Assembly: GCF_013362815.1 (NCBI RefSeq)
Contig: NZ_JABFVK010000059.1
Location: 1 to 64,000 of the forward strand
Length of the DNA stretch: 64,000 nucleotides
Source of the DNA: Hamadaea sp.
GTDB taxonomy: Bacteria > Actinomycetota > Actinomycetes > Mycobacteriales > Micromonosporaceae
Reading direction: 5' to 3'
This document shows positions 1 through 64,000 of the stretch, in pieces. The notes beneath the pieces were generated by a model. That model saw only the letters and a list, made by a program, of their open reading frames with translations, was not told the DNA's origin and ran no database searches. Positions within the stretch are counted from its first letter, which is position 1. Every line of letters starts with the position of its first letter. The translations under genes and the position numbers were made by a program.

Positions 1-98
1 GCGAGGATGACGACGCCGAGCCCGGCCGAGGCCCCGGCGTCCAGTCGCAACGCGAAACGCAGAAGATTCATGCGCCTACTGTCGCGGCCCGACGTCAT
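1..98 (-). CDS. Membrane protein, 3' part outside window
   Basis: Only the first 32 codons lie in the window. A strong GGAGGT sits 10 nt before the ATG at 98, which fixes the start; a second in-frame ATG at 71 follows. The visible peptide is a short basic stretch (TSGRDSRR) followed by a hydrophobic Gly/Ala/Val/Leu-rich segment that looks like a first transmembrane helix. It is the last visible member of the leftward run behind the two TIR genes, 34 nt after the stop of the preceding membrane gene, so co-transcription is plausible. No family can be assigned from this fragment. Confidence 0.6.
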   Translation of the reverse strand, partial: MTSGRDSRRMNLLRFALRLDAGASAGLGVVIL

Positions 99-132
99 GA
101 CGTCGATTACCTCCCAGGTAATGCGGTCTCCC

Positions 133-741
133 TCAGGGACAGCGGTCGGCCAGGGCACCGAGGTCGTCGAGCAGTTTGGCCGCCATCGCCCCGGTCGGCT
201 GCCGCGTCGAGGCGTTCAACGACGCCCGGCATCGCTCGATTTCGCCCCGCGCCTCGCTGGCGACGGGCACTCCGCCGCGCGAAACGAGCCCCTCCCAGAC
301 CCCGACCCAGTCCGACGCGGCCGCCAGCGCCTGGGGATGGAGAGACATGGCGAACGGGCCGACGCCGTCGGAGTAAAGCCAGACTTGGCCGATCATACGA
401 GCGGTCGCGGGATAGAGTCTGCCGAGGCCATGGCCCTTGGACGGGCCGGCGTCGAGGCTGCCCAGCATGCGTTGCAGCTTGGCCGTGCATTGCGTCAGCT
501 GAGCGCTGAGCGCCGCGTTGGCTTCCCGCCGCTGAGCCCCGTCCAGCACGCTCGCCAGCACTGCGGACAGTGCCACGACGCCGAAGCAGAACCCGACCAT
601 GCCCGATAGGAGGTTCACCAGGATCGGGTGGCGCGACAGCAGCTCCAGATGGCACAGCTCGAGGTAGACGCTCAGCGCGAGCAGCAGCGTGCCCAGGGTC
701 ACCAGGGTGATAAGAACCGAGCGGGGAAGCCTCACCGACAT
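133..741 (-). CDS. Two-helix membrane protein of the TIR operon
   Basis: This is a 202-aa protein of unknown family. Residues about 8-28 and 41-65 are strongly hydrophobic, giving two N-terminal membrane helices; the remaining 135 residues are soluble, mostly helical, and rich in Ala, Arg and Leu. GAGGAG a few nt before the ATG at 741 supports this start over an in-frame GTG at 747. The gene begins 31 nt after the stop of the second TIR gene and has the same direction, so it is probably in one operon with the TIR proteins. A membrane-located partner or effector for the TIR/NACHT pair is possible, but this is inference from context only. Confidence 0.7.
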   Translation of the reverse strand: MSVRLPRSVLITLVTLGTLLLALSVYLELCHLELLSRHPILVNLLSGMVGFCFGVVALSAVLASVLDGAQRREANAALSAQLTQCTAKLQRMLGSLDAGPSKGHGLGRLYPATARMIGQVWLYSDGVGPFAMSLHPQALAAASDWVGVWEGLVSRGGVPVASEARGEIERCRASLNASTRQPTGAMAAKLLDDLGALADRCP

Positions 742-772
742 CAACACTCCTCAATTCGCGGTTCGAAGCCGA

Positions 773-1285
773 TCAGGTGAGCGCCGGCCGGAGCAGCTGC
801 CCGAGCCGAACCGCGAGGGCCTCCATCACTACGGCATAGCTCTCGTCGTACGCCTTGAGCATCCGCAGCGCCCGCAAGCCGTTCTCGGCGTACTGGGGAT
901 CGTCGACGACCTCCAGCGCGGCCTCGGTTTCCGCGGCGTGCTCACCGGTGCCGAAGGCGGTCCACAGCACTGGGAGCACTGCCACTTCGCGCTGGTGGAA
1001 CACGGCGTATTCGGCGGGCAGACGCCGAAAGTAGACCGGCGAGTACAACGGCACGAAGACTCGGGCACTGTCCATCGCGCGCCGCCGGGCGTCGTCCAGA
1101 TCGACGCCGTCGGGCAGGTCCAGATCGAGGAAGCCCCGAACCGGCCGGCGACCGCCCGTCAGCACACCCAGAAGCCGGCACAAGTCGGCGTAGAACGGCG
1201 CGACGCCGTGACTGGGCCAGGGGGAACGCGTGTCCGCGTTGGACGGTACCGGCGACGCATAACTGACGAAGAACGGCGTGGTCAC
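773..1285 (-). CDS. TIR-like protein 2 (FxsC-type), degenerate active-site region
   Basis: This 170-aa protein consists of one TIR-like domain. The first strand carries FFVSYAS (residues 5-11) and the central part carries FVPLYSPVYFR (about 77-87), the same core seen in FxsC-type TIR proteins and in the preceding gene. TIR NADases typically have a W-C-x-x-E motif after this strand. Here W and C are absent and the region is two residues shorter, but a glutamate aligns (E92). The GTG start overlaps the TGA of the first TIR gene by four bases, so the two are translationally coupled. It may be a regulatory or non-catalytic partner; that role is inferred, while the TIR fold call rests on the motifs. 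Confidence 0.75.
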   Translation of the reverse strand: MTTPFFVSYASPVPSNADTRSPWPSHGVAPFYADLCRLLGVLTGGRRPVRGFLDLDLPDGVDLDDARRRAMDSARVFVPLYSPVYFRRLPAEYAVFHQREVAVLPVLWTAFGTGEHAAETEAALEVVDDPQYAENGLRALRMLKAYDESYAVVMEALAVRLGQLLRPALT

Positions 1286-1935
1286 CGGTCGCCCCCGAAG
1301 CTCCGGGCCAGCCCTTCGGTGCTTCGCAGTACCTCCGGCTCCACGTGCGACGCCGAAGCCTGCTGCCGGATTCGCAGCGCCAGCTTCCAGACGACCGCGT
1401 GGTAGACATCGGCCTGATGGGTATGGAGGAGGCCGAGCAGCCCGTTCTCGCGATATCGAGCCGCGTAGTCCCCTGGCAGCCCGGTCGGCACAAACGCGCT
1501 GACCCGGCTCACCGGTTCGGGGACGTCACCTACGCGGGGGGTCCACAGGACCGGCACGATGTTCGTGTCGTGGCCGGCCGCTCCGGCATAATGGGGCTGC
1601 ACCCGACGCCGAGCGAACGCATTCCATTCCATCGCGCACCACTGACTTCGGAAGTACGCCGGAGACAACAGCGCGACGAAGACCTGACAACGGCCGACCG
1701 CCGACAAGATGGCGTCGTCCCACCGCCCGCCGCCCTCCAGCGACGCGTCCATGAACCCGGGCTCCTGTCCTGCTTGCGGCGCGACGAGTTCGGCCACCTG
1801 CTCGCTCAGGTCGAAGAAGAGGTTGCGGACGTGCTCCGGGCGGTCGCGCCGGGTGTCACCGAGGACCGGTCGCGGTCGTGCGTAGCTCAGATAGAAGACC
1901 GGGGCGCTGGAGTCGACGTCGAATTCGGCGGTCAC
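1282..1935 (-). CDS. TIR-like protein 1 (FxsC-type) with intact WCxxE
   Basis: This is a 217-aa TIR-domain protein. FYLSYAR (residues 14-20) forms the first strand, PGFMD (59-63) and CQVFVALLSPAYFR (83-96) mark the middle, and SQWCAMEW (97-104) holds the W-C-x-x-E signature, with E103 as the likely NADase glutamate. The IVPVLW strand follows. This order matches the TIR-like FxsC proteins of actinomycetes. The GTG at 1935 is chosen because TAGACT lies 8 nt upstream, a leaderless arrangement; an ATG at 1974 would add 13 residues and run into the promoter of the divergent NACHT gene. TIR domains of this type cleave NAD or act as adaptors; neither activity is shown here. Confidence 0.8.
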   Translation of the reverse strand: MTAEFDVDSSAPVFYLSYARPRPVLGDTRRDRPEHVRNLFFDLSEQVAELVAPQAGQEPGFMDASLEGGGRWDDAILSAVGRCQVFVALLSPAYFRSQWCAMEWNAFARRRVQPHYAGAAGHDTNIVPVLWTPRVGDVPEPVSRVSAFVPTGLPGDYAARYRENGLLGLLHTHQADVYHAVVWKLALRIRQQASASHVEPEVLRSTEGLARSFGGDR

Positions 1936-2000
1936 CCTGAGTGAGTCTACTGTCCCGATGCTGACGGTCGTCATTGGACGAAGTGGCTATCGTCGCCTCC
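1936..2000. promoter_or_regulatory. Divergent TIR / NACHT promoter region
   Basis: The 65 bp between the two start codons hold two outward -10-like boxes: TAGACT at 1944-1949 (minus strand), 8 nt before the GTG of the TIR gene, and TATCGT at 1988-1993, 7 nt before the ATG of the NACHT gene. Neither gene has a Shine-Dalgarno sequence, so both messages are probably leaderless. No convincing -35 is seen on either side. Confidence 0.5.
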
Positions 2001-5000
2001 ATGCGTTACGACTCGGCGCTGTCCTACGCCGGCGCCCTGCGGATCCTCGGACACTACGAGCACAAGAGCATCGAGCGGCTCAGCAAGGCGCTCGGCGGGC
2101 TCGCCCTGACCGCCGGGGCGGCCCTCGCCTTGTCGTCCGGTGCCGCAGCGGTCCCGGCCGCCGTGGTGCTGGCCGCAGTGTGGGGCTGGATCGACCAGAA
2201 GAACGAGGCGATGGATCTGTTGCGGTCCGTGTCCCGTGCTGTCCAGGGCCGGATTCACGGGACTCGGGGACCAGAACGCCACCACCTCGTGATCGCCGCG
2301 CATACTGTGCTCGCGGTGTCCGCGTATTTCGAGGTGCTGCAGGAGGAGTTGGGCGACCGGAACTCCGCACTCGTCGCGCTCACAGCTAAGGACCGGCTCC
2401 GGCTCGTAGGGGGCCGCGGCGCAGCTGGAGCCTTCGACGCGTTGTACGAGGTCGCCGTGCCCGCGCCCTCCGCCGCCCGCGGCTTCGCGGCGAACCTCAG
2501 CGAACTCACCAATTGGTACTTCTTTCTGACCATCCGGACGCAGACCTTCCTCGATGGGCTGGCCGGCCAGGTAGAGGTGGACACCTCCGTCGTCGATCGA
2601 GCGGTCGCCCGCTACCGCTCGCGCTACCTCGAATTGGCCGCGACGGTACCCGAATTCCGGATCTGGGCGATGCTCACCGAGACCGCCGCCATCAACAGCC
2701 GCCTAGACGATGTGCAGGACCGGCTGCAGGGCCTGGTACGCGTCGAGCGGCTGCTGACCGAACTCGCCCCGGCGAAGGCGGCGTACGGGCCACTGGCCGA
2801 GGCGGTGCATCGGCTCAACCAGGGAGTGCTGCGAGAGCCGATCGTTCCTGACCACGCCGAGCGGTATCACACAGCAGTTGCCTTCCCGACCGTCGAGGAC
2901 GCCTTCATCGACCCGCGCTATCGGCTGATACCACCGGACGCCGACGCCCGCCCGGCCGACGAGACCTGGTGGCGGCAACAGCCCGTCCGATCGAACCTCG
3001 ACCTTCTGCTCACCACCTATGTGACCTCGGCGGACGGCGCGCAGGCTCCGATGTTGCTCCTGGGCCACCCCGGCGCGGGGAAGTCCCTGCTCACCAAGGT
3101 GCTGGCCGGGCGGTTCCCGCCACAGGCGTACACGATCGTGCGGGTGTCGCTGCGCGCCGTCAACGCCAACCTCCGGGTACACGATCAGATTCAGGAGGCG
3201 CTCGACCTCGGCACGCACGGGCGGGTGAGCTGGTCCCGGCTCAGCGACGAAGCCGCCGCCACGATTCGCGTCGTGCTGCTGGACGGGCTGGACGAGCTCC
3301 TCCAGGCCACCACAGACAATCGCAGCGGCTATCTGCACGACGTCGCCGAGTTCCAACGCCGCGAGGCCGATCTCGGGCACCCGGTGTTCGTCATCGTCAC
3401 TTCGCGCACTCTCGTGGCCGACCGGGTGAACCTGCCGCCCGGCACCGTCGTGGTCAAACTCGAAGACTTCGACGGCGATCAGATCGTGGCGTGGCTGGAC
3501 CGATGGCGGCGGGCCAATGCACCCGGCATCACCGCCGGCGACGTCCGGGACGTCGCCGCCGCGGATGTGCTGACGCAGCCGGAGCTGGCCCGGCAGCCAC
3601 TGTTGCTGTTGATGCTAACCCTGTACTCGGCGGATCCGACGGCGATACCGCTGGACGCGGACTTGTCGGCTGCCCGGCTCTATCGGCGGCTGTTCGACAA
3701 CTTCATCCGCCGGGAATTGTCGAAGACGAAGGGACGGGCCCGCGTCGAAGCCGACGACGAGCGGATCGCCGAGCAACTGCAACGGCTGGCGTTGGCCGCG
3801 TTCGCGATGTTCAATCGCGGTCGGCAGAACGTCAGCGATCTCGAACTGGCCTCGGACACGATCGGGCTACGCCTCGCCGACGGCCAGACCGAGCGGCCGG
3901 AGGAAATCGCCTTCCGGATCGTCGGGCGGTTCTTGTTCGTCCACGCCGACCAGGCCCGCACCGCCCCGGGAGTGCCCGCCCAGCGGGCCTACCAATTCCT
4001 GCACGCCACCTTCGGCGAGTACCTGATCGCTCACCGGACGATGGAACTGGTCGAGGACTTGGTCCTCACCTCCGGGCGTGGCTCGAAACGGGAGCCGGAC
4101 GACGGCGAGCTGTCCACGATGCTCGCCCATCACCCACTCGCGACTCGTGGGTCGATCCTCGATTTCGCGGCGGACATCTTCGGCGAGTATCCGGCCGACC
4201 AGCAGGACCGGACCCTGCGTACGCTCGAGAATCTGTTCCTCCGGGTGCGGCAGCGCTCCGGGACGCCCTTGTATCCCGAGTACCGCCCGACGCCGGCCGA
4301 CCAGGTACGCCGGCTGGCCGCGTACACGGCGAACCTCCTGATGCTTCGGGTCGCCCTGCCAAGTCCTGCGACGCCTTTCCTCGACCTGGCGAACCTGTGG
4401 CCCGCCGACGAGGCGATGACGAACTGGCGATCGATCGTCAAACTCTGGGAGGCGGGGCTCGACGAGTCCGGTTTGACCGCGATCCTCGGCCTGATCAGCC
4501 GGGCAGGCACGCAGATCCGGCCGGTCTACTACTTCCGGAATGTCCTTGCTCATGACGTGGACCTCCGGCTCGCGCGGCTGATCGGCGACGCGCAAGCCGA
4601 AACGCGACTGCGGTACGGCCACGCCGTCGAAGGCAAGGTGTACTACCTACCGGGCGACCCCTGGGACGAGTCCACGATCAGCGCCTTGATTCCCGATCTC
4701 GTCGGAACCCGTTTGTCAGTCGACGTCCCAGAGCTGCCGACGCCCACGAGTGACGTGCCCGGCGACCAGCTCTCGACCGCCGTCGAGCTGGTGAAGCGGG
4801 TCCTCGTCACACGCGTCGATGATCTCTCCCGGCACGATGTGCGGGACTATGTCGAGTGGCTGGGGCAAGCGCGTCGGTACACCGCGATCGACCCGGTCGC
4901 GCTGGCGTTGGCTGTGGGCATACATCCGGATCTGCTCGACGAGGTGGCATGGCTTTGGGATCTCGATCTGTACTACGACGACCACTTACGTCTCCTCCTG

Positions 5001-5132
5001 CACGCGTTCGCCCTGACCGACGACCATTCGCGGCTGGCAGAACTTGCCTCCAGCCTGGGCGGGAGAAAGCGACTCGGTCTGGAGACCGCCAGGCTCATCA
5101 TCCAGGCGATCAAAGCCCTCCATGATTGGTGA
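2001..5132 (+). CDS. NACHT-domain STAND NTPase
   Basis: This 1043-aa protein has the layout of a bacterial NACHT protein. An N-terminal helical region of about 290 residues (opening with SYAGALRILG, which resembles the NACHT N-terminal helical domains of streptomycete proteins) contains an Ala/Gly-rich hydrophobic stretch near 32-62 that could touch membrane. The NTPase has Walker A GHPGAGKS (355-362) and Walker B LLDGLDEL with D428; the D-G-L-D-E form is typical of NACHT. A winged-helix/C-terminal part of about 450 residues follows without obvious LRR or TPR repeats, and is the likely sensor. The ATG at 2001 has TATCGT 7 nt upstream; a TTG at 1974 is rejected. bNACHT proteins are known phage-defence sensors; its pairing with TIR genes suggests the same. 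Confidence 0.85.
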   Translation: MRYDSALSYAGALRILGHYEHKSIERLSKALGGLALTAGAALALSSGAAAVPAAVVLAAVWGWIDQKNEAMDLLRSVSRAVQGRIHGTRGPERHHLVIAAHTVLAVSAYFEVLQEELGDRNSALVALTAKDRLRLVGGRGAAGAFDALYEVAVPAPSAARGFAANLSELTNWYFFLTIRTQTFLDGLAGQVEVDTSVVDRAVARYRSRYLELAATVPEFRIWAMLTETAAINSRLDDVQDRLQGLVRVERLLTELAPAKAAYGPLAEAVHRLNQGVLREPIVPDHAERYHTAVAFPTVEDAFIDPRYRLIPPDADARPADETWWRQQPVRSNLDLLLTTYVTSADGAQAPMLLLGHPGAGKSLLTKVLAGRFPPQAYTIVRVSLRAVNANLRVHDQIQEALDLGTHGRVSWSRLSDEAAATIRVVLLDGLDELLQATTDNRSGYLHDVAEFQRREADLGHPVFVIVTSRTLVADRVNLPPGTVVVKLEDFDGDQIVAWLDRWRRANAPGITAGDVRDVAAADVLTQPELARQPLLLLMLTLYSADPTAIPLDADLSAARLYRRLFDNFIRRELSKTKGRARVEADDERIAEQLQRLALAAFAMFNRGRQNVSDLELASDTIGLRLADGQTERPEEIAFRIVGRFLFVHADQARTAPGVPAQRAYQFLHATFGEYLIAHRTMELVEDLVLTSGRGSKREPDDGELSTMLAHHPLATRGSILDFAADIFGEYPADQQDRTLRTLENLFLRVRQRSGTPLYPEYRPTPADQVRRLAAYTANLLMLRVALPSPATPFLDLANLWPADEAMTNWRSIVKLWEAGLDESGLTAILGLISRAGTQIRPVYYFRNVLAHDVDLRLARLIGDAQAETRLRYGHAVEGKVYYLPGDPWDESTISALIPDLVGTRLSVDVPELPTPTSDVPGDQLSTAVELVKRVLVTRVDDLSRHDVRDYVEWLGQARRYTAIDPVALALAVGIHPDLLDEVAWLWDLDLYYDDHLRLLLHAFALTDDHSRLAELASSLGGRKRLGLETARLIIQAIKALHDW

Positions 5133-6177
5133 GGATCATCGGGGAGGAGCCGGGGAGTTTCGTGACGTAGTCCGCCCCCATCAGTTGTGACGGTGTCCGG
5201 GCACCGCTTTCGGCGTATCCGTCGGAAAGGAGCTGGACCACGATGGGCAGTGAGCCGGTGACGGTGAGGTCGTAGCCGTTGGCCGTGGTGATGCGGGCGA
5301 CGCGGCGCTCGCCGGGTGTGATCGCCTCGCCCCAGACGTGCATCGGGCGTTTCGCGCGGGTCTCGGGCGTCGGGCCGGGACGCTTGCCCGCGCGGGACTG
5401 GAGGAAGCGTTGCACCGCACCGAGTCGCAGGACGGGCCGCGCGAACTCGGTGAAGCGCAGCGCGCGGACCTGGCGGGGCGAGGTGGGCAGATAGACCTCG
5501 ATGTCGGGGATGCCGGTCGTGCGGTACGCGCTGGCGACGTCGCCCCACGGGATGGCGACCGCGAGCTTCTCCCCCTGGCCGAAGTCGATGGTGCGGGTGA
5601 GGCTGCCCATCGGCACCCTGGTCAACCGGCCACCGCGGCGTACCCGGGTGCCACCGACCGCGCCCTCCACAGTGGTCTTCGCGGTCCCCGGTGACAACGC
5701 CGAACGGGTGTCGAAGCCGAGCCGGAGCTGCGTCGCGTCCGGCAGTTCGGCGGCGAGCGTGGCGGCGACGCAATCGGTCGGGATGACGTCGAAGCCAACC
5801 GCCGGGCACACCACGATCCCGGCCTGTTTGGCCTGCTCGTCGAGCGCGTACGCGTGTTCCAGGACGTCGATCTCGCCCGTGATGTCGAGGTAGTGCGCCT
5901 TCGCGCGCAGGCACGCGGCCAGCATCGGCTTCGCCGTACGCGAGAACGGGCCGGCACAGTGCAGCACGACCTTGACGCCGCGCAGGCCGTCGTCGAGCCG
6001 GGCCGGATCGTCGAGCGGGAACGAGCGCATTTCGAGGCCGAGTTCCTCCGCGAACGGCTTGAGCCTGGCCTCGTCGCGTCCCGCGAGGATCGGGCGCAGC
6101 CCGCGGGACTTCGCCTCCCGGGCGATCAGCTCACCCGTGTACCCGTACGCGCCGTAGAGCAGCCACTCGTCCGCCAT
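5110..6177 (-). CDS. Saccharopine dehydrogenase-like / trans-acting enoyl reductase family protein
   Basis: The 355-aa protein starts with a Rossmann nucleotide-binding motif (YGAYGYTGELIA, residues 8-19), then LAGRD and HCAGPF, the pattern of the saccharopine dehydrogenase NADP-binding domain. The family includes the mycobacterial trans-acting enoyl reductases that act with polyketide synthases, but no PKS is nearby, so the substrate is unknown. GGGAGG just before the ATG at 6177 fixes the start; an in-frame extension to 6435 would run through the 22-bp tandem repeat and is rejected. Its last 23 nt overlap the end of the NACHT gene tail to tail, so it is outside the NACHT/TIR unit in transcription. 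Confidence 0.85.
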   Translation of the reverse strand: MADEWLLYGAYGYTGELIAREAKSRGLRPILAGRDEARLKPFAEELGLEMRSFPLDDPARLDDGLRGVKVVLHCAGPFSRTAKPMLAACLRAKAHYLDITGEIDVLEHAYALDEQAKQAGIVVCPAVGFDVIPTDCVAATLAAELPDATQLRLGFDTRSALSPGTAKTTVEGAVGGTRVRRGGRLTRVPMGSLTRTIDFGQGEKLAVAIPWGDVASAYRTTGIPDIEVYLPTSPRQVRALRFTEFARPVLRLGAVQRFLQSRAGKRPGPTPETRAKRPMHVWGEAITPGERRVARITTANGYDLTVTGSLPIVVQLLSDGYAESGARTPSQLMGADYVTKLPGSSPMILTNHGGL

Positions 6178-6192
6178 CGCGCCCCTCCCGTC

Positions 6193-6274
6193 GGTTGCTT
6201 TCCGCGCGCCCCCCGGTTGCTTTCCGCGCGCCCCCCGGTTGCTTTCCGCGCGCCCCCCGGTTGCTTTCCGCGCG
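6193..6274. repeat. 22-bp tandem repeat, 3.7 copies
   Basis: The unit begins GGTTGCTTTCCGCGCG followed by six C residues. Copies start at 6193, 6215, 6237 and 6259; the first three are identical and the last stops after 16 nt. The array lies 16-97 nt upstream of the reductase start, in a 209-bp gene-free gap (6178-6386). The period is not a multiple of three, so it is not coding. Copy number may vary between strains. Confidence 0.95.
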
Positions 6275-6386
6275 ATCATGAACTTTCGGCCATCATCGAC
6301 CGGCGTGTCGTGTCCACAGCGCCCTGATCGTTCCCCGAACGGACTGATCGGCAGCCTACGGGAGCGGGCGATGGGTGGCGAGGGGC

Positions 6387-7145
6387 TCAGGGCTGGCGGC
6401 GCGCGACGGTCAGCACCTGCGTCGGTGCGTTCCACGCGGCCGTCGTCAGCGGCTGCGGCTGTACGCGAGCCGGGGCGAGCAGCGAAAGCGCGTGCTGCGC
6501 CCGTTCGGCGGCGGCGTTGGCCTCCCGGCGTAGGCTGCGCGCCTGGTCGGCGGCGGCGACATAGGCGTCCCAGGCGTTGCGTTCGCGCTGGGCGACGGCC
6601 CGGTACGCCGTCTCGCGGGCTTGGCGTACGACCCGGCTCAGCTGGCGTTCCTGATCGGCGAGGGGGCGTTGGGCATCCCAGCCGTCGCGCCCGGCTACGG
6701 CGTCGCCGAGGGCCAGCGGGGAGATCTGACCGCGCAGGGCCGCCTCGGTGACGATGCGGCGCAGGTGGCGTACGCGGGTGGGCAGGTCCTCGTGCTCGTC
6801 CGTCTCAGTTGTGACGGCGGCCGCCAGCGTCAGGCGACGCCACCGCTCGTCGGCCGCGTCGAAGGCCCGTTCGGCCTGGTCCAGCTCCGCCTGCGCGGTG
6901 TGCCACAGCTCGCGCAGCCGGATCTCGCGGGCGGCGGCGCGGTCGGCCGCGACGGTCACCTCACCGGCGTACCGGGTGGACTCGACGGCCAAGGTGGACA
7001 GGCGCTCCCGCCGCAGCACCGTCGCCGTGCGCAGCCTCGCGGTGTCGCGCGTCCACCGCCGCACGCCCGGGACGATCAGCCAGCCGGTGGCGTAGACGGC
7101 GAAGAGGACGAGCAGAAACCACAGCGCAGCGACGTTCGGTACCAC
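6387..7145 (-). CDS. Membrane-anchored coiled-coil protein, unknown function
   Basis: This is a 252-aa protein with one N-terminal hydrophobic helix (WFLLVLFAVYATGWLIV, residues 9-25) and a long charged, Ala/Arg/Glu-rich body that is almost all predicted helix (about 40-230), consistent with a coiled-coil protein held at the membrane facing the cytoplasm. There is no signal-peptidase site. The start is a GTG with TAGGTT six nt upstream and no Shine-Dalgarno, so it is probably leaderless. I do not recognise the family. It is a single gene with the GNAT gene 75 nt upstream in the same direction. Confidence 0.7.
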   Translation of the reverse strand: MVPNVAALWFLLVLFAVYATGWLIVPGVRRWTRDTARLRTATVLRRERLSTLAVESTRYAGEVTVAADRAAAREIRLRELWHTAQAELDQAERAFDAADERWRRLTLAAAVTTETDEHEDLPTRVRHLRRIVTEAALRGQISPLALGDAVAGRDGWDAQRPLADQERQLSRVVRQARETAYRAVAQRERNAWDAYVAAADQARSLRREANAAAERAQHALSLLAPARVQPQPLTTAAWNAPTQVLTVARRQP

Positions 7146-7220
7146 GCGAATAACCTACAGCTTTCGCCGTGAATCCGCATCAGTTACGACAAGTCCGTAC
7201 GTCCACACTGGACCTTCGGC

Positions 7221-7754
7221 TCAGGTCAGCGGCTTGATGAGCAGCTCGAACTCCAGGTCGTCGCGCTTCGGCAGCCCGAAGCGCTCGTCGCCGTACGGGA
7301 ACGGGCTCGTCTTGCCGGTACGCGTGTAGCCCCGGCGGGCGTACCAGGCGATCAGTTCCTCCCGGACGGAGATGACGGTCATGTGCATCTCGCGTACGCC
7401 GAAATCCGTGCGCGCCACGCGTTCCGCCTCGTTGATGACCGCCTTGCCGACGCCGCCACCCTGCAGACCCGGGCGCACGGCGAACATCCCGAAATACGCG
7501 TAGTCGCCGCGGTTCTCGAGGTGGCAGCAGGCCACGAGGTCGCCGGGCCGATCGGCGACCGCGGCGACCAGCACGCGGCTGTCGTCGTCATCGAGGAGCC
7601 CGGCGACCTCGTCGGCGTCGGTACGCTGGCCGTCGAGGAAGTCCGCCTCCGTGGTCCACCCGGCCCGGCTGGCGTCACCCCGGTACGCCGACTCCACGAG
7701 CTCGACGAGGGCCGGCACGTCGGATTCGGCGGCGAAGCGGAAGACGAGATCCAT
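7221..7754 (-). CDS. GNAT-family N-acetyltransferase
   Basis: The 177-aa protein is a single GNAT domain of normal length. The acetyl-CoA binding motif A is FAVRPGLQGGGVGKAVI (residues 92-108), preceded by strand pair VACCHLENRGDYAYFGMF, and the C-terminal part contains IAWYARRGYTRTG typical of motif B. The acceptor cannot be told from sequence. The ATG at 7754 has TATGCT six nt upstream (leaderless type), which is why the longer 198-aa reading is not used. Confidence 0.85.
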   Translation of the reverse strand: MDLVFRFAAESDVPALVELVESAYRGDASRAGWTTEADFLDGQRTDADEVAGLLDDDDSRVLVAAVADRPGDLVACCHLENRGDYAYFGMFAVRPGLQGGGVGKAVINEAERVARTDFGVREMHMTVISVREELIAWYARRGYTRTGKTSPFPYGDERFGLPKRDDLEFELLIKPLT

Positions 7755-7780
7755 CCGCCCAGCATAGGGCGGCCGGTAAG

Positions 7781-7845
7781 GCACCAGATCAGGGTTCTGG
7801 GCCGAATCATGGGGCAAGATTCGACCCGGATCCGTGATCCAGCGC
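7781..7845. repeat. 65-bp palindromic element, copy A
   Basis: This segment matches the element at 28705-28769 in about 49 of 60 aligned positions. The inner arms (GGCCGAATC and GATTCGACC around a 9-nt loop) differ from perfect pairing at one base; the outer arms are decayed. It overlaps the 3' end of the ABC ATPase gene, whose last 12 codons lie inside it, so the element appears to have supplied the C-terminus and stop codon. Confidence 0.75.
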
Positions 7846-8652
7846 CACCAGAGGGTGCCCCGAAAGGACGGCGCGGCGGGCGGCCGGGATCACCAACGGA
7901 GCCCCGGTCTCCGGGCACTCGACCACCCGGCACGGCAGCCCGAACACCTCCTCGATCAGCGCGGCGGTGACGATCTCGGCCGGCTTGCCCTCCGCGACGA
8001 TCCGGCCGTCGCGCATGGCGATCAGGTGGGTGGCGTACCGGGCGGCCTGGTTGAGGTCGTGCAGCACGGCGACCAAGGTGTGCTCGGCGTCGGAGTGCAG
8101 GCGCGCGCACAGGTCGAGCACGTCGAGCTGGTGGGCGATGTCCAGGTAGGTCGTCGGCTCGTCGAGCAGCAGCAACGGGGTCTGCTGGGCGAGCGCCATG
8201 GCGATCCAGACGCGCTGCCGCTGACCGCCGGACAGTTCGTCGACGAAGGCGGTCGCGAGGTCGGCCACACCGGTCGCGAGCATGGACTGCTGGACGACTT
8301 CCTCGTCGTTCGCCGACCACTGACGTAGCAGGCCTTGGTGCGGGTAGCGGCCGCGGGCGACCAGGTCGGCGACGGTGATGCCGTCCGGCGCGATCGAACT
8401 CTGCGGCAGCAGACCGAGCGTGCGCGCGACCGTCTTGGCCGGCACCTCCCGGATGTCCTTTCCGTCCAGCAGTACGCTGCCGGACCGCGGCCGCAGCGTC
8501 CGGGCCAGCGCCTTGAGCAGCGTGGACTTGCCACACGCGTTGGGCCCGACGATGACGGTGAACGAGCCGTCCGGGATCTCCACGCCGAGATCTTCGGCGA
8601 CGACCCGGCGCTCGTACGCGAGCTGCAATCCCGTTGCGGCAAGCCGCGTCAT
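7807..8652 (-). CDS. Iron-siderophore ABC transporter, ATP-binding protein
   Basis: This 281-aa protein is a FecE/FepC-type ATPase. It has Walker A GPNACGKST (residues about 37-45), a Q-loop in LLPQSS, signature LSGGQRQR, Walker B LLLLDEPTTYLD and the switch histidine in VLHDLNQAA. It energises uptake of ferric siderophores with the two permeases encoded just upstream; its ATG overlaps the stop of the second permease by four bases (ATGA). The C-terminal dozen residues (GSGSNLAP end) are encoded by the palindromic element at 7781-7845 and are probably not part of the ancestral protein. Confidence 0.95.
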   Translation of the reverse strand: MTRLAATGLQLAYERRVVAEDLGVEIPDGSFTVIVGPNACGKSTLLKALARTLRPRSGSVLLDGKDIREVPAKTVARTLGLLPQSSIAPDGITVADLVARGRYPHQGLLRQWSANDEEVVQQSMLATGVADLATAFVDELSGGQRQRVWIAMALAQQTPLLLLDEPTTYLDIAHQLDVLDLCARLHSDAEHTLVAVLHDLNQAARYATHLIAMRDGRIVAEGKPAEIVTAALIEEVFGLPCRVVECPETGAPLVIPAARRAVLSGHPLVALDHGSGSNLAP

Positions 8653-9686
8653 GAACGTCCCCCTCCGGCGAAGCGGCGACGCGCCGCGAGCAGCCATACG
8701 AGATAAGCGCCGCCGAGGATGCCGGTGAGCACTCCGACGGGCAGGTCCCGGCCGGGCACCAGCCGCTGGGCGGCGAGGTCGGCCGAGGTCATCAACGCCG
8801 CCCCCACCAGAAGCGAGGACAGCAGGTTGGGCCCGGGATCGCCGGTGATCCGCCGCGCCACCTGCGGTGCGGTCAACGCGACGAACGCCACCGGGCCGGC
8901 GGCTGCGGCAGCGGCCGAGCAGAGCAGCACCGCAGCGCCGAGCAGCGATACGCGTACCGGGGTGACGCGTACGCCGAGCGCGAGAGCCTGGTCGTCGCCG
9001 AGCGCCAGCGCCGACAGCGGCCGGGACAGTCCGAACAGGACGATCGGGCCGACGACGGCCAGCACTCCTAGCAGAGGCAACGCGTCCTCCCAGCCCCGGC
9101 CGTCGAGGCTCCCCGTGAGCCACAGCATCGCCCGCGACGCGTCGGTGATCTCGGCCCGGGTGAACAAGTACCCGTTGACTCCGGTGAGCACGGCGGCGAC
9201 GCCGATGCCGACCAGCACCAGGTGGTTGCCGTGCGTACCGTGCCGGACGGCCAGCAGGTAGATCCCCGCGCCGGTGACGATCCCGCCGACCAGGGCTCCG
9301 GCCGCCAAGGTCAGGCTGCCGCCGCCCGCGACGACGATCGCGAGCAGCGCACCGGCCGCCGACCCCTGGGTGAAGCCGAGTACGTCGGGGCTGCCGAGCG
9401 GATTGCGGGTCAACGCCTGGAAGATCGCGCCGGCCAGGGCCAACGCGGCTCCGGCGAGCAACGCCGTCACCACCCGGGGTGCCCGCAACTCCTGGACGAT
9501 GTACGCGTCGGCGGGCGTACCGGAGCCGAGGACCGCCTTGAGCGCCGCGTCCGGGCTGAGCGGATAGTCCCCGGTGCTCAGCAGGAGCAGGGCGCAGCCG
9601 ACCGCGACGGCGAGCACGACGACTCCGGCCAGGACAGAGCGCGGGCGGAGCCGGACCGACACGGTGCCAGTGCGAATGACCGTCAT
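8649..9686 (-). CDS. Iron-siderophore ABC transporter permease (FecCD family), second
   Basis: The 345-aa protein has about nine to ten hydrophobic helices and the FecCD hallmarks: the opening helix (VVLAVAVGCALLLLS), LRAPRVVTALLAGAALALAGAIFQ near residue 65-88, NPLGSPDVLGFTQGSAAGA, and the cytoplasmic loop LGVRVTPVRV that contacts the ATPase. It forms a heterodimeric channel with the neighbouring permease. Its start overlaps the stop of the first permease by four nt and its stop overlaps the ATPase start by four nt, so the three are translated as one coupled block. Confidence 0.95.
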   Translation of the reverse strand: MTVIRTGTVSVRLRPRSVLAGVVVLAVAVGCALLLLSTGDYPLSPDAALKAVLGSGTPADAYIVQELRAPRVVTALLAGAALALAGAIFQALTRNPLGSPDVLGFTQGSAAGALLAIVVAGGGSLTLAAGALVGGIVTGAGIYLLAVRHGTHGNHLVLVGIGVAAVLTGVNGYLFTRAEITDASRAMLWLTGSLDGRGWEDALPLLGVLAVVGPIVLFGLSRPLSALALGDDQALALGVRVTPVRVSLLGAAVLLCSAAAAAAGPVAFVALTAPQVARRITGDPGPNLLSSLLVGAALMTSADLAAQRLVPGRDLPVGVLTGILGGAYLVWLLAARRRFAGGGRS

Positions 9687-10678
9687 ACCGCGACCGCCCG
9701 TGTGCGGCGTACCGCCCAGATGAAGAAGGCGCCTCCGGCGACCGCGGTGACGATGCCGACCTGCACTTCGGCGGGCCGGGCGAGGACACGGCCGAGCACG
9801 TCCGCACTGAGCAGCACGAACGGGGCGACCAACGCGCTCACCGCGAGCAGCCAGCGCATGTCCGGGCCGGTGAGCGGGCGGACCAGGTGCGGCACCAGCA
9901 GCCCGACGAAGACGATGGGCCCGCAGGCGGCGGTCGCCGCACCGCAGAGCAGCGTGATGGCGACGATGCTGCCCGCCCGGACCAGCGCCGGTCGAGCGCC
10001 CAGCGCCCGGGCCGAGTCGTCACCGAGCGCGAGCGCGTTCAACGGCCGGGCCAGCACCGCGACGGCGATCAGCCCGACGGCGATGAACGGCGCGATGAAC
10101 ACGGTGGCCGACGCACCGGATGCCGCCAGCGAGCCGACCGTCCAGAACCGCATCGCGTCCAACGAAGCCGTGTCGAGCAGCTGCACCGCCGACACGTACG
10201 CGTACAGCACGGCGTTGATCGCAGCTCCGGCCAGCGCGAGCCGCCCCGGTGTCGCGGTACGCCCGCCGCCGACCGCCCAGACGAGCACCGACACCGCTGC
10301 CGCACCGAGGAAGGCGAACCACACGTAGCCGCTGAGCGACCCGATGCCAAGCACGGTGATGCCCGTGACGACGGCGGCGGAGGCTCCGGCGTTGATGCCG
10401 AGCAGGCCCGGATCGGCCAGCGGATTGCGGGTCAGCGCCTGCATCACGCCACCGGCGAGACCCAGGGCCGTGCCGACTTCGAGGCCGAGCAGCGTACGCG
10501 GCAGGCGCATTTCGCGTACCACTGGATAGGCGGCGGAGTGGGGGTCGACGAGGCCGGACCAGACCTCGGACAGCGCCATGGGCCGGGCGCCCACCGCGAG
10601 GCTGAGCACGGCCGCGACGACCAGCAGGGCCGCGGACCCCAGCAGGACGGCGGAGCGGTTGGGGGGTCGGGATTTCAC
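9683..10678 (-). CDS. Iron-siderophore ABC transporter permease (FecCD family), first
   Basis: This 331-aa inner-membrane permease is the first gene of the leftward importer operon. It shows the FecCD pattern MRLPRTLLGLEVGTALGLAG (residues about 58-77), then MQALTRNPLADPGLLGINAGASAA, and the conserved GARPALVRAGS loop near the C-terminal third. The start is a GTG at 10678 preceded by GGAGA nine nt upstream. The promoter region is shared with the divergent binding-protein gene and contains an iron box 64 nt upstream, so expression is probably switched off by iron. Confidence 0.95.
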   Translation of the reverse strand: MKSRPPNRSAVLLGSAALLVVAAVLSLAVGARPMALSEVWSGLVDPHSAAYPVVREMRLPRTLLGLEVGTALGLAGGVMQALTRNPLADPGLLGINAGASAAVVTGITVLGIGSLSGYVWFAFLGAAAVSVLVWAVGGGRTATPGRLALAGAAINAVLYAYVSAVQLLDTASLDAMRFWTVGSLAASGASATVFIAPFIAVGLIAVAVLARPLNALALGDDSARALGARPALVRAGSIVAITLLCGAATAACGPIVFVGLLVPHLVRPLTGPDMRWLLAVSALVAPFVLLSADVLGRVLARPAEVQVGIVTAVAGGAFFIWAVRRTRAVAV

Positions 10679-10741
10679 GGGGGATATCTCCGAAAAAGAC
10701 GTGACACGCCCGGCATGCGAGCTTCACTTGACAACACTGAC

Positions 10742-10760
10742 TCAGGTAAGGCTAGCCTAA
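10742..10760. promoter_or_regulatory. Iron box (IdeR/DmdR-type operator)
   Basis: The 19 bp TCAGGTAAGGCTAGCCTAA match the IdeR/DmdR consensus TTAGGTTAGGCTAACCTAA at 16 of 19 positions. It lies between the divergent importer operon and the siderophore-binding lipoprotein gene. A TTGACA at 10728-10733 and TAGCCT at 10753-10758 (spacing 19) give a rightward promoter overlapped by the box; AGGCTA read on the other strand gives a leftward -10-like TAGCCT. One repressor site could therefore control both directions. Confidence 0.85.
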
Positions 10761-10811
10761 CCACAGCTAGGGCGGAAGCCCGACCCCCATCCCCATCGCA
10801 GGAGTAGAACG

Positions 10812-11822
10812 ATGACGCACACCTTCAGCCGCCGCGGCCTGCTTTCGGCCGCCGGAGCCCTCGGCCTGGCCGCCCTGACCAGCGCCTGCGGCTCCGACGA
10901 CCAGCCCAGCTCGACGCCGAGCGGGGGCGGGGCCTGGTCGTTCACCGACGACCGCGGTCAGCAGGCGGCCACCCCGAGCCGGCCGCAGAAGATCGTCACG
11001 TTCATCGGTTCGGCCGCCGCACTGTACGACTTCGGCGTCAGCGACCAGATCGTCGGCGTGTTCGGCCCGACCAAGACCGCGGACGGCAAGCCCGACGTTC
11101 AGGCCGGCGACTTCCCCGTCGACAAGGCCGAGATCCTCGGCAACGTCTGGGGAGAGTTCAATGTGGAGAAATACGCCGCGCTGCGCCCCGACGTCCTGAT
11201 CACCAACATGTACTCCAAGGACGCCCTCTGGTACGTCCCGGACGAGAGCAAGGACAAGATCGTCCCCCTCGCGCCCACGGTCGGCATCAACGCCGCGCGC
11301 ACCCCACTCAACAAGATCATCGAGCGGTACGCCGATCTGGCGGGCTCGCTCGGCGCGGATCTGACCGCAGCGAAGGTGACCGACGCGAAGACCCGGTTCG
11401 AGGCCACGGCGAAGAAGCTCGGCGAGGCCGGCAAGTCCACCGGGCTGAAGGTGCTCGCCTGCTCGGCCGCGGCCGACCTGTTCTACGCGTCGAACCCCGG
11501 CATGAACAGCGACATCATGTACTTCAAGGAGCTGGGTGTGGACGTCATCGTCCCGGACAAGCTCGACGACCTCGGCTACTTCGAGAGCCTGAGCTGGGAG
11601 AACGCCGGGAAGTACGCCGCCGACGTGCTGCTGCTCGACAACCGCAGCTCCACGTTGCAGCCCAAGGACCTCACCGGCAAGCCGACCTGGAACCAGCTGC
11701 CCGCCGTCAAGGCCGGGCAGATCGTCGGCTGGAACAGCGAGCCCCGGTTCTCCTACGCCGGCAGCGCCGGCGTACTGGAACAACTCGCCAACGCCCTGAC
11801 CTCGGCGAAGAAGGTCAGCTGA
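10812..11822 (+). CDS. Iron-siderophore ABC transporter substrate-binding lipoprotein
   Basis: This 336-aa protein is the extracellular receptor of the importer. The N-terminus has a Tat motif (SRRGLL, residues 6-11) and a lipobox LTSAC with the lipidated Cys near residue 26, so it should be exported folded and anchored to the membrane. The mature part begins with the FhuD/FepB-type strand (PQKIVTFIGSAAALYDFGV) and ends with YAGSAGVLEQLANAL. GGAG lies 9 nt before the ATG. It is divergent from the permease/ATPase operon and shares its iron box. The siderophore type cannot be told from sequence; no biosynthesis genes are in the window. Confidence 0.93.
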   Translation: MTHTFSRRGLLSAAGALGLAALTSACGSDDQPSSTPSGGGAWSFTDDRGQQAATPSRPQKIVTFIGSAAALYDFGVSDQIVGVFGPTKTADGKPDVQAGDFPVDKAEILGNVWGEFNVEKYAALRPDVLITNMYSKDALWYVPDESKDKIVPLAPTVGINAARTPLNKIIERYADLAGSLGADLTAAKVTDAKTRFEATAKKLGEAGKSTGLKVLACSAAADLFYASNPGMNSDIMYFKELGVDVIVPDKLDDLGYFESLSWENAGKYAADVLLLDNRSSTLQPKDLTGKPTWNQLPAVKAGQIVGWNSEPRFSYAGSAGVLEQLANALTSAKKVS

Positions 11823-11887
11823 TCTCGCCAACCCCTGGCCGAAAGCGGGAGGTCGGGCGCGGAGGGTAACGTGTAGCATCGAAGTCC

Positions 11888-12424
11888 GTGCCCCGTCCGA
11901 TGCTCTTGCTCGACGTCGACGGCGTCCTCAACCCCTATGCCGCCGTCAGCTGCCCCGCCGGGTTCGGCGAGTACGCCTTCTTCCCGGCCGAGGAGCCGGT
12001 CCGCCTGTGCGAGGACCACGGCTCGTGGCTGGCCGACCTCGGCGGCATGTTCGAGTTGATCTGGGCGACCGGGTGGGGCGTCAACGCCAACCGGCTGCTC
12101 GCCCCGTTCCTCGGGCTGGCGCAGCTGCCGGTGGTGCAGTTTCCGCCCGCGCCGTTCCGGCCCGAGGACAAGGTTCCGGCGATCGCCGAGTTCGCCGCCG
12201 GTCGTCCGGCGGTGTGGATCGACGACATGCTGACTCCACAGGCGTACGCGTGGGCCGATCGGCGGGCCGAGCCGACGCTGCTGATCGCGGCCGACCCGGC
12301 CGAGGGACTCACCCGGTCCATGGTGGACGAGGCGCTGAGCTGGGCGGCGACCCTCGACGCCCCGGTCCGGCCACGCAGGCGGCTGACCATCCACCGCCGC
12401 CTGCGCCGATTGCGCGCACGCTAG
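11888..12424 (+). CDS. HAD-like hydrolase domain protein
   Basis: This is a 178-aa cytoplasmic protein with HAD features. LLLDVDGVLNPY (residues 6-17) gives the D-x-D-G nucleophile motif, the ATGWG segment resembles motif II, K100-region FRPEDK gives the lysine, and VWIDDML gives the acidic motif. Such proteins are usually phosphatases; the substrate is unknown. The start is a GTG with TAGCAT eight nt upstream and no Shine-Dalgarno. It follows the siderophore-binding protein by 65 nt but has its own promoter-like box. The C-terminus is very arginine-rich (RRRLTIHRRLRRLRAR). Confidence 0.75.
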   Translation: MPRPMLLLDVDGVLNPYAAVSCPAGFGEYAFFPAEEPVRLCEDHGSWLADLGGMFELIWATGWGVNANRLLAPFLGLAQLPVVQFPPAPFRPEDKVPAIAEFAAGRPAVWIDDMLTPQAYAWADRRAEPTLLIAADPAEGLTRSMVDEALSWAATLDAPVRPRRRLTIHRRLRRLRAR

Positions 12425-12442
12425 CCGCAGGTTGCGGACGCG

Positions 12443-12820
12443 TTAGCCGAGGTAGAGGACGGCGTCGACCTCGATGTCGAACCCGTTGAGCGCCACCGGC
12501 ACGGTCGTCCGCGCCGGAAATGCGTCGGCGGGGAAGTACTCGCGGTAGATCTCGTTCATCTCGGCGAAGTCCGCCCAGTCGCGCAGGTAGACGCCGACGC
12601 GTACGGCCTGGCCGAGGTCACCGCCGCAGGCGCGGGCAACGTTGGCGAGGTTGTCGAACGCGGCGCGCGCCTGCTCCGCGAAGTCGCCCTTCACCCAGGT
12701 GCCGTCGGGCCGCGTGGGCACCTGCCCCGACAAGTACGCGAACTCCCCCGCCACGACCGCGTGGGACAGCGGGGCGGGCGACGGCGCGACGTCTTCGGCC
12801 TGGACGATCTTCTTGGGCAT
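12443..12820 (-). CDS. RidA family protein
   Basis: The 125-aa protein is full length for the RidA/YjgF family. It has YLSGQVPTRPDG, the AFDNLANVARACGG helix and the C-terminal signature FPARTTVPVALNGFDIEVDAV, including the Arg that binds the carboxylate of imine substrates. RidA proteins hydrolyse reactive enamines/imines formed by PLP enzymes. The ATG at 12820 lies three nt after the stop of the amidohydrolase gene, with GGAGG eight nt upstream inside its end, so the two are one operon and may act on the same amino-acid-derived compound. Confidence 0.9.
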   Translation of the reverse strand: MPKKIVQAEDVAPSPAPLSHAVVAGEFAYLSGQVPTRPDGTWVKGDFAEQARAAFDNLANVARACGGDLGQAVRVGVYLRDWADFAEMNEIYREYFPADAFPARTTVPVALNGFDIEVDAVLYLG

Positions 12821-12823
12821 GGG

Positions 12824-14095
12824 TCAACCTCCGGTACGCGGGAACTGTTCGGCGAGCTCATCCGGGTTCACGAGCGGACGAGTCATCATCGCGCGGACTG
12901 CCGAGTCGCGGGCGGCCAGGGCGGCTCGTTGCGCGTCGGTCAGCGGAATCCAGGGCGCGGGCGGCTCGGGCAGCCGGGCGGGCAATCGGCGTCCGGCGCG
13001 GTAGGTGGCTTCGTTCACCAGCCGCACGGGCGCTGTGCGTACCTGGCCGTGCACGTCGGCGACCGTCCAGGGTTCTTCGACGATCTCGACGACGGCGAGG
13101 TCGGCCGAGGCCCCGACGGCGAGCGTGCCCGCGTCCAGCCCGAGCACCTCGGCCGGTCGCCGGGTCGCCGCTGCGACGACCTCCGCGAGCGGCCAGCCGA
13201 CCGCCAGCATCTTGGCCATCGTGGTGGGCAGGTCGAACACCGGCCCGTGCAGCGAGCGGGCGTGCAGGTCGCTCGAGACCGTGTGCGGCTTGAGGCCCGC
13301 GGCCAGCTGCGCCTCCAGGATGTCGAAGGCGAAGCCGCCCGATCCGTGGCCGATGTCGAAGACGACACCCGACGCGTACGCCTCCTTCGCGGCCGGGTCG
13401 AGTCCGCCCGGGAGCGCCGCGGCCGCGATTCCGCTGGCGCAATGCGTGACGATGTCGCCTGCGCGCAGCAACGGCAGGATCTCGCCGAGCGTGGGCGGGG
13501 CCGCTCCGATGTGGACCATCACGGGCAGGCCGCACGCTTCACCCGCCTCGATCGCGCGGCGCAGCGGCTCCAATCCGCTCGGGCCGACGGCGTGCCGGTC
13601 GACGCGCACCTTGAACCCGCGTACGCGATCGCCGAACGCTCGGGCGGTCGCGACCGCCAGGTCGACGTCGCAGTTCTCCAGTGCCCGGGACTCCCCAGTG
13701 GACGCCGCCAGTCCCACGGCCGAGATGTTGAGCAGCACAGGAACGTCCACGGTGTACCGCCGCAGATCCCGGTCGAAGGCCGGATAGGTGAAGGCGCCCG
13801 CCGATCCGGCGTCCACCCAGGTGGTGACCCCCGAATGCCACGCGGTCGGATCGGGGTCGATGCCCCAGTACGTCGCTCCGGCGTACACGTGGGTGTGCAG
13901 GTCGACGAGGCCCGGCGTGACGAGGCGGCCGGAGACGTCGATCGTCTGGGCTCCGGCGGCGGCCGGTTCGGCGGTGAGCCCGGGGCCGACCCCGGCGATC
14001 CGACCGCGCGCGATCGCGACGTCGGCACGGCGGGGCCCACCGGGCCGAGCGGGGTCCAGGACGTCGCCGCCGCGGAGCACCAGGTCCCATCTCAT
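12824..14095 (-). CDS. Amidohydrolase/deacetylase family metallohydrolase
   Basis: This 423-aa enzyme belongs to the dihydroorotase/D-aminoacylase branch of amidohydrolases. It shows LVTPGLVDLHTHVY (HxH metal ligands, near residues 57-70), a candidate carbamylated lysine in GFKVRV, metal histidines in MVHIGA and THCASG, and the final aspartate in SSDLHARS. Members hydrolyse N-acyl amino acids or cyclic amides; the substrate is unknown here. ATG at 14095 is preferred, an ATG at 14101 is equally possible. It is divergent from the trehalose synthase-like gene and coupled to ridA downstream. Confidence 0.87.
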   Translation of the reverse strand: MRWDLVLRGGDVLDPARPGGPRRADVAIARGRIAGVGPGLTAEPAAAGAQTIDVSGRLVTPGLVDLHTHVYAGATYWGIDPDPTAWHSGVTTWVDAGSAGAFTYPAFDRDLRRYTVDVPVLLNISAVGLAASTGESRALENCDVDLAVATARAFGDRVRGFKVRVDRHAVGPSGLEPLRRAIEAGEACGLPVMVHIGAAPPTLGEILPLLRAGDIVTHCASGIAAAALPGGLDPAAKEAYASGVVFDIGHGSGGFAFDILEAQLAAGLKPHTVSSDLHARSLHGPVFDLPTTMAKMLAVGWPLAEVVAAATRRPAEVLGLDAGTLAVGASADLAVVEIVEEPWTVADVHGQVRTAPVRLVNEATYRAGRRLPARLPEPPAPWIPLTDAQRAALAARDSAVRAMMTRPLVNPDELAEQFPRTGG

Positions 14096-14225
14096 GCCCA
14101 TGATCCTGCCCGATGTTTCGCCGCTGTGGCACACGGGGATCGTCGGCATGTCCCGGCGCGTCCCCGATTGCGGGTGTCCGACAGGCGTGGGACGTGGAAA
14201 GATCGAAGGTGGTGAAAGGAGCCCG

Positions 14226-15632
14226 ATGACGCCACAGCTGATCACCCCACCCCGCCGCGCGCTGGCCGACCTCGGCGAGGTGATCGGAGCGGAGCGGCTG
14301 CGGATCCTCCGGGCCGCTGCCGACGATCTGCGCCGCCGGTTGAACGGGCGCACCGTCTGGCAGATCAACTCGACCGCCACCGGCGGCGGCGTGGCCGAGA
14401 TGCTCCAGGTGCTGATGGGCTACCTCGCCGACGCCGAACTCCCTACGCAATGGCTGGTCGTCGGCGGCGAAGGGGAATTCTTCGAGATCACGAAGCGGCT
14501 GCACAACCGGATGCACGGCGCGTCGTCCGGCCCGCCCCTGACCGAGGCCGACGCGGCGGCGTACGCCCGGACGACGGCGGTCAACGCCGCCGCGGTGGCC
14601 GAGCTCGCCAAGCCCGGTGACCTGGTGGTGCTGCACGATCCGCAGACCGCCGGGATGGCTCCGTTGCTGGCCAGCCGCGGCATCACCGTGATCTGGCGCT
14701 GTCACATCGGCGCCGATCGGCGTACGCCGGTCGGCGACGAGGCCTGGGAGTTCCTGCGCCCGCATCTGCTGTCGGCCTCGGCGTACGTGTTCTCGCTGGC
14801 GCACTATCGGCCCGATTTCCTGCCCGAGGAGCGGACGGTCGTCATCCCGCCCTCCATCGATCCGATCGCCCCCAAGAACGCCGAGCTCGATCCGGGCACG
14901 GTCGAGGCCGTGCTCCGGGCCTGCGGAGTGATCGCGGGCGGGCCCGACGGACCGGCCCGGTTCCTCCGGCGCGACGGCCGCCCCGGCGAGGTCACCCACA
15001 CTGCGAAGGTGCTCGCCGACGAGCTGCCGGCCCTCGACGAGCCGATGCTGGTGCAGATCTCCCGCTGGGACCGGCTCAAGGACATGGCCGGTGTGCTGAC
15101 CGCCTTCGCCGAGCGGATCGCCCCGGGCGGGCCTGGCTGTCTCGTCCTCGCCGGCCCGCAGGTCGACGAGGTCGGCGACGATCCCGAAGGCGCCCAGGTG
15201 TACGCCGAATGCCAGGCGGTCTGGCAGGCGCTGCCCCGCCAGAGCCGCCGCCGGGCGGTGCTGGCGAGCCTGCCCATGGAGGACCTCGACGAGAACGCCG
15301 TGATGGTGAACGCCCTCCAGCGGCACTCGGTGGTGATCGCGCAGAAGAGCCTGGCCGAAGGGTTCGGGCTGACCGTCGCGGAGGCGATGTGGAAGCGCCG
15401 CCCGGTCGTGGGCTCGGCCGTCGGCGGCATCCTCGACCAGCTCGCCGACGGGCGCGGAGTCCTCGTCGAACCGGCCGACGCCGCCGGGTTCGCCGGGGCG
15501 GTCCGGCGCTTGATCGACGACCCGGCCGAGGCGTCCCGGATGGGGATCGCCGCACACGAGTTCGTGCATCGGGAGTACCTCGGCGATCGGCACCTGCTGC
15601 GCTGGGCGGAGCTGATCGGCCGCTTCCTCTGA
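14226..15632 (+). CDS. GT4 glycosyltransferase, trehalose synthase (TreT)-like
   Basis: This is a 468-aa GT-B enzyme. The N-terminal half has the TreT-type opening (VWQINSTATGGGVAEML, residues 40-56) and HDPQTAGMAPLL; the C-terminal half has VQISRWDRLKDMAGVL and the nucleotide-sugar site KSLAEGFGLTVAEAMWKRRPVVGS with the E-x7-E motif of GT4 enzymes. TreT makes trehalose from a nucleoside-diphosphate glucose and glucose, but related proteins use other acceptors. AAGGAG eight nt before the ATG fixes the start. The upstream 130 bp are shared with the divergent amidohydrolase. Confidence 0.85.
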   Translation: MTPQLITPPRRALADLGEVIGAERLRILRAAADDLRRRLNGRTVWQINSTATGGGVAEMLQVLMGYLADAELPTQWLVVGGEGEFFEITKRLHNRMHGASSGPPLTEADAAAYARTTAVNAAAVAELAKPGDLVVLHDPQTAGMAPLLASRGITVIWRCHIGADRRTPVGDEAWEFLRPHLLSASAYVFSLAHYRPDFLPEERTVVIPPSIDPIAPKNAELDPGTVEAVLRACGVIAGGPDGPARFLRRDGRPGEVTHTAKVLADELPALDEPMLVQISRWDRLKDMAGVLTAFAERIAPGGPGCLVLAGPQVDEVGDDPEGAQVYAECQAVWQALPRQSRRRAVLASLPMEDLDENAVMVNALQRHSVVIAQKSLAEGFGLTVAEAMWKRRPVVGSAVGGILDQLADGRGVLVEPADAAGFAGAVRRLIDDPAEASRMGIAAHEFVHREYLGDRHLLRWAELIGRFL

Positions 15633-15660
15633 ACCCGTCGGCAGGCATAGCCTCACCGGC

Positions 15661-17622
15661 GTGGAACGTGCGACACATTGGCTGAAGGTGATCGGCGGCA
15701 TCGTCGTGCCGGGCATCGGCGACGGCGCGTTGCGACGCCGGGTGGCCGGTCGCGTCGTGCTCGTCACGGGGGCGTCGGAGGGCATCGGCGCCGCGACGGC
15801 GGTCCGGCTCGGTGCGGCCGGGGCGACCGTGCTGCTCGCCGCGCGTACCGAGAGCCGCCTCCGCGAAGTGCAGGCGACGATCGAGGGCGCGGGCGGTCAG
15901 GCGTACGTGTATCCGGCCGACCTCTCCGATCCCGAGCAGGCCGAACGGCTCGGTGAGCAAATCCTGCGGGAGCATCGCCGGGTGGACACCGTGGTCTGCA
16001 ACGCAGGCCGGTCGATCCGGCGGTCGGTCGCCGACACCGCCGACCGCTTCCACGACGTCGTACGCACGACCGACCTCAACTATCTCGGCCCGGTACGCCT
16101 CTTGCTGACCCTGCTTCCGGCCATGCGGGCCAACGGCGGCGGGCACATCGTCAACGTGTCGACGGCCGGAGTCCTCTCGCCGGCCCAGAACTGGTCGTCG
16201 TACCTCGCTTCCAAGGCGGCCTTCGACATGTGGTTGCGTTGTGCCGCCCCGGAATTGCGACTCGACGGCGTCACCGTCAGCAGCTTCTACAGTGGACTGG
16301 TACGCACCCGGATGAGCGCGCCGACGAAGTTCTTCCGCCGCTATCCGGCCGCCGATCCGGAGGAGGCGGCGAGCACGGTGTGCCGGGCGGTCGCCCGCCG
16401 CCCGCGTACGCTGCAACCCTGGTGGTCCCGGCCGGGCGAGGTGCTGGCCACCGCAGGCAAGGGACCCGTCGAACGGGGCATGGCGGCCGGCGCCCGGCTG
16501 CTGCCGTTCGTTGCGGTGTCGTCGATGGACCCGCTGCGGCTGATCCGGTTGGCTTGGGCGAGCCGACGGTACGGCTGGACGCTCGCGGCCGCCACCGCCG
16601 GTGGGCGTACCGGGGACGTCGCCCTCATCGACCGGACCGGCCCGCTGACCCGGGGCGAACTGCAGGCGGCGGCCGAGTCCTGCGCGAGCGCGCTGCGGGA
16701 CCGCGGCGTCCAGCCGGGCGACCGCATCGGCATCCGCTGCGCGACCCATCGCGGGCTCGCCATCACCGCGACCGCGGCCGGCCTGCTCGGCCTCGACACC
16801 GTGCTGCTGCCACCGCACGCCGAACCGGCCGACACCCTGACCGTGCTGATCGGCGACGACGCGCGGGGAACCTCGTGGACCACCCTCATCAGCGAGCCCG
16901 GCACTCCCCTGCGAGGCCGTCCGCCGATCCGGGGCCGGCTCACCGTGCTGACCTCCGGCACCACCGGCACCCCCCGACCGGTACGCCGGAAGCTCACCTG
17001 GCGAGCGCTGCTCGGCCCGGCGTTGGCGCATCTGAAGCACATCCCGATCCGGACCGGCCGCCCGATCATCGTGGCCGTCCCGGCGTACCACGGCTATGGC
17101 TTGAGCTATCTGGCGGCGGGCCTGGCCTTGGGCGCGCCCGTCGTCCTGGTGCCCGGCAAGGACCCGGCCGCAGTGTTGGCCGCCGCCAAGGAGCACCGGC
17201 CGACCGCCGTCTTCGCGTTGCCCGAACACCTCGCCGGACTGGCGGCCCACCCCGACGCGGCCGAGCTGCCGCGCGGCGTACGCATCGTGACTGGCGCTGA
17301 ACCGCTCGATCCCCAGTTGTCGCAACGGCTGCTGGAAGTGTTCGGCGACCGCGTCTACAACCTGTTCGGCTCGACCGAGGCAGGTTGGGCGGCGATGGCG
17401 ACGCCGGCCGATCTCAAGGCCGCACCGGGGACGGTCGGGCGCGCGCCGGCCGGCGTACGCCTCCACGTCCTCACCGACGACGGCCGGCCGGCGCTGCCGG
17501 GTGAGACCGGCGTCGTGCACGTCGGAGGCTGGCTTCCCCGGGGCCGCCTCGTCGCGACCGGCGATCTCGGCCACCTCGACCGGGCCGGCCGCCTGATGCT
17601 CGACGGCCGGGTCCGGTCGTAA
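15661..17622 (+). CDS. SDR–adenylate-forming enzyme fusion lacking the C-terminal lid
   Basis: This 653-aa protein joins two enzymes. Residues about 28-260 are a short-chain dehydrogenase (VTGASEGIG, CNAGRS, catalytic S-x12-YLASK). Residues about 310-653 are an AMP-binding acyl-CoA synthetase-like domain with the P-loop LTSGTTGTPRP, FGSTEAG and the hinge motif GDLGHLDRAGRLMLDGRV. It ends right there, so the roughly 100-residue C-terminal domain that carries the catalytic lysine is missing. It might bind acyl-adenylate or be a relic; the SDR half looks intact. The GTG start has TAGCCT seven nt upstream (leaderless type). A role in lipid or polyketide-like metabolism is inferred. Confidence 0.85.
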   Translation: MERATHWLKVIGGIVVPGIGDGALRRRVAGRVVLVTGASEGIGAATAVRLGAAGATVLLAARTESRLREVQATIEGAGGQAYVYPADLSDPEQAERLGEQILREHRRVDTVVCNAGRSIRRSVADTADRFHDVVRTTDLNYLGPVRLLLTLLPAMRANGGGHIVNVSTAGVLSPAQNWSSYLASKAAFDMWLRCAAPELRLDGVTVSSFYSGLVRTRMSAPTKFFRRYPAADPEEAASTVCRAVARRPRTLQPWWSRPGEVLATAGKGPVERGMAAGARLLPFVAVSSMDPLRLIRLAWASRRYGWTLAAATAGGRTGDVALIDRTGPLTRGELQAAAESCASALRDRGVQPGDRIGIRCATHRGLAITATAAGLLGLDTVLLPPHAEPADTLTVLIGDDARGTSWTTLISEPGTPLRGRPPIRGRLTVLTSGTTGTPRPVRRKLTWRALLGPALAHLKHIPIRTGRPIIVAVPAYHGYGLSYLAAGLALGAPVVLVPGKDPAAVLAAAKEHRPTAVFALPEHLAGLAAHPDAAELPRGVRIVTGAEPLDPQLSQRLLEVFGDRVYNLFGSTEAGWAAMATPADLKAAPGTVGRAPAGVRLHVLTDDGRPALPGETGVVHVGGWLPRGRLVATGDLGHLDRAGRLMLDGRVRS

Positions 17623-17637
17623 CTCCCTACATGGTCC

Positions 17638-18852
17638 CTACTTGCAGGGATAGTTCGACGCCGAGCAGGTGACACCCGGGTTGTACGCGTCGTTGAAGTG
17701 CGTGTAGTACGCGTCGTAGAGGGGATGCGACGCGTCCGTCTCCGGACCCATCTTCACGAAGATCTCGTCGTTCTCGTTGAGCGCGTCCTGCGTCCAGTTC
17801 TGCGAGCCGGTGTAGACCCGGTACTGGAGCGCCGACCCGTTCAGCCCGCGGAGCAGGAAGAACTTGTCGTGCACGTTGTCCTGGCGACGGATTTTCACCC
17901 CGGCCCCGAGGAGTTGGGCGTACACGCCGCTGTCCATCGAGATGCCCCCGGCCGCGTCGGTTCCGACGACCATCCACACCGCACAGCCGCTCGCTCGGAA
18001 GCGCAGGACGAGGTTGACCAGCTCCGGGCGTCCGCCGGTGACACTGGCCATGCCGACGCGCAGGCGGCAGTCTGCGTTCGGGGTGATGTCGTTGAGCCGG
18101 TTCACGATGGTGTCGGTCTGCCCCTCCCCCTCGGGAGACGCGTACGCGTCAGCGGCGGTCCCGAGGTAGTAGCCCCGCCCGGAGGCGGCGTCGTAGTAGT
18201 CGTCCCCGGTGAAGTGCCTGCGATTCCACATGTCGGTGAAGTTGGCGACGAAGCCCGAGTAGAGGTCGGAGTCGGCGTACACCGTGATCGCGTTGTTGAA
18301 CGCGTCCGGGCCCGTCGCGTACGTCAGGTTGGCCGAGCCGAACCACACGACGTTCGTCCGCGTCGCGCCGTTCGGGTCGGCGGTGGTGCTGAACGTGAAC
18401 ATCTTCGTATGCATGTCGCCGTCGGCGCTGGTGCTGATGCAGCCGTGCCCGCCGCTGGTGTTCTGGCAGAACTTGTAGTGCGCCAGTTGCTTGATCGTCG
18501 CCACGGCGGGATCGGCCGAGGCCTCGTTCTTCCCGTCGACGACGACCCAGACGGCGACGCCCCGGTTCTGGGCGCGCAGCAGGGCGTCCGCGACCGAGTC
18601 GATGCTCAGCGAGTGGATGGTGCCGCGGATGGTCGCACCGGCCGGAGTCTTGTCGATCAGGCGCTGGAGTTCGGTGTGGATGGTGTAGTCGCGTCCGGAA
18701 CTCGGGTTCGAGAAGTGGGCCCACACCGGCTTGCCGCCGATGACCGCCGAGGCTGACGAGCCGGCCGCGGCGGGAACCCCGGGCACGATCGCGACCAGGG
18801 TTCCCAGCGTCACCGCCACCACCGCGCCGAAGGCGCGCAATCGAAGAGTCAT
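17638..18852 (-). CDS. Secreted phospholipase D-like protein
   Basis: The 404-aa protein has a Sec signal peptide (hydrophobic 8-28, cleavage after PAAAG) and two PLD-type halves. The first has DMHTKMF (H148, K150) and FGSANLT; the second has VHDKFFLLRG and YTGSQNW. These are HxK and GSxN motifs of the HKD family, although the downstream Asp of the canonical HxK(x4)D is not evident in either, so catalytic ability is uncertain. Four cysteines in the mature part (e.g. CQNTSGGHGC, CSASNYPC) suggest disulfides and an extracellular location. It converges with the SDR fusion gene, 15 nt apart. Confidence 0.85.
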   Translation of the reverse strand: MTLRLRAFGAVVAVTLGTLVAIVPGVPAAAGSSASAVIGGKPVWAHFSNPSSGRDYTIHTELQRLIDKTPAGATIRGTIHSLSIDSVADALLRAQNRGVAVWVVVDGKNEASADPAVATIKQLAHYKFCQNTSGGHGCISTSADGDMHTKMFTFSTTADPNGATRTNVVWFGSANLTYATGPDAFNNAITVYADSDLYSGFVANFTDMWNRRHFTGDDYYDAASGRGYYLGTAADAYASPEGEGQTDTIVNRLNDITPNADCRLRVGMASVTGGRPELVNLVLRFRASGCAVWMVVGTDAAGGISMDSGVYAQLLGAGVKIRRQDNVHDKFFLLRGLNGSALQYRVYTGSQNWTQDALNENDEIFVKMGPETDASHPLYDAYYTHFNDAYNPGVTCSASNYPCK

Positions 18853-18906
18853 GGACGCATGGTGATGAACAACCTTAACGCTGTCAATGCCAACTATGTT
18901 GAGGTT

Positions 18907-20580
18907 TCACGAGCGCAGCACCACATCCTCCAGAGTGGACAGCGGAAGGGGTCCGTGGCCGAGCACCGCGTGGTGGAAGTCCCGGATGTCGAAGTCCGTT
19001 CCCCGGGCGGCTCGCATCCGCTCGCCGAGCTCCTCGATCCGCAACTTCCCGATCATGTACGCCAAAGCCTGCCCGGGCACGGCGATGTACCGGTCGACCT
19101 CGTTGGTGATGTTGCTCATCGACAGCGCCGTGTTGGCCCGCATGTAGTCGATCGCCTGCTGCCGCGACCAGCCGAACTGGTGCATACCGGTGTCGACGAC
19201 GAGCCGGCAGGCCCGCCAGGCGTCGAACGAGACCATGCCGAGCCGGGCGGTGTCGTCGGTGTAGAGGCCCATGCGGTCGGACAAGCGCTCGGCGTACAGG
19301 CCCCAACCTTCGCCGTGCGCTGTGATGTAGGCGTACCGGCGGAACTCGGGCAGCTCCCGCTGCGCCTGCGCCAGGGCGATCTGCAGATGGTGGCCGGGGA
19401 CGCTCTCGTGGAACGCCAGCGCCTCGTACTCGAACCGCGTACGGGTCTGCGGGTGGAGCGTGTTGATGACGTGCGCGCCCGGCCGGGAGCCGTCGCCGGT
19501 CGGCGGCTGGTAATAGCCGAGCACCGAGTTCTCCGCCTCGGCCGCGTCCATCTCGCGTACCACGCAGGGGGCCAGCGAATAGTCCCGGAACCAGTCCGGC
19601 AGCGCCTCCTCGGCTCGGCGGAGCGCGCCGGTGACCGTGTCGACGATCTGCTTACTGGTCTCGAAGCGCAGCGCCGGATCGTCGCGCAGCCGGGCGATCA
19701 CCTCGTCGGGGTCGCTCGTGCCCAGCACCTTGGCACCCCGTTCGGAGAATTCCGCACGCAGGCTCGCCACAAGGCGTACCCCTGTCTCATGAATCTCGGC
19801 CGGCGTGAGCTCCGTGGTCGTGTGCGCGCGGACCAGGCCGAGGTAGGCCGCCTCGCCGCCGGGCAGACCCCCCACCCCGACCTCGCCGTCGCCGCGGCCC
19901 GCCGTCAGCAGCCGGTCCGCGAGCAGCTCGCGGTACCGGGCCAGCGCGGGCCGCACCGTGCCGCGGACCAGGTCCTCCGCGCGGGCCAGCCAGCGCGTGC
20001 CGTCCACCTCCGCGCCCGGCCGCGGGCCGATCAGCGGGTCGCTCTCCAGATCGCTCGACAGGTACGCGTCCAGCTGCGCGACGGCCTGCTCGACACCCAG
20101 CTTTGTGGGGGTACGCCCATCGGCCAGCGCGTCGAGGTGCCGCGCACCGAGGGCGTCCAGGAATCCGCCGAGGCGCTCCAGCCGGGCGAGGTACGCCTCA
20201 GCCGCAGCCGGCTCGGCGACCGAAGCCGTCGGAATCGTGCCGACGAGCAGCGGAACCACCCCGGCGATGCTGGCGTTCACGGCGACCTCGTCCAGCCCGC
20301 CCCGGAGCACGTCCTGCTCGTCGGCCAGCACCCGGGTGAGCCAGGCGTGGCTGATCCGGTCGTCCTCGCCGAGCGTCGCGGGGTCGATCTCGGCGACCTT
20401 CGCCGCGATGCCGCCGAGCCGGGTCGCGGCCCGTTCCGCGGCCGCCCGGCTGGGGTCGGGCACCTCGGCGTCGTAGCCCGCCACGCCGAACACCGTGGCG
20501 CCGAACGGGTCGTGTTCGTTGCGGGCCCGGAAGTACTCGTCGCCGAGTGCGGCGATGCGTGCGTCCTTAGTCGTGTCCAT
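18907..20580 (-). CDS. DUF885 family protein (probable metallopeptidase-like enzyme)
   Basis: The 557-aa protein matches DUF885 in length and motifs. The zinc-site signature HESVPGHHLQ occurs around residues 387-396, and VINTLHPQTRTRFEYEALAFHE just before it is typical. The family is built like M32-type or gluzincin peptidases, and some actinomycete members have been described as peptidases; no signal peptide is present, so it should be cytoplasmic. The ATG at 20580 has TAGGCT eight nt upstream and no Shine-Dalgarno. Its promoter lies back to back with the next gene. Confidence 0.9.
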   Translation of the reverse strand: MDTTKDARIAALGDEYFRARNEHDPFGATVFGVAGYDAEVPDPSRAAAERAATRLGGIAAKVAEIDPATLGEDDRISHAWLTRVLADEQDVLRGGLDEVAVNASIAGVVPLLVGTIPTASVAEPAAAEAYLARLERLGGFLDALGARHLDALADGRTPTKLGVEQAVAQLDAYLSSDLESDPLIGPRPGAEVDGTRWLARAEDLVRGTVRPALARYRELLADRLLTAGRGDGEVGVGGLPGGEAAYLGLVRAHTTTELTPAEIHETGVRLVASLRAEFSERGAKVLGTSDPDEVIARLRDDPALRFETSKQIVDTVTGALRRAEEALPDWFRDYSLAPCVVREMDAAEAENSVLGYYQPPTGDGSRPGAHVINTLHPQTRTRFEYEALAFHESVPGHHLQIALAQAQRELPEFRRYAYITAHGEGWGLYAERLSDRMGLYTDDTARLGMVSFDAWRACRLVVDTGMHQFGWSRQQAIDYMRANTALSMSNITNEVDRYIAVPGQALAYMIGKLRIEELGERMRAARGTDFDIRDFHHAVLGHGPLPLSTLEDVVLRS

Positions 20581-20607
20581 GGCTCACGAGCCTATTAGCC
20601 TTGGGGC
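20581..20607. promoter_or_regulatory. Compact divergent promoter with adjacent -10 boxes
   Basis: Only 27 bp separate two divergent start codons. TAGGCT (minus strand, 20589-20594) lies 8 nt from the DUF885 ATG, and TAGCCT (20596-20601) lies 6 nt from the GTG on the other side. The boxes are one base apart, so the two leaderless transcripts would start within about 25 bp and probably compete for polymerase. Confidence 0.55.
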
Positions 20608-21099
20608 GTGGAACAGACCGCTGACGCTCTGGTGGCTTCGCTCGAGCAGCGGCTCGCGGCGCTGACCTTCGCCGAGCGCTCTGCCGACGAGGTCACCCAG
20701 CTGGTGCTGGAGGAGATCGTCGCGTGGGGCCGCGAACGCGGCTGGCGGGTGTACCGGCGGGCGGCCAGCGTGGCGAAGCTGCCCCCGCCCATGGACAAGC
20801 AGCACTCGTACGTCGACGTCGCGCTCGCCCGGCCGGACGGCCGCCCGGTGGTGATCGAGATCGACCACACCGACCGGCGGCGTACCGTGGACAAGCTGCT
20901 CGAAGAGGCCGCGGCCGGGCGGATCGCCGTCTGGGTGCGCTGGAGCGGCCGGGCGATCGCCGAGCCACCGGCCCCCGTTCGCCTGGTCGCCCTCTCGGTC
21001 ACGTCCAGCCGCGGACTGCACTCCCGCCGCCCGGAGCTGCCGGTGCCGTCGCACAGCGCCACCGACCTCGGCGACGCCGAGCAGGCCGACCTGTTCTGA
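20608..21099 (+). CDS. Hypothetical protein, nuclease-fold-like
   Basis: This is a 163-aa soluble protein of unknown family. The central part reads SYVDVALARPDGRPVVIEIDHTDRR (given in pieces: SYVDVAL, RPDGRPVVIEIDHT), a hairpin with acidic residues like the core of restriction-endonuclease-fold proteins (D then E-x-D), but the usual lysine is not in place, so nuclease activity is doubtful. The N-terminal 50 residues are helical. The start is a GTG with TAGCCT six nt upstream (leaderless type). It is divergent from DUF885 and converges on the nitroreductase four nt later. Confidence 0.65.
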   Translation: MEQTADALVASLEQRLAALTFAERSADEVTQLVLEEIVAWGRERGWRVYRRAASVAKLPPPMDKQHSYVDVALARPDGRPVVIEIDHTDRRRTVDKLLEEAAAGRIAVWVRWSGRAIAEPPAPVRLVALSVTSSRGLHSRRPELPVPSHSATDLGDAEQADLF

Positions 21100-21103
21100 C
21101 CGG

Positions 21104-21715
21104 TCACACCTCGCGCACGACGTCCTCATAGGACAAGCGGGGCAGCCGGTTCCGATACGCCGCCGGTCCGGGCCGGCCGATGTTGACGACGAGCAGCGAA
21201 GCCCACCGCCCGTCCGGGAAGAACTCGGCGTCCACCCCGGAGCGGCTGAACCCGGCCATCGGGCCGGCGGCCAGCCCGGCGGCGCGTACGCCGAGCAGGA
21301 AGTAGCCGGCCTGCAACGTCGCACTGAAGCGGGCCTGCTCCGCCCGGTACGCCGAATCGCCGAACCAGGTGGCGGCCTGCGGCTTGTGCGGGAAGACGGT
21401 CGGCAGGTGCTCGGGGAACCCGGTGTCGGCCGCCAGCACGGCGACCAGTGGCGCGGTTCCCGTCTTGGCCCGGTTGCCGTCGCTCATGTGCGGCAGGAGA
21501 CGCGCCCTCGCCTCGGCCGACCGGATCAGCAGTATGCGCAACGGCTGCGAGTTCAGCGCGGTCGGGCCGAGCCGGATCAAGTCGTGGATCGCCCGGATCT
21601 GCTCGGCGGTCACCGGCTCGTCGGTGAACTCGTTCGCCGTACGCGCCTGCCGGAACAGCAGGTCCTGCGCTTCCCGCGAAAGGACCAGCCCACTCGTGTC
21701 CAGCGCCTGAGTCAC
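21104..21715 (-). CDS. Nitroreductase family protein, RutE-like
   Basis: The 203-aa flavoprotein resembles malonic semialdehyde/3-hydroxypropanoate dehydrogenases of the RutE type: LFRQARTANEFTDEPV (FMN contacts), LGPTALNSQPLRIL (residues 52-65) and GRWASLLVVNIGRPG. The family reduces small aldehydes, nitro groups or enones using FMN and NAD(P)H. The GTG start overlaps the stop of the flavin reductase gene by four nt (GTGA), so the two enzymes are made together. RutE and RutF also form part of pyrimidine degradation in other bacteria, but no RutA-D gene is here, so that pathway is not implied. Confidence 0.87.
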   Translation of the reverse strand: MTQALDTSGLVLSREAQDLLFRQARTANEFTDEPVTAEQIRAIHDLIRLGPTALNSQPLRILLIRSAEARARLLPHMSDGNRAKTGTAPLVAVLAADTGFPEHLPTVFPHKPQAATWFGDSAYRAEQARFSATLQAGYFLLGVRAAGLAAGPMAGFSRSGVDAEFFPDGRWASLLVVNIGRPGPAAYRNRLPRLSYEDVVREV

Positions 21716-22227
21716 GCGTCCGTCCCCGGATCGAGTCGCCGGTAGCCGCCGTTGTGGTAGACCAGCGGCTCCCCGTCGCGGTGGCGGGCGTGGATCGGCG
21801 TGCCGAGCACGATCGCGTGGTCTCCAGCCGGCACCCGGGCCTGCACTTCGCAGACCAGCGTGGCGAGTACGCCGTGCAGCAACGGCATTCCGTAGGGCCC
21901 CGGCGTCCACGCCGACGGGTCGGCGAACCGGTCGATCCCGCTCGTGGCGAAAGTCCGGGCGAGGTGCTGCTGTCCCGCGGCGAGCAGGTGGACGGCGACG
22001 TGCCGGGCCTGTTCGACCGCCGGCCAGCTGGTCGAGTCCCGATCCAGGCAGAACGAGACGAGCTGCGGCCGTAGCGACACCGAGGTGAACGAGGTTGCCG
22101 TGAAGCCGGCCGGAGGCCCGCCCGCGACGCCGGGGGCGGTCACGACGGTCACCGTCGCCGCCTGCCGCCGCAGGAGTTCCCGCAACCGATGAGGGTCCAG
22201 CCCCACGGGTTCCGCCGTGATCGTCAT
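21712..22227 (-). CDS. Flavin reductase domain protein, RutF-like
   Basis: This 171-aa protein is a full-length FMN-binding split-barrel flavin reductase (DIM6/NTAB type): ATVTVVTAPG, GFTATSFTSVSLRPQLVSFCLDR (residues 41-63), and the C-terminal VLGTPIHARHRDGEPLVYHNGGYRRL, where H-x-G-x-Y is the family signature. It would supply reduced flavin, probably to the coupled nitroreductase. The ATG has TACGGT six nt upstream (leaderless type). A 25-bp inverted repeat lies about 40 bp upstream and may be its operator. Confidence 0.9.
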   Translation of the reverse strand: MTITAEPVGLDPHRLRELLRRQAATVTVVTAPGVAGGPPAGFTATSFTSVSLRPQLVSFCLDRDSTSWPAVEQARHVAVHLLAAGQQHLARTFATSGIDRFADPSAWTPGPYGMPLLHGVLATLVCEVQARVPAGDHAIVLGTPIHARHRDGEPLVYHNGGYRRLDPGTDA

Positions 22228-22263
22228 GTCAGGACCGTAACAGGGGTTCGGCCGAAAGTCACT

Positions 22264-22288
22264 ATCTCCTATCGGATTTATAGGAGAT
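22264..22288. promoter_or_regulatory. Inverted repeat, candidate operator
   Basis: Perfect 9-bp arms ATCTCCTAT and ATAGGAGAT flank a 7-nt centre (CGGATTT). It lies between the divergent flavin reductase operon and the phosphotransferase gene and is unusually AT-rich for this genome. It overlaps the positions where a leftward -35 would lie, so a repressor site is likely; the regulator is unknown. Confidence 0.6.
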
Positions 22289-22321
22289 GCGATTCACGCC
22301 CGACCGCCTACGATCGATCTC

Positions 22322-22972
22322 ATGGCCCGGCTCCCCTACGGATTTCTCAACGAGACGGCCCGCACCGGCGACGAAGTGGTCAAGACCTACGTGGGGGTCA
22401 CCGCCCGCGAGCGGCGGGACACCGAGCTCGCGGCGTTGCGCACCGCCGCGCCGTTCGTTCCGGTGCCCCAAGTGGTACGCGTAGACGACGATCCCCCGGT
22501 CCTGCGGCTCGCCTTCGTCCCCGGAGTCAACGCAGTGGCCCGGCTCGAATCCTCGCCGCTGCCAGTTCTGGGGACGCTCGGCGCGTGCGTACGCGATTTC
22601 CAGCGCGCGTACGCCGACGCCCACAATGGACAGATCCTGGTGCACGGCGACTGCGGCCCGCAGAACTTCCTGCTGTCCCCCACCGGATCGGTGGTCGCAT
22701 TGCTGGATTGGGAGTGGGCGCACCCCGGACCGCCGATCACCGACATCGCCTGGCTGGAATGGGTGGTCCGCCACCACTACCCGGCCGCCGTCTCCGGCAT
22801 CCCCGCGCTCTACGAGGCGTACGGCACCGTGCCGCCGTGGCCGCAACGGCACGCGGCGATGCTGAGCCTGTGCGAGTTCCGGCTCGGCGAGGCGCTGCGC
22901 AACGGCGAGTCCGGCGTGAACTGGCACGCCAAACTCGCCGCCACCCAGCAGCTCACCGAGTGCCTCACCTAG
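22322..22972 (+). CDS. Phosphotransferase (APH-like), short form
   Basis: The 216-aa protein has the catalytic core of aminoglycoside phosphotransferase/choline kinase-like enzymes: VHGDCGPQNFLL (residues 113-124, catalytic Asp and metal Asn) and ALLDWEWAHPG (DxD-like magnesium site, residue ~135). A nucleotide-binding lysine is seen in VVKTYVG. At 216 aa it lacks part of the usual 260-300-aa fold, mainly in the N-lobe, so the substrate pocket is reduced. The ATG has TACGAT seven nt upstream (leaderless type). Antibiotic resistance should not be assumed; many such genes are housekeeping kinases. Confidence 0.8.
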   Translation: MARLPYGFLNETARTGDEVVKTYVGVTARERRDTELAALRTAAPFVPVPQVVRVDDDPPVLRLAFVPGVNAVARLESSPLPVLGTLGACVRDFQRAYADAHNGQILVHGDCGPQNFLLSPTGSVVALLDWEWAHPGPPITDIAWLEWVVRHHYPAAVSGIPALYEAYGTVPPWPQRHAAMLSLCEFRLGEALRNGESGVNWHAKLAATQQLTECLT

Positions 22973-23006
22973 GGTCTGTCTCCCGGATCCGGGAGACAGA
23001 CCCTAG
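22969..23006. terminator. Perfect 38-bp palindrome between convergent genes
   Basis: Arms CTAGGGTCTGTCTCCCGGA and its exact complement meet without a loop. The palindrome begins one base before the TAG stop of the phosphotransferase gene and ends one base beyond the TAG of the convergent flavin reductase, so each stop codon forms part of an arm. As RNA it would fold as a very stable hairpin on either strand, fitting a bidirectional (U-tract-free) terminator. Confidence 0.8.
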
Positions 23007-23635
23007 CGCCGGGCCGGGCCGACCGGGCTGGGCATCTGCCAGGCCTCGGCGAGCCGGGACTCCGCCAGGTTCTCGCCGCCGCCGAAGAAGTCGCAGAACT
23101 TCATGATCAGCGGATCCCAGGCGATCGGATCCACGTACGCCGTCCCCGGTATGCCGACCGTCTCCTCGACGTACGCCCGCAGCACCTTGGCGTGGAACGC
23201 GGTCGCGTTGAGATCGCTCAACGGGTGCGCCGCCGTCACCGTGCACTCCAGCTGGATCGGGCACTCCGCCACGCGCTGTGGGCGTACCAGCTGGGATTCT
23301 TGCGGAGTGAGCCCCGCGACCCCGAACTTGTCCGCGACGTGGCGATAGCCCATGTCCGCCTTGTGGGGCGGAACGTCGGGGCGGCCGGTGGTGAGCGCGA
23401 GCCGGTCGATCGCGGCGACCAATGTGGATGGTACGAGGTTGAGCACGCACTCGCCTTCCCGCCGGAGGTTCGCGGAGGTCTGCGACGAGTCGCCGAGGCC
23501 GAGGACGCACTCCTGGCCGAGCCACCACGCCGACGACATGGGCGCGAGATTGGTCGATCCGTCGGGGTTGCGGGAGCTGATCACCACGACGGGAGTGCCG
23601 AAGTACAGGACTTTCAGGTCGGTTGTCTGATGCAC
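23003..23635 (-). CDS. Flavin reductase family protein
   Basis: The 210-aa protein belongs to the flavin reductase/FMN-binding split-barrel group: VLYFGTPVVVISSRNPDGSTNLAP with SSAWWLG and a VLNLVP strand in the first 75 residues, and an ECTVTAAHPL segment later. It lies near a RutF-like gene but is a more distant paralogue. GTG at 23635 (V-H-Q-T-T-D-L) is chosen because the family homology begins there; the upstream in-frame extension is Ser/Arg-rich and unlikely. No good ribosome site is seen, so the start is uncertain. Function in supplying reduced FMN or heme-like cofactor handling is not determined. Confidence 0.8.
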   Translation of the reverse strand: MHQTTDLKVLYFGTPVVVISSRNPDGSTNLAPMSSAWWLGQECVLGLGDSSQTSANLRREGECVLNLVPSTLVAAIDRLALTTGRPDVPPHKADMGYRHVADKFGVAGLTPQESQLVRPQRVAECPIQLECTVTAAHPLSDLNATAFHAKVLRAYVEETVGIPGTAYVDPIAWDPLIMKFCDFFGGGENLAESRLAEAWQMPSPVGPARR

Positions 23636-23702
23636 ATCACGATCTTGGCGCGGTCCGAACCGGGCTGCTGGCGGGATTCGGCCGTCACGATCACTGGCGG
23701 GA

Positions 23703-24989
23703 TCATTGCAGCAGCCGGTTCGTCCAGCCGCCCTCGATGATGCCTTCGCCGTCGATCCAGATGCCCCAGTCGACGATGTCCTCAACTTCGATGTACGCCG
23801 GCCGCCCGGCTCGCACCGCCGGATCGGTCTCCGCGTCGGACATGCTCACGCCGTGCACCCGATCGGGGTCGGCCCACGAGGTCACCGTGGACCAGACGAA
23901 CTCGTCGGCCTCGTCGGTCTGCAGATGGTGTTTCACGAGCAGGTGAGCCGGGGGTTCGATCTCCCCCGCGAGGAAGCGTACGCGGGCCGACGGGAGGGCA
24001 GCGCGAGCAGTCGCGATGGCCGCATCCATCTCGTCCGTGTGCTGAGAGCGCAGGATGCTCGTGGACGGCGTGTCGAACAGCACCGCGCATACCTGGGCGA
24101 GGAACTCGCCGGACGACGCCGGATAGTCCTCCGGGGGGACGACCGTCAGGAAGGTCTGCTCGTCGAACTGGTCGGGCGGATCGAGGCGCAGGGGCAGTTC
24201 GACCGAGACGCCCGGGTCGCCGCCCACGTGATCCCCGTACGCCTCCGCGACGTCGACGCCGGTCACGGTGAGGATGCGCGGCACACTGACGAACGCCGGA
24301 TCGTCGGCCGCGTCGACCGCCCTGGACCAGTGCCGCAGCAGGACGACGGCGGCGGCGCTGAGCGTGGCGGTCCACGGCCCGGCCAGCGTCGGCGGCACGT
24401 CGAGCACCTGCAACTCCGGTAAGCCGTGCCGATCGAGACCCTTGGTGGTCATCCAGATCCCACGATCGTCCGGCGACTGCGGTACGAGCACCCAACGCGT
24501 GAGCGTGACCCGCCCCTCGCTGTCCGGCAACGTCTCCAGGGCCTGTTGCGGATTCAGGATCTGCGGCATGAACGCGTCGATGAGCGTACCGGGCAGGTCT
24601 TGCGCCAACGCGGCGGCGACGCCCCGGGCGTGCCACTCGTGGGCGGGCGGCCACCCCGGCCGGAACGCCGCCTGGCAGATCACGACATGCGTGGCGGACT
24701 CGGCTGCGCCCAGCTCGGCCGGGGTCGCCCCGAACATCCGCAGGTACTCCAACGGCAACGGCGGCGCTTCCTCGACCGGCCAGACCTCCAGCGTCAGCAG
24801 CGGACCGGCCAGCATCTGCAGGGCGCCCGAGCGCAATGGCTCCGGCAGCCGCAACGCGGCCTGCGCTGCCGCCACGTCGACGTCCTCGGGCGGCGACGAC
24901 GTGGTGACGACGTAGGTCGCCTGAACCATCTCGGGAACGCTGAGGGTCACAACCTCGTCGGCGTCGGCCGAGCCGTCGGAATCGCTCAC
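23703..24989 (-). CDS. DUF2314-like domain protein, unknown function
   Basis: This 428-aa soluble, acidic protein has no catalytic motif I recognise. The last 90 residues (LLVKHHLQTDEADEFVW, then VSMSDAETDP and VEDIVDWGIWIDGEGIIEGG) look like DUF2314, a small domain often joined to ankyrin or toxin-immunity proteins. The first 330 residues are a mixed region with two repeat-like parts rich in Pro and Asp. It starts at a GTG with no obvious ribosome site or TANNNT box, so the exact start is open. It is alone between the flavin reductase and the MarR gene. Confidence 0.7.
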   Translation of the reverse strand: MSDSDGSADADEVVTLSVPEMVQATYVVTTSSPPEDVDVAAAQAALRLPEPLRSGALQMLAGPLLTLEVWPVEEAPPLPLEYLRMFGATPAELGAAESATHVVICQAAFRPGWPPAHEWHARGVAAALAQDLPGTLIDAFMPQILNPQQALETLPDSEGRVTLTRWVLVPQSPDDRGIWMTTKGLDRHGLPELQVLDVPPTLAGPWTATLSAAAVVLLRHWSRAVDAADDPAFVSVPRILTVTGVDVAEAYGDHVGGDPGVSVELPLRLDPPDQFDEQTFLTVVPPEDYPASSGEFLAQVCAVLFDTPSTSILRSQHTDEMDAAIATARAALPSARVRFLAGEIEPPAHLLVKHHLQTDEADEFVWSTVTSWADPDRVHGVSMSDAETDPAVRAGRPAYIEVEDIVDWGIWIDGEGIIEGGWTNRLLQ

Positions 24990-25050
24990 TCAGCCATCGT
25001 GCCCAAGATCGGGGCTCCCGGCTACCCCTGCCTCCCCGGCGCGCCGCCCG

Positions 25051-25560
25051 TCATCCGGCCGCGGAACGCGTGGGGGTGGCGGCGGAGCCGGCGAGGGCGG
25101 ACGCGACGACGTCGCAGGGATCGGTCACCTCGTCGATGTCGCGTACGGCGCACGCCACCCGCCGGAGCAGGGCGCGAAACGCATCCCGTTCGGCCGGCGA
25201 CAACGTGCCGAGCACCGTGTCCTCCGCTGTGCGTACCCGTTTCTGAAGATCCTGCAGGGCGCGACGGCCCGCCGCCGTGGCGACCACCTTGCGCTGACGG
25301 CGGTCGGCCGGGTTGAGCCGGCGCTCCACGAGCCCGGCAGCGACCAGATCGTCGATGAGATACGTCATGACGGTGCGGTCGATGCCCAGGTACGCCGCGA
25401 GCGCGAGCTGGCTCGGGTGTTCGCCGCGGACGACCTCGGTCAGCGTCTGGTAGCCGCGCGGGCCGTGGGGGAACTCGCCCAGCTCGACCACGACCGTGCT
25501 CTGGTACGCGCGCAGCAGCACACCGAGCGCCCACCCGAAGTCGTCGTGCTCCCGATTCAT
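25051..25560 (-). CDS. MarR family transcriptional regulator
   Basis: The 169-aa protein has a MarR winged helix: RGYQTLTEVVRGEHPSQLALAAYLGIDRTVMTYLIDDL read in parts (QLALAAYLGIDRTVMTYLID is the recognition helix region, about residues 50-70), wing LNPADRRQRKVVATAAG and a dimerising C-terminal helix. Such regulators usually repress a divergent gene and release on binding a small phenolic or oxidant. Here the divergent operon encodes the luciferase-like oxidoreductases, with an inverted repeat between. The ATG at 25560 has TATGAT seven nt upstream (leaderless). Confidence 0.9.
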   Translation of the reverse strand: MNREHDDFGWALGVLLRAYQSTVVVELGEFPHGPRGYQTLTEVVRGEHPSQLALAAYLGIDRTVMTYLIDDLVAAGLVERRLNPADRRQRKVVATAAGRRALQDLQKRVRTAEDTVLGTLSPAERDAFRALLRRVACAVRDIDEVTDPCDVVASALAGSAATPTRSAAG

Positions 25561-25614
25561 GCCTGGAATCATACCGGCCGAAGTGCGGTTGCACCTATCA
25601 TCTGCGCGACATAC

Positions 25615-25634
25615 GATCTGCTCTGCAACAGATC
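25615..25634. promoter_or_regulatory. Inverted repeat, candidate MarR operator
   Basis: GATCTG and CAGATC form perfect 6-bp arms with an 8-nt centre, 13 bp before the ATG of the luciferase-like/FAD fusion gene and just upstream of its GGGAGG ribosome site. A MarR dimer bound here would block transcription of that operon. The assignment to this MarR is inference from position. Confidence 0.5.
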
Positions 25635-25647
25635 TTGGGAGGTACGC

Positions 25648-27786
25648 ATGGAGTTCGGCACGTCGATCACGCCGGCGAACGGCGGCGATCCGGTCGGTCT
25701 CGCGCGCCGCAGCGAGGAGCTGGGCTTCGACCTCGTCACCTTCCAGGACCACCCGTACCAGCCCCGGTTCCACGACACCTGGACGCTGCTGGCCTGGGTC
25801 GCGGGGCAGACCGAGCGCGTCCGGCTCGCCGGGAACGTGCTGAATCTCCCCCTCCGCGATCCGGCCCTGCTCGCGCGCAGCGCCGCCAGCCTCGACCTGC
25901 TCTCGGGCGGTCGGCTGGAGCTGGCGCTGGGCGCGGGCGGATTCTGGGACGCGATCGAGGCGATGGGCGGGCCCCGGCGTGAACCGCGCGCGGCGGTCGA
26001 GGCCACCGACGAGGCGATCGACATCATCCGCGGGCTGCACCACGCTGGTGATCCGACGCCGTTCCGCTCTGAAGGCACCCACTACCGGGTGCCGAACGCG
26101 CAGCGCGGTCCCCTGCCCGCCCACCACATCCCGATCTGGCTGGGCGCGCTAGGCCCCCGGATGCTGCGCCTGATCGGCCGCAAGGCGGACGGCTGGCTGC
26201 CGAGCCTCGGCCGGGTGGGCGTCGACGGCCTGCGGGCCGGGAACAAACTCATCGACGAGGCTGCCGTCGCCGCCGGGCGCGATCCGGCGGACATCCGGCG
26301 TCTCGTCAACGTGACACCGGACGTTCCGCTCGAAGTGCTGCAAACCCTGGAAGCCGACACGCTCATCCTCTACACCGACGACGTGTCCGAGATGGAGCGG
26401 TTCGCCCGGGAGGTCATGCCCGTCCTGCGGGCGACGAACCGGCGGCCGACCCGGCCGAGCTGGGCGCGAGCGAAGCGGCGCCCGGGGATCGACTACGACG
26501 GCGTACCGCGGTCGGCGGATGCCGTCGAGCCCGGCGACATCGACTTCCCCCGGCTGAAGTCCACCTATCTCCGGGGCGGCAACCCCGGCATCATCCTGCG
26601 GCCGCGTACGACCGCCGAGGTGGTGGAGGCGTTGGCGTTCGCTCGCCGCCATCGCACCGTCCCGCTCGGCATCCGCAGCGGCGGGCACGGCGTCAGCGGA
26701 CGGTCCACCAACGACGGTGGCATCGTGCTCAGCGTCGCGCGGCTCAACCACATCGAGGTCGTCGGCGACCGCCGGGTCCGCGTCGGCCCGGGCGCGCGCT
26801 GGTCCGACATCGCCCGCACGCTCGCACCGCACGGGTGGGCGCTCACCTCGGGTGACTACGGCGGCGTCGGCGTCGGCGGGCTCACCACCGCGGGCGGCGT
26901 CGGCTGGTTCGCCCGCAAGCACGGGCTCACCCTCGATCACCTGCGATCCGCGGAGGTCGTTCTCGCTTCAGGCCAAGTCGTACGCGTAGACGCGGCGCAC
27001 GACGCCGAGTTGTTCTGGGCGATCCGGGGAGCCGGTGCCAACTTCGGGATCGTGACGGACTTCGAGTTCGACGTGGACGAAGTGGGTGACGTGGGATTCG
27101 GCCAGCTGGCCGTGGACGCGAGCGATCCGGCGGGGCTGCTGGAGCGGTTCGGGGCCGCCGTCGAAGCCGCACCCCGGGAGCTGACCGCCTCGCTCATCAT
27201 GGGCCCGCCCCGGCGAGGTGCGTACGCGTCGATTCTGGCGGTCGTGGACAGCGACGATCCCGAGACGATCGTCTCGCTGCTGGAACCGTTGGCCGAGATC
27301 GCTCCGCTGGTCGACCAGCGCGTCGTCCTCACCCCGTACGCCGGGCTCATGGCCACCGACGGCAACTCCCACCACGACGGCCAAGGCGAGCCGGCCGGGC
27401 GGTCCGGGCTGATCGAGCACCTGACGCCGGCGTTCACGGCCGACGCCGAAGAACTGCTGCGCAGCGGTGCCGTGCACTTCTTCCAGCTCCGGTCGGTCGG
27501 TGGGGCGGTCGCCGACGTCGACCCGATGGCGACGGCGTACGCGAACCGGTCGGCGAACTTCTCCGTGACCGCGCTCGGCCTGAGCCAGCGCCGCGTCGAC
27601 GCGGCTTGGGACCGGTTGCACCACCACTTCCAGGGCACCTACCTCAACTTCGACACCGACCGGCGGCCCGAGCGGCTGCACGACGCGTGGCCGCCGGAGC
27701 ACCTGACCCGGCTGCGCGACCTCAAGCGCCGCTACGACCCGGACGGCGTCTTCCGCGACAACTTCTACCTCGGGGACGACCGATGA
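25648..27786 (+). CDS. Fusion of luciferase-like monooxygenase and covalent-FAD oxidase domain
   Basis: This 712-aa protein unites two flavoenzymes. Residues 1 to about 270 form an LLM-class (bacterial luciferase-like) oxidoreductase with GFDLVTFQDHPYQP and the GNVLNLPLRDPALLARSAASLD loop. Residues about 300-712 form a PCMH/BBE FAD oxidase: GIRSGGHGVSG with H347 as the expected 8-alpha-histidyl-FAD residue, GVGVGGLTTAGGVGWFARKHG, and the C-terminal YDPDGVFRDNF. The second covalent Cys of bicovalent oxidases is absent. GGGAGG eight nt before the ATG fixes the start. The next gene is a separate paralogue of the first domain. A two-step flavin oxidation of one substrate is inferred. Confidence 0.9.
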   Translation: MEFGTSITPANGGDPVGLARRSEELGFDLVTFQDHPYQPRFHDTWTLLAWVAGQTERVRLAGNVLNLPLRDPALLARSAASLDLLSGGRLELALGAGGFWDAIEAMGGPRREPRAAVEATDEAIDIIRGLHHAGDPTPFRSEGTHYRVPNAQRGPLPAHHIPIWLGALGPRMLRLIGRKADGWLPSLGRVGVDGLRAGNKLIDEAAVAAGRDPADIRRLVNVTPDVPLEVLQTLEADTLILYTDDVSEMERFAREVMPVLRATNRRPTRPSWARAKRRPGIDYDGVPRSADAVEPGDIDFPRLKSTYLRGGNPGIILRPRTTAEVVEALAFARRHRTVPLGIRSGGHGVSGRSTNDGGIVLSVARLNHIEVVGDRRVRVGPGARWSDIARTLAPHGWALTSGDYGGVGVGGLTTAGGVGWFARKHGLTLDHLRSAEVVLASGQVVRVDAAHDAELFWAIRGAGANFGIVTDFEFDVDEVGDVGFGQLAVDASDPAGLLERFGAAVEAAPRELTASLIMGPPRRGAYASILAVVDSDDPETIVSLLEPLAEIAPLVDQRVVLTPYAGLMATDGNSHHDGQGEPAGRSGLIEHLTPAFTADAEELLRSGAVHFFQLRSVGGAVADVDPMATAYANRSANFSVTALGLSQRRVDAAWDRLHHHFQGTYLNFDTDRRPERLHDAWPPEHLTRLRDLKRRYDPDGVFRDNFYLGDDR

Positions 27787-28676
27787 CCGACTACGGACAC
27801 GACCTCCAGTTCGGGGTGTTCGTCACCCCGGCGGCCCAGCCCGCGCATCACGCCGTCGACCTGGCGGTGACCGCCGACCGGGCCGGGCTGGACCTGGTGA
27901 CCTTCCAGGACCACCCGTATCAGCCCCACTTCCACGACACCTGGACGCTGCTGAGCTACGCCGCCTCGCGTACGTCGCGCGTGCACGTCAGCGGCAACGT
28001 ACTGAACCTGCCCCTGCGGCAGCCCGCCGTTCTCGCCCGCGCCGCCGCCTCCCTGGATCTGCTCTCGGGCGGCCGGTTCGAGCTGGGCATCGGCGCGGGC
28101 GGGTTCTGGGACGCCATCGCAGCGATGGGCGGGCGGCGGCTCAGCCCCGGGCAGTCCGTGCGAGCCCTCGAAGAGGCGATCACGATCTTCCGCGAGATCT
28201 GGAACCCGGCCGAACGTGGCGGCGTACGCGTCGAAGGCGAGTTCTACCAGGTACGCGGAGCGAAGCGCGGACCCGCTCCGGCCCACGACATCCCGATCTG
28301 GCTGGGTGCGTACAAGCCGCGCATGCTGCGCCTGATCGGGCGGAAGGCCGACGGCTGGCTGCCGTCGCTGGGTTACCTGCCCGGCGGCCCGGCCGAGCTG
28401 GCCCCGCTCAACGCCGAGATCGACGAGGCCGCCGCCGGTGCCGGACGGTCGCCGTCGGCGATCCGGCGGCTGCTGAACGTCGGCGGGCAGTTCTCCGCCC
28501 AAGCTCAAGGCTTCCTCAACGGGCCGCCCGATCAGTGGGCCGAAGATCTCGCCGGGCTGACCCTGGAGCACGGCGTGAGCACCTTCATCCTCGCCGGCGA
28601 CGACGCCGCCACGATCGAGCGGTACGCCGCCGAAGTCGCTCCGGCGACTCGCGAACTCGTCGCCGCCGCCCGCTGA
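27783..28676 (+). CDS. LLM-class flavin-dependent oxidoreductase
   Basis: The 297-aa protein is a stand-alone LLM oxidoreductase. It is closely similar to the N-terminal domain of the preceding fusion: both share LDLVTFQDHPYQP-type and GNVLNLPLR, LLSGGR-ELxxGAGGFWDAI, and RMLRLIGRKADGWLPSLG segments, so the two arose by duplication. Such enzymes use reduced flavin (FMNH2 or F420H2); the F420 branch is common in actinomycetes and cannot be excluded. The ATG overlaps the upstream stop by four nt (ATGA), so it is translationally coupled to the fusion and may form heteromers with it. Confidence 0.92.
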   Translation: MTDYGHDLQFGVFVTPAAQPAHHAVDLAVTADRAGLDLVTFQDHPYQPHFHDTWTLLSYAASRTSRVHVSGNVLNLPLRQPAVLARAAASLDLLSGGRFELGIGAGGFWDAIAAMGGRRLSPGQSVRALEEAITIFREIWNPAERGGVRVEGEFYQVRGAKRGPAPAHDIPIWLGAYKPRMLRLIGRKADGWLPSLGYLPGGPAELAPLNAEIDEAAAGAGRSPSAIRRLLNVGGQFSAQAQGFLNGPPDQWAEDLAGLTLEHGVSTFILAGDDAATIERYAAEVAPATRELVAAAR

Positions 28677-28704
28677 CCTCGCCTGCTAAGCGCGTCATGT
28701 TTTG

Positions 28705-28769
28705 GCGCTGGATCAGGGTTCCCGGTCGAATCTTGGGTCGTGATTCGACCCAGATCCAGGATCCAGCGC
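28705..28769. repeat. 65-bp palindromic element, copy B
   Basis: Nested perfect stems: outer arms GCGCTGGATC/GATCCAGCGC (10 bp) and inner arms GGTCGAATC/GATTCGACC (9 bp), separated by 9-nt internal loops and closed by a 9-nt loop. It is related to the segment at 7781-7845. It lies 29 bp after the stop of the LLM gene in a 298-bp gene-free gap (28677-28974); nothing else was recognised in that gap. Confidence 0.9.
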
Positions 28770-28974
28770 TCAAGGCATCAGCCGTTTCACCGCCGTGCTT
28801 GGTCGAGATGGCCTCGCCGTACGTCTCGTAGTGCGAGAACTCGCGGCTGGTCCCGCCGTGCGACCGCGTGTAGACGCGGACAGACGTCGGACGGGCTCAT
28901 CTCGGCCCTCCGGGGATTCGGCTGGTCCCCATCCTGAATCGTCGCCGCAACTTCCGCCGACCCGATACGAACCG

Positions 28975-30456
28975 CTAATCCGCCAACGGAAGGCGGACGG
29001 TGAACGTCGTCCGGCCGGGCTCGCTGCTGACGGACACCTCGCCGTGATGAGCCGCGACGACGGCCTGCACGATCGCCAAGCCCAGCCCGGTGCTCCCGGC
29101 GGTACGCGAACGCGACCCGTCGCCGCGGGCGAACCGCTCGAAGACGTGCGGCAGCAGCTCAGCCGGGATCCCGGGGCCGGCGTCGGTCACGGTCAGCACC
29201 GCGTCAGCGGTGGCGGGCGCGACCGCGACGGTGACGACCGTGCGCTCGGGAGTGTGCGTACGCGCATTGCCGAGGAGGTTCGCCACGACTTGGTGCAGCC
29301 GGGCGCGGTCGCCGGTGACGACGACGGGTTCCTCGGGTACGTCGAGCCGCCACACGTGTCCCGGCCCGGCGGCGTGCGCGTCGCCGACGGCGTCCACCAC
29401 CAGCGAGGTCAGGTCGACCGGCTGGTACTCCAGCGGACGTCCGGCGTCGAGGCGGGCCAGCAGCAGCAGGTCTTCGACCAGGCCGCTCATCCGGCGCGCC
29501 TCGGACTCCATCCGGTCGAGCAGGTGCCCGACATCGTCGGGGAGGTCGTGGCGGCGGCTGAGTTCGGCGTACCCGCGAATGGAGGCGAGCGGCGTCCGCA
29601 GTTCGTGACTGGCGTCGGCGACGAACTGGCGTACCTGGGTCTCGCTCGCGTGCCGGGCTTCGAGCGCCTCCCCGACATGGTCCAGCATCCGGTTGAGCGC
29701 CGCGCCGACCTGGCCGACCTCCGTACGCGGATCGGTGTCGCGCTCGTCGACGCGTTGCGGCAGTTCGACCTCACCGCGGTCGAGGCGTACCTGCGAGACT
29801 CGCGTAGCCGTGGCGGCGACCCTCGACAGTGGACGAAGCGCCCGGCGGACGATGACGGTGCCGCCGACCGCCACCGAGCCGAGCACGAGCACGGTCGCGG
29901 CTCCGACGACGATCGTGAGCAGCAGCACCGTCTCCCGGGTCTCCTCCAGGGGCAGTCCGGTGATGAGGATCGCGCCGTCGTCCATCTGCCGCGCGACGAC
30001 CCGGTACGCACCCTGGTCGCACAGTTCGATGGTGTGCGCTTTCCCGTCGAGCGGGACCGCCCGCAGATTCGCGTACGCGTCGGCCAGGTCGGGCGACGTC
30101 TGGCCCTGCTCGGTCAACACCGAGGCCGAGGTGACTTCGCCGTCGCAGAGGCGCGCGTTGAGAGTGCCGATGCTCTGGCCGAGCACCCAGCCGTCCTGGT
30201 CCGAACCTGCGGAACAAGAGGTGCCGGCGGGCTTGGGCTTGTGGCTGTCGTACCCCTTGGGTGCCCGGGTGGCGGCCGCCGTCAACTGCCGGTCGATCTG
30301 CGCGTCGAGCGTCTTGTCCAGCGCGACGATCGTCGTGACGCCGACCGCGAGGAAGGCCGCGGCGAGCAACACCGTCATCGCGGCCACCAGCCGGGCCCGT
30401 AGCGTCCAGGTGGACGGGTGCGGCCGGAACCGCCTACGCGACGGGCTTGAGGACAT
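28975..30456 (-). CDS. Two-component sensor histidine kinase
   Basis: This 493-aa membrane kinase has a first TM helix near 20-45, an extracytoplasmic sensor of about 120 residues (with two cysteines in CSAGSD and LCDGEV), a second TM around 175-200, a HAMP region, the HisKA box VADASHELRTPLASIRGYAEL with the phospho-His, and an HATPase_c domain with N box LLGNARTHT, DAGPGIP and GLGLAIV. The ATG at 30456 overlaps the end of the response regulator gene by 23 nt; a GTG at 30468 is possible. Signal unknown. Confidence 0.95.
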   Translation of the reverse strand: MSSSPSRRRFRPHPSTWTLRARLVAAMTVLLAAAFLAVGVTTIVALDKTLDAQIDRQLTAAATRAPKGYDSHKPKPAGTSCSAGSDQDGWVLGQSIGTLNARLCDGEVTSASVLTEQGQTSPDLADAYANLRAVPLDGKAHTIELCDQGAYRVVARQMDDGAILITGLPLEETRETVLLLTIVVGAATVLVLGSVAVGGTVIVRRALRPLSRVAATATRVSQVRLDRGEVELPQRVDERDTDPRTEVGQVGAALNRMLDHVGEALEARHASETQVRQFVADASHELRTPLASIRGYAELSRRHDLPDDVGHLLDRMESEARRMSGLVEDLLLLARLDAGRPLEYQPVDLTSLVVDAVGDAHAAGPGHVWRLDVPEEPVVVTGDRARLHQVVANLLGNARTHTPERTVVTVAVAPATADAVLTVTDAGPGIPAELLPHVFERFARGDGSRSRTAGSTGLGLAIVQAVVAAHHGEVSVSSEPGRTTFTVRLPLAD

Positions 30457-31198
30457 ACCCGGCGCCACGCATCGTGTGGATCATGGGCACTCGCCCGGCG
30501 TCGATCTTCTTGCGCAGGTACGAGATGTACAGCTCGACCACGTTGGCCTGGCCGCCGAAGTCGTAGTTCCAGACGCGATCGAGGATCTGCCGCTTCGACA
30601 GCACACGCCGCGGATTGCGCATGAGGTAGCGCAGCAGCTCGAACTCGGTCGCGGTCAGCTCGATCGATACACCGCCACGGCGTACCTCCCGGCTGTCTTC
30701 TTCCAGTACGAGGTCGCCGACGACCAGCATCGACTCCGACTGCGCGTCGGCCCGTACCGATCGGCGTACGAGGGCACGCAGCCGGGCCACGAGTTCTTCG
30801 ATGCTGAACGGCTTGGTGACGTAGTCGTCGCCGCCAGCGGTGAGCCCCGCCACCCGATCCTCGACGGAGTCCTTGGCGGTGAGGAAGAGCACGGGCAGCT
30901 CCGGAGCCTCAGCCCGCAGCTTGCGGAGTACCTGGAGACCGTCGAAGTCGGGCAGCATCATGTCGAGCACGACGGCGTCCGGCCGGAACTCCCGGGCGGT
31001 ACGCACAGCGCTGCCGCCGTCGGCGGCACTGCGTACCTCCCAGCCCTCGTAACGCAGCGCCATGGACAGCAGCTCGGCCAGCGTCGGCTCGTCGTCCACC
31101 ACGAGCATGCGGACCGGGCTGCCGTCCGCGCGGCGCAACTGCCCGCGCTGCGAAGACTTGGCGCTCACCGTGGCTGCGTTCGTCATGCCCTCGATCAT
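30434..31198 (-). CDS. OmpR-family response regulator
   Basis: The 254-aa protein has a receiver domain (MLVVDDEPTLAELL, phospho-Asp in VVLDMMLPDFDG, LTAKD and the conserved Lys in YVTKPFS) and a C-terminal winged helix (ELTATEFELLRYLMRNPRRVLSKRQILD, IHTMRGAGYVLKP). The closest pattern I know is the TrcR/TcrX type of actinomycetes. The start is uncertain: ATG 31198 has GAGGGG eight nt upstream and is used here, ATG 31186 is the alternative. It is co-transcribed with the following histidine kinase. Confidence 0.95.
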   Translation of the reverse strand: MIEGMTNAATVSAKSSQRGQLRRADGSPVRMLVVDDEPTLAELLSMALRYEGWEVRSAADGGSAVRTAREFRPDAVVLDMMLPDFDGLQVLRKLRAEAPELPVLFLTAKDSVEDRVAGLTAGGDDYVTKPFSIEELVARLRALVRRSVRADAQSESMLVVGDLVLEEDSREVRRGGVSIELTATEFELLRYLMRNPRRVLSKRQILDRVWNYDFGGQANVVELYISYLRKKIDAGRVPMIHTMRGAGYVLKPVA

Positions 31199-31286
31199 GC
31201 GGGAGGCCCCTCGGGAACCGCTATTCGTCAGCTGTGTGTTCGCTGTACCGGTCCATGGGAACGGAGCCAGCCGGTAACCTGGGCCC

Positions 31287-32174
31287 ATGGGCGGCATTCG
31301 GGTCGGCACCGCCTCGTGGACCGACAAGACCCTGCTCGCGTCCGGGTGGTATCCGCAGACGGCCGACACCGCCGAGAAGCGCCTGGCGTACTACGCCCGG
31401 CAGTTCCCGCTCGTCGAAGTCGACGCCACTTACTACTCCCCGCCCGCCGAGCAGACCGTCAAGCTCTGGGCCGAACGCACCCCGGCCGATTTCACATTCA
31501 ACATCAAGGCGTTCAGTTTGCTCACCGGACACCCGACGAAGGTCTCCTCGATCTTCAAGGACCTGCGGCCGGAGACCGACAAGTCCTCCGTCTACCCACG
31601 TGACCTCGACCCGAAGACCACCGACGAGATCTGGGAACGGTTCCTGTCGGCGTTGCAGCCGCTCAGCGATGCCGGGAAGCTCGGCGTACTGCTGTTCCAG
31701 TTCCCGCCGTGGTTCACCATCCGGCGGTCGAACAAGGACTACGTCCTCGAAGCCGCCGAGCGCTGCCGTCCGTTGCCCATCGCCGTGGAGTTCCGGCACG
31801 AGTCCTGGTTCGCCGGCGACAATCGGGCCGAGACCCTCGACTTCCTGCGCCGCCACCACCTGCCGTTCGTCTGCGTCGACATGCCGCAGGGCCACAAGTC
31901 CTCGATCCCGCCCGTGGTGGAGGCGACCGCCGACCGGGCGGTGGTCCGCTTCCACGGGCACAGCGACAAATGGACCAGCCGGGACATCTACGAGAAGTTC
32001 GGCTACCTGTACTCCCAGCGGGAGCTCAAGGACTGGGCCCCGAAGCTGGAGAAGCTGGCCGACAGCACCGGCGAGACGCACGTGCTCATGAACAACTGCT
32101 ACTCCGACTACGCCCAGCGCAACGCGAAGCAGCTCATCGACCTGCTGACCGACGACGCCGGCACGAGCGACTAG
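31287..32174 (+). CDS. DUF72 (YecE-like) family protein
   Basis: This is a 295-aa TIM-barrel-type protein of the DUF72 family, with the family opening GGIRVGTASWTDKTLLASGWYP, the EVDATYYSPPAEQTVKLWAERTP segment and FNIKAFSLLTGHP. Biochemical role is not established for the family. The ATG at 31287 has TAACCT six nt upstream (leaderless type) and is divergent from the response regulator gene. A GC-rich hairpin follows its stop codon. Confidence 0.9.
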   Translation: MGGIRVGTASWTDKTLLASGWYPQTADTAEKRLAYYARQFPLVEVDATYYSPPAEQTVKLWAERTPADFTFNIKAFSLLTGHPTKVSSIFKDLRPETDKSSVYPRDLDPKTTDEIWERFLSALQPLSDAGKLGVLLFQFPPWFTIRRSNKDYVLEAAERCRPLPIAVEFRHESWFAGDNRAETLDFLRRHHLPFVCVDMPQGHKSSIPPVVEATADRAVVRFHGHSDKWTSRDIYEKFGYLYSQRELKDWAPKLEKLADSTGETHVLMNNCYSDYAQRNAKQLIDLLTDDAGTSD

Positions 32175-32177
32175 CGC

Positions 32178-32194
32178 GGCCGGGGCGCCCGGCC
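32178..32194 (+). terminator. GC hairpin after DUF72 gene
   Basis: GGCCGGG and CCCGGCC pair around a 3-nt loop, three bases after the TAG stop of the DUF72 gene. There is no U-tract, which is common for actinomycete terminators. Confidence 0.55.
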
Positions 32195-32294
32195 GGAATG
32201 CCGACCCGAAATGGCTCCCGAGCTGCGGATATCGGATCGTCCGTTCGTCGCAGCCCTTTGCATTCAAGTTACTGGATGATGTGATCCACGACAT

Positions 32295-32354
32295 GCCCGG
32301 CCGGGGCCGGGCAACGGCTTCGGGTGATCTTGCGTCAAGGTGCTCAGATCACCC
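32295..32354. repeat. Two stem-loops upstream of the penicillin-binding protein gene
   Basis: GCCCGGCC/GGCCGGGC (32295-32312, 2-nt centre) is followed by GGGTGATCT/AGATCACCC (32322-32330 and 32346-32354, 15-nt loop). They occupy the leader region 28-87 nt before the ATG of the PBP gene and could act as attenuator or operator; no known riboswitch matches. Confidence 0.5.
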
Positions 32355-32381
32355 GCCCGTTTCGACCCCGGTGGTGCCCTC

Positions 32382-34802
32382 ATGCGTAAAGGCGATCGCA
32401 ACCCTCTCGTGAACGTGGCGTCGCTGCTGATCTGCGGTGTCCTCGCGGGTGTAGTAGTGGCGGCGGCGGCGTTCCCGGCGATCGCGATGTCGGGACTGGC
32501 GGCCAAGTCGGGCACCCAGGCCTTCGCCGATCTGCCCACCGAACTGACGGTGAAACGCTCGCCGCAGATGAGCAAGATCTACGCGAACGACGGCAAGACG
32601 CTGCTGGCCTCGATCTATGACGAGAACCGGCAAGACATCACCATGGACCAGATCCCCAAGGTGATGCAGCAAGCGATGATCGCCGCCGAAGACCACAAGT
32701 TCTACGAGCACAACGGGGTCGACGTCCAGGGCATCGCGCGCGCGTTCGTGGCGAACAAGAACTCCGGGGAGACGCAGCAGGGCGCGTCCACACTGACGAT
32801 GCAATACGTGCGCTTGTCGATCACGTATGCCGCCGACAACCCCAACGACGTCCTGGACGCCTCGGTCGACACTCCGGCGCGCAAGCTGCGTGAGGTGCGG
32901 TATTCCCTGGCGATCGAGAAGAAGCTGACCAAGGACCAGATCCTGGAGGGCTACCTCAACATCGCGTACTTCGGCAACCACGCGTTCGGCATCTACGCGG
33001 CCTCGCAGGTCTACTTCGGCAAGGAGCCCAAGGATCTGACCATCGAGGAGGCGGCGTTCCTGGCCGGCCTCGTGAAGTCGCCGAGCAGCTACAACCCGAT
33101 CCAGGACGACGGCGGCGTCAACGAGCAGGCGGCCGCGGACGGCAAGGGCCGCCGCGACTGGGTCATCGACCAGATGCGAGACATCGGGGCGATCACGGCC
33201 GACCAGGCGACCGCGGCCAAGGCCAAGGAGCTGAAGATCAGCGGCAAGCCGGCTCCCAACGGCTGCACGGCGACGGCGATCGCGAGCGCCGGGTTCTTCT
33301 GCGACTTCCTGCAGCGCTGGTGGATGAACGAACCGGCGTTCGGCGCGAACTCCTACGAGCGCGAACGGGCGCTGAAGACCGGCGGCTACAAGATCGTCTC
33401 CTCGCTGGACGTGCCGACGCAGAACGCCGCGAAGGCGAACGTCGAGAAGTACCTCAAGACCGGTAAGAAACACGCGCTGATGGTGGTCGCGGTCGAGCCG
33501 GGCACCGGCAAGGTCCGGTCGATGGCGGTGAACCGCAACTTCAAGATCGACGACGCGGCCAATCCGAAGAACGGCCTGTCGACCGACCCCGCCAAGGCGG
33601 CCAAGAACATCCGGGGCACGTACCCGAACACCGTGAACCCGCTGATGAGCGGCGACCAGTACGGCTATCAGTTCGGCTCGACCTTCAAGATCTTCACCGC
33701 CGTCGCGGCGCTGGAGAACGGCTATCCGCTGGATTACACGATCAACTCCCCGTACCAGTGGGTGTCGCCGTTCGTCACCGCGCCGGGCCCGGCGTCCTGT
33801 GGCGACAAGTGGTGCCCGAAGAACGCGTCGCAGTCGATGACCGGCGTACACACCATGTGGCAGGCGTTCGGCCGGTCGGTCAACACGTACTTCGCGCAGC
33901 TCATCGCCCGGGTGGGACCGGGCAAGGCGGTCGAGGCGGCCCGCCAGATGGGCCTGACCTTCCGGGGCGACCCGAAGGTCCAGGGCACCGACGCATACTT
34001 CGCGGCGCATCCGGACGCCTGGGGCACCTTCACCCTCGGCGTCACGCAGAACACGCCGATGGAGATGGCCAACGCCTTCGCCACTTTGGCGGCCGACGGC
34101 ACGTACTGCGAGCCGATCCCGGTGGAGTCGATCACCGACGCCAACGGGGTCGAGCTGGACGCGGCGAAGCCGCGCTGCCGGAAGGCGATCGACACCGACG
34201 TCGCCCGGGCCGCGATCGACATGGCCCGCTGCCCGCTCGGCGACCGGTCCCAGCTCGGCGGATGCGCCAACGGCGGCACGGCCCCCTACGTCCACGGCAT
34301 CGTGGACAAGCCGGTGGCGGGCAAGACCGGCACCACCGACAACGACCGCACCGCGGCGATGGTGGCCACGACGCGGCAGCTGTCGGTGGCGGGCATCGTC
34401 GCCGACCCTGACTGGACCCTCAACGACGTCAGCGACGGCAACCTCGGCGGGAAGGACGCGCACCGAGACGTCGTCAACCCGGCCGTCGCCGACACGCTGC
34501 GCGACGGCATGACAGGAAAGCCCTCCCAGCAGTTCCCCAAGCCGGACGGCACGAAGATCGTGCACGGGACGAAGACCTCCATCCCGAGCGTCACCTGCAA
34601 GTCCGTGAACGAGGCGACGAGCATCCTGCGGAACAAGGGCTTCAGCGTGACGGTCGAGTCCGGCGAGGTGAATTCGACCTGCCCGAAGGGCACCGTCGCC
34701 GGAACGTCGCCGAGCGGCTCGACGAGCAAGAACAGCACCGTGGCGATCCAGATCAGCAACGGCAAGGGCGGCGGACAGAGCCCGCCGCCCACGCAGGGCT
34801 AG
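32382..34802 (+). CDS. Class A penicillin-binding protein with PASTA repeat
   Basis: The 806-aa bifunctional peptidoglycan synthase has a TM helix near residues 10-32, a GT51 transglycosylase (MIAAEDHKFYEHNGVD, QGASTLTMQYVRL, EGYLNIAYFG, AAFLAGLVKSPSSYNP) and a transpeptidase with FGSTFKIF (SxxK), RSVNTYFAQL (SxN) and VAGKTGTTDN (KTG). A single PASTA repeat (IPSVTCKSVNEATSILRNKGF to the end) and a Gly/Pro tail follow. It polymerises and crosslinks cell wall outside the membrane. The ATG at 32382 has no clear ribosome site; a GTG at 32340 would add 14 residues. This is the only cell-wall synthase in the window. Confidence 0.95.
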   Translation: MRKGDRNPLVNVASLLICGVLAGVVVAAAAFPAIAMSGLAAKSGTQAFADLPTELTVKRSPQMSKIYANDGKTLLASIYDENRQDITMDQIPKVMQQAMIAAEDHKFYEHNGVDVQGIARAFVANKNSGETQQGASTLTMQYVRLSITYAADNPNDVLDASVDTPARKLREVRYSLAIEKKLTKDQILEGYLNIAYFGNHAFGIYAASQVYFGKEPKDLTIEEAAFLAGLVKSPSSYNPIQDDGGVNEQAAADGKGRRDWVIDQMRDIGAITADQATAAKAKELKISGKPAPNGCTATAIASAGFFCDFLQRWWMNEPAFGANSYERERALKTGGYKIVSSLDVPTQNAAKANVEKYLKTGKKHALMVVAVEPGTGKVRSMAVNRNFKIDDAANPKNGLSTDPAKAAKNIRGTYPNTVNPLMSGDQYGYQFGSTFKIFTAVAALENGYPLDYTINSPYQWVSPFVTAPGPASCGDKWCPKNASQSMTGVHTMWQAFGRSVNTYFAQLIARVGPGKAVEAARQMGLTFRGDPKVQGTDAYFAAHPDAWGTFTLGVTQNTPMEMANAFATLAADGTYCEPIPVESITDANGVELDAAKPRCRKAIDTDVARAAIDMARCPLGDRSQLGGCANGGTAPYVHGIVDKPVAGKTGTTDNDRTAAMVATTRQLSVAGIVADPDWTLNDVSDGNLGGKDAHRDVVNPAVADTLRDGMTGKPSQQFPKPDGTKIVHGTKTSIPSVTCKSVNEATSILRNKGFSVTVESGEVNSTCPKGTVAGTSPSGSTSKNSTVAIQISNGKGGGQSPPPTQG

Positions 34803-34825
34803 CCTCGGACCGGCTCCGAATCAGC

Positions 34826-36214
34826 TCAGAGGGTCGACCAGCCGTCGATCGGCTCCGTCGCCTTCGGCTGGGAGATGCGCGTACGCCCGACGATCTGCCC
34901 GTTCTGGTCGAGCGCTTGGAACTCGGCGGTCATCGGATCGGCGACGGTCAGCACTGCCGCGTCGTCGGCGACCGCCGCCTCGCCGACGGTGACGCCACCG
35001 GCGACGGCGCGTACGCCGACCGCGTTGCCCGGCGCGATAACGAGAACTCCGGTGCCGCTGTCGTCCAGGCGTACGGCGACTGTCGCATGTGGATCAGCAG
35101 GATTCGTCTCCGTGGCGAATCCCCGGCCGATCCCGGTTCCGCTGCCGGAATCCGACCCGCCTTGGTCGTCGTAGCGGATCGAGACGGTGCCCGCCCAGCC
35201 ACCGGCGACCCGGGGCGCGGCGACGACCGTCGTGATCCCCGCCTTCCCCGCCGCCTCACCGTCGGGCCAGGTGATCCGGCCGCCCCACACGAGACGGGGC
35301 AATCCGCTCAGCATCGCGGGGCCGAGCGGTCCCCGCTCGTCCTCGAGCGCCTCCCGGGCGAGCCGGGCGTCCGGCGTACCGCGCGCTGTCCGCAGCTCCT
35401 GGCCGGCGATCTGATCGGTGATGGCGAGGATGCCGGTGTCGTAGGGGGCGGGCGTCTTCTCCCGGACCCGGCCACCGCAGTCGACGCGCCACCATTCGGC
35501 TCGCGCTGTCGTCGCGTCGCGTACGAGGTAGGACCCGGTCGGCTCGGCCTGCCAGTGGTTCACCTCCGGCCAGGCGGCCGACTCCAGGGTGCACCCGGCC
35601 GGGGCGAGCGCCACCACGGCCGCCGTCCCAGCTCCGTACGCGTCCGGGAACTCGACGTGCGTGAACGGGCCGAGTCCGTCGCTGTAACTGCTCAGCGCCT
35701 CGATCCTGGTCAGCTCCGCCGCGCTCGCTCCCTTCGGCGCCTTGAACACCGCCGACGCCTGGGTCCACGCCGACGCCCCCGGGTCGGTCAAGGCGAACGC
35801 CACGATCGCGATCCGCCACGGACCGACGTCATCCAAATACAGGATGTGCGTCTCGCGTACCGCATAGCGGGTGAGATAGACCCCCCCTTGCCGATGCTCC
35901 CCGATCAGCTTGGCCACGTCGGCGAGGTAGGCGGGGTCCGAGGCCGCGAGTCGGCCGCGGACCGGAGTGTTCGCGAGCCGCTGCTCCCAGACGCGCTGGG
36001 CGTCGAAGCCCGTTGCAGGCGGCGGCGAACCGTGCTCCGGCATGACTACGACGGCTACCGCCAGCGCGCCCGCGACCGTGGTCGCGACCGCAGCGGTCCG
36101 GCGTCGGCGCGACCGGCGGTGCCGCGCGCGGATCCGGCCGTACGGATCGTGTTCCGGGCGCACCTCGTCGGCCAGATCGCGCAGAGCGCGGCCGACCTTC
36201 TCGTCGACGCTCAC
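34826..36214 (-). CDS. Membrane protein coupled to SigE-type sigma factor, possible anti-sigma
   Basis: This 462-aa protein has a short cytoplasmic part (VGRALRDLADEVRPEHDPYGRIRARHRR), one TM helix (TAAVATTVAGALAVAVVVM, about 40-58) and a large extracytoplasmic domain of unknown fold. This topology, together with a four-base overlap (GTGA) with the sigma gene, suggests a membrane-bound regulator that holds the sigma factor, but no zinc anti-sigma motif is seen. Many actinomycete SigE-family genes have such a partner. The GTG start at 36214 is fixed by the overlap. Confidence 0.75.
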   Translation of the reverse strand: MSVDEKVGRALRDLADEVRPEHDPYGRIRARHRRSRRRRTAAVATTVAGALAVAVVVMPEHGSPPPATGFDAQRVWEQRLANTPVRGRLAASDPAYLADVAKLIGEHRQGGVYLTRYAVRETHILYLDDVGPWRIAIVAFALTDPGASAWTQASAVFKAPKGASAAELTRIEALSSYSDGLGPFTHVEFPDAYGAGTAAVVALAPAGCTLESAAWPEVNHWQAEPTGSYLVRDATTARAEWWRVDCGGRVREKTPAPYDTGILAITDQIAGQELRTARGTPDARLAREALEDERGPLGPAMLSGLPRLVWGGRITWPDGEAAGKAGITTVVAAPRVAGGWAGTVSIRYDDQGGSDSGSGTGIGRGFATETNPADPHATVAVRLDDSGTGVLVIAPGNAVGVRAVAGGVTVGEAAVADDAAVLTVADPMTAEFQALDQNGQIVGRTRISQPKATEPIDGWSTL

Positions 36215-36705
36215 AGCGGCATCCTTTCCAGATCGACCGGGTCGAGGACGGCCCGGAGCCGAGCCAGTCCCCGGCTGGCGTGACTCTTGACGTTGCCTAG
36301 GGAACAGCCCAGCGCAGCGGCCACCTCAGCCTCGGACATGTCACCGAGATAGCGCAGGACGACCACTGCCCGGGTACGCGGCGGCAGCGAGCGCAGCGCG
36401 TCGCGAACCGCGTGCCGTTGCGCGATCGCCTCAGCGGCGTCGGTGAACCCGACGTCCGGCGGCGAGTCCGTCACCAGTTCCCGCCGCCGGACGCGCCGCC
36501 AGACGCTGATGTGCTGGTTCACCATGACCCGGCGGACGTAAGGCATGGGCTCGTCCACCCGCGACCACGCCCGCATGGTGCGGACCAGCGCGCTCTGCAC
36601 CAGATCCTCGGCCTCGTGCGTCGAACCGGTGAGCAGGTACGCGATCCGCAGCAGCTCGACATAGCGAGCCTCCACGAATTCGCGGAACCCGTCCTCACTC
36701 GGCAT
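36211..36705 (-). CDS. RNA polymerase sigma-70 factor, SigE family
   Basis: The 164-aa protein has sigma region 2 (EFVEARYVELLRIAYLLTGSTHEAEDLVQSALVRTMRAW read in parts; YLLTGSTHEAEDLVQ is typical of the SigE branch of actinomycete ECF factors) and region 4 (LPPRTRAVVVLRYLGDMSEAEVAAALGCSLGNVKSHASRGLARLR read in parts). GAGGGAGC before the ATG at 36705 sets the start. It is co-translated with the downstream membrane protein. A CCTGACAC...GTGTCAGG inverted repeat lies about 50-90 bp upstream. Confidence 0.92.
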   Translation of the reverse strand: MPSEDGFREFVEARYVELLRIAYLLTGSTHEAEDLVQSALVRTMRAWSRVDEPMPYVRRVMVNQHISVWRRVRRRELVTDSPPDVGFTDAAEAIAQRHAVRDALRSLPPRTRAVVVLRYLGDMSEAEVAAALGCSLGNVKSHASRGLARLRAVLDPVDLERMPL

Positions 36706-36757
36706 CGGCGTGCTCCCTCGGCGATCCGGGCACGACCTCGGTCGGCGCGCCCGGCTA

Positions 36758-36797
36758 CCTGACACGACCCGGGCTCGCCGCCGAAGGTTGTGTCAGG
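36758..36797. promoter_or_regulatory. CCTGACAC / GTGTCAGG inverted repeat
   Basis: Two 8-bp arms (36758-36765 and 36790-36797) flank 24 bp, between the stop of ribM and the start of the sigma gene. It may be a stem of the ribM terminator or a two-site operator of the sigma operon; position does not decide. Confidence 0.45.
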
Positions 36798-36809
36798 CAG
36801 CCAAGATCT

Positions 36810-37511
36810 TTAGACGGTGACTGCTGTCGAACTGGCGGGAGCGGCGACCGCCGCCCGCGACGTACGCAGCCAGACCGAGAACCCGTAGGCCACGAGCCCG
36901 CCGTAGACCACGTACAGCACCGCCGACGGATAGAAGTGCGATTTGATCAGCAGTGGTACGCCGACCGCGTCGACGGCCAGCCAAGCGAGCCAGAAGTCGT
37001 TCCAGCCCCGGGCCATGGCGTACGTGGCGACCATGGAGCCGACGAAGATCCAGGCGTCGCACCAGAAGTACCACCGCGGGGCCGGCCAGCCCGCCCCGAA
37101 TCCGGCGAACACCTGCTGGACGACGGCCACCGCGATCACCCAGAAGGCGACCAACGCCAGCCGTTCCCGCGCGGTCGCCCAGCGCGGCGTGATCGCCGGG
37201 CCGCTGGTACCCCGGCCCCTCGACACTCCGTACCAGCGCCACCAGCCGTAGACGCTCGTGATGATGAAGAAGATCTGCCGGCCCGCCTGGCCGAACAGGG
37301 TCATCGCCTGCGGATTGTCGAAGGCGACGCCGAAGAACACGGTGAACAACAGCAGATTGCCGGCGATCCCGACCGGCCACGCCCAGACCCGGCGGCGCAG
37401 ACCGCCGATGGCCGAGGCGAAGCCGAACGCGTTGCCGACGACCTCGCGCCACAGGATGTGCTGGCCGAAGACGGACAGCTGGGCGTCGAACAGGTCGTGC
37501 AGAACACTCAT
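36810..37511 (-). CDS. ribM: Riboflavin transporter RibM (PnuC/PnuX family)
   Basis: The 233-aa PnuC-family protein has about seven to eight helices; family segments are WREVVGNAFGFASAIGGLRRRVWAWPVGIAGNLLLF (read in parts), FGQAGRQIFFIITSVYGWWRW and the C-terminal YPSAVLYVVYGGLVAYGF. PnuC itself carries nicotinamide riboside; members behind FMN riboswitches (PnuX/RibM) facilitate riboflavin uptake. The FMN riboswitch directly upstream makes RibM the best call. AAGGGG nine nt before the ATG at 37511 is the ribosome site and forms part of a regulatory hairpin. Single gene. Confidence 0.93.
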   Translation of the reverse strand: MSVLHDLFDAQLSVFGQHILWREVVGNAFGFASAIGGLRRRVWAWPVGIAGNLLLFTVFFGVAFDNPQAMTLFGQAGRQIFFIITSVYGWWRWYGVSRGRGTSGPAITPRWATARERLALVAFWVIAVAVVQQVFAGFGAGWPAPRWYFWCDAWIFVGSMVATYAMARGWNDFWLAWLAVDAVGVPLLIKSHFYPSAVLYVVYGGLVAYGFSVWLRTSRAAVAAPASSTAVTV

Positions 37512-37517
37512 CGCAGG

Positions 37518-37546
37518 GTCCCCTTCCACTATGGACCCCGGGGGAC
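37518..37546 (-). promoter_or_regulatory. Shine-Dalgarno-sequestering hairpin of ribM
   Basis: GTCCCC (minus strand, 37541-37546) pairs with GGGGAC (37518-37523), which overlaps the ribosome binding site of ribM. This is the expected expression platform for translational control by the upstream FMN aptamer. Confidence 0.75.
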
Positions 37547-37589
37547 GCGAGACGACGGCGTCAGCCCACGGCTGACCCCGTTCGTCGCG

Positions 37590-37712
37590 TGCTGCCTCCC
37601 ATCCGGACTTTCACCGTCGGTCCCGGAGTTTCACCGGGTCAACCGGCCGCTGGCTGCGGTCGGGTCGCGGACTTTCACCGCCGGTTCGGACTTTCACCGA
37701 CCCCGGAGCACG
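37590..37712 (-). ncRNA. FMN riboswitch (RFN element)
   Basis: Read on the minus strand the segment has the conserved RFN blocks: GGTCGGTGAAAGTCCG, then ACCGGCGGTGAAAGTCC, a variable GC-rich arm, GGTTGACCCGGTGAAACTCC, GGGACCGACGGTGAAAGTCC and GGATGGGAGGCAGCACG closing the multi-stem junction. It binds FMN and turns down expression; here it is about 80 nt upstream of the ribM start. Edges are approximate. Confidence 0.93.
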
Positions 37713-37739
37713 TCTGTCGCGCAGTATCACACTTGTTTC

Positions 37740-37955
37740 TCTTGCTCCCTAGGGTGCCGGTCACACGGGGCCCTCCGGCGCCGCGCTGACCCGGGCGCCG
37801 CGCGCTGACCCGGGCGCCGCGTCGGGCGATATCCCGGGATAACGCGGTCTCGCACAGTGTTCGAGGGGACGTTATCCCGGATAACGCGCCGGGCCGAGCG
37901 CGTACAGCGGGTGCAAGCGAGACAGTGCGGCGCGACGGGCCCAGGGGTGTAGCAG
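37740..37955. other. Gene-free region with twin palindromes
   Basis: The stretch between the riboswitch and the RraA-like gene holds no credible gene. It contains a duplicated GCTGACCCGGGCGCC word (about 37784 and 37804), and two near-identical palindromes, GATATCCCGGGATAAC (37828-37843) and GTTATCCCGGATAAC (37871-37885), 43 bp apart centre to centre. They could be paired operator sites, or a folded 3' signal for the RraA-like gene which ends at 37956. Confidence 0.6.
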
Positions 37956-38597
37956 CTAGCGAGACAGCGCGGCGGCCGCCTCGTGATCGGCAGTACGCAG
38001 GATGCCGGCGATCTTCGCGCGGTGCGCCGACTCCCAGTCGTCCAATGTCTCGGCCGCCTCTTTGGCGAGCTTCGCCTTCGCCCGTACCGCGATCTCGGCC
38101 TGCTGCGCGGCCGGCACGACGACCACGCCTTCCTCGTCGGCGACGACGATGTCACCTGGGTGGACGGTCACACCGCCGCAGGTCGCCGGAGTGTTCAGCG
38201 GCTCAGGTCCGGCCTTCGCTCCGGGGATCGGGATGACGCCCCGCGCGAAGACCGGGAAGGCAGCGTCGCGTACCTCGGCCAGGTCGCGGATCAGACCGTC
38301 GAGGACGAATCCTGCGATCCCCCGCCGTTGTGCGACCGCGCAGACGTTCCCGCCCGCCAGCGCATACTCGAGGTCGCCGGACTCCACGACGATCACCGAG
38401 CCCGGCCCGGCGAGGTGAATCGCCGCGTGCAGCATCAGGTTGTCGCCCGGCCGGCACCGGACCGTGTACGCCGGGCCGGCCACCCGCGGCGTCGGCGACC
38501 ACAACGGCCGGATGCCGATATCCATGACCTGCGCTCGGTCGAGCAGATCGGCCAGCGTGGTCGTGGGCAGCTCAGCGAAGTCGGTCACGCGTACCAT
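37956..38597 (-). CDS. RraA-like protein (HMG/CHA aldolase family)
   Basis: The 213-aa protein has the RraA fold signatures: TTTLADLLDRAQVMDIGIRPL, GPAYTVRCRPGDNLMLHAAIHLAGPGSVIVVE (read in parts), GFVLDGLIRDLAEVRDAAFPVFARG with G-x20-R-D-type acceptor site, and VTVHPGDIVVADEEGVVVVP. The family includes regulator of RNase E A and 4-hydroxy-4-methyl-2-oxoglutarate aldolases; the R-D motif and length fit the aldolase branch better in an organism of this type. The ATG at 38597 has TACTGT just upstream. The gene follows the epoxide hydrolase by 27 nt in the same direction. Confidence 0.85.
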   Translation of the reverse strand: MVRVTDFAELPTTTLADLLDRAQVMDIGIRPLWSPTPRVAGPAYTVRCRPGDNLMLHAAIHLAGPGSVIVVESGDLEYALAGGNVCAVAQRRGIAGFVLDGLIRDLAEVRDAAFPVFARGVIPIPGAKAGPEPLNTPATCGGVTVHPGDIVVADEEGVVVVPAAQQAEIAVRAKAKLAKEAAETLDDWESAHRAKIAGILRTADHEAAAALSR

Positions 38598-38624
38598 CTA
38601 ACAGTACGAACGTACGGTATGCAA

Positions 38625-39755
38625 CTACAGGCTGCCGAAGAAGGCTCGCAGGTCCGCGACGACCAGGTCCGGATCGGTCGTGTACGCGAAATGCCCACCC
38701 CGCTCGAACTCGGTGTAGCGCACGATGTTGTTCGACCGCCCGGCGAACGTCTGAATCGTGCGGAAGTCCTGCGGGAACACCGCGACCGCGGTTGGCACCT
38801 CGTTGGGCTCCTCGCGGTAACCCGCGCCGCTCTGGGCGTCCTCGTAGTAGTGCCGGGCGCTCGAACCGCCGGTACGCGTGAACCAATAGATGCTGACGTG
38901 GGTCAGATAGTTGTCGACGTCGAGATAGTCCGCGAAGTCGCCCCAGCCCGTCCAGAGTTCGGCGTTCCAGGCCAGCTGCCCGGCCGGCGAGTCGGTCAGC
39001 CCGTACGCCAAGGTCAGCGGCCGGGTCTGCTGGATCTTCTGGTAACCCGCCTTGCTCTGGAAGTCGGCGGTGGTCCCGGACAGGCTCGCCTTGTCCGCCT
39101 CGGAGAGCTTGGCGAACTCGGCCGGATCCCCGGACGGGAAGGCGAAGATCTGCAGCAGGTGTACGCCGATCAACCCCTCTGGGCCGAGGATGCCGAGTTC
39201 GCGACCGACGAGTGCGCCCGCGTCGCCGCCTGCCGCTCCCCAGTGTTCGTAGCCGAGTCTGGCCATGAGCGTGGCGAACGCCCGGGCCATCCGGGCGCTG
39301 TCCCACCCCGGCTCGGTCGGCGCTCCCGAGAATCCATAGCCTGGCAACGACGGAGCGATCACGTGGAACGCCTGCGCCGGATCACCGCCGTGCGACCGCG
39401 GGTCGGTCAACGGGCCGAGCACGTCGAGGAACTCCACAACGGACCCGGGCCAGCCGTGCAGCAGCAGCAACGGCGTCGCATCCGGTTCGGGTGAGCGTAC
39501 GTGGAGGAAGTGGACGTGCTGCCCGTCGATGGTGGTGCTGAATTGTGGAATCTCGTTGAGCCCGGCCTCGGCCGCGCGCCAGTCGTAACCGTCGCGCCAC
39601 CGCTCCACCAGCCGTCGCACAACCGCCGTCGGCATCCCGTACGCCGTCCCAGCGCCGGGGATCTCGTCCGGCCACCGAGTCGCCGCGAGCCGGGCGGTCA
39701 GGTCGTCCAGGTCCGCCTGCGGAATGTCGATCCGGAAAGGCACGATTTCAGTCAT
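38625..39755 (-). CDS. Epoxide hydrolase (alpha/beta hydrolase)
   Basis: The 376-aa enzyme has the N-terminal epoxide hydrolase (EHN) domain ([26 protein letters not shown] read in parts), oxyanion HGWPGS (residues ~106-111), nucleophile elbow GGDAGA (catalytic Asp), cap helices with two Tyr (IYWFTRT, YYEDA) and the catalytic His in FERGGHFAY. It opens epoxides to diols; juvenile-hormone epoxide hydrolase-like. Cytoplasmic, no signal. The ATG has TAGCGT seven nt upstream (leaderless type). Three hairpins lie upstream. Confidence 0.92.
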
Positions 39756-39848
39756 GACCCCGACGCTACGGGGCCTTTAGGCCGAGATCGTTCCTAATGC
39801 GGCAACGCATGCCGCCGTCCGTGTCGGACGGGCCTTGCAGTACGCCAA

Positions 39849-39950
39849 GATCGTCGGCTCCCGACGATCAATGCACTAAACGGCCCAAGAATGTCGGCAG
39901 CCGACGATCAAGGAGGAGGAAATCTCCAAGATTGTCGGCTGCCGACGATC
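39849..39950. repeat. Three GTCGGC..CCGAC hairpins
   Basis: Copies at 39849-39869, 39888-39910 and 39928-39950, about 41 bp apart, share the core GTCGGC followed by two variable bases and CCGACGATC, preceded by AAGAT/AAGAA. Each core is palindromic. They sit in the 261-bp gap between the ABC permease end and the epoxide hydrolase start, and could be spaced operators or serial terminators. Confidence 0.85.
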
Positions 39951-40016
39951 ATGGTCCGGCCACGCCCCAGACGGGCGGAGCGGCGGACGAAACGCGAGCG
40001 AGCGAAGACACGGGGG

Positions 40017-41633
40017 TCAGGACGTGAGATCCCGCCGCCGGAACAGCGCCAACCCCCCGAAAGCCAGTCCAACCGCGACAGCACCCAAAGCGACGAGCGG
40101 CAAAGCGGCAGCGTCAGCGACGGGAACAGCGGGAACGTGGCTGAACGGCGAGATGTCGCGAGCGGCTTGGGGCAGGCCGAAGAGGTCGCCGAGCATACCG
40201 AAGACGATGCTCACCACCAGCCCGGCCCACGCGAGCGCCACGCTGATCCGGGGCAGCCACCCGAAGGCGAGCACCACGAATCCCGCCACCGCCAACGCGG
40301 CCGGCAGTTGGACCAGGGCGGCCCCGACGAGAGTGCCGATGCTGGTCTGCCCACCGGTCGAGGCGTCGCCGAGACCCATCGCGAGACCCGACGCGGCCAG
40401 CAGGAGCGCCGCACCGCCGACCGCGATGGTCAGGTGGGAGGCGACCCAGCGAATGCGCCCGGTCGCGGTGGCGAGCACGGCTTCGGCGGTGCCGGCCGTC
40501 TCCTCGCTGCGTAGGCGCAGTAGTACTTGGACCGCGAATCCGGCCGCGAGCACACCGAAGATCGCCATCATGGCGGCGTAGAACACCTGCACGAGTCCGC
40601 CCGAGGCTCCCCCGGCGAGTTGACCCATCAGGTCGGCCACGCCCTTGTTCTCCTCGAACGCGTCGTTCACCGTCGTGCCGAGGGTGCCGATGCCGTATCC
40701 GAAGAGGACTCCGCCGATCAGCCAGCCGATCACGGTGCCCCGATGCAGCCGCCAGGCCAGGCCGGTCGGGCTGAGCAGCGACCGCGCGGCCGCCGGCGGG
40801 CCGAGCCGGGCGGGCACCAGGCCGGCGCCGAGGTCGCGGCGGTTCACCAGGGCGTACGCACCGGCGGCGCAGGCGACGAAGAACAGCAGCGGAATGACCA
40901 GAACCCACCAGCGTTCGTCGCCGTAGGGGCGTACCTGCTCTCCCCAGCCGAGCGGGGACACCCAGGCGAGCCAGTTGCTCGTGACCTTGATGCCGTCCGG
41001 CCCGACCTCGCCGAGCGCGTCACCGACCCCCCGCACGAAGTACGCGACTCCGATGGCGGCGGCGGCGAACCCGTTGGCGGCGCGGGCTGTACTGAAGACC
41101 TGCGCGCCCACCGCAGCGATTCCGGCGAACGACAGGCCGGTGAGCAGGGACGCAGCTCCCCAGGCGAGCGAGCCGGCCGCCGGGAGACCCGCGCCCAGCA
41201 GGGCGAGCGTCGAGAGCAGTCCCATGAGGACGTTGGCGATGACGGCGTGCGTCAGAGCCGCGCCGAGGCTGGCATGGCGGCCGACTGCGGCCGAACCGAT
41301 CAGCTCCGATCGGCCGGTCTCCTCGTTCTGCCGGGTATGCCGGACGACCAGGAACGTGCTCATCAGCGCGACCAGGACCAGCAACGAGGCGTAGTTCCGG
41401 AAGTTGACCAGCGCGCCCTGGGTGACGCCGACCGGGATGCCCCGCATCAGCAGCACGGCCGGGCTCGTGACAGCGCCCTTGAGCGCGGTCGCCGCGTCCG
41501 CCTCGGTCGGGAACTCGTCCTTCACGGCGGCGGCTCCGGCGTACAGGAGCATCATGGCGGCGACCAGCCAGATCGGCAGCTGCACGCGATCGCGCCGCAA
41601 CGCTAGCCGGGTCAGCCGAAGCGTGCCCTTCAT
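40017..41633 (-). CDS. ABC-2 type exporter permease
   Basis: The 538-aa protein has about twelve hydrophobic helices in two similar halves (starts [22 protein letters not shown] and later [22 protein letters not shown]), as in duplicated exporter permeases linked to antibiotic or polyketide efflux in actinomycetes. It pairs with the ATPase whose stop overlaps its ATG by four nt. Substrate unknown. Together with the TetR gene upstream it forms a drug-export type operon. Confidence 0.9.
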
Positions 41634-42553
41634 CGGGTCACCCCCGCTGCGGCGGCCGGCCGGTTGTAGTGGCGGAGGAAGAGCTCCTCCAACGTGGGCG
41701 GCTGGCTGACCAGCCCGCGTACGCCTGCCTCAGCGAGCAGCCGCAGCGCCTGCTCCAGCGAGGTGTTGTCGACGGCGAAGCTCACCTGCCCGTCCTGCGA
41801 CCGCAGATCGTGTACGCCCGCCAGCCCGGCGAGTCCGTCGACCGGCCCGGCCAGTTCGGCCCGAATCGTGGTACGCGTCAGATGCCGCAGTTCGGCGAGC
41901 GTACCGGTCTCGACGGCGCGACCGTCACGGATGATGGTGAGCCGGTCGCAGAGCGCCTCCACCTCGGACAGGATATGGCTCGACAGCAGGACGGTACGCC
42001 CGCCGCGCTGGACCTCGGCCCGCACGACCTCCCGGAAGACCTCCTCCATGAGGGGGTCGAGCCCGGAGGTCGGCTCGTCGAGAATCAGCAGTTCCACATC
42101 GGACGCGAGCGCGGCGACCAGGGCGACCTTCTGCCGGTTGCCCTTGGAGTAGGTGCGGGCCTTCTTGCGGGGATCGAGGTCGAACGCGGTGAGCAGTTCG
42201 TCGCGCCGCTGCTTGTTCAGCCCGCCGCGCAGGTCGCCGAGCAGGTCGATGACCTCCCCGCCGGACAGGTTGGGCCACAGCGTGACGTCGCCGGGGACGT
42301 ACGCGAGCCGCTTGTGCAACTCGGTGGCCTGCGCCCACGGGTCACCACCGAGCAGCTGCGCGGTGCCCCCGTCGGATCGGAGGAGTCCCAGCAGAACTCG
42401 GATGGTCGTCGTCTTCCCCGCGCCGTTGGGGCCGAGGAAGCCGTGGACCTCGCCGGTGCGGACGGCCAGATCGAGGCCGTCCAGAGCCCGCGTACGCCCG
42501 AACGACTTCACCAGGCCTTCGACGTGGATCGCGTGCGTGAGAGCGTCGGACAT
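41630..42553 (-). CDS. ABC transporter ATP-binding protein (exporter type)
   Basis: The 307-aa ATPase has Walker [11 protein letters not shown], signature YSKGNRQKV (LSGGQ variant), Walker [15 protein letters not shown] and the H-loop SSHILSE. The C-terminal 80 residues match the DrrA-type tail. AAGGAG before the ATG at 42553 decides the start over a GTG at 42565. It powers the two-half permease encoded next and starts 8 nt after the TetR stop. Confidence 0.94.
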
Positions 42554-42561
42554 GGGGATCG

Positions 42562-43200
42562 TCACTCCTTAGGAGAGGTGTCGAGTACTCGATCCATCGC
42601 CTCGTGCAGGTATCCGGCCTGCTCGGGCGAGAGCATCGTGGTGGCGGCGACGTCGATGAGGGCGTGGTTCAGCCGGACGTACCCCTCGGTGCTGCCGAGG
42701 TCGACGTCGAGCACCCGGGACAACTGGTCGGCGAAGAGGAACAAACCGAGCTGCATGGCGCAGATCGCCGCGCCATACGCCCTTGGGTCCCGGGTCGCCA
42801 CTCCGGTCTTGATCGTCCACTCCTCGCCGAGGTCGACCATCTTGTCGAACATCGCCGAGGCGGCCGGCGAACCATCCTTGATGGACTGAACGAGGTAGCG
42901 CTGCAACAGGCGCATTTCCGGGCTGTGGCTGACGAGGAAGCCCGGGTCGGTCATCTTGCCGCCGGCGAAGACCTCCTCGCGGAACTGGTCCGTGCGGTCC
43001 TTCGCGTAAACGTCGCAGTAGTCCCGCAGCGCTTCCTTGGACCCGAAATGGTGCCGGAGCAGCCCGGACGAGACCCCGGCCGCCTGGGCGATGTCCCGCA
43101 CGGACGCGCCCGCGATGCCCCGGTCGGCGAACAGCCGGATCGCGGCGTCCCGGATGCGGGCGCGGGCGGTCAGGTCGTCGGGCGCTCGTTCGCTACACAC
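42562..43200 (-). CDS. TetR family transcriptional regulator
   Basis: The 212-aa repressor has an N-terminal TetR helix-turn-helix ([48 protein letters not shown] in parts; recognition region [13 protein letters not shown]) and a ligand-binding C-terminal domain. It is first in the exporter operon, so it probably controls its own operon in response to the exported compound. The GTG start has TACGCT six nt upstream; a perfect 16-bp palindrome just upstream is the likely operator. Confidence 0.92.
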
Positions 43201-43228
43201 ATGTATAGCGTACTACACGATCGTGTAG
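43193..43228. promoter_or_regulatory. TetR operator palindromes
   Basis: CTACACGATCGTGTAG (43213-43228) is a perfect 16-bp palindrome; CTACACACATGTATAG (43193-43208) matches its pattern at 12 of 16 positions and overlaps the TetR start codon. Both share CTACAC/TAG ends and are 20 bp apart, so two repressor dimers could sit across the -10 box (TACGCT). Confidence 0.7.
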
Positions 43229-43283
43229 CCGCCAACAACGCCGCCAACAACGCCGCCAACAACGCCGCCAACACGCCGCCAAC
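43228..43283. repeat. 12-bp tandem repeat GCCGCCAACAAC
   Basis: Three exact units (43228-43239, 43240-43251, 43252-43263) and two shortened units follow, directly upstream of the TetR palindrome and ending at the stop of the quinone reductase-like gene. A change in copy number would alter the distance between the upstream region and the TetR promoter. Confidence 0.9.
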
Positions 43284-43285
43284 GA

Positions 43286-44269
43286 CTATGCGCGGACCAG
43301 CATCTTTCCCACGTTCTCGCCGCGCAGAACCGCCAGGAACGCCTCGACGGTGCGCTCCACTCCCGCGAAGATCGTCTCGTCGGACACAAGGCGTCCCGCC
43401 TGAATCTCCGGCACCACGAGCGCCTCCAGCTCGTCGCGTAGGTCGAGGTTCTGCCGCACGAGGAAACCTTCCAGCCGCAGCTGCTTGCCGACGACGGCGT
43501 ACAGGTTGCGCGGGGCGGGCGGCGGGTTCTGCGGGTCGTTGTACTGGGCGATCGCACCGCACCAGGCGATGCGCCCGCGCTCGCGGAGCACCTCGATCGC
43601 CGCCTCCAGATGCTCGCCGCCCACGTTGTCGAGATAGACGTCGATGCCGTCCGGGGCGGCGGCGCGCAGCCCGGCCAGGACGCCGTCGTGATAGTCGAAG
43701 GCCGCGTCGAAGCCCAGGTGCTCGGTCAAGTGGCGGGCCTTCACCGCCGAGCCCGTGCTGCCGATCACTCGCCGCGCGCCGAGCAGCCGCGCGAGCCGCC
43801 CGGCCGCGGTCCCCACTCCCCCGGCCGCCGCGGAGACGAACAGCGTCTCGCCCGCCCTCAGGTCCGCGGTCCGCTTCAGCCCCACATAGGCGCTCAGGCC
43901 AGTGCCACCCATGATGCCCAGATACGCCGAAAGGGGCACCCGGTCCGGCACAGCGAGAACGCGCACCTCGTCGTATCGCACAAGCGCGTGCGACCGCAGC
44001 CCGTGCCGGTGGAACACGACGTCGCCGACCGCCAGCGACGGCGTACGCGAAGCGACCACCCGGCCGACCGCCCGGCCCTCCAGGGCGGCGTGGAGCTCGT
44101 TGTCCGCCATCGCCTCCCGCATGTAGGGATCGACCGACAGGTACGCGTTCTCGACGAGCGCCTGCCCTTCGGCCAGTCGGGGCAGCGTCTCCTCCACCAG
44201 GGCGAAGTCGGCGGCGGTGGGCATGCCCTGCGGGCGGCGTACCTGGTGCACGGTGAGCGATGTCGTCAT
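43286..44269 (-). CDS. NADP-dependent oxidoreductase (MDR family, CurA/PTGR-like)
   Basis: The 327-aa zinc-free medium-chain dehydrogenase has YLSVDPYMREAM (N-terminal domain), GTGLSAYVGLKR, the dinucleotide motif FVSAAAGGVGTAAGRLARLLGA (in parts: SAAAGGVGTAAG) and IAWCGAIAQYN. Members reduce activated C=C double bonds with NADPH. It is divergent from a LysR gene, a typical activator/target layout. ATG at 44269; the longer reading to 44338 is not supported. It ends at the 12-bp repeat. Confidence 0.92.
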   Translation of the reverse strand: MTTSLTVHQVRRPQGMPTAADFALVEETLPRLAEGQALVENAYLSVDPYMREAMADNELHAALEGRAVGRVVASRTPSLAVGDVVFHRHGLRSHALVRYDEVRVLAVPDRVPLSAYLGIMGGTGLSAYVGLKRTADLRAGETLFVSAAAGGVGTAAGRLARLLGARRVIGSTGSAVKARHLTEHLGFDAAFDYHDGVLAGLRAAAPDGIDVYLDNVGGEHLEAAIEVLRERGRIAWCGAIAQYNDPQNPPPAPRNLYAVVGKQLRLEGFLVRQNLDLRDELEALVVPEIQAGRLVSDETIFAGVERTVEAFLAVLRGENVGKMLVRA

Positions 44270-44365
44270 GCGCTCGACGCTAGGCAGCGGCGGGCGCTCC
44301 GGGCAGGGCGTACGCCGCATGGCTGGACCGCCTTCCATGAACGCCGCTCATGTATCTTCGTCAGC

Positions 44366-45286
44366 GTGCCCGTTGATCCAGCCGTTGATTCGGCCGCCGA
44401 CCTCGCCCCCAATGAGCTGCGCATCCTCGTCGCGGTCGAGGCCGCCGGAGGGTTCACCGCCGCCGCCGTCGAGCTCGGGCTCACCCAGTCGGCCGTGTCC
44501 CACGCCGTCCGGGCCTGTGAGCGCAAGATCGGCGTCGTGCTGTTCGAGCGCGGTCGGCACGGCGCTCGCCCCACGGCGGCCGGCGTACGCGCGGTCGCGC
44601 ACGCGCGCCGCATCCTGCGACTGCTCGAGACGCTGGGCGCGGAGGCCCGGGGAGCCGCGGCCGGCACCGTCGAAGGACCGCTCCGGATCGCCGCCTTCCG
44701 TAGCGCGGCCGCGCATCTGCTGCCCGCCGCGCTCGCCCGGTTGACCGCCCGGCTGCCCGGCGTACGCCCCGAGGTGGCGATCGTCCGGGAGGTCGGCCGA
44801 GGCACCGCCGGAGAGGTGGCCGACGGCCGGGCCGACATCGGCATCGCCACCCTCGGCGGGAACCAGCCGATCCCCGCCGGGCTGCTGTCCGGACGGCTCT
44901 TCGAGGAGCAGTACGCCCTCGCGTACCCCTTGGGTCATCGCGAACCGCGCGGCCTGCCGCTGATCGACTGGGACGAGAACTGCGGCTCCTACACGCGCCA
45001 CTGGTGGTCGGCCCAGGAGTGGCTGCCGCGCGCGACGATCACCGCGCAAGACGACAGCGTGGTGCTGTCGATGGTCGCGCAGGGCATGGGCATGGCGGTG
45101 GCGCCGCAGCTAAGCCTGCTCGGCGCGCCGCCCGGGCTGGCGATCGAGGATCTCGGTGACAGCCGGCCCCGGCGGGAGGTCGGCTACGTGACGACCCCGG
45201 CGATGGCGCAGTCCCTGGCCGTCCGCACGTTCATCCGCGAGCTGCGCTCGACCGCCCGCGCCACCCTCCAAAAAGGACAGCCTTAG
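44366..45286 (+). CDS. LysR family transcriptional regulator
   Basis: The 306-aa protein has an N-terminal HTH (LRILVAVEAAGGFTAAAVELGLTQSAVSHAVRACERKIGVVLFERGRHGARPT in parts; TAAAVELGLTQSAVSHAVR is the DNA-reading part) and a LysR substrate-binding domain (PEVAIVREVGRG, GRADIGIATLGG). The GTG start has TATCTT seven nt upstream. It is divergent from the NADP-dependent oxidoreductase and probably controls it; the 96-bp spacer would hold the LysR box but I see no clear T-N11-A site. It overlaps the next convergent gene by four nt. Confidence 0.92.
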   Translation: MPVDPAVDSAADLAPNELRILVAVEAAGGFTAAAVELGLTQSAVSHAVRACERKIGVVLFERGRHGARPTAAGVRAVAHARRILRLLETLGAEARGAAAGTVEGPLRIAAFRSAAAHLLPAALARLTARLPGVRPEVAIVREVGRGTAGEVADGRADIGIATLGGNQPIPAGLLSGRLFEEQYALAYPLGHREPRGLPLIDWDENCGSYTRHWWSAQEWLPRATITAQDDSVVLSMVAQGMGMAVAPQLSLLGAPPGLAIEDLGDSRPRREVGYVTTPAMAQSLAVRTFIRELRSTARATLQKGQP

Positions 45287-46008
45287 CCGCGCAGGATGCG
45301 GCGGTACTCAGCGAGGTATTGCTCCTCGGAGATCTCGCCGCGCTGACGCCGTCCGGCCAGTACGCTCAGCGCCGCCGCCTGGTCGGCTGTCCACTGTGGG
45401 TTCGGGCCTTGTGCGTACCAGTTGGGAACGGCCGGAACCACCGGCTGCCGCCGGAAATAGGCGTTGGCCGAGGGCAGCGCGAGCAGGATCGCCGCGGCAC
45501 CGAGCGCGAGCACGGCGAAGGCCGCGATGCCGCCACTGAGCGGCTGGTACCAGTCTGGATAGCCCTCGGGCAGCCGTTGGCCGAAGTTGTGCGGCGTGCC
45601 ACTGGTGTCGGTGCTGTACGCGTTGACATAGGCGTTGCCGCTGAAGCCGGAAAGGGCGGAGGCGAGCCCGGTCAGGTCGCAGAAGACGGTCAGGCCGATG
45701 ACCACCCAAGCCGCGACGCGGGCACCGAAGCTGCCGCGGCCGCTCAGCAGCGCGACGACGATCATGCCGATCGCGGCGATGATCGTCATGACGATGGCGA
45801 TCATCGACATGCCGCGGGCAAATCCACCGAGCGTTCCGCCGAAGCCTTCGACGCCCGAGTCGCGAGCCGCCTCGGCGACCTGGTCGTGGTACGCCCCCGC
45901 CCCGGCCACGAGGCCGATCGCGTCGGCGAACCAGCCGATCGCGACAGCGACCATCAACGTGACGGCGACGGTGACGGCGAGTGGGCGGGGTCTGTGAGCG
46001 ATGTCCAT
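45283..46008 (-). CDS. Membrane protein with C-terminal SHOCT domain
   Basis: The 241-aa protein has four hydrophobic helices (about 11-33, 67-90, 95-120 and 155-180) and ends with a SHOCT motif (LAGRRQRGEISEEQYLAEYRRILR). SHOCT tails are oligomerisation/interaction modules of unknown role. The ATG at 46008 is chosen at the beginning of the first positively charged stretch before helix 1. Function unknown; tail-to-tail overlap of four nt with LysR. Confidence 0.8.
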   Translation of the reverse strand: MDIAHRPRPLAVTVAVTLMVAVAIGWFADAIGLVAGAGAYHDQVAEAARDSGVEGFGGTLGGFARGMSMIAIVMTIIAAIGMIVVALLSGRGSFGARVAAWVVIGLTVFCDLTGLASALSGFSGNAYVNAYSTDTSGTPHNFGQRLPEGYPDWYQPLSGGIAAFAVLALGAAAILLALPSANAYFRRQPVVPAVPNWYAQGPNPQWTADQAAALSVLAGRRQRGEISEEQYLAEYRRILRG

Positions 46009-46067
46009 GGATGCTCCCCGTGAGAGATGTGGACTCACGGTAGAGCCATCACGCAAGAATCCCGGCG

Positions 46068-46478
46068 CTACTGGGGGTGGACGATGTCGACCATCCAGGG
46101 GACGCCGAACTGGTCGACGACCATGCCGAACTCGTCGCCCCACATCTGCTTCTCGAGCGGCATCGTGACGTTGCCCTTGGCGGCGAGCTTGTCCCAGTAG
46201 CCGCGCAGCGCGTCGGCGTCTTCGCCGCTGAGGCTGATCGAGATGTTCTGGCCGGGCTGGTGCGCCATGCCGGGCGGCAGGTCCGACGCCATCAGGGTGA
46301 AGCCGGCCGGGGTGTCCAGCAGGGCGTGCATGATCTGGTCCTTGGTCGCGGCGTCGTCGGAGCCGAACTCGCCGAACGTGTTCAGCTTCAGGTCGCCGCC
46401 GAGGACCTCCTGGTAGAACTCCATCGCTTCGCGGGCGTTGCCGGGGAAGTTCAGATACGGGTTCAAGCGCGTGCTCAT
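46068..46478 (-). CDS. VOC family protein (PhnB-like)
   Basis: The 136-aa protein is a PhnB/3-demethylubiquinone-9 methyltransferase-like member of the glyoxalase superfamily: NPYLNFPGNAREAMEFYQEVLGG at the start and the FGMVVDQFGVPWMVDI end. Such proteins are a frequent and poorly characterised actinomycete family. GAGGAGG before the ATG sets the start. Single gene, 59 nt after the SHOCT gene start in the same direction. Confidence 0.9.
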   Translation of the reverse strand: MSTRLNPYLNFPGNAREAMEFYQEVLGGDLKLNTFGEFGSDDAATKDQIMHALLDTPAGFTLMASDLPPGMAHQPGQNISISLSGEDADALRGYWDKLAAKGNVTMPLEKQMWGDEFGMVVDQFGVPWMVDIVHPQ

Positions 46479-46631
46479 CGGATCCTCCTCGATCGCTGAG
46501 CTCAGTCGGAGCCCTGAGCGGTGTCGCCCCTGAGCCTAGGACGAAGCCGCCGATCCGACGCGCGGTTCCGCCGAAAGGGACGCCCGGCAAATCGGTTGTG
46601 CCGCTGCGGCCGCCGTGCGATCTTTCCGGAC

Positions 46632-47471
46632 GTGACCAGCACCGTAGGCAGCTCCGACAGCATCGCGATCAATCGGGCCAACTGGGACGAACGGGCACCG
46701 GCCCATGCGAAGTCCCCCGGCTACAACGTCGCCGACTTCGCCGCGGATCCGGGGTACTTGTCCGAGGTCGTCCGGTTCGACCGGCCCCGGCTCGGCGACA
46801 TCGCCGGCCTGCGCGGCGTACACCTGCAGTGTCACATCGGCACCGACACCGTCTCGCTGGCCCGGCTCGGCGCCCGGATGACCGGTCTCGACTTCTCCCC
46901 CGCCGCGCTGGTCGAGGCCCGCGCGCTGGCGAAGTCCGCCGGGGTCGAGGTCGACTTCGTGGAGTCCGACGTGTACGTCGCGGCCGACGTCCTGCCCGAA
47001 GGCGAGTTCGACCTGGTCTTCACGGGGATCGGCGCACTGTGCTGGCTGCCCGACATCCGCCGCTGGGCGTCGGTGGTGGCCCGCCTGCTCAAACCGGGCG
47101 GGCGACTGTTCCTCCGGGAGGGGCACCCGATGCTCTGGGCGCTCCACGAGGACACCACTGAAGGCCTCAAGGTGAGCTATCCGTATTTCGAAACGCCGGA
47201 GCCGCTGGTCTTCGACGAACCGGGAACCTATGTGGAGACCGAGACGCAGTTCGAGCACAACGTCAGCCACAGCTGGAACCACGGGCTCGGCGAGATCGTT
47301 TCGGCGCTGCTCGCCGAGGGGATGCGGCTGACCATGCTGGAGGAGCATGACTGCGTTCCGTGGAAGGCGCTGCTCCAGGGCATGGTGGAAGACGAGCACG
47401 GTGAGTGGCGGCTGGCCGAGCACCGCGAACGGGTGCCGCTGACCTACACCCTGCAGGCCGTACGGGGCTAA
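46632..47471 (+). CDS. SAM-dependent methyltransferase
   Basis: The 279-aa class I methyltransferase has the SAM motif VHLQCHIGTDTVSLARLGA (variant of GxGxG; LQCHIGTDT is typical of one actinomycete group), GLDFSPAAL, and a post-motif region DVYVAADVLPEGEFDLVFTGIGALCWLPDI. Substrate not known. The start is a GTG (V-T-S-T-V-G) at 46632; the in-frame extension upstream is Arg-rich and unlikely. No ribosome site is clear. Confidence 0.88.
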   Translation: MTSTVGSSDSIAINRANWDERAPAHAKSPGYNVADFAADPGYLSEVVRFDRPRLGDIAGLRGVHLQCHIGTDTVSLARLGARMTGLDFSPAALVEARALAKSAGVEVDFVESDVYVAADVLPEGEFDLVFTGIGALCWLPDIRRWASVVARLLKPGGRLFLREGHPMLWALHEDTTEGLKVSYPYFETPEPLVFDEPGTYVETETQFEHNVSHSWNHGLGEIVSALLAEGMRLTMLEEHDCVPWKALLQGMVEDEHGEWRLAEHRERVPLTYTLQAVRG

Positions 47472-47482
47472 TATTTCACCTG

Positions 47483-47998
47483 ATGAATGACCCGACCACC
47501 GAAGGTTATGCCGCCACCGCCGCCGAGGTCGACGGCATGGTGCGCAACCTCTGCGCGTACGCGTTGAGCGAGCCCGACCCGATGCAGCGCTATGTCGAGC
47601 TGACCCAGCAGCAGGTGCTCTTCGAGGGCATGGTCGAGGCGATCCGGCGCGAACGGGGCCGGGCGCTGGCCGATCTCCTGGTGGCCGGGATGCCGGCCGC
47701 TCAGGTGGCCGCCAAGACGAATCTCGCGACCGAGCCGAAGGTCCGCAAGCTGGTCACTGCAGCTGGTGAGGCCGAGCGCGTCAAGGCGGCGGCCCGGCCG
47801 GCCAAGGCGGTGAAAGCGACGAAGGCGGCCAAGCCGAAGAAGGAACCCGCCGCGCTGCCACCGCATCTGGCCACGCCGTCCGGGAAACGCGTACTCACGC
47901 CGGCCGATCTGGAGGCGTTGGGATTGGCCCCGAAGAAGCGTGCCGCGCCGAGGCAGCCGCGAGCGAAGAAGGCGGCGGTTCAGAAGAGCGCCAGCTGA
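47483..47998 (+). CDS. Hypothetical protein with Lys/Ala-rich tail
   Basis: This 171-aa protein has a helical N-terminal half (AAEVDGMVRNLCAYALSEPDPMQRYVELTQQQ) and a basic tail rich in Lys, Ala and Pro (about 105-171), resembling H1-like DNA-associated tails. A tail of this type suggests nucleic acid binding but no domain is recognised. The ATG has TAATAT eight nt upstream, a near-consensus -10 and a leaderless start. Last 19 nt overlap the convergent exonuclease gene. Confidence 0.7.
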   Translation: MNDPTTEGYAATAAEVDGMVRNLCAYALSEPDPMQRYVELTQQQVLFEGMVEAIRRERGRALADLLVAGMPAAQVAAKTNLATEPKVRKLVTAAGEAERVKAAARPAKAVKATKAAKPKKEPAALPPHLATPSGKRVLTPADLEALGLAPKKRAAPRQPRAKKAAVQKSAS

Positions 47999-48987
47999 CC
48001 TGGGATCGGGTCGCGCCGGTTGCGCCGCCGCCACTGATTCGGCACGTACGCCGTCTGCGCAGCTCCGTTCGGGTCGGCCCGGCCGGTCAGCGCCCAGAGT
48101 GACGGGCCGAGCGAGATCCCGTGGCCGGACAGCGCCCGCCGCATCACGGCCAGATCCAGCGGCAGGCGCACGCCGTCGAGCGCCGGGATCGTGAGGTCGT
48201 GCCGCATCGCCATGATCCGGCGATTCCGGTCGACGATCTCGCGGGCTTCGGGCGTACCGAAGTGGGTGGCGGCCCGGTCGCCGACGGCACTGCGGACGGC
48301 TTCCGCGCCGCCGTCGTCCCAGGCCGACCAGGCTGCGTCGACGCTGCCGAACGCGGCGAGCAGGCGCGCGGCGGTCGCCGAGCCGAAGCCGCGTACGCCG
48401 TGCAGGTTGTCGGAGGGGTCGCCGCGAAGCGCCGCGTAGTCCCGGTATTGGCCGGGGGTGACGCCGTACACCTCGATCAGGGATTCCGGCGTCACGACGA
48501 CCGCCTCGTCGAATCCACCGTTGCGGATGCGCAGCACCGACGTCGTCTCGTCGAGCAAGGCGAACGCGTCGCGGTCGCTCGTCACGAGAATGGACCGCCA
48601 ACCGGCCTGGCGAGCCTGCTCGGCCGAGCTGGCGAGCACGTCGTCCGCCTCGTACGCGGTCGGTGTGACCACGCAGAGGCCGGCCGCCCGCAGAAGCTCC
48701 GGCGCGGTCGCCAGCTGCTCGGTCAGGTCGGCCGCCTTGTCCGGGCGATGGGCCTTGTAACCGGGGTACTCCACTCGCCGGGCGGACTCGGTCGGGCAGT
48801 CGAAGCCGACGACCACCGCGTCGGGCCGGATCTTCGCCGCCGCCCGGGCGATCGACAACACGAGCCCGTGCAACGCCCAGACCGGGCGGTCCGCCCCGTC
48901 GACGAGCCGGCCGATCGGAGCCGCGTGGTACGCCCGATGCAGCAGGCTGTTGCCGTCGACGGCGAGCAGCAACGGGGGCGGGGGCAC
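47980..48987 (-). CDS. 5'-3' exonuclease (FEN/PolI N-terminal type)
   Basis: The 335-aa protein is a stand-alone FEN-family nuclease: AVDGNSLLHRAYHA (first metal Asp), VVVGFDCPTESARRVEYPGYKAHR, TAYEADDVLASSA, LVTSDRDAFALLD (acidic cluster) and the helix-3-turn-helix YAALRGDPSDNLHGVRGFGSATAARLLA. It is the exonuclease part of a PolI without the polymerase, common in actinomycetes, and removes flaps or RNA primers. GTG start with TACGCT six nt upstream (leaderless type). Confidence 0.9.
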   Translation of the reverse strand: MPPPPLLLAVDGNSLLHRAYHAAPIGRLVDGADRPVWALHGLVLSIARAAAKIRPDAVVVGFDCPTESARRVEYPGYKAHRPDKAADLTEQLATAPELLRAAGLCVVTPTAYEADDVLASSAEQARQAGWRSILVTSDRDAFALLDETTSVLRIRNGGFDEAVVVTPESLIEVYGVTPGQYRDYAALRGDPSDNLHGVRGFGSATAARLLAAFGSVDAAWSAWDDGGAEAVRSAVGDRAATHFGTPEAREIVDRNRRIMAMRHDLTIPALDGVRLPLDLAVMRRALSGHGISLGPSLWALTGRADPNGAAQTAYVPNQWRRRNRRDPIPGQLALF

Positions 48988-49002
48988 GCGGTCAGCGTAC
49001 CG

Positions 49003-49776
49003 TCAGGTTCCGATCTCGATGCCTAGCTCCCGGCGCAGGTGACTGCGCAACGCCTTCTCCATCGCCTCGGGCCACTCCGCACCGACCTGCTCGGCCAGCT
49101 CCCGGGCGATCGCGAAGAACAGCCGTGAGCAGGCCAGATGCGCCGACACCACGGAGGTGCGGGTCGCCTCGATGGCCGGCAGTGCGGCGTACGCCGAAAG
49201 CCGGTCGTCCGGCAGAACGCCTTTCAATCGCAGCGCGCCGCCTCGCTCGGCTCCGGTGCGGACGGCGTCTTCCAGCATCAGTTGCAGGATCAGCGTCCGC
49301 AGCAGGCCCGCGCCGGAAGCGCCGACGGCGTACTCGCTCCGGCCGAGGACGACCGGCAACAGGCCCAGCACCCGGAGGAACTCCCGGATCAGGTGCTCGA
49401 TGCGGCCCGGATCGACTGCCACCGGCTCGTCGCCCGGCACTTCCAGCTCACCGAACAGCGGTACCAGCTTTCCGCGTACGCGGTCGGGCGGGGTGATGGT
49501 GACGTCGAAGCGCAGCCAGTCGCCGGTGACATGGGTGACCACCGTGCTCGTGCCGTCGCCCATCCGCTGGCGGTGCACGATCGGGGCGATCCGGTCGGCG
49601 ACGGCGTCCCAGTCTGCCGCGTACGCCTTCGGGTCGTCCGTCGCGATCACCACGTCGACGTCGCTGAACTGGTCGGCGGTGCCCCGCCCGAGGCTGCCAC
49701 CGAGCCAGGCCGCCCGTACGCGGCCGTCGGCGCGCAGCTGAGCGGTCAGCCGCTCGACGAACTCGTCCCGCGTCAT
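49003..49776 (-). CDS. Nucleotidyltransferase domain protein
   Basis: The 257-aa protein begins with an NTase fold of the minimal/aminoglycoside nucleotidyltransferase kind: AWLGGSLGRGTADQFSDVDVVI (GS-x9-DxD, residues about 23-44) and a third acidic strand LRFDVTI. A helical C-terminal half follows. It resembles streptomycin-type or MNT-type transferases, but no HEPN partner is adjacent, so toxin-antitoxin use is not supported. The ATG overlaps the upstream PLDc_N gene by four nt (ATGA). Confidence 0.83.
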   Translation of the reverse strand: MTRDEFVERLTAQLRADGRVRAAWLGGSLGRGTADQFSDVDVVIATDDPKAYAADWDAVADRIAPIVHRQRMGDGTSTVVTHVTGDWLRFDVTITPPDRVRGKLVPLFGELEVPGDEPVAVDPGRIEHLIREFLRVLGLLPVVLGRSEYAVGASGAGLLRTLILQLMLEDAVRTGAERGGALRLKGVLPDDRLSAYAALPAIEATRTSVVSAHLACSRLFFAIARELAEQVGAEWPEAMEKALRSHLRRELGIEIGT

Positions 49777-50027
49777 CGAAGGCCCCGTCCGTTGCGTGGT
49801 CCACCATAGTTGCGCGGTCCACGGTAGAGGATCATGTAATACCCGGCTGCCCCGAAGACGTTCAGCGCGAGGAACGCCGCGAGCCATGCCGTACGCGCGT
49901 TGCGGGTCAGCAGCGGGTTCTGCAGCATGTCGTCGAGCATCCAGGCCCAGAAGACGATCAACGGGGCGACGAGGAGGAAGACGAGGACGCTCTGCACCAG
50001 GGGGCCGGGCCGGATCACACCGCCCAA
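49773..50027 (-). CDS. Small membrane protein, PLDc_N-like
   Basis: This 84-aa protein has two TM helices (VQSVLVFLLVAPLIVFWAWML and AWLAAFLALNVFGAAGYYMILY) around LQNPLLTRNART, the layout of the PLDc_N domain seen in many actinomycete membrane proteins. It overlaps the kinase gene upstream (13 nt) and the nucleotidyltransferase downstream (4 nt). Confidence 0.8.
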   Translation of the reverse strand: MGGVIRPGPLVQSVLVFLLVAPLIVFWAWMLDDMLQNPLLTRNARTAWLAAFLALNVFGAAGYYMILYRGPRNYGGPRNGRGLR

Positions 50028-50662
50028 TCTACGTCGGCCCGATCTCCACCGGCGAAACCGAACCAGCTCGCGACCTCCGCCACCAGCTCGTTCTGCGTCG
50101 CCGTGCCGTCCACCTCGATCACGCGCAGCCCGAGGCCGGTCGCCTCGGCCCGGACCCGCTCGGTGAACATGGCGTCCCGGGCGAGCAGATTCTCCAGGGC
50201 CCTCGGCGGATCACTGGTGCGGCTCGCGATGCTCCACAGCGATCCGCGCTGCTCCAGCGCGCTTCGCCGGAACCCCGGGGTCGGCAGCAGCCAGACCGCC
50301 CGGCGTACATCGGGCAGCAGCGGCCGGACGAGGTGCGGCAGCAGCCGGAAGCCTTCGGCCACCACCTTGCCCGCTTCGGCGCGCAAATCGTCCTCGATCA
50401 GGCCGAACGCCTCGCCGCGATACCAGTGGAAGGTGGCGAGCATCGTCTCCGGCGAGCGCGTCAGCCAGCGCTGGTCCAGGTCCATCGCCTGGAACTGCGC
50501 GAGATACGGGCTCTCCGCGGCGGTGGTCCGGCTCGCGTGGTCGGCCATCACGTCATCGGTCGCGTACAACCGCAGGCCGTGATCGGCGGCGAGGCGGCGG
50601 GCCACCGTCGACTTCCCGCCGCCGCTGCCCCCGCCGATCCAATAGACGTGCTCCAGGCTCAC
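50015..50662 (-). CDS. P-loop kinase-like NTPase
   Basis: The 215-aa protein has a strong Walker A GGGSGGGKST (residues 10-19), then YATDDV with a possible substrate Asp, and helical lid segments with arginines (RRSALEQR). It resembles AAA_33/zeta-like or shikimate-type kinases that phosphorylate small molecules. The GTG start has TAGCCT seven nt upstream (leaderless). It is first of a three-gene overlapping operon with a membrane protein and a nucleotidyltransferase. Confidence 0.8.
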   Translation of the reverse strand: MSLEHVYWIGGGSGGGKSTVARRLAADHGLRLYATDDVMADHASRTTAAESPYLAQFQAMDLDQRWLTRSPETMLATFHWYRGEAFGLIEDDLRAEAGKVVAEGFRLLPHLVRPLLPDVRRAVWLLPTPGFRRSALEQRGSLWSIASRTSDPPRALENLLARDAMFTERVRAEATGLGLRVIEVDGTATQNELVAEVASWFGFAGGDRADVDWAV

Positions 50663-50680
50663 GCCGGCGAGGCTAGCCGA

Positions 50681-51148
50681 TCATTCGTCCCATTCGCAGG
50701 CGATGCCATCGTTGTCGCGATCGAGGTGCGGCGCATAGCCGGGCTCGCCCCGAAACAGCGGGGCAGCGCCGGCCAGAATGGCCTGATCGCAGTTCACGAA
50801 CGGGCCTGTGGCCGGCGCTCGGCCAACGTGATTCCCCGAGCTCGCGCACGGTCCGACATCGACCGGCGTCACCAGGAACGAATGTATCCAGCCGTCCAGG
50901 CTGGTGTAGAGCCACATCGAGCCGTAGGCGTCGGTGCCGTAGGTCGGCTCGCCGTAGGCCCAGCACACGACCTCGATCTTGGTTCCCGCCGGCAGCCCGG
51001 CGAGGATTCGCGAGGTGGTGTTGGGCTCGGCGCGCAGATTGCTGCCGGTCTTGACCGTCGCCGTCTCGGTTGCGGCGTGGGCGGGCGTGCCGATGATCAT
51101 GGCCGCCAAGCCGATCAGTAGCCCGCCAAGCAAAGTGGTCCGTCGCAT
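50681..51148 (-). CDS. Secreted SH3–Excalibur protein
   Basis: The 155-aa protein has a Sec signal (hydrophobic 5-22, cleavage at AHA), an SH3b-like part (TGSNLRAEPNTTSRILAGLPAG) and a C-terminal Excalibur domain with FVNCDQA and the acidic DRDNDGIACE calcium loop. It probably acts at the cell wall. AGGAGG six nt before the ATG at 51148 sets the start; a GTG-like 51181 start is not used. Four Cys suggest disulfides. Confidence 0.87.
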   Translation of the reverse strand: MRRTTLLGGLLIGLAAMIIGTPAHAATETATVKTGSNLRAEPNTTSRILAGLPAGTKIEVVCWAYGEPTYGTDAYGSMWLYTSLDGWIHSFLVTPVDVGPCASSGNHVGRAPATGPFVNCDQAILAGAAPLFRGEPGYAPHLDRDNDGIACEWDE

Positions 51149-51211
51149 CTCGGACCTCCTCACGAAGGCGATCACCCCCACGCTACGCCCGGGCCCACAA
51201 AGCCCACAAGA

Positions 51212-52030
51212 TCAGAAGGGGTCGCTCAGGCCGGTCAGCTCCAGGCTGCGGCGCCACAGCTCCGCGCGGGCTTTCCGGTCGTACGCCTGATCAGCGGCGC
51301 GTTCCTCGCGCATCCGGTCGTAGAACCGCCCGGTGACTCCCTGGAGGTCGCCGCTGATCGCGAGCCGACGGACCGACTCGACACCGACTTCCAGACTGTC
51401 GACCGACCGCCCGATCGACTGCAGGACCATCTTGGTCGGCATGTAGGTGCCCGGGTGCAGGCTGTTGACCGTCAGTTCCCGGGCGGGCAGCCGGTCGGCC
51501 AGCTCGAATCCGGACATGATCTGGGCGAGCTTGCTCTGGGCGTACGCCCGCGAGCCGTCGTAGTGGTGCTCCAGCATCAGATCGTCGAAGTCGAGCGGGT
51601 GCTGCCCGAGCGACGCGACGTTGACGATCCGGGCGGGCGGACCGGCGAGCAGCAGCGGAAGCAGCTCGATCGTCAGGGCGAACCCGGCCAGGTAGTTCAC
51701 GGCGAACCGCAGCTCGTAGCCGTCGGCGCTGACGCGCCGGTCCACGCCGTCGGGCTCCCCGCTGCCGATGCCCGCGTTGCTGACGAACACGTCCAGCCCG
51801 TCGGCCACTTCGCGGACCTGGGCAGCGAGACGGCGTACCTGTTGAAGATCGGCGAGATCGGCCACGACGGACCGGGCCGGCTTCCCGCGCCGCGCGACCT
51901 CGTCCGTGACCTGGGCGAGCCGGTCGGCGTCGCGGCCGTGCAGGATGAGCTCGTGGCCGTCGGCCGCGAGCCGGAACGCGAGTGCGCGACCGAGACCGTC
52001 GGTGGACCCCGTGATGAAGATGGTGCTCAT
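51212..52030 (-). CDS. Short-chain dehydrogenase/reductase
   Basis: The 272-aa enzyme is a classical SDR: ITGSTDGLGRAL (cofactor, residues 6-17), NAGIGSG, S in NVASLGQHP, catalytic YAQSK and a C-terminal helix typical of the retinol dehydrogenase-like group. Cofactor arginine HGRDADR suggests NADP. The ATG has TAGATT seven nt upstream (leaderless). Single gene. Confidence 0.9.
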   Translation of the reverse strand: MSTIFITGSTDGLGRALAFRLAADGHELILHGRDADRLAQVTDEVARRGKPARSVVADLADLQQVRRLAAQVREVADGLDVFVSNAGIGSGEPDGVDRRVSADGYELRFAVNYLAGFALTIELLPLLLAGPPARIVNVASLGQHPLDFDDLMLEHHYDGSRAYAQSKLAQIMSGFELADRLPARELTVNSLHPGTYMPTKMVLQSIGRSVDSLEVGVESVRRLAISGDLQGVTGRFYDRMREERAADQAYDRKARAELWRRSLELTGLSDPF

Positions 52031-52076
52031 CGTTCAGAATCTACCGCGACAAGATCCGTCGCTCGTGGGCCGCAGT

Positions 52077-52994
52077 TCACGACCGCGAGACGAGCGCCCG
52101 GAGGAAGAACGTGAGGTTCGCGGGACGCTCGGCGAGCCGCCGCATGAAGTAGCCGTAGTACTCGCCGCCGTACGGCACGTAGACGCGCATCGTGTAGCCG
52201 GCGGCCGCGAGGCGCTCCTGCTCCGGAACGCGGATGCCGTAGAGCATCTGGTGTTCCCACGTGTCGGCCGAGCGCCTGTACTGGCCGGCCATGCGCTGCG
52301 CGGCCGCAATGATCGCGGGGTCGTGCGAGGCGACCATCGGGTAGCCGGAACCGGCCATGAGGATGTCGAGGCAGCGCAGGTAGGCCGCGTCGATCTCGTC
52401 CTTCTTCTGGTACGCCACCGTCGCGGGCTCCTTGTAAGCCCCCTTGCACAGCCGTACGCGGGACCCGGCAGCGGCGAGCTCGCGGCAGTCGGCCTCGGTG
52501 CGATGCAACGCCGCCTGCACGACTGCACCGACCCACGGGAACTCCGTACGCAGCTTGTGCAGGATGCGCAGGGTCGAGTCGGTGGTGGTATGCGACTCCA
52601 TGTCCAGGGTCACCGTCGTGCCGACGTCGGCCGCGGCGGCGCAAATGCGGCGGGCATTGGCCAGGGCGATCTCCTCGCCGTCACCCGGCAGCGCCTGACC
52701 GACCGCCGACAGCTTGACGGAGACCTCGGCCAGCGCCCCGTACGACAGCCCGCCCAGCAACGCCAGGTACGCCTCGACGGTGGCGTCGGCCTGCGACCGG
52801 TCGAGCGTGTCCTCGCCGAGGTAGTCGAGCGTGACGGCCCGGCCGCTGCGGATCAGCTCGCCGGTGACGGCGAGGGCGTCGGAGGTCGCGGTGCCGGGGA
52901 CGAACCGGTTGACCATCGCGCGGGTCGGGCGCAGGCGCTCGACGACCCGGCGCGTACGGCCGGAACGGGCGGCCGCCAGCAGGAGGGTACGCAT
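52077..52994 (-). CDS. Proline dehydrogenase
   Basis: The 305-aa monofunctional enzyme oxidises L-proline to pyrroline-5-carboxylate with FAD. It has the barrel segments VSVKLSAVGQAL, LDMESHTTTDS, VRLCKGAYKEP, VASHDPAII and the C-terminal EHQMLYGIR, including the two Arg of the substrate site nearby (YRRS). It is divergent from a PucR-type regulator (broken) with a 46-bp gap, the layout of actinomycete put loci; the P5C dehydrogenase that normally follows is not here. Confidence 0.95.
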   Translation of the reverse strand: MRTLLLAAARSGRTRRVVERLRPTRAMVNRFVPGTATSDALAVTGELIRSGRAVTLDYLGEDTLDRSQADATVEAYLALLGGLSYGALAEVSVKLSAVGQALPGDGEEIALANARRICAAAADVGTTVTLDMESHTTTDSTLRILHKLRTEFPWVGAVVQAALHRTEADCRELAAAGSRVRLCKGAYKEPATVAYQKKDEIDAAYLRCLDILMAGSGYPMVASHDPAIIAAAQRMAGQYRRSADTWEHQMLYGIRVPEQERLAAAGYTMRVYVPYGGEYYGYFMRRLAERPANLTFFLRALVSRS

Positions 52995-53040
52995 CACGCT
53001 GATCACGCTAGGCGGCTGACAGGCGCTACTGTTTGTGCTG

Positions 53041-54666
53041 ATGGACAACGTACGCGCCGATGGGTTGGAGCAACGGACAACGCTCCGGGAGATGATCACC
53101 GCGTTGGGTGGGCATCTCGTCGATGTCGTGATCGCCCCGAAGGGCCTCGCGGTCGGCGTACGCGACGTGGTGGTGGCCGATCCGTATGACGATCCGGCGC
53201 TGCGGCCCGGGGACGTCGTGCTCGTCGTCGGAGCGCGCGGCGCCGACGCCCGTCCGCTGCTCGTGCAGGCCGGAGCCCGTGGCGCCGCCGCCGTCGTGGT
53301 CAAAGGCGGCGTCACCTTGAAGGAGGCGGCCCGAGACGCCGGAGTCGCGCTGCTGACCGTCGACGCCGACGCGCGCTGGGACCAGGTGCAGACGTTGCTG
53401 CGCTCCGGGCTGGCCACCGCCGAGCCCGTTCCGCTGCCCAACGAGACGGGCGACCTGTTCGCGCTCGCGCAGACGATCGCCACGCTGACCGGGGGCAGTG
53501 TGAGCATCGAAGACGTCGGCAGTCGCGTCTTGGCGTACTCGGCGGTCGCGGGCGAGGTCGACGACCTGCGTCTGCGCTCGATTCTCGGCCGCCGGGGGCC
53601 TGAGCGCTATCTGGCGTTGCTGCGCGAGTGGGGCGTCTACGACGAACTGCGCAACCCCGATCACGTCGTCACCGTGCCCGACCATCCGGAACTCGGCATC
53701 CGGCGGCGACTGGCGATCGGGCTGCACGCGGGCGGCCGGCAGTTGGGCTCGATCTGGGTCCAGGAGGGCGGACGGTCCCTCGCCGACGCCGCGGCCGAGG
53801 TGCTGATCGGCGCGGCCCGGCTCGCGGCGCAGGACGTCGTCGCGCAGGCGCACGGCGCGACGAGCCGCGGTTCCCGATCGCGCCTGCTCGCCGACGGGCT
53901 CACCGGCCGGGTTCCCGGCGCGCTCGTCGCCGCCGACCTCGGCCTGCCGGCCGGTCCGGCGCTGCTCGTGGCGTGCGACATCCGGGATCAGCCCGGTGAC
54001 GGCGAGCCGGCGGGTGCCGCGTAGCGCCGGGCGCGCGCGGCCGAGATCATCGCCGTCCACGCGGCGGCGTTCCGGCGCAGTGCGGTCACGGCTCAGGTCG
54101 GACCGCGGGTGTACGCGATGCTGCCCGGCCTCGACGTCGACCCCGCCGGTGCGCAGGCCCAGACGTGGGCCGCCGAGACGACCGAAGCGGTACGCCGGGA
54201 GTCGGGCTTCCCGGTGCGAGCGGCGATCGTCACCGCGGACACGGCCGCACTGGATCATGCCCGAGCCGAAGCCGACCAGGTGCTTCAAGTGCTCCTACGC
54301 TCCCCCGACCGACCGGTCGGCACGATGGCCCAGGTACGCGCAGCAGTCCTCCTGCAGGAGGCGCTCGACGCCACGGCCGGGCTGCGCCATCCGGGGCTCG
54401 ACGCGTTGCTGGCGCACGACGCGGCCCACCACGGCGAACTCGCCACCACGCTGTCGTCCTATCTGGATGCATTCGGCGACGTCGCCGTGGTCGCCACCCG
54501 GCTGCACGTCCATCCCAACACCGTGCGGCATCGCGTACGCCGGGCGGCGGAGATCGCCGGGCTGGAGTTGGCCGATCCCGAACAACGGCTGCTGGCGGCG
54601 CTGCTCCTTCGGGGGGCTTTGCCCGTTCGCCGGGTCCGCTCGGGTCAGGAGTCCGGCCAGCTATAG
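53041..54666 (+). pseudogene. PucR-type proline-catabolism activator with in-frame amber stop
   Basis: The reading frame runs from the ATG at 53041 (TACTGT eight nt upstream, leaderless) to TAG at 54022-54024, codon 328, then continues in the same frame with AEIIAVHAAAFRRSAVTAQ and the C-terminal HTH (LHVHPNTVRHRVRRAAEIAGL; HPNTVRHRVRR is the PucR HTH_30 signature) to a stop at 54664-54666. Without the TAG the protein would be 541 aa, the normal PucR size. One C-to-T change (CAG to TAG) would explain it. The truncated product lacks the DNA-binding domain. It could also be a sequencing error. Confidence 0.85.
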
Positions 54667-55211
54667 GCGTACGCGAGGGAGAAGGTGCGTTTGATCCAGT
54701 CCGCCGACGCTTCGCCCGCCTCCGGCCGAGTGCCCGTCGCGGCGATGCGGTCGCGTACAGCCGCCAGATCGACCGACCGATCGTGGGTGGCCGTCACCTC
54801 TCCGTCCGCGATGATGAGCTCCACGACGTCGAGGAATCCCCACGCCGGCCAGAACCCCATGTTCAGGTACGCGATGTCGGCGACCTCCGCCCCGATGAGA
54901 AGCCGCCCGGTGAACGGCATCACGACGTCGGGCACGTCGTAGACGGCCGCTCCCCGGTTCCACGGGCGCGCCTGCGGTGTACGGGAGCGGCCGTACAGCT
55001 GCGTGTCGTGGACGGAGATCTCGACTCGGTTGAGCACCAACCGGCCGCTTTTGACGACGTACCGGCAGCAGTAGCCACGCCAGCAGCCGGTGCTCAGCGG
55101 CGACGGCTCCAGCCCGTGGTCGGCCGGATCGAACAGGCCGGCTCCGTCGATCGCCGCGATGGCGTACCGGCGGCGGTGGTAGCGGACCTCGTCCGGAATC
55201 TGCCCCGTCAT
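54645..55211 (-). CDS. Hypothetical protein
   Basis: The 188-aa soluble protein is not a family I can name. It has WRGYCCRYVVK, DTQLYGRSRTPQARPW and MPFTGRLLIGAEVADIAYLNMGFW segments that look like a beta-rich domain, and two tandem Cys. Its 3' end overlaps the end of the PucR gene by 22 nt (convergent). TAGGCT nine nt upstream of the ATG suggests a leaderless start. Confidence 0.65.
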   Translation of the reverse strand: MTGQIPDEVRYHRRRYAIAAIDGAGLFDPADHGLEPSPLSTGCWRGYCCRYVVKSGRLVLNRVEISVHDTQLYGRSRTPQARPWNRGAAVYDVPDVVMPFTGRLLIGAEVADIAYLNMGFWPAWGFLDVVELIIADGEVTATHDRSVDLAAVRDRIAATGTRPEAGEASADWIKRTFSLAYAYSWPDS

Positions 55212-55252
55212 AATCGCCGGAGCCTACCCGGGCGGGCGGGACGGCGGGGACA

Positions 55253-55612
55253 ATGAACGCCATGACCGACGCTGACGACCTATTGGCTCGACATACTCCG
55301 GACGTCGCCGCGGTGGCGCACCGGATCATCGCGCAGATCAGCCGGGTCTACCCCGACGCCGTGGTGACCGTGGACGGCGGCGACATCGGCTTCGGCAGCG
55401 GTACCGGCTACAAAGGACTGTCCTTTGTGGTCACTCCGCATACGTCGCATGTCACGTTGGGCATCGCCGGTGGTGCGAACCTCCCCGACCCCGCCGGGCT
55501 CCTGGAGGGCTCGGGGAAGGTCCACCGGCACGTCAAACTGCGTACGCCGGACGACGCCGACCGGCCGGAACTGGTGGCGCTGCTCGAAGCCCGGGTCAGC
55601 GCAGCACGCTGA
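55253..55612 (+). CDS. Small DUF1801-like protein
   Basis: This 119-aa protein (start at 55253, or ATG 55262) resembles DUF1801-type proteins: VYPDAVVTVDGGDIGFGSG, GYKGLSFVVTPHTSHVTLGIAGGA and a basic C-terminal VHRHVKLRTPDDADRPEL. DUF1801 proteins are ferritin-unlike small beta proteins of unknown use. Divergent from the preceding gene, 41 nt apart; overlaps the DHFR-like gene by 17 nt at its 3' end. Confidence 0.75.
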   Translation: MNAMTDADDLLARHTPDVAAVAHRIIAQISRVYPDAVVTVDGGDIGFGSGTGYKGLSFVVTPHTSHVTLGIAGGANLPDPAGLLEGSGKVHRHVKLRTPDDADRPELVALLEARVSAAR

Positions 55613-56138
55613 ACCGCAGGTAGTTCGCCAGCGGGGCGGAGTTCTCGTCGATCCGCCGCAGTTTGACGGTCGCGCCGCCCGGATGCGCGAAGAGGCGTAC
55701 GCCATCGCCGAGCAGCACGGGCGCGATGAAGACGGCGACCTCGTCGAGCCACCCCGCCTCGATGCACTGGCGGGCCACGTCGGCGCCGATGATGTTCACC
55801 ATCTTGTCCCCCGCCGCCGCCCTCGCTGCTTCGACCGCTTCCTCGAAGTCGTTGACGAACGTGATTCCCGGAACGGAGTCGGCGGGCGGATTGTGAGTGA
55901 GCACCAACTGCGGGCCTTCCCAGCCACCGCCGAACGGCTTACCCTCGGCCTCGGTGCCGCGGTGCGGATCGTCACCGCCGAACGACCGGCGCCCGACGAG
56001 GATCGCGCCGATCTCGTTCACCAGAGCGTCCGCTGCCGGATTGGGTTCGATGAACTCGGTCAGCCAGGACATGTCGCCGCCCGGTCCGGCAATGAACGCG
56101 TCCAGTGACATCGTCACGGAATACAGCAACTTCGACAT
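55596..56138 (-). CDS. Dihydrofolate reductase family protein
   Basis: The 180-aa protein is of the RibD C-terminal/DHFR-like type: LLYSVTMSLDAFIAGPGGDMSW, ILVGRRSFGGDD, and VNIIGADVARQCIEAGWLDEV. These NADPH-dependent reductases are numerous in actinomycetes, with unknown substrates; true folate reductase is unlikely. The ATG has TAGGCT seven nt upstream (leaderless). Confidence 0.88.
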   Translation of the reverse strand: MSKLLYSVTMSLDAFIAGPGGDMSWLTEFIEPNPAADALVNEIGAILVGRRSFGGDDPHRGTEAEGKPFGGGWEGPQLVLTHNPPADSVPGITFVNDFEEAVEAARAAAGDKMVNIIGADVARQCIEAGWLDEVAVFIAPVLLGDGVRLFAHPGGATVKLRRIDENSAPLANYLRFSVLR

Positions 56139-56252
56139 GCCGCCGAGCCTAGGCGGGGCGGCCGACAGTTCCCGCGTCTTCGTCGGCGCGGCGCGCCTTG
56201 ATCGCGCCCGCTTCCGACGTTCTTGGCGGAGATCAACGGAGAAAATGTGGGG

Positions 56253-56462
56253 TCATGGCACCGCGAATCTTCCGCTGATCATGGCCGCCGCCGGTTTGCC
56301 AACAGCCTCTGTCGCATCCTCGGCGCGGCGCGCCTTGATCGCGTCGAGGAATACCAGCCACTCGGTCGGCGCCGGGATCACCTGGCAGCGGTAGTCCGGC
56401 CCATCCCGTCCACAGTCCACAGCGGGTTCACCGCAGCCGACATCGAAGGGGTGCTCGGTCAT
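56253..56462 (-). CDS. Possible small protein, 69 aa
   Basis: A leftward ORF from ATG 56462 (GGTG eight nt upstream) encodes about 69 residues with three Cys near the N-terminus (VGCGEPAVDCGRDGPDYRCQ) and a helical end (FLDAIKARRAEDATEA). It overlaps one copy of the 24-bp repeat, so it may be fortuitous. No homologue is recalled. Confidence 0.3.
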   Translation of the reverse strand: MTEHPFDVGCGEPAVDCGRDGPDYRCQVIPAPTEWLVFLDAIKARRAEDATEAVGKPAAAMISGRFAVP

Positions 56463-56606
56463 CAGCGTCACCTGCTTTCGTACGCCACTCGTACGTATAG
56501 AACGACGGCACTGTCCCGAGCGTTTCTCCGGTCGCCAACCGATCGCGCGCGAGCAATGGGCGGAAGATCAAGTGCCCTGGATCAGCAGAAACGCGGCCGT
56601 TTTGGT

Positions 56607-56666
56607 GATCATGTGCCCGTGGCCAGCGAAATCCGGCCCGTTTTCGCTGATGGCGGGCACATGATC
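56607..56666. repeat. 60-bp long hairpin element
   Basis: Outer arms GATCATGTGCCCG/CGGGCACATGATC (13 bp, perfect), then a 4/4 internal loop, inner arms CAGCGAAA/TTTCGCTG (8 bp) and a loop of about 10 nt. It lies 70 bp after the end of the nitrilase-like gene and could be its terminator or a mobile palindromic repeat; only the plus strand has a T-rich tail. Confidence 0.85.
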
Positions 56667-56736
56667 TCTCTTTTCGCGCCTCGATTGCCGGCGAAGGGAA
56701 CATGATCTTTTCGTGGCCGGCCGGCGAGCCAAAACA

Positions 56737-57483
56737 TCAAGCCGACGGAACCAGACCGGCGCGGGCGTACGCCCCGACTTGCGGCCCCGCCTCGGCGACG
56801 ACGTTTCCGACCGGATCCCAGATGCGGGAACGACCGGCCGCGTCGTCGTACCCGCCGCCGGTCGAGCCGGCGAAGCTGGCCGTCACCACCCAGACGCCAT
56901 ACGTCGTGGCCGTACGCCGGGCGCGCTCGTCCTGCACGGCGATCTCGTGCGATCCGTCCAACGCTCCGGCGACGTACGCGTCGACACCCAATGCGCAGGT
57001 CGCGGCGGCATGCTCGGCGACGCCGGTGTCCTTGCAGACGGCGAGGCCCAGCCGCCAGCCGTCGATGTCGAGCAGCGCCGGAGCGTCGCCCGGCACGAAG
57101 TGCTCGGGTTCGGCCCCGCCCAGGAACATCTTGCGGTACGCCACGCGTACGCCGTCGCCGTCGATCGCCAGCACGCCGATGTGCTTACCGGCGACCCCAG
57201 CTGCTCCGGCTGCTCCATCGACGCCGGCTGCTCCGGCGACCGGAGCGCCGACGAGCGCGATGCTGCCCGTCTCCGCGCAGGCGGCGACGATCGGGGCGAG
57301 CCGGGGATCGTCGAGCTCGACCGGTGCGGCGTCGAACTCGTAGCCCGTCAGCGACATCTCGGGGAACACGACGACCCGGGCGTTCGCCGCCCGGACGAGG
57401 TCTGCGTGCGACAGCGCGTTCGCGGCGACGTCGTACGCCGAGCAGGCAGGCTGAGCTGCAGCGACGATCAGCGGGGTGATCAT
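56737..57483 (-). CDS. Carbon-nitrogen hydrolase (nitrilase superfamily)
   Basis: The 248-aa amidase has the Glu-Lys-Cys triad: FPEMSLTGYE (E near 44), YRKMFL (K near 113), and GLAVCKDTGV (C near 144). It hydrolyses amides or nitriles of unknown kind; an omega-amidase or deaminated-glutathione amidase role is possible. An Ala/Gly-rich insertion (AGAAGVDGAAGAAGVAG) near residue 85 is unusual and may be a local repeat expansion. The ATG has TACGCT six nt upstream (leaderless). Confidence 0.88.
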   Translation of the reverse strand: MITPLIVAAAQPACSAYDVAANALSHADLVRAANARVVVFPEMSLTGYEFDAAPVELDDPRLAPIVAACAETGSIALVGAPVAGAAGVDGAAGAAGVAGKHIGVLAIDGDGVRVAYRKMFLGGAEPEHFVPGDAPALLDIDGWRLGLAVCKDTGVAEHAAATCALGVDAYVAGALDGSHEIAVQDERARRTATTYGVWVVTASFAGSTGGGYDDAAGRSRIWDPVGNVVAEAGPQVGAYARAGLVPSA

Positions 57484-57572
57484 CGGGCCAGCGTAAGTCG
57501 GAATTGTTTCCCACCTGTGACGGCCGGCCACGGGCAGCCACCGCTCGCGCCACTGCGCCACCCAGCTGCGTT

Positions 57573-57628
57573 GATCATGGAGTTATGGGCGTCGACACGC
57601 CGTCAGATGGGACCTTGGGTTCATGATC
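57573..57628. repeat. Imperfect GATCATG palindrome over gene end
   Basis: Ends GATCATG and CATGATC enclose a GGCGT/ACGCC mini-hairpin (57588-57601). The left half lies in the stop region of the next leftward gene and contributes its last residues. It resembles other GATCATG-bounded intergenic palindromes in the window (56607-56666 and near 6275). Confidence 0.5.
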
Positions 57629-58372
57629 GACGCGAAGGACGACGGCGGCCAGGTTGCGGCCTTTGAGCAGCCACGACGTGCCGAACGCCCACACCGCGAC
57701 CACCTCGCCGAGGTAGAGCGGGGTCAGCTCGCCGAGACTCAGCCGGAGCAGTCCGCCGACGACCACCCAGAGCACGGCGACGACGATCGCCCAGCCACAG
57801 ATCTTCTGCAGCAACGCCATGCGCCGATCGTTCTCATACTTCTTCTCGCGGTACGCGAAGATGAACGCGATCGCAGCCAGGCAGCTGATGAAGACGGCGG
57901 CGCAGGCGAAGTGGACGATCGCCACGGTGTTCTCGCCGAGCGCCTGCTGGATCGGGGCGCACCCGGCCGGCTCGGGTTCGACGCCGCACAGCGGCGCTCC
58001 CGGTTCGATGCCGACGCGGCGGGTCGGGAAGAACACGACGCCGATGACGGCCACGCCGGCGATTGTGCTGAGCCAGTAGTCCCAGGTCCGGGGCTGGGCC
58101 GACATGTAGGTGAGCAGCAGGAAGCCGACCACGCTGAGCCCCGCGACGAACAGGTCACGCATCGACGAGTGATAGTACGCACTGATCGACCCGCGGACGT
58201 GCACACTCCCCCGCAGATACGCCGCCTCCCCGAAGATGAACGCGATCGGCAGGGCGAGCCCGAGGATGCCGACGACGGTGCGGATGTTCAAGTAGGACCG
58301 GACGTAGAGCGCGGCCGGATCGGTGCGCGCGACGAGATCGGCGGGTCGGGGGAAGGTGTCGGTGGTGGCCAT
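57575..58372 (-). CDS. Multi-pass membrane protein, unknown function
   Basis: The 265-aa protein has six predicted TM helices (including GILGLALPIAFIFGEAAYL, LFVAGLSVVGFLLLTYM, AGVAVIGVVFFPT, IVHFACAAVFISCLAAIAFIFAY, AIVVAVLWVVVGGLLRLSL). The region SISAYYHSSMRDLF and two Cys in the loop CGVEPEPAGC resemble DUF998-like proteins. The ATG at 58372 is chosen after the Arg-rich region; the last codons come from the GATCATG element. Single gene between nitrilase and peptidase. Confidence 0.75.
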   Translation of the reverse strand: MATTDTFPRPADLVARTDPAALYVRSYLNIRTVVGILGLALPIAFIFGEAAYLRGSVHVRGSISAYYHSSMRDLFVAGLSVVGFLLLTYMSAQPRTWDYWLSTIAGVAVIGVVFFPTRRVGIEPGAPLCGVEPEPAGCAPIQQALGENTVAIVHFACAAVFISCLAAIAFIFAYREKKYENDRRMALLQKICGWAIVVAVLWVVVGGLLRLSLGELTPLYLGEVVAVWAFGTSWLLKGRNLAAVVLRVDHEPKVPSDGVSTPITP

Positions 58373-58417
58373 CTTCCCACGATCCGCCGCTTGGATCATC
58401 GACGCAAGATGATCCCC

Positions 58418-60706
58418 CTACACGGTGTACGTCTTGGCCACGAGCACGAGTTCGGAGGTGTGCGAACCCTCGACGCCGACGTCCGGCGGCCGGGGGGTGA
58501 AGCCGGGCAGCCCGGCCAGCCCGTCGCTGCCGTCCATGACGCGTACGGTGATCGGGCTCGTCTGCTCGACGGTCAGGGTCACGGTGAGTCCGTCGGCGGG
58601 CGGCGCGTGGAACAGCACCCCGAAGTCGTCGCCGAGCGCATCCGCTGGGACGGCTCGTCCCGCGACGGTCGCCGCCGTCACCTTCGCACCGGGCACCTTG
58701 AGATAGACCAGACGGACGTCCCGATTCGGCTTCACGAGCAGGGTCAGCGTCCGATGCGTACCCTCCACTGTGGAGTTCGAAGCAGTCAGGCTCGGTGCGG
58801 TCAGGGTGGCCGCCTGTGCCGGTCCGCTCGCGATGTCGCCGTGCAGCAACGGGAACTTCGCCTCGAGGTTCTCCGTGCCGGTCGCGTACTGGGCGGCCCA
58901 GGCGCCCGGCTTGTCGTCCGCGCTCACCCAGCGCGCCTGGCCGTTGTCCGTGTCGAGGGCGTACATGAGCTGCTCGGGCGCGGGATGCTTCGCGTCGAAC
59001 CGGTCGACCGCCAGGCCGACGCCGGTGAAGACCAGGGTCAGCACGGCCGCGCCGAGCGCCGGCCACATCGCCCGCCGTGGATACAAAACCACCAGCGCCA
59101 GCCCCAGCATCGTCGCGAAGAGCGCGGCCGCCGCGCCGGTGGCCAGGCCGAGCGCCGGGAAGAACAGCATCACGGTGGGCGCGAGGATCACCACCGCCAC
59201 CGCTCCGCCGACGGTCAAGGCCGCGAATTTCGCCCAAGTTGTACGCACAACGACCGCGACGATTCCCGCCAGTGCCCCGAACAGGGCGGGCAACGCAGCG
59301 AGATAGGAGCCGCCGGGCGTGAACGCCGCCAGCAGTACGCCGAGGACGGCGAGCCAGCCGAACCCGGCCACAACCATCGCCCAGCGCCCAAGACGTCTGC
59401 TCCACAAGGCGTACCAGAGGAGTAAGAGGGTTGCGACGAGCGCGACCACGGCGGCGCGGAACCACTCCGGTCGCCAGGGATCGATCATCTGCCGGTAGCC
59501 GGGGCGGATCGCGACCAGCACCAGCCAGTAGACCTGGGCCAGAATCGGCGCGAGGGCGAGCGGGAGCAGGCCGAGCCCGAACGCGGCGGCCTGGCGGCCG
59601 AAACTCGCGCGGCCGCGCACGATGCCGCTCACCGTCACGCTGAGCGCGACCACGGCGAGCAGGGCGAGGATCGCGACCGGCCAGACCAGCCACCCGGGAT
59701 AGCGCACGAGGTAGCCGAGGACCGGGAAGTAGGTCGAGTCGCCCGCGGACGGCTTCTCCAGGGTGGACAGGTCCCGGCTCGCGAAGGCCTGGGTGAGGGC
59801 GAGCGCGTTGGACCCGTGATGCTGCAGGCTCGCCTGGTCCATGTACTCGGGACGGTCCTCCGGCGTGTGGTAGACCGCCGACCCGTCGATGTACGCGGTG
59901 TTCAGCCCGGTGAACCGCCCGGCGTCGCGGAACGGGGAGAAGTCGGTGTCGTTGGGCAGGATCCGGTAGACCTCTACCGCGAAGCTGGTCGCCACCGGAT
60001 ACGGGGCGACGTCGCCGTAGACGCCGACGACGTCCGCGTTGTCCCGGGTCGTCTCGAACATGATCGCGGGGCCGGACGAGCCCCGCGCCTCGAAGTTGAG
60101 CACCACGCCGCCGTCCTTCGCGAGCGCGTGCTGGCTGACGAACGCCTCCGCGCCGCAGAGACAGGCCTCCTCGGCGTCGGTGAACACGAACACGATGTCG
60201 TTGCGCGGCTTCTCGCCACTGGTGAGGATGCGCGCGGTCTCCAGCAGGGTGGCGACGCCCGCACCGTCGTCGTTGCCGCCGTACGACACCTGGACCGAGT
60301 CGTAGTGCGCGACGAGGATCAGCCGCCCGGTCGACGCGGTGCCCTTGAGCTCGGCGACGACGTTGCGTACGTGGGCCATCGTGTAACCCTCGCCGAGCGC
60401 GTCGTCCGCCCCGACGGCGTCCTGGACCTGCGGATCGAGCCCGTAGTCCTTCAGCGTCCCGACGATGTACTCGCGGGCGGCTGCGGCGTTCTTCGAGCCG
60501 GCGACGTGCACCGCTTCGCCGAGCGTCTGGACGTGCGCGTACGCCCGCCCCGCGCTGAACTCGTCGCCCGGCGCGTCGGCGGCCAGCGGCGCCGGTGGCC
60601 GGACCGCCCACACACTCCAGAAGGCCAATCCGGCCAGGACGAGGACGGCGACGGCTCCGGCGATGCTCCGGCTGTTGGTCTGATCCACGCCCACATCTTC
60701 CTGCAC
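58418..60706 (-). CDS. Membrane M28 family peptidase
   Basis: This 762-aa protein has a TM helix near 15-38, then an M28 aminopeptidase domain (about 60-310): LVAHYDSVQVSYGGNDDGAGVATLLE (Zn ligands H and D), FVFTDAEEACLCGAEAF (catalytic Glu-Glu), NDTDFSPF and VYHTPEDRPEYM (last His). Eight more TM helices fill about 330-560 and a lumenal-like C-terminal part closes, as in ERMP1/Pff1 peptidases. The peptidase face is outside the membrane. It follows the ESX-like genes by 18 nt. Confidence 0.92.
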   Translation of the reverse strand: MQEDVGVDQTNSRSIAGAVAVLVLAGLAFWSVWAVRPPAPLAADAPGDEFSAGRAYAHVQTLGEAVHVAGSKNAAAAREYIVGTLKDYGLDPQVQDAVGADDALGEGYTMAHVRNVVAELKGTASTGRLILVAHYDSVQVSYGGNDDGAGVATLLETARILTSGEKPRNDIVFVFTDAEEACLCGAEAFVSQHALAKDGGVVLNFEARGSSGPAIMFETTRDNADVVGVYGDVAPYPVATSFAVEVYRILPNDTDFSPFRDAGRFTGLNTAYIDGSAVYHTPEDRPEYMDQASLQHHGSNALALTQAFASRDLSTLEKPSAGDSTYFPVLGYLVRYPGWLVWPVAILALLAVVALSVTVSGIVRGRASFGRQAAAFGLGLLPLALAPILAQVYWLVLVAIRPGYRQMIDPWRPEWFRAAVVALVATLLLLWYALWSRRLGRWAMVVAGFGWLAVLGVLLAAFTPGGSYLAALPALFGALAGIVAVVVRTTWAKFAALTVGGAVAVVILAPTVMLFFPALGLATGAAAALFATMLGLALVVLYPRRAMWPALGAAVLTLVFTGVGLAVDRFDAKHPAPEQLMYALDTDNGQARWVSADDKPGAWAAQYATGTENLEAKFPLLHGDIASGPAQAATLTAPSLTASNSTVEGTHRTLTLLVKPNRDVRLVYLKVPGAKVTAATVAGRAVPADALGDDFGVLFHAPPADGLTVTLTVEQTSPITVRVMDGSDGLAGLPGFTPRPPDVGVEGSHTSELVLVAKTYTV

Positions 60707-60724
60707 CCGGCGGCCCGCCGTCTG

Positions 60725-61231
60725 TCAGTCGAGCCGGTCGCCGAGCTCGATTTTCAGCTCGGTGATCTGCCGGGCCTGATCGTCGAGCAGCCTCGTCACC
60801 GCCGACCGCACCGCCGTCGCGAATTCCTCCTCGGAGCATTCGCGCACCGTGCCGGGCTGTACGCGGACGGTCCACTCCTGCATCCCGCGAACGGAGAGCG
60901 CGACGCGGCCGTCGGCGGACTCGCCGCGCGCGACGAGCTCGGCGCGCCGCTCGACGAACTCGCGCTGGCCGGAGGTCGCCGGTTCCGGCTCGCCGGTGAT
61001 CGGCACATCCTCGTCCTCGCTGAGGATCGCGAAGAACTCCCGCATCCGCCGGGCCCAAAGGATGCGGCCCAGCGCGGCCAGCTGCTCCGGCAGGCGGCTC
61101 TCGTCGAGCCACCGGTAGCCCCCGGGGAAACTCAACCGCACCTGGTCACGGTCGTAGAGCTCGGCCGCGATCGCGCCGTCCGGGGTGGACGCGGTGACGA
61201 CCATCCGGTCGAGCCGTTCGCTCAGCAGCAT
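60725..61231 (-). CDS. ESX-cluster accessory protein (YbaB-like)
   Basis: The 168-aa protein has an opening STPDGAIAAELYDRDQVRLSFPGG resembling the YbaB-like proteins that accompany actinomycete ESX substrates, and charged helices afterwards. No membrane segment. GGGGAG before the ATG. It is third in a four-gene operon with 13-18-nt gaps. Function is inferred from context. Confidence 0.6.
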   Translation of the reverse strand: MLLSERLDRMVVTASTPDGAIAAELYDRDQVRLSFPGGYRWLDESRLPEQLAALGRILWARRMREFFAILSEDEDVPITGEPEPATSGQREFVERRAELVARGESADGRVALSVRGMQEWTVRVQPGTVRECSEEEFATAVRSAVTRLLDDQARQITELKIELGDRLD

Positions 61232-61244
61232 CGTGTCTCTCCCC

Positions 61245-62159
61245 TCAGTTCGCGTTGCCCATGAAGCCGTGAATGTTGCCCCGGTTCGCCCCGGCCAGCT
61301 CCGGCTTCCGGGGCACGAGCTGGTCGCGGTGGGCGTTGAGCTGCGCGAGGTCCCGGGACAGCACCGCGTACACCTTGTCCTGCTCTTCGTTGATGTACTT
61401 CTTCAGGTCGTCGAGCGCCTTGCGTAGCTTCGGGACGATGTAAAGCGGATCCGACCCCGAGATGTCGACCTTGGGCTTGTCGCCGCCGGCCGCCTGCGCC
61501 CCGACCTGGGCCGCGCCGGCGATCACCTCGAGGAGCAGCACGCCACCGATGACCCCGCCACCGGCGAACACCGTCGCGACCGAGGCGACCGAACCGAGGA
61601 TCGTGTAGGCCATCGCGTCGCCACCGAACCCGAAGTGGCAGTCGTGCTCCAGCGCCTTCAGGGTCTTCTTCGCGATCTCCTCGACGTCGTGCCGAGCGTT
61701 CTTCCAGACGCTCTGGTACGCCTGAAGCGCGCTGCGCATCACGTACACCGCGACGAACTGGCTCTGCACCTTCGCCGGGAACGGCACGACGAAGTTCGTA
61801 TTGAAGTTCTGCGCCGCGCTGCCGGTCCAGCCGTCGACGAGCGAAGTCACGTTCATGTGCTTCAGATCGCCGATCGGCAGGATCGTCTCGCCCTCCCCGT
61901 TCGCCTTGTTCGGCGGCAGCAGCTGACCGTCCGACAACTCGGTCAGCGCGCCTTTGAGGTCGTCGATGATGGTCTTGACCGGACCGTCGGGGTCGGGCAG
62001 TTGCGCGTAGGGCTCGAACAGCTGCGGAATCTGGCTCCACGACGCCATCTCCGCCCGCTGCTGCGCGTCGAAGACTTGACCGTTGGCCTCCACCTTCGTC
62101 TTCCAGTCGTTGCACTTCTGCCAGATCTTGTAGGCCATGCCGCGCAGGTCTTCGCTCAT
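61245..62159 (-). CDS. ESX/type VII secretion-like substrate, 304 aa
   Basis: The 304-aa helical protein has a WXG100-like long N-terminal domain (YKIWQKCNDWKTKVEANG, SLVDGWTGSAAQNFNTNFVVPFPAKVQSQF), and a central Gly/Ala hydrophobic stretch (GSVASVATVFAGGGVIGGVLLLEVIAG, about 180-206), and a C-terminal coiled coil. This shape is like EspB/PPE-type ESX substrates. GAGGTG eleven nt before the ATG. No ESX ATPase or channel is in the window. Confidence 0.65.
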   Translation of the reverse strand: MSEDLRGMAYKIWQKCNDWKTKVEANGQVFDAQQRAEMASWSQIPQLFEPYAQLPDPDGPVKTIIDDLKGALTELSDGQLLPPNKANGEGETILPIGDLKHMNVTSLVDGWTGSAAQNFNTNFVVPFPAKVQSQFVAVYVMRSALQAYQSVWKNARHDVEEIAKKTLKALEHDCHFGFGGDAMAYTILGSVASVATVFAGGGVIGGVLLLEVIAGAAQVGAQAAGGDKPKVDISGSDPLYIVPKLRKALDDLKKYINEEQDKVYAVLSRDLAQLNAHRDQLVPRKPELAGANRGNIHGFMGNAN

Positions 62160-62172
62160 GACGTCACCTCAC

Positions 62173-62586
62173 TCACAGCGCCAGCTTGATGTCGGGAATC
62201 GGGACCTTCCGCCCCGAGCCGTCCTCGGTGTAGTCATTGGCCATCAGGTTGCGCAGCTCGGTTCCGGCCGCTTGGTCGGTACGCGCGTACTCCGCGGCCG
62301 CCAGGCGCAGCGCCTCCGCTGTCAGCTCGACGTTCTGCTCGGCCTCCTTGACACAGCCCGCGATGACGTCGCCGATCTGCGAGATCGCCGACAGGTGCTT
62401 GTCGCCACCACCGCCGCCGAAGTCGGCCGGCCGGGTGAACGCCGCCGACAGGTTGTCGTGGGCGTACTGGACCTTGCCGAGCACCCGATTGAACGCCGCC
62501 TGCACCACCGGCATCTCGGCGTTGGCCGCCCGCACCAGCTCTTCGAGCCGTGCGCCGAGCTGCTGCCCGCTCAGATAGTTGCCCAC
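62173..62586 (-). CDS. Small ESX-like protein
   Basis: The 137-aa helical protein (start GTG 62586 with GGAGG five nt upstream) has ELVRAANAEMPVVQAAFNRV, a Gly-rich turn (DFGGGGGDKH) and a second long helix (EQNVELTAEALRLAAAEYAR), giving the helix-turn-helix hairpin of ESX proteins, without W-x-G. It is first in the operon with the 304-aa protein 13 nt later. Probably forms a pair with it. Confidence 0.65.
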   Translation of the reverse strand: MGNYLSGQQLGARLEELVRAANAEMPVVQAAFNRVLGKVQYAHDNLSAAFTRPADFGGGGGDKHLSAISQIGDVIAGCVKEAEQNVELTAEALRLAAAEYARTDQAAGTELRNLMANDYTEDGSGRKVPIPDIKLAL

Positions 62587-62760
62587 CGCCACCTCCCCAG
62601 TCTTCGGTTGGCTTGCCGAAGCTGGGGAACACACAGTGTGGGATGTGGTGTGACCGTGAGCCCCCCAGCTGACGGTCATCGTAGGAAGAATCGGACGTCG
62701 GACACGTCCCACCACGAGTGGAAATAGCTCTACAACTCGCGCGGTATGCGACGAGGCGGA

Positions 62761-63288
62761 CTACTCCGCCTCGGCGACCCGATCTAGCGCGGGCAGATAC
62801 TTCCGATAGGGCCCGACGTCGGTGCGGTGCCGCCGGGCGAGCACCTCGGCCATCTGGCCGAGATGAGTGAGATCGTGCGCGACCCAGGCCGCCACGACGT
62901 TGCCCATCGTCACCTCGCCGAACTCGGGATGCGTACCGGTCTGCCGCAGATCCACGGTGGCGAGGTTCAGCGCCGTCAGCGTCCGACCGCGTCCGGAGCG
63001 GAACCGTGCCAGCAGGTCGCCGAGGGGTTCGGGCTCGTCGCGCAGCATCGCCTCCCGGTCGAACGGTTCGAAGACCCGGCTCACGCCGTGCTCCTGGATC
63101 AGCCGGAGGCGCGGCAGCCAATTCGTGGCGTCGGCATACGTCAGGTGACCGAGGATCGCGTACGCGCTCCAGGTGCCGGGGCCGTCGTCGCGGTGCAGCC
63201 ACTCGTCCGGCAGTCCGGTGAGGAACGCGGTCAGCACGTCCGGCGTCCTGGCCAGCATGGTTTCGGCGTCACCCAGATCGAGGTCCAT
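62761..63288 (-). CDS. DinB/YfiT family protein
   Basis: The 175-aa four-helix protein has the DinB metal histidines: SAYAILGHLTYADATNW and VAAWVAHDLTHLGQMAEVLARR, where H-x3-H follows. Family members act as metal-dependent thiol (bacillithiol/mycothiol) transferases or unknown detoxification enzymes; mycothiol is expected in this organism. The ATG at 63288 (MDLDLGDAE) is chosen as family start. Confidence 0.88.
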   Translation of the reverse strand: MDLDLGDAETMLARTPDVLTAFLTGLPDEWLHRDDGPGTWSAYAILGHLTYADATNWLPRLRLIQEHGVSRVFEPFDREAMLRDEPEPLGDLLARFRSGRGRTLTALNLATVDLRQTGTHPEFGEVTMGNVVAAWVAHDLTHLGQMAEVLARRHRTDVGPYRKYLPALDRVAEAE

Positions 63289-63391
63289 GCCGTCATCGTG
63301 GTGGCCGAGTCGCCTCCCGGCCAGAGCCAATCCCGATGCCCTGGCGTCTTCGCGGCTCCGTAGGCGACTTCGCCCGGCTCGTTCGGCTGCA

Positions 63392-63443
63392 GATCACGGA
63401 TATCCATGCTTCCCAGCGCGAAATAGCATGGTTATCCGTGATC
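63392..63443. repeat. 52-bp inverted repeat
   Basis: Arms GATCACGGATATCCATGC and GCATGGTTATCCGTGATC (18 bp, one mismatch) flank a 16-nt loop, in the gap between the DinB and YesL genes (both leftward). It could end YesL transcription, being about 100 bp after its stop, or be a mobile palindrome. Confidence 0.85.
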
Positions 63444-63447
63444 CGGC

Positions 63448-63537
63448 GGCAAACTGGCCGCCCGCGGCTAGCTGGCCGCCCGCGGCAAACCGGCCGCCCG
63501 CGGCTAGCCGGCCGCCCGCGGCTAGCCGGCCGCCCGC
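63448..63537. repeat. 18-bp tandem repeat, five copies
   Basis: Units start at 63448, 63466, 63484, 63502 and 63520, each GGC + (AAAC or TAGC) + (T or C) + GGCCGCCCGC. Two positions vary in register, and the last units contain CTAG pairs. The array starts directly after the YesL stop codon. The period is a multiple of three, but no reading frame is credible. Confidence 0.93.
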
Positions 63538-63539
63538 GG

Positions 63540-64000
63540 CTAGTCGGTGCGCAGGGCGGCGACGATGTGCCGGGTGTTGGCCCACACGACGTACAGCGCC
63601 GGCCCCGGCAGGAGGAACAGCCCGATCGCCGGCTTGGTGACGACCGCCCCGCCGAGGATGCCGAGCACGGCCAGGTTCGCGAGGCTCAGGTACCACTTGC
63701 GTACGGAGAGGTAGGCGGCCGTCACGATCAGCCGAAGCGTTGGCCGGATGTCGAGCGTCAGCAGGGCGGTCGCGGTCACGACGACCAGCACGATGAGCAG
63801 CGCCAGCATCGGCGTGACCGCGCCGAACGGCGTACCGAGGGCGAGCCGGAAGTCGCTGGCGAGCACGATGACGGCGAGCGCCGCCACTGCGCCGATCGCG
63901 AGCGACCGCCCGAACCGCGTCCGGTAGGACCGCCAGAACGAGGACGCTCCGGATTCGCCGCCGGACGCCGCCGCGAAGGAGCCGAAGGCCCCCGCGACCG
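63540..64000 (-). CDS. YesL (DUF624) family membrane protein, 5' end outside window
   Basis: The C-terminal 152 residues of a membrane protein are seen, in frame to the window edge: FWRSYRTRFGRSLAIGAVAALAVIVLAS, several helices (LLIVLVVVTATALLTLDI, YLSLANLAVLGILGG, GLFLLPGPALYVVW) and a short basic tail. The SFWRSYRTRFGRS segment before a helix is typical of YesL, which sits next to sugar ABC transporters in other actinomycetes; its partner genes must lie beyond 64000. The stop is TAG at 63540. Confidence 0.75.
   Translation of the reverse strand, partial: VAGAFGSFAAASGGESGASSFWRSYRTRFGRSLAIGAVAALAVIVLASDFRLALGTPFGAVTPMLALLIVLVVVTATALLTLDIRPTLRLIVTAAYLSVRKWYLSLANLAVLGILGGAVVTKPAIGLFLLPGPALYVVWANTRHIVAALRTD

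Follow-up and report, generated by a model that had tools for sequence, protein, structure and literature searches.

In the Hamadaea genome that we analyzed (G000), a very recent nonsense substitution has probably truncated a PucR-type protein that is encoded divergently to an accessory proline dehydrogenase and plausibly regulates it. In the window (the whole stretch of 64,000 nucleotides under study), codon 328 of a plus-strand frame starting with ATG at 53041 is TAG (amber), and the frame then resumes unshifted for 213 codons up to a terminal TAG at 54664-54666 (Table 1). A first-pass annotation of this DNA had reported that an amber codon at 54022-54024 splits a regulator gene and that the same protein continues past it without a shift. 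Both observations hold: the codon is present in the sequence, the frame beyond it is open, and the counterpart in G003, the complete relative, is uninterrupted and 93% identical over the whole frame. Identity to G003 is 0.97 over the 40 residues upstream of the amber codon and 1.00 over the 40 downstream, and the alignment is gap-free except for five extra G000 codons near the 3' end. The counterpart in G002, which like G003 is congeneric with G000 (Hamadaea, Micromonosporaceae), is uninterrupted from residue 231 on, with 92% identity, its upstream part being cut by a contig end. The amber codon is the sole lesion of the frame in G000.

Table 1. Coordinates of the regulator gene, its amber codon and the divergent proline dehydrogenase gene in the window
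Feature	Position	Strand	Evidence
Proline dehydrogenase gene, intact, divergent	52077..52994	-	Pfam PF01619, 110 bits vs 27; dN/dS 0.059 vs G003
Divergent intergenic region, 46 bases between the two start codons	52995..53040	.	Sequence; presumed shared promoter/operator (function inferred)
5' half of PucR/CdaR-type regulator gene, 327 codons upstream of the amber	53041..54021	+	93% identity to G003 frame
In-frame amber TAG, codon 328	54022..54024	+	Sequence; same column CTG in G003, CTC in G002
3' half of regulator gene, 213 codons plus terminal TAG	54025..54666	+	Open in same frame; dN/dS 0.079 vs G003
HTH_30, PucR C-terminal helix-turn-helix (Pfam PF13556)	54439..54612	+	63 bits vs cut-off 27

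The amber codon separates the DNA-binding domain from the rest of the regulator

The only recognizable DNA-binding domain, HTH_30, occupies residues 467-524 of the read-through frame and lies entirely downstream of the amber codon, in keeping with the earlier statement that the DNA-binding half is lost. Because of this position, the product up to the amber has no known DNA-binding domain. The part before the amber alone gave no Pfam match. Against the NCBIfam AdeR model, the read-through frame scores 89.9 bits in total, with an equivalog cut-off of 700 and the best stretch at residues 140-273. The N-terminal PucR domain (PF07905) had no match at E 0.05 in the regulator of either G000 or G003, and reached only a sub-threshold score (14.6 vs 33.5 bits) in one distant relative, L008. 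The GGDEF-like middle domain (PF17853) is unmatched in the G000 regulator and matched in L008 and in the PucR-type regulator of another Hamadaea genome, G001. In a PDB search, PucR-type chains (Rv2242, 3onq) matched the regulator in its helix-turn-helix part only.

The frame is equally constrained on both sides of the stop

Between G000 and G003, dN/dS is 0.082 before the amber codon (327 codons) and 0.079 after it (197 codons, to column 525). The corresponding values are 0.075 (96 codons) and 0.112 for G000 and G002, and 0.107 and 0.136 on the two sides of the amber column between the intact relatives G002 and G003. We also counted the changes private to each genome, at columns identical in the other two, from codon 231 to the stop and then after the stop. 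G000 has 15 synonymous and 1 nonsynonymous private changes in the first part and 31.5 and 7.5 in the second, with no significant difference between the two (Fisher p 0.26 on rounded counts). The same counts are 11 and 2 in both parts for G003, and 12 and 2, then 17 and 9, for G002. Over 419 nonsynonymous and 171 synonymous sites, a rough Poisson bound, drawn from three sequences and without a tree model, makes eight or fewer nonsynonymous changes improbable (P < 0.05) if the neutral share of the branch exceeds about 10-15%. By this rough bound, selection would have acted on the frame during at least about 85% of the private history of the G000 lineage.

The lesion is missing from the orthologs, with Leu in two of two near ones, and selection downstream of the lesion shows no relaxation (dN/dS 0.079 after vs 0.082 before), so any pseudogene would be very young. 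Young nonsense pseudogenes of free-living bacteria likewise combine a single stop, intact orthologs and undecayed downstream sequence, and the G000 gene has no notable difference from them. Purifying selection after the amber would be equally expected if the 3' half were still translated, by readthrough or restart. From these comparisons, we judge the stop to be young, false or incompletely effective.

Sequencing error is a less likely source of the stop

A base-calling or assembly error would give an identical sequence, and reads are needed to tell it from a mutation. That the amber is such an error, of sequencing, consensus or assembly, and the gene intact, we regard as a serious but clearly less likely account than a recent mutation. 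In favor of an error, the assembly of G000 is a draft (7.45 Mb in 124 contigs, completeness 97.47), the lesion occurs in G000 alone, and the sequence downstream of it has zero decay, as in an intact gene. On the other hand, the window contains no N and no second clear internal stop in ~12,700 aligned residues, and a single wrong base is insufficient to produce TAG from CTG (two changes) or CTC (three). A single-base error would need the true codon to be TTG, CAG or another one-step neighbor.

The quality of the window was gauged with 58 G003 ORFs picked by codon bias in the syntenic 70 kb, 38 of which matched the window at ≥60% (12,729 residues). Five of these 38 were flagged for a stop in the window, and only the amber codon clearly interrupted a conserved coding frame. 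In two flagged ORFs the stops were confined to weakly conserved extensions at the N terminus (residues 46, 76 and 81 of 578; residue 89 of 408), the 578-residue ORF being, in our judgement, an over-long start call; the remaining two were antisense to other genes. In the reverse comparison, 41 of 57 window ORFs were matched and six were flagged for stops in G003, among them ORF 52077-53507, which represents the proline dehydrogenase frame called from too early a start. We rejected poor overall quality of the window, with a single clear lesion in ~12,700 aligned residues.

Near relatives point to a leucine codon as the likely source of the amber

The amber had been ascribed to a CAG to TAG change as the simplest cause, and the near relatives give this no support: the column is Leu in both, CTG in G003 and CTC in G002, and not Gln. 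A path through CAG would need an additional Leu to Gln step, and we rejected it as the simplest one. Given a conserved Leu, the likeliest route would run from CTG through TTG to TAG; in 14 genes of the window, 8.3% of the 746 Leu codons are TTG. Among 17 distant relatives the residue is D, R, V, Q, T, A or H, in an alignment that is loose at this column (a loop of varying length), so that these residues serve as a guide only. Given the Q in 2 of the 17 (L012 and L019), a Gln intermediate would not be impossible.

Readthrough and restart are improbable

If the amber were read through often enough by natural suppression to yield some full-length regulator, low-level function would be kept and equal constraint on both sides would follow; youth alone accounts for that constraint as well, and we consider such suppression improbable. 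The variable loop in which the amber lies would probably tolerate any inserted residue. The available text of a survey (PMC7918605) argues that in-frame stops under purifying selection (dN/dS < 1) are widespread in bacterial genes but for the most part short-lived, a pattern that the regulator amber fits. TAG is moreover an ordinary terminator in G000: it ends the regulator gene itself, as it does in G003 and G002, and among ORFs chosen by codon bias it terminates 16 of 57 in the window and 21 of 58 in G003.

A check for suppression, proposed in the first-pass annotation and run here on the genome, gave no support to readthrough. No tRNA with a CTA anticodon was present among the 47 Rfam tRNA matches in G000, and PylS was not found in that genome. 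ARAGORN called 47 distinct genes on 45 tRNA-bearing loci, none of them CTA, and left uncalled the Rfam match L153, whose anticodon loop is without CTA. The assembly's tRNA set is incomplete: some essential isoacceptors are missing, the ARAGORN list having no tRNA-Cys, tRNA-Gly(GCC) or tRNA-Val(GAC), so a missing CUA tRNA is not proof of absence. The four matches to a search pattern for tRNA-CUA included a single real tRNA, tRNA-Arg(TCT). The same pattern with CCA matched 67 places, including an ARAGORN-confirmed tRNA-Trp; it detects real tRNA and returns mostly noise.

A further reading, which we hold to be more improbable still, is that the amber acts as a reversible dimmer that the cell tolerates: occasional readthrough at a permissive loop would keep the regulator at a low level, and this would be selected because full induction of the accessory proline dehydrogenase is unnecessary. 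It is also very improbable that the two halves are made separately, with translation of the 3' half restarting at an in-frame start codon downstream of the amber. The first candidates, GTG at 54109 and then ATG at 54118, would leave 185 and 182 residues including the helix-turn-helix, but by eye the 20 bases preceding each candidate hold no convincing Shine-Dalgarno sequence, and in both near relatives the frame is continuous. A recent nonsense mutation remains our preferred explanation.

Two low-scoring tRNA genes were seen in the course of this census, L152 and L153 (43.3 and 41.2 bits), ~3 kb apart on contig C51 of G000 (at ~14.7 and 17.6 kb). The census has one tRNA-Arg(gcg), probably L152, an anticodon unexpected alongside tRNA-Arg(acg); the anticodon loop of L153 is odd. 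Both may be tRNAs of a mobile element.

The divergent proline dehydrogenase is a plausible target

The neighbor of the split regulator had been named as proline dehydrogenase, and an intact PF01619 gene, starting with ATG at 52994 on the minus strand, does adjoin it. The back-to-back layout of the two genes is the same in G003; in G002 a contig end cuts it off. A tandem 8-base repeat, ATCACGCT (spacing 9), lies at 52993-53009, across the proline dehydrogenase start, and is found in G003 too; it is a possible, putative operator.

Within flanks of ~1.5 kb, a PucR-like gene lies beside proline dehydrogenase at 3 of 34 loci, those of G000, G003 and G001, all of this genus, and the G001 member is a different PucR-type gene. 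None of the 28 loci from other genera of the family has such a neighbor within the same flanks; these loci come from the top matches of a search that hit 118 of 121 family genomes and are not a random sample. This adjacency check rests on query rows other than L012, L016, L017 and L022. In the fetched flanks of the regulator's 17 distant relatives we found no proline dehydrogenase. At the G001 locus (L065, 3404-7297, contig C30), the other PucR-type gene is divergent to proline dehydrogenase, and an aldehyde dehydrogenase follows, presumably of the P5C dehydrogenase type (Pfam says only Aldedh). The close relative of that aldehyde dehydrogenase in G000 sits on another contig (C114).

PutR/PrcR and PruC (Rv1186c), the latter a PucR-type protein, provide good precedent for the function guessed in the first-pass annotation. 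In the available text of PMC13198045, PutR/PrcR of Bacillus subtilis is a proline-responsive activator of putBCP, with the gene order putB-putC-putP-putR. The likeness, by description and not by sequence, is that of a PucR-type regulator gene beside a proline dehydrogenase gene, with a C-terminal HTH_30 in the Hamadaea protein; the Hamadaea pair differs in being divergent and in having no P5C dehydrogenase or transporter seen next door. PruC, as described in the accessible part of PMC8415957, citing Berney 2012, regulates growth of Mycobacterium tuberculosis on proline, and so resembles the Hamadaea protein, in role and not by sequence, as an actinobacterial regulator of proline catabolism. 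Our literature search found no direct study of PruC. According to the part of PMC7652997 available, studied PucR-type regulators, including PutR (proline use), are activators, and B. subtilis PucR is both activator and repressor. The same text describes GabR of Corynebacterium glutamicum as a PucR-type activator whose gene is divergent to gabT, its catabolic target, as in the Hamadaea layout, whereas the GabR target serves GABA use and GabR is without the GGDEF-like domain. With these precedents, and with neighborhood as the only link in Hamadaea, it is plausible that the adjacent proline dehydrogenase is the regulator's target, and plausible by the same analogy that the regulator is an activator.

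A second proline dehydrogenase should buffer loss of the regulator

G000 encodes a second proline dehydrogenase on contig C56, 61% identical to the window copy and next to what we take to be a PhoU-like gene. Identity to 26 of the 28 family loci is 70-84% for the C56 copy and 59-63% for the window copy; the remaining loci (L084 and L086) adjoin a relative of P5C dehydrogenase and are ~58-62% identical to both copies. By these identities, the C56 copy is taken to be the type found across the family, and the window copy looks accessory. Since the family-type copy is present, loss of the window copy's putative regulator, whatever its extent, should be buffered. The expectation that loss of the DNA-binding half would change proline catabolism is weakened accordingly.

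With a recent nonsense mutation as the cause, the 327-residue product would be unable to bind DNA, and the allele would now be null or nearly so. Should the regulator, like its studied relatives, be an inducer-dependent activator, the accessory dehydrogenase would lose its proline induction, and the second, family-wide dehydrogenase would keep proline catabolism going. We conclude that the amber observation is correct and that its cause and consequence had been overstated. An inactivating change of this kind is an ordinary event, a very young nonsense allele or else a base-calling slip, and its significance is slight beyond the G000 genome. It would represent a nonsense change caught ahead of decay, and the regulator affected is a local one with a duplicated target enzyme, a setting in which its loss is expected to be cheap. 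The lesson is to check the codon of near relatives before naming a mutation path.

At its 3' end, the regulator gene is overlapped by 22 bases, tail to tail, by a 188-residue gene at 54645-55211 on the minus strand, which gave no Pfam or NCBIfam match. G003 is unalignable over this stretch, and the regulator's five extra G000 codons sit just before the gene end.
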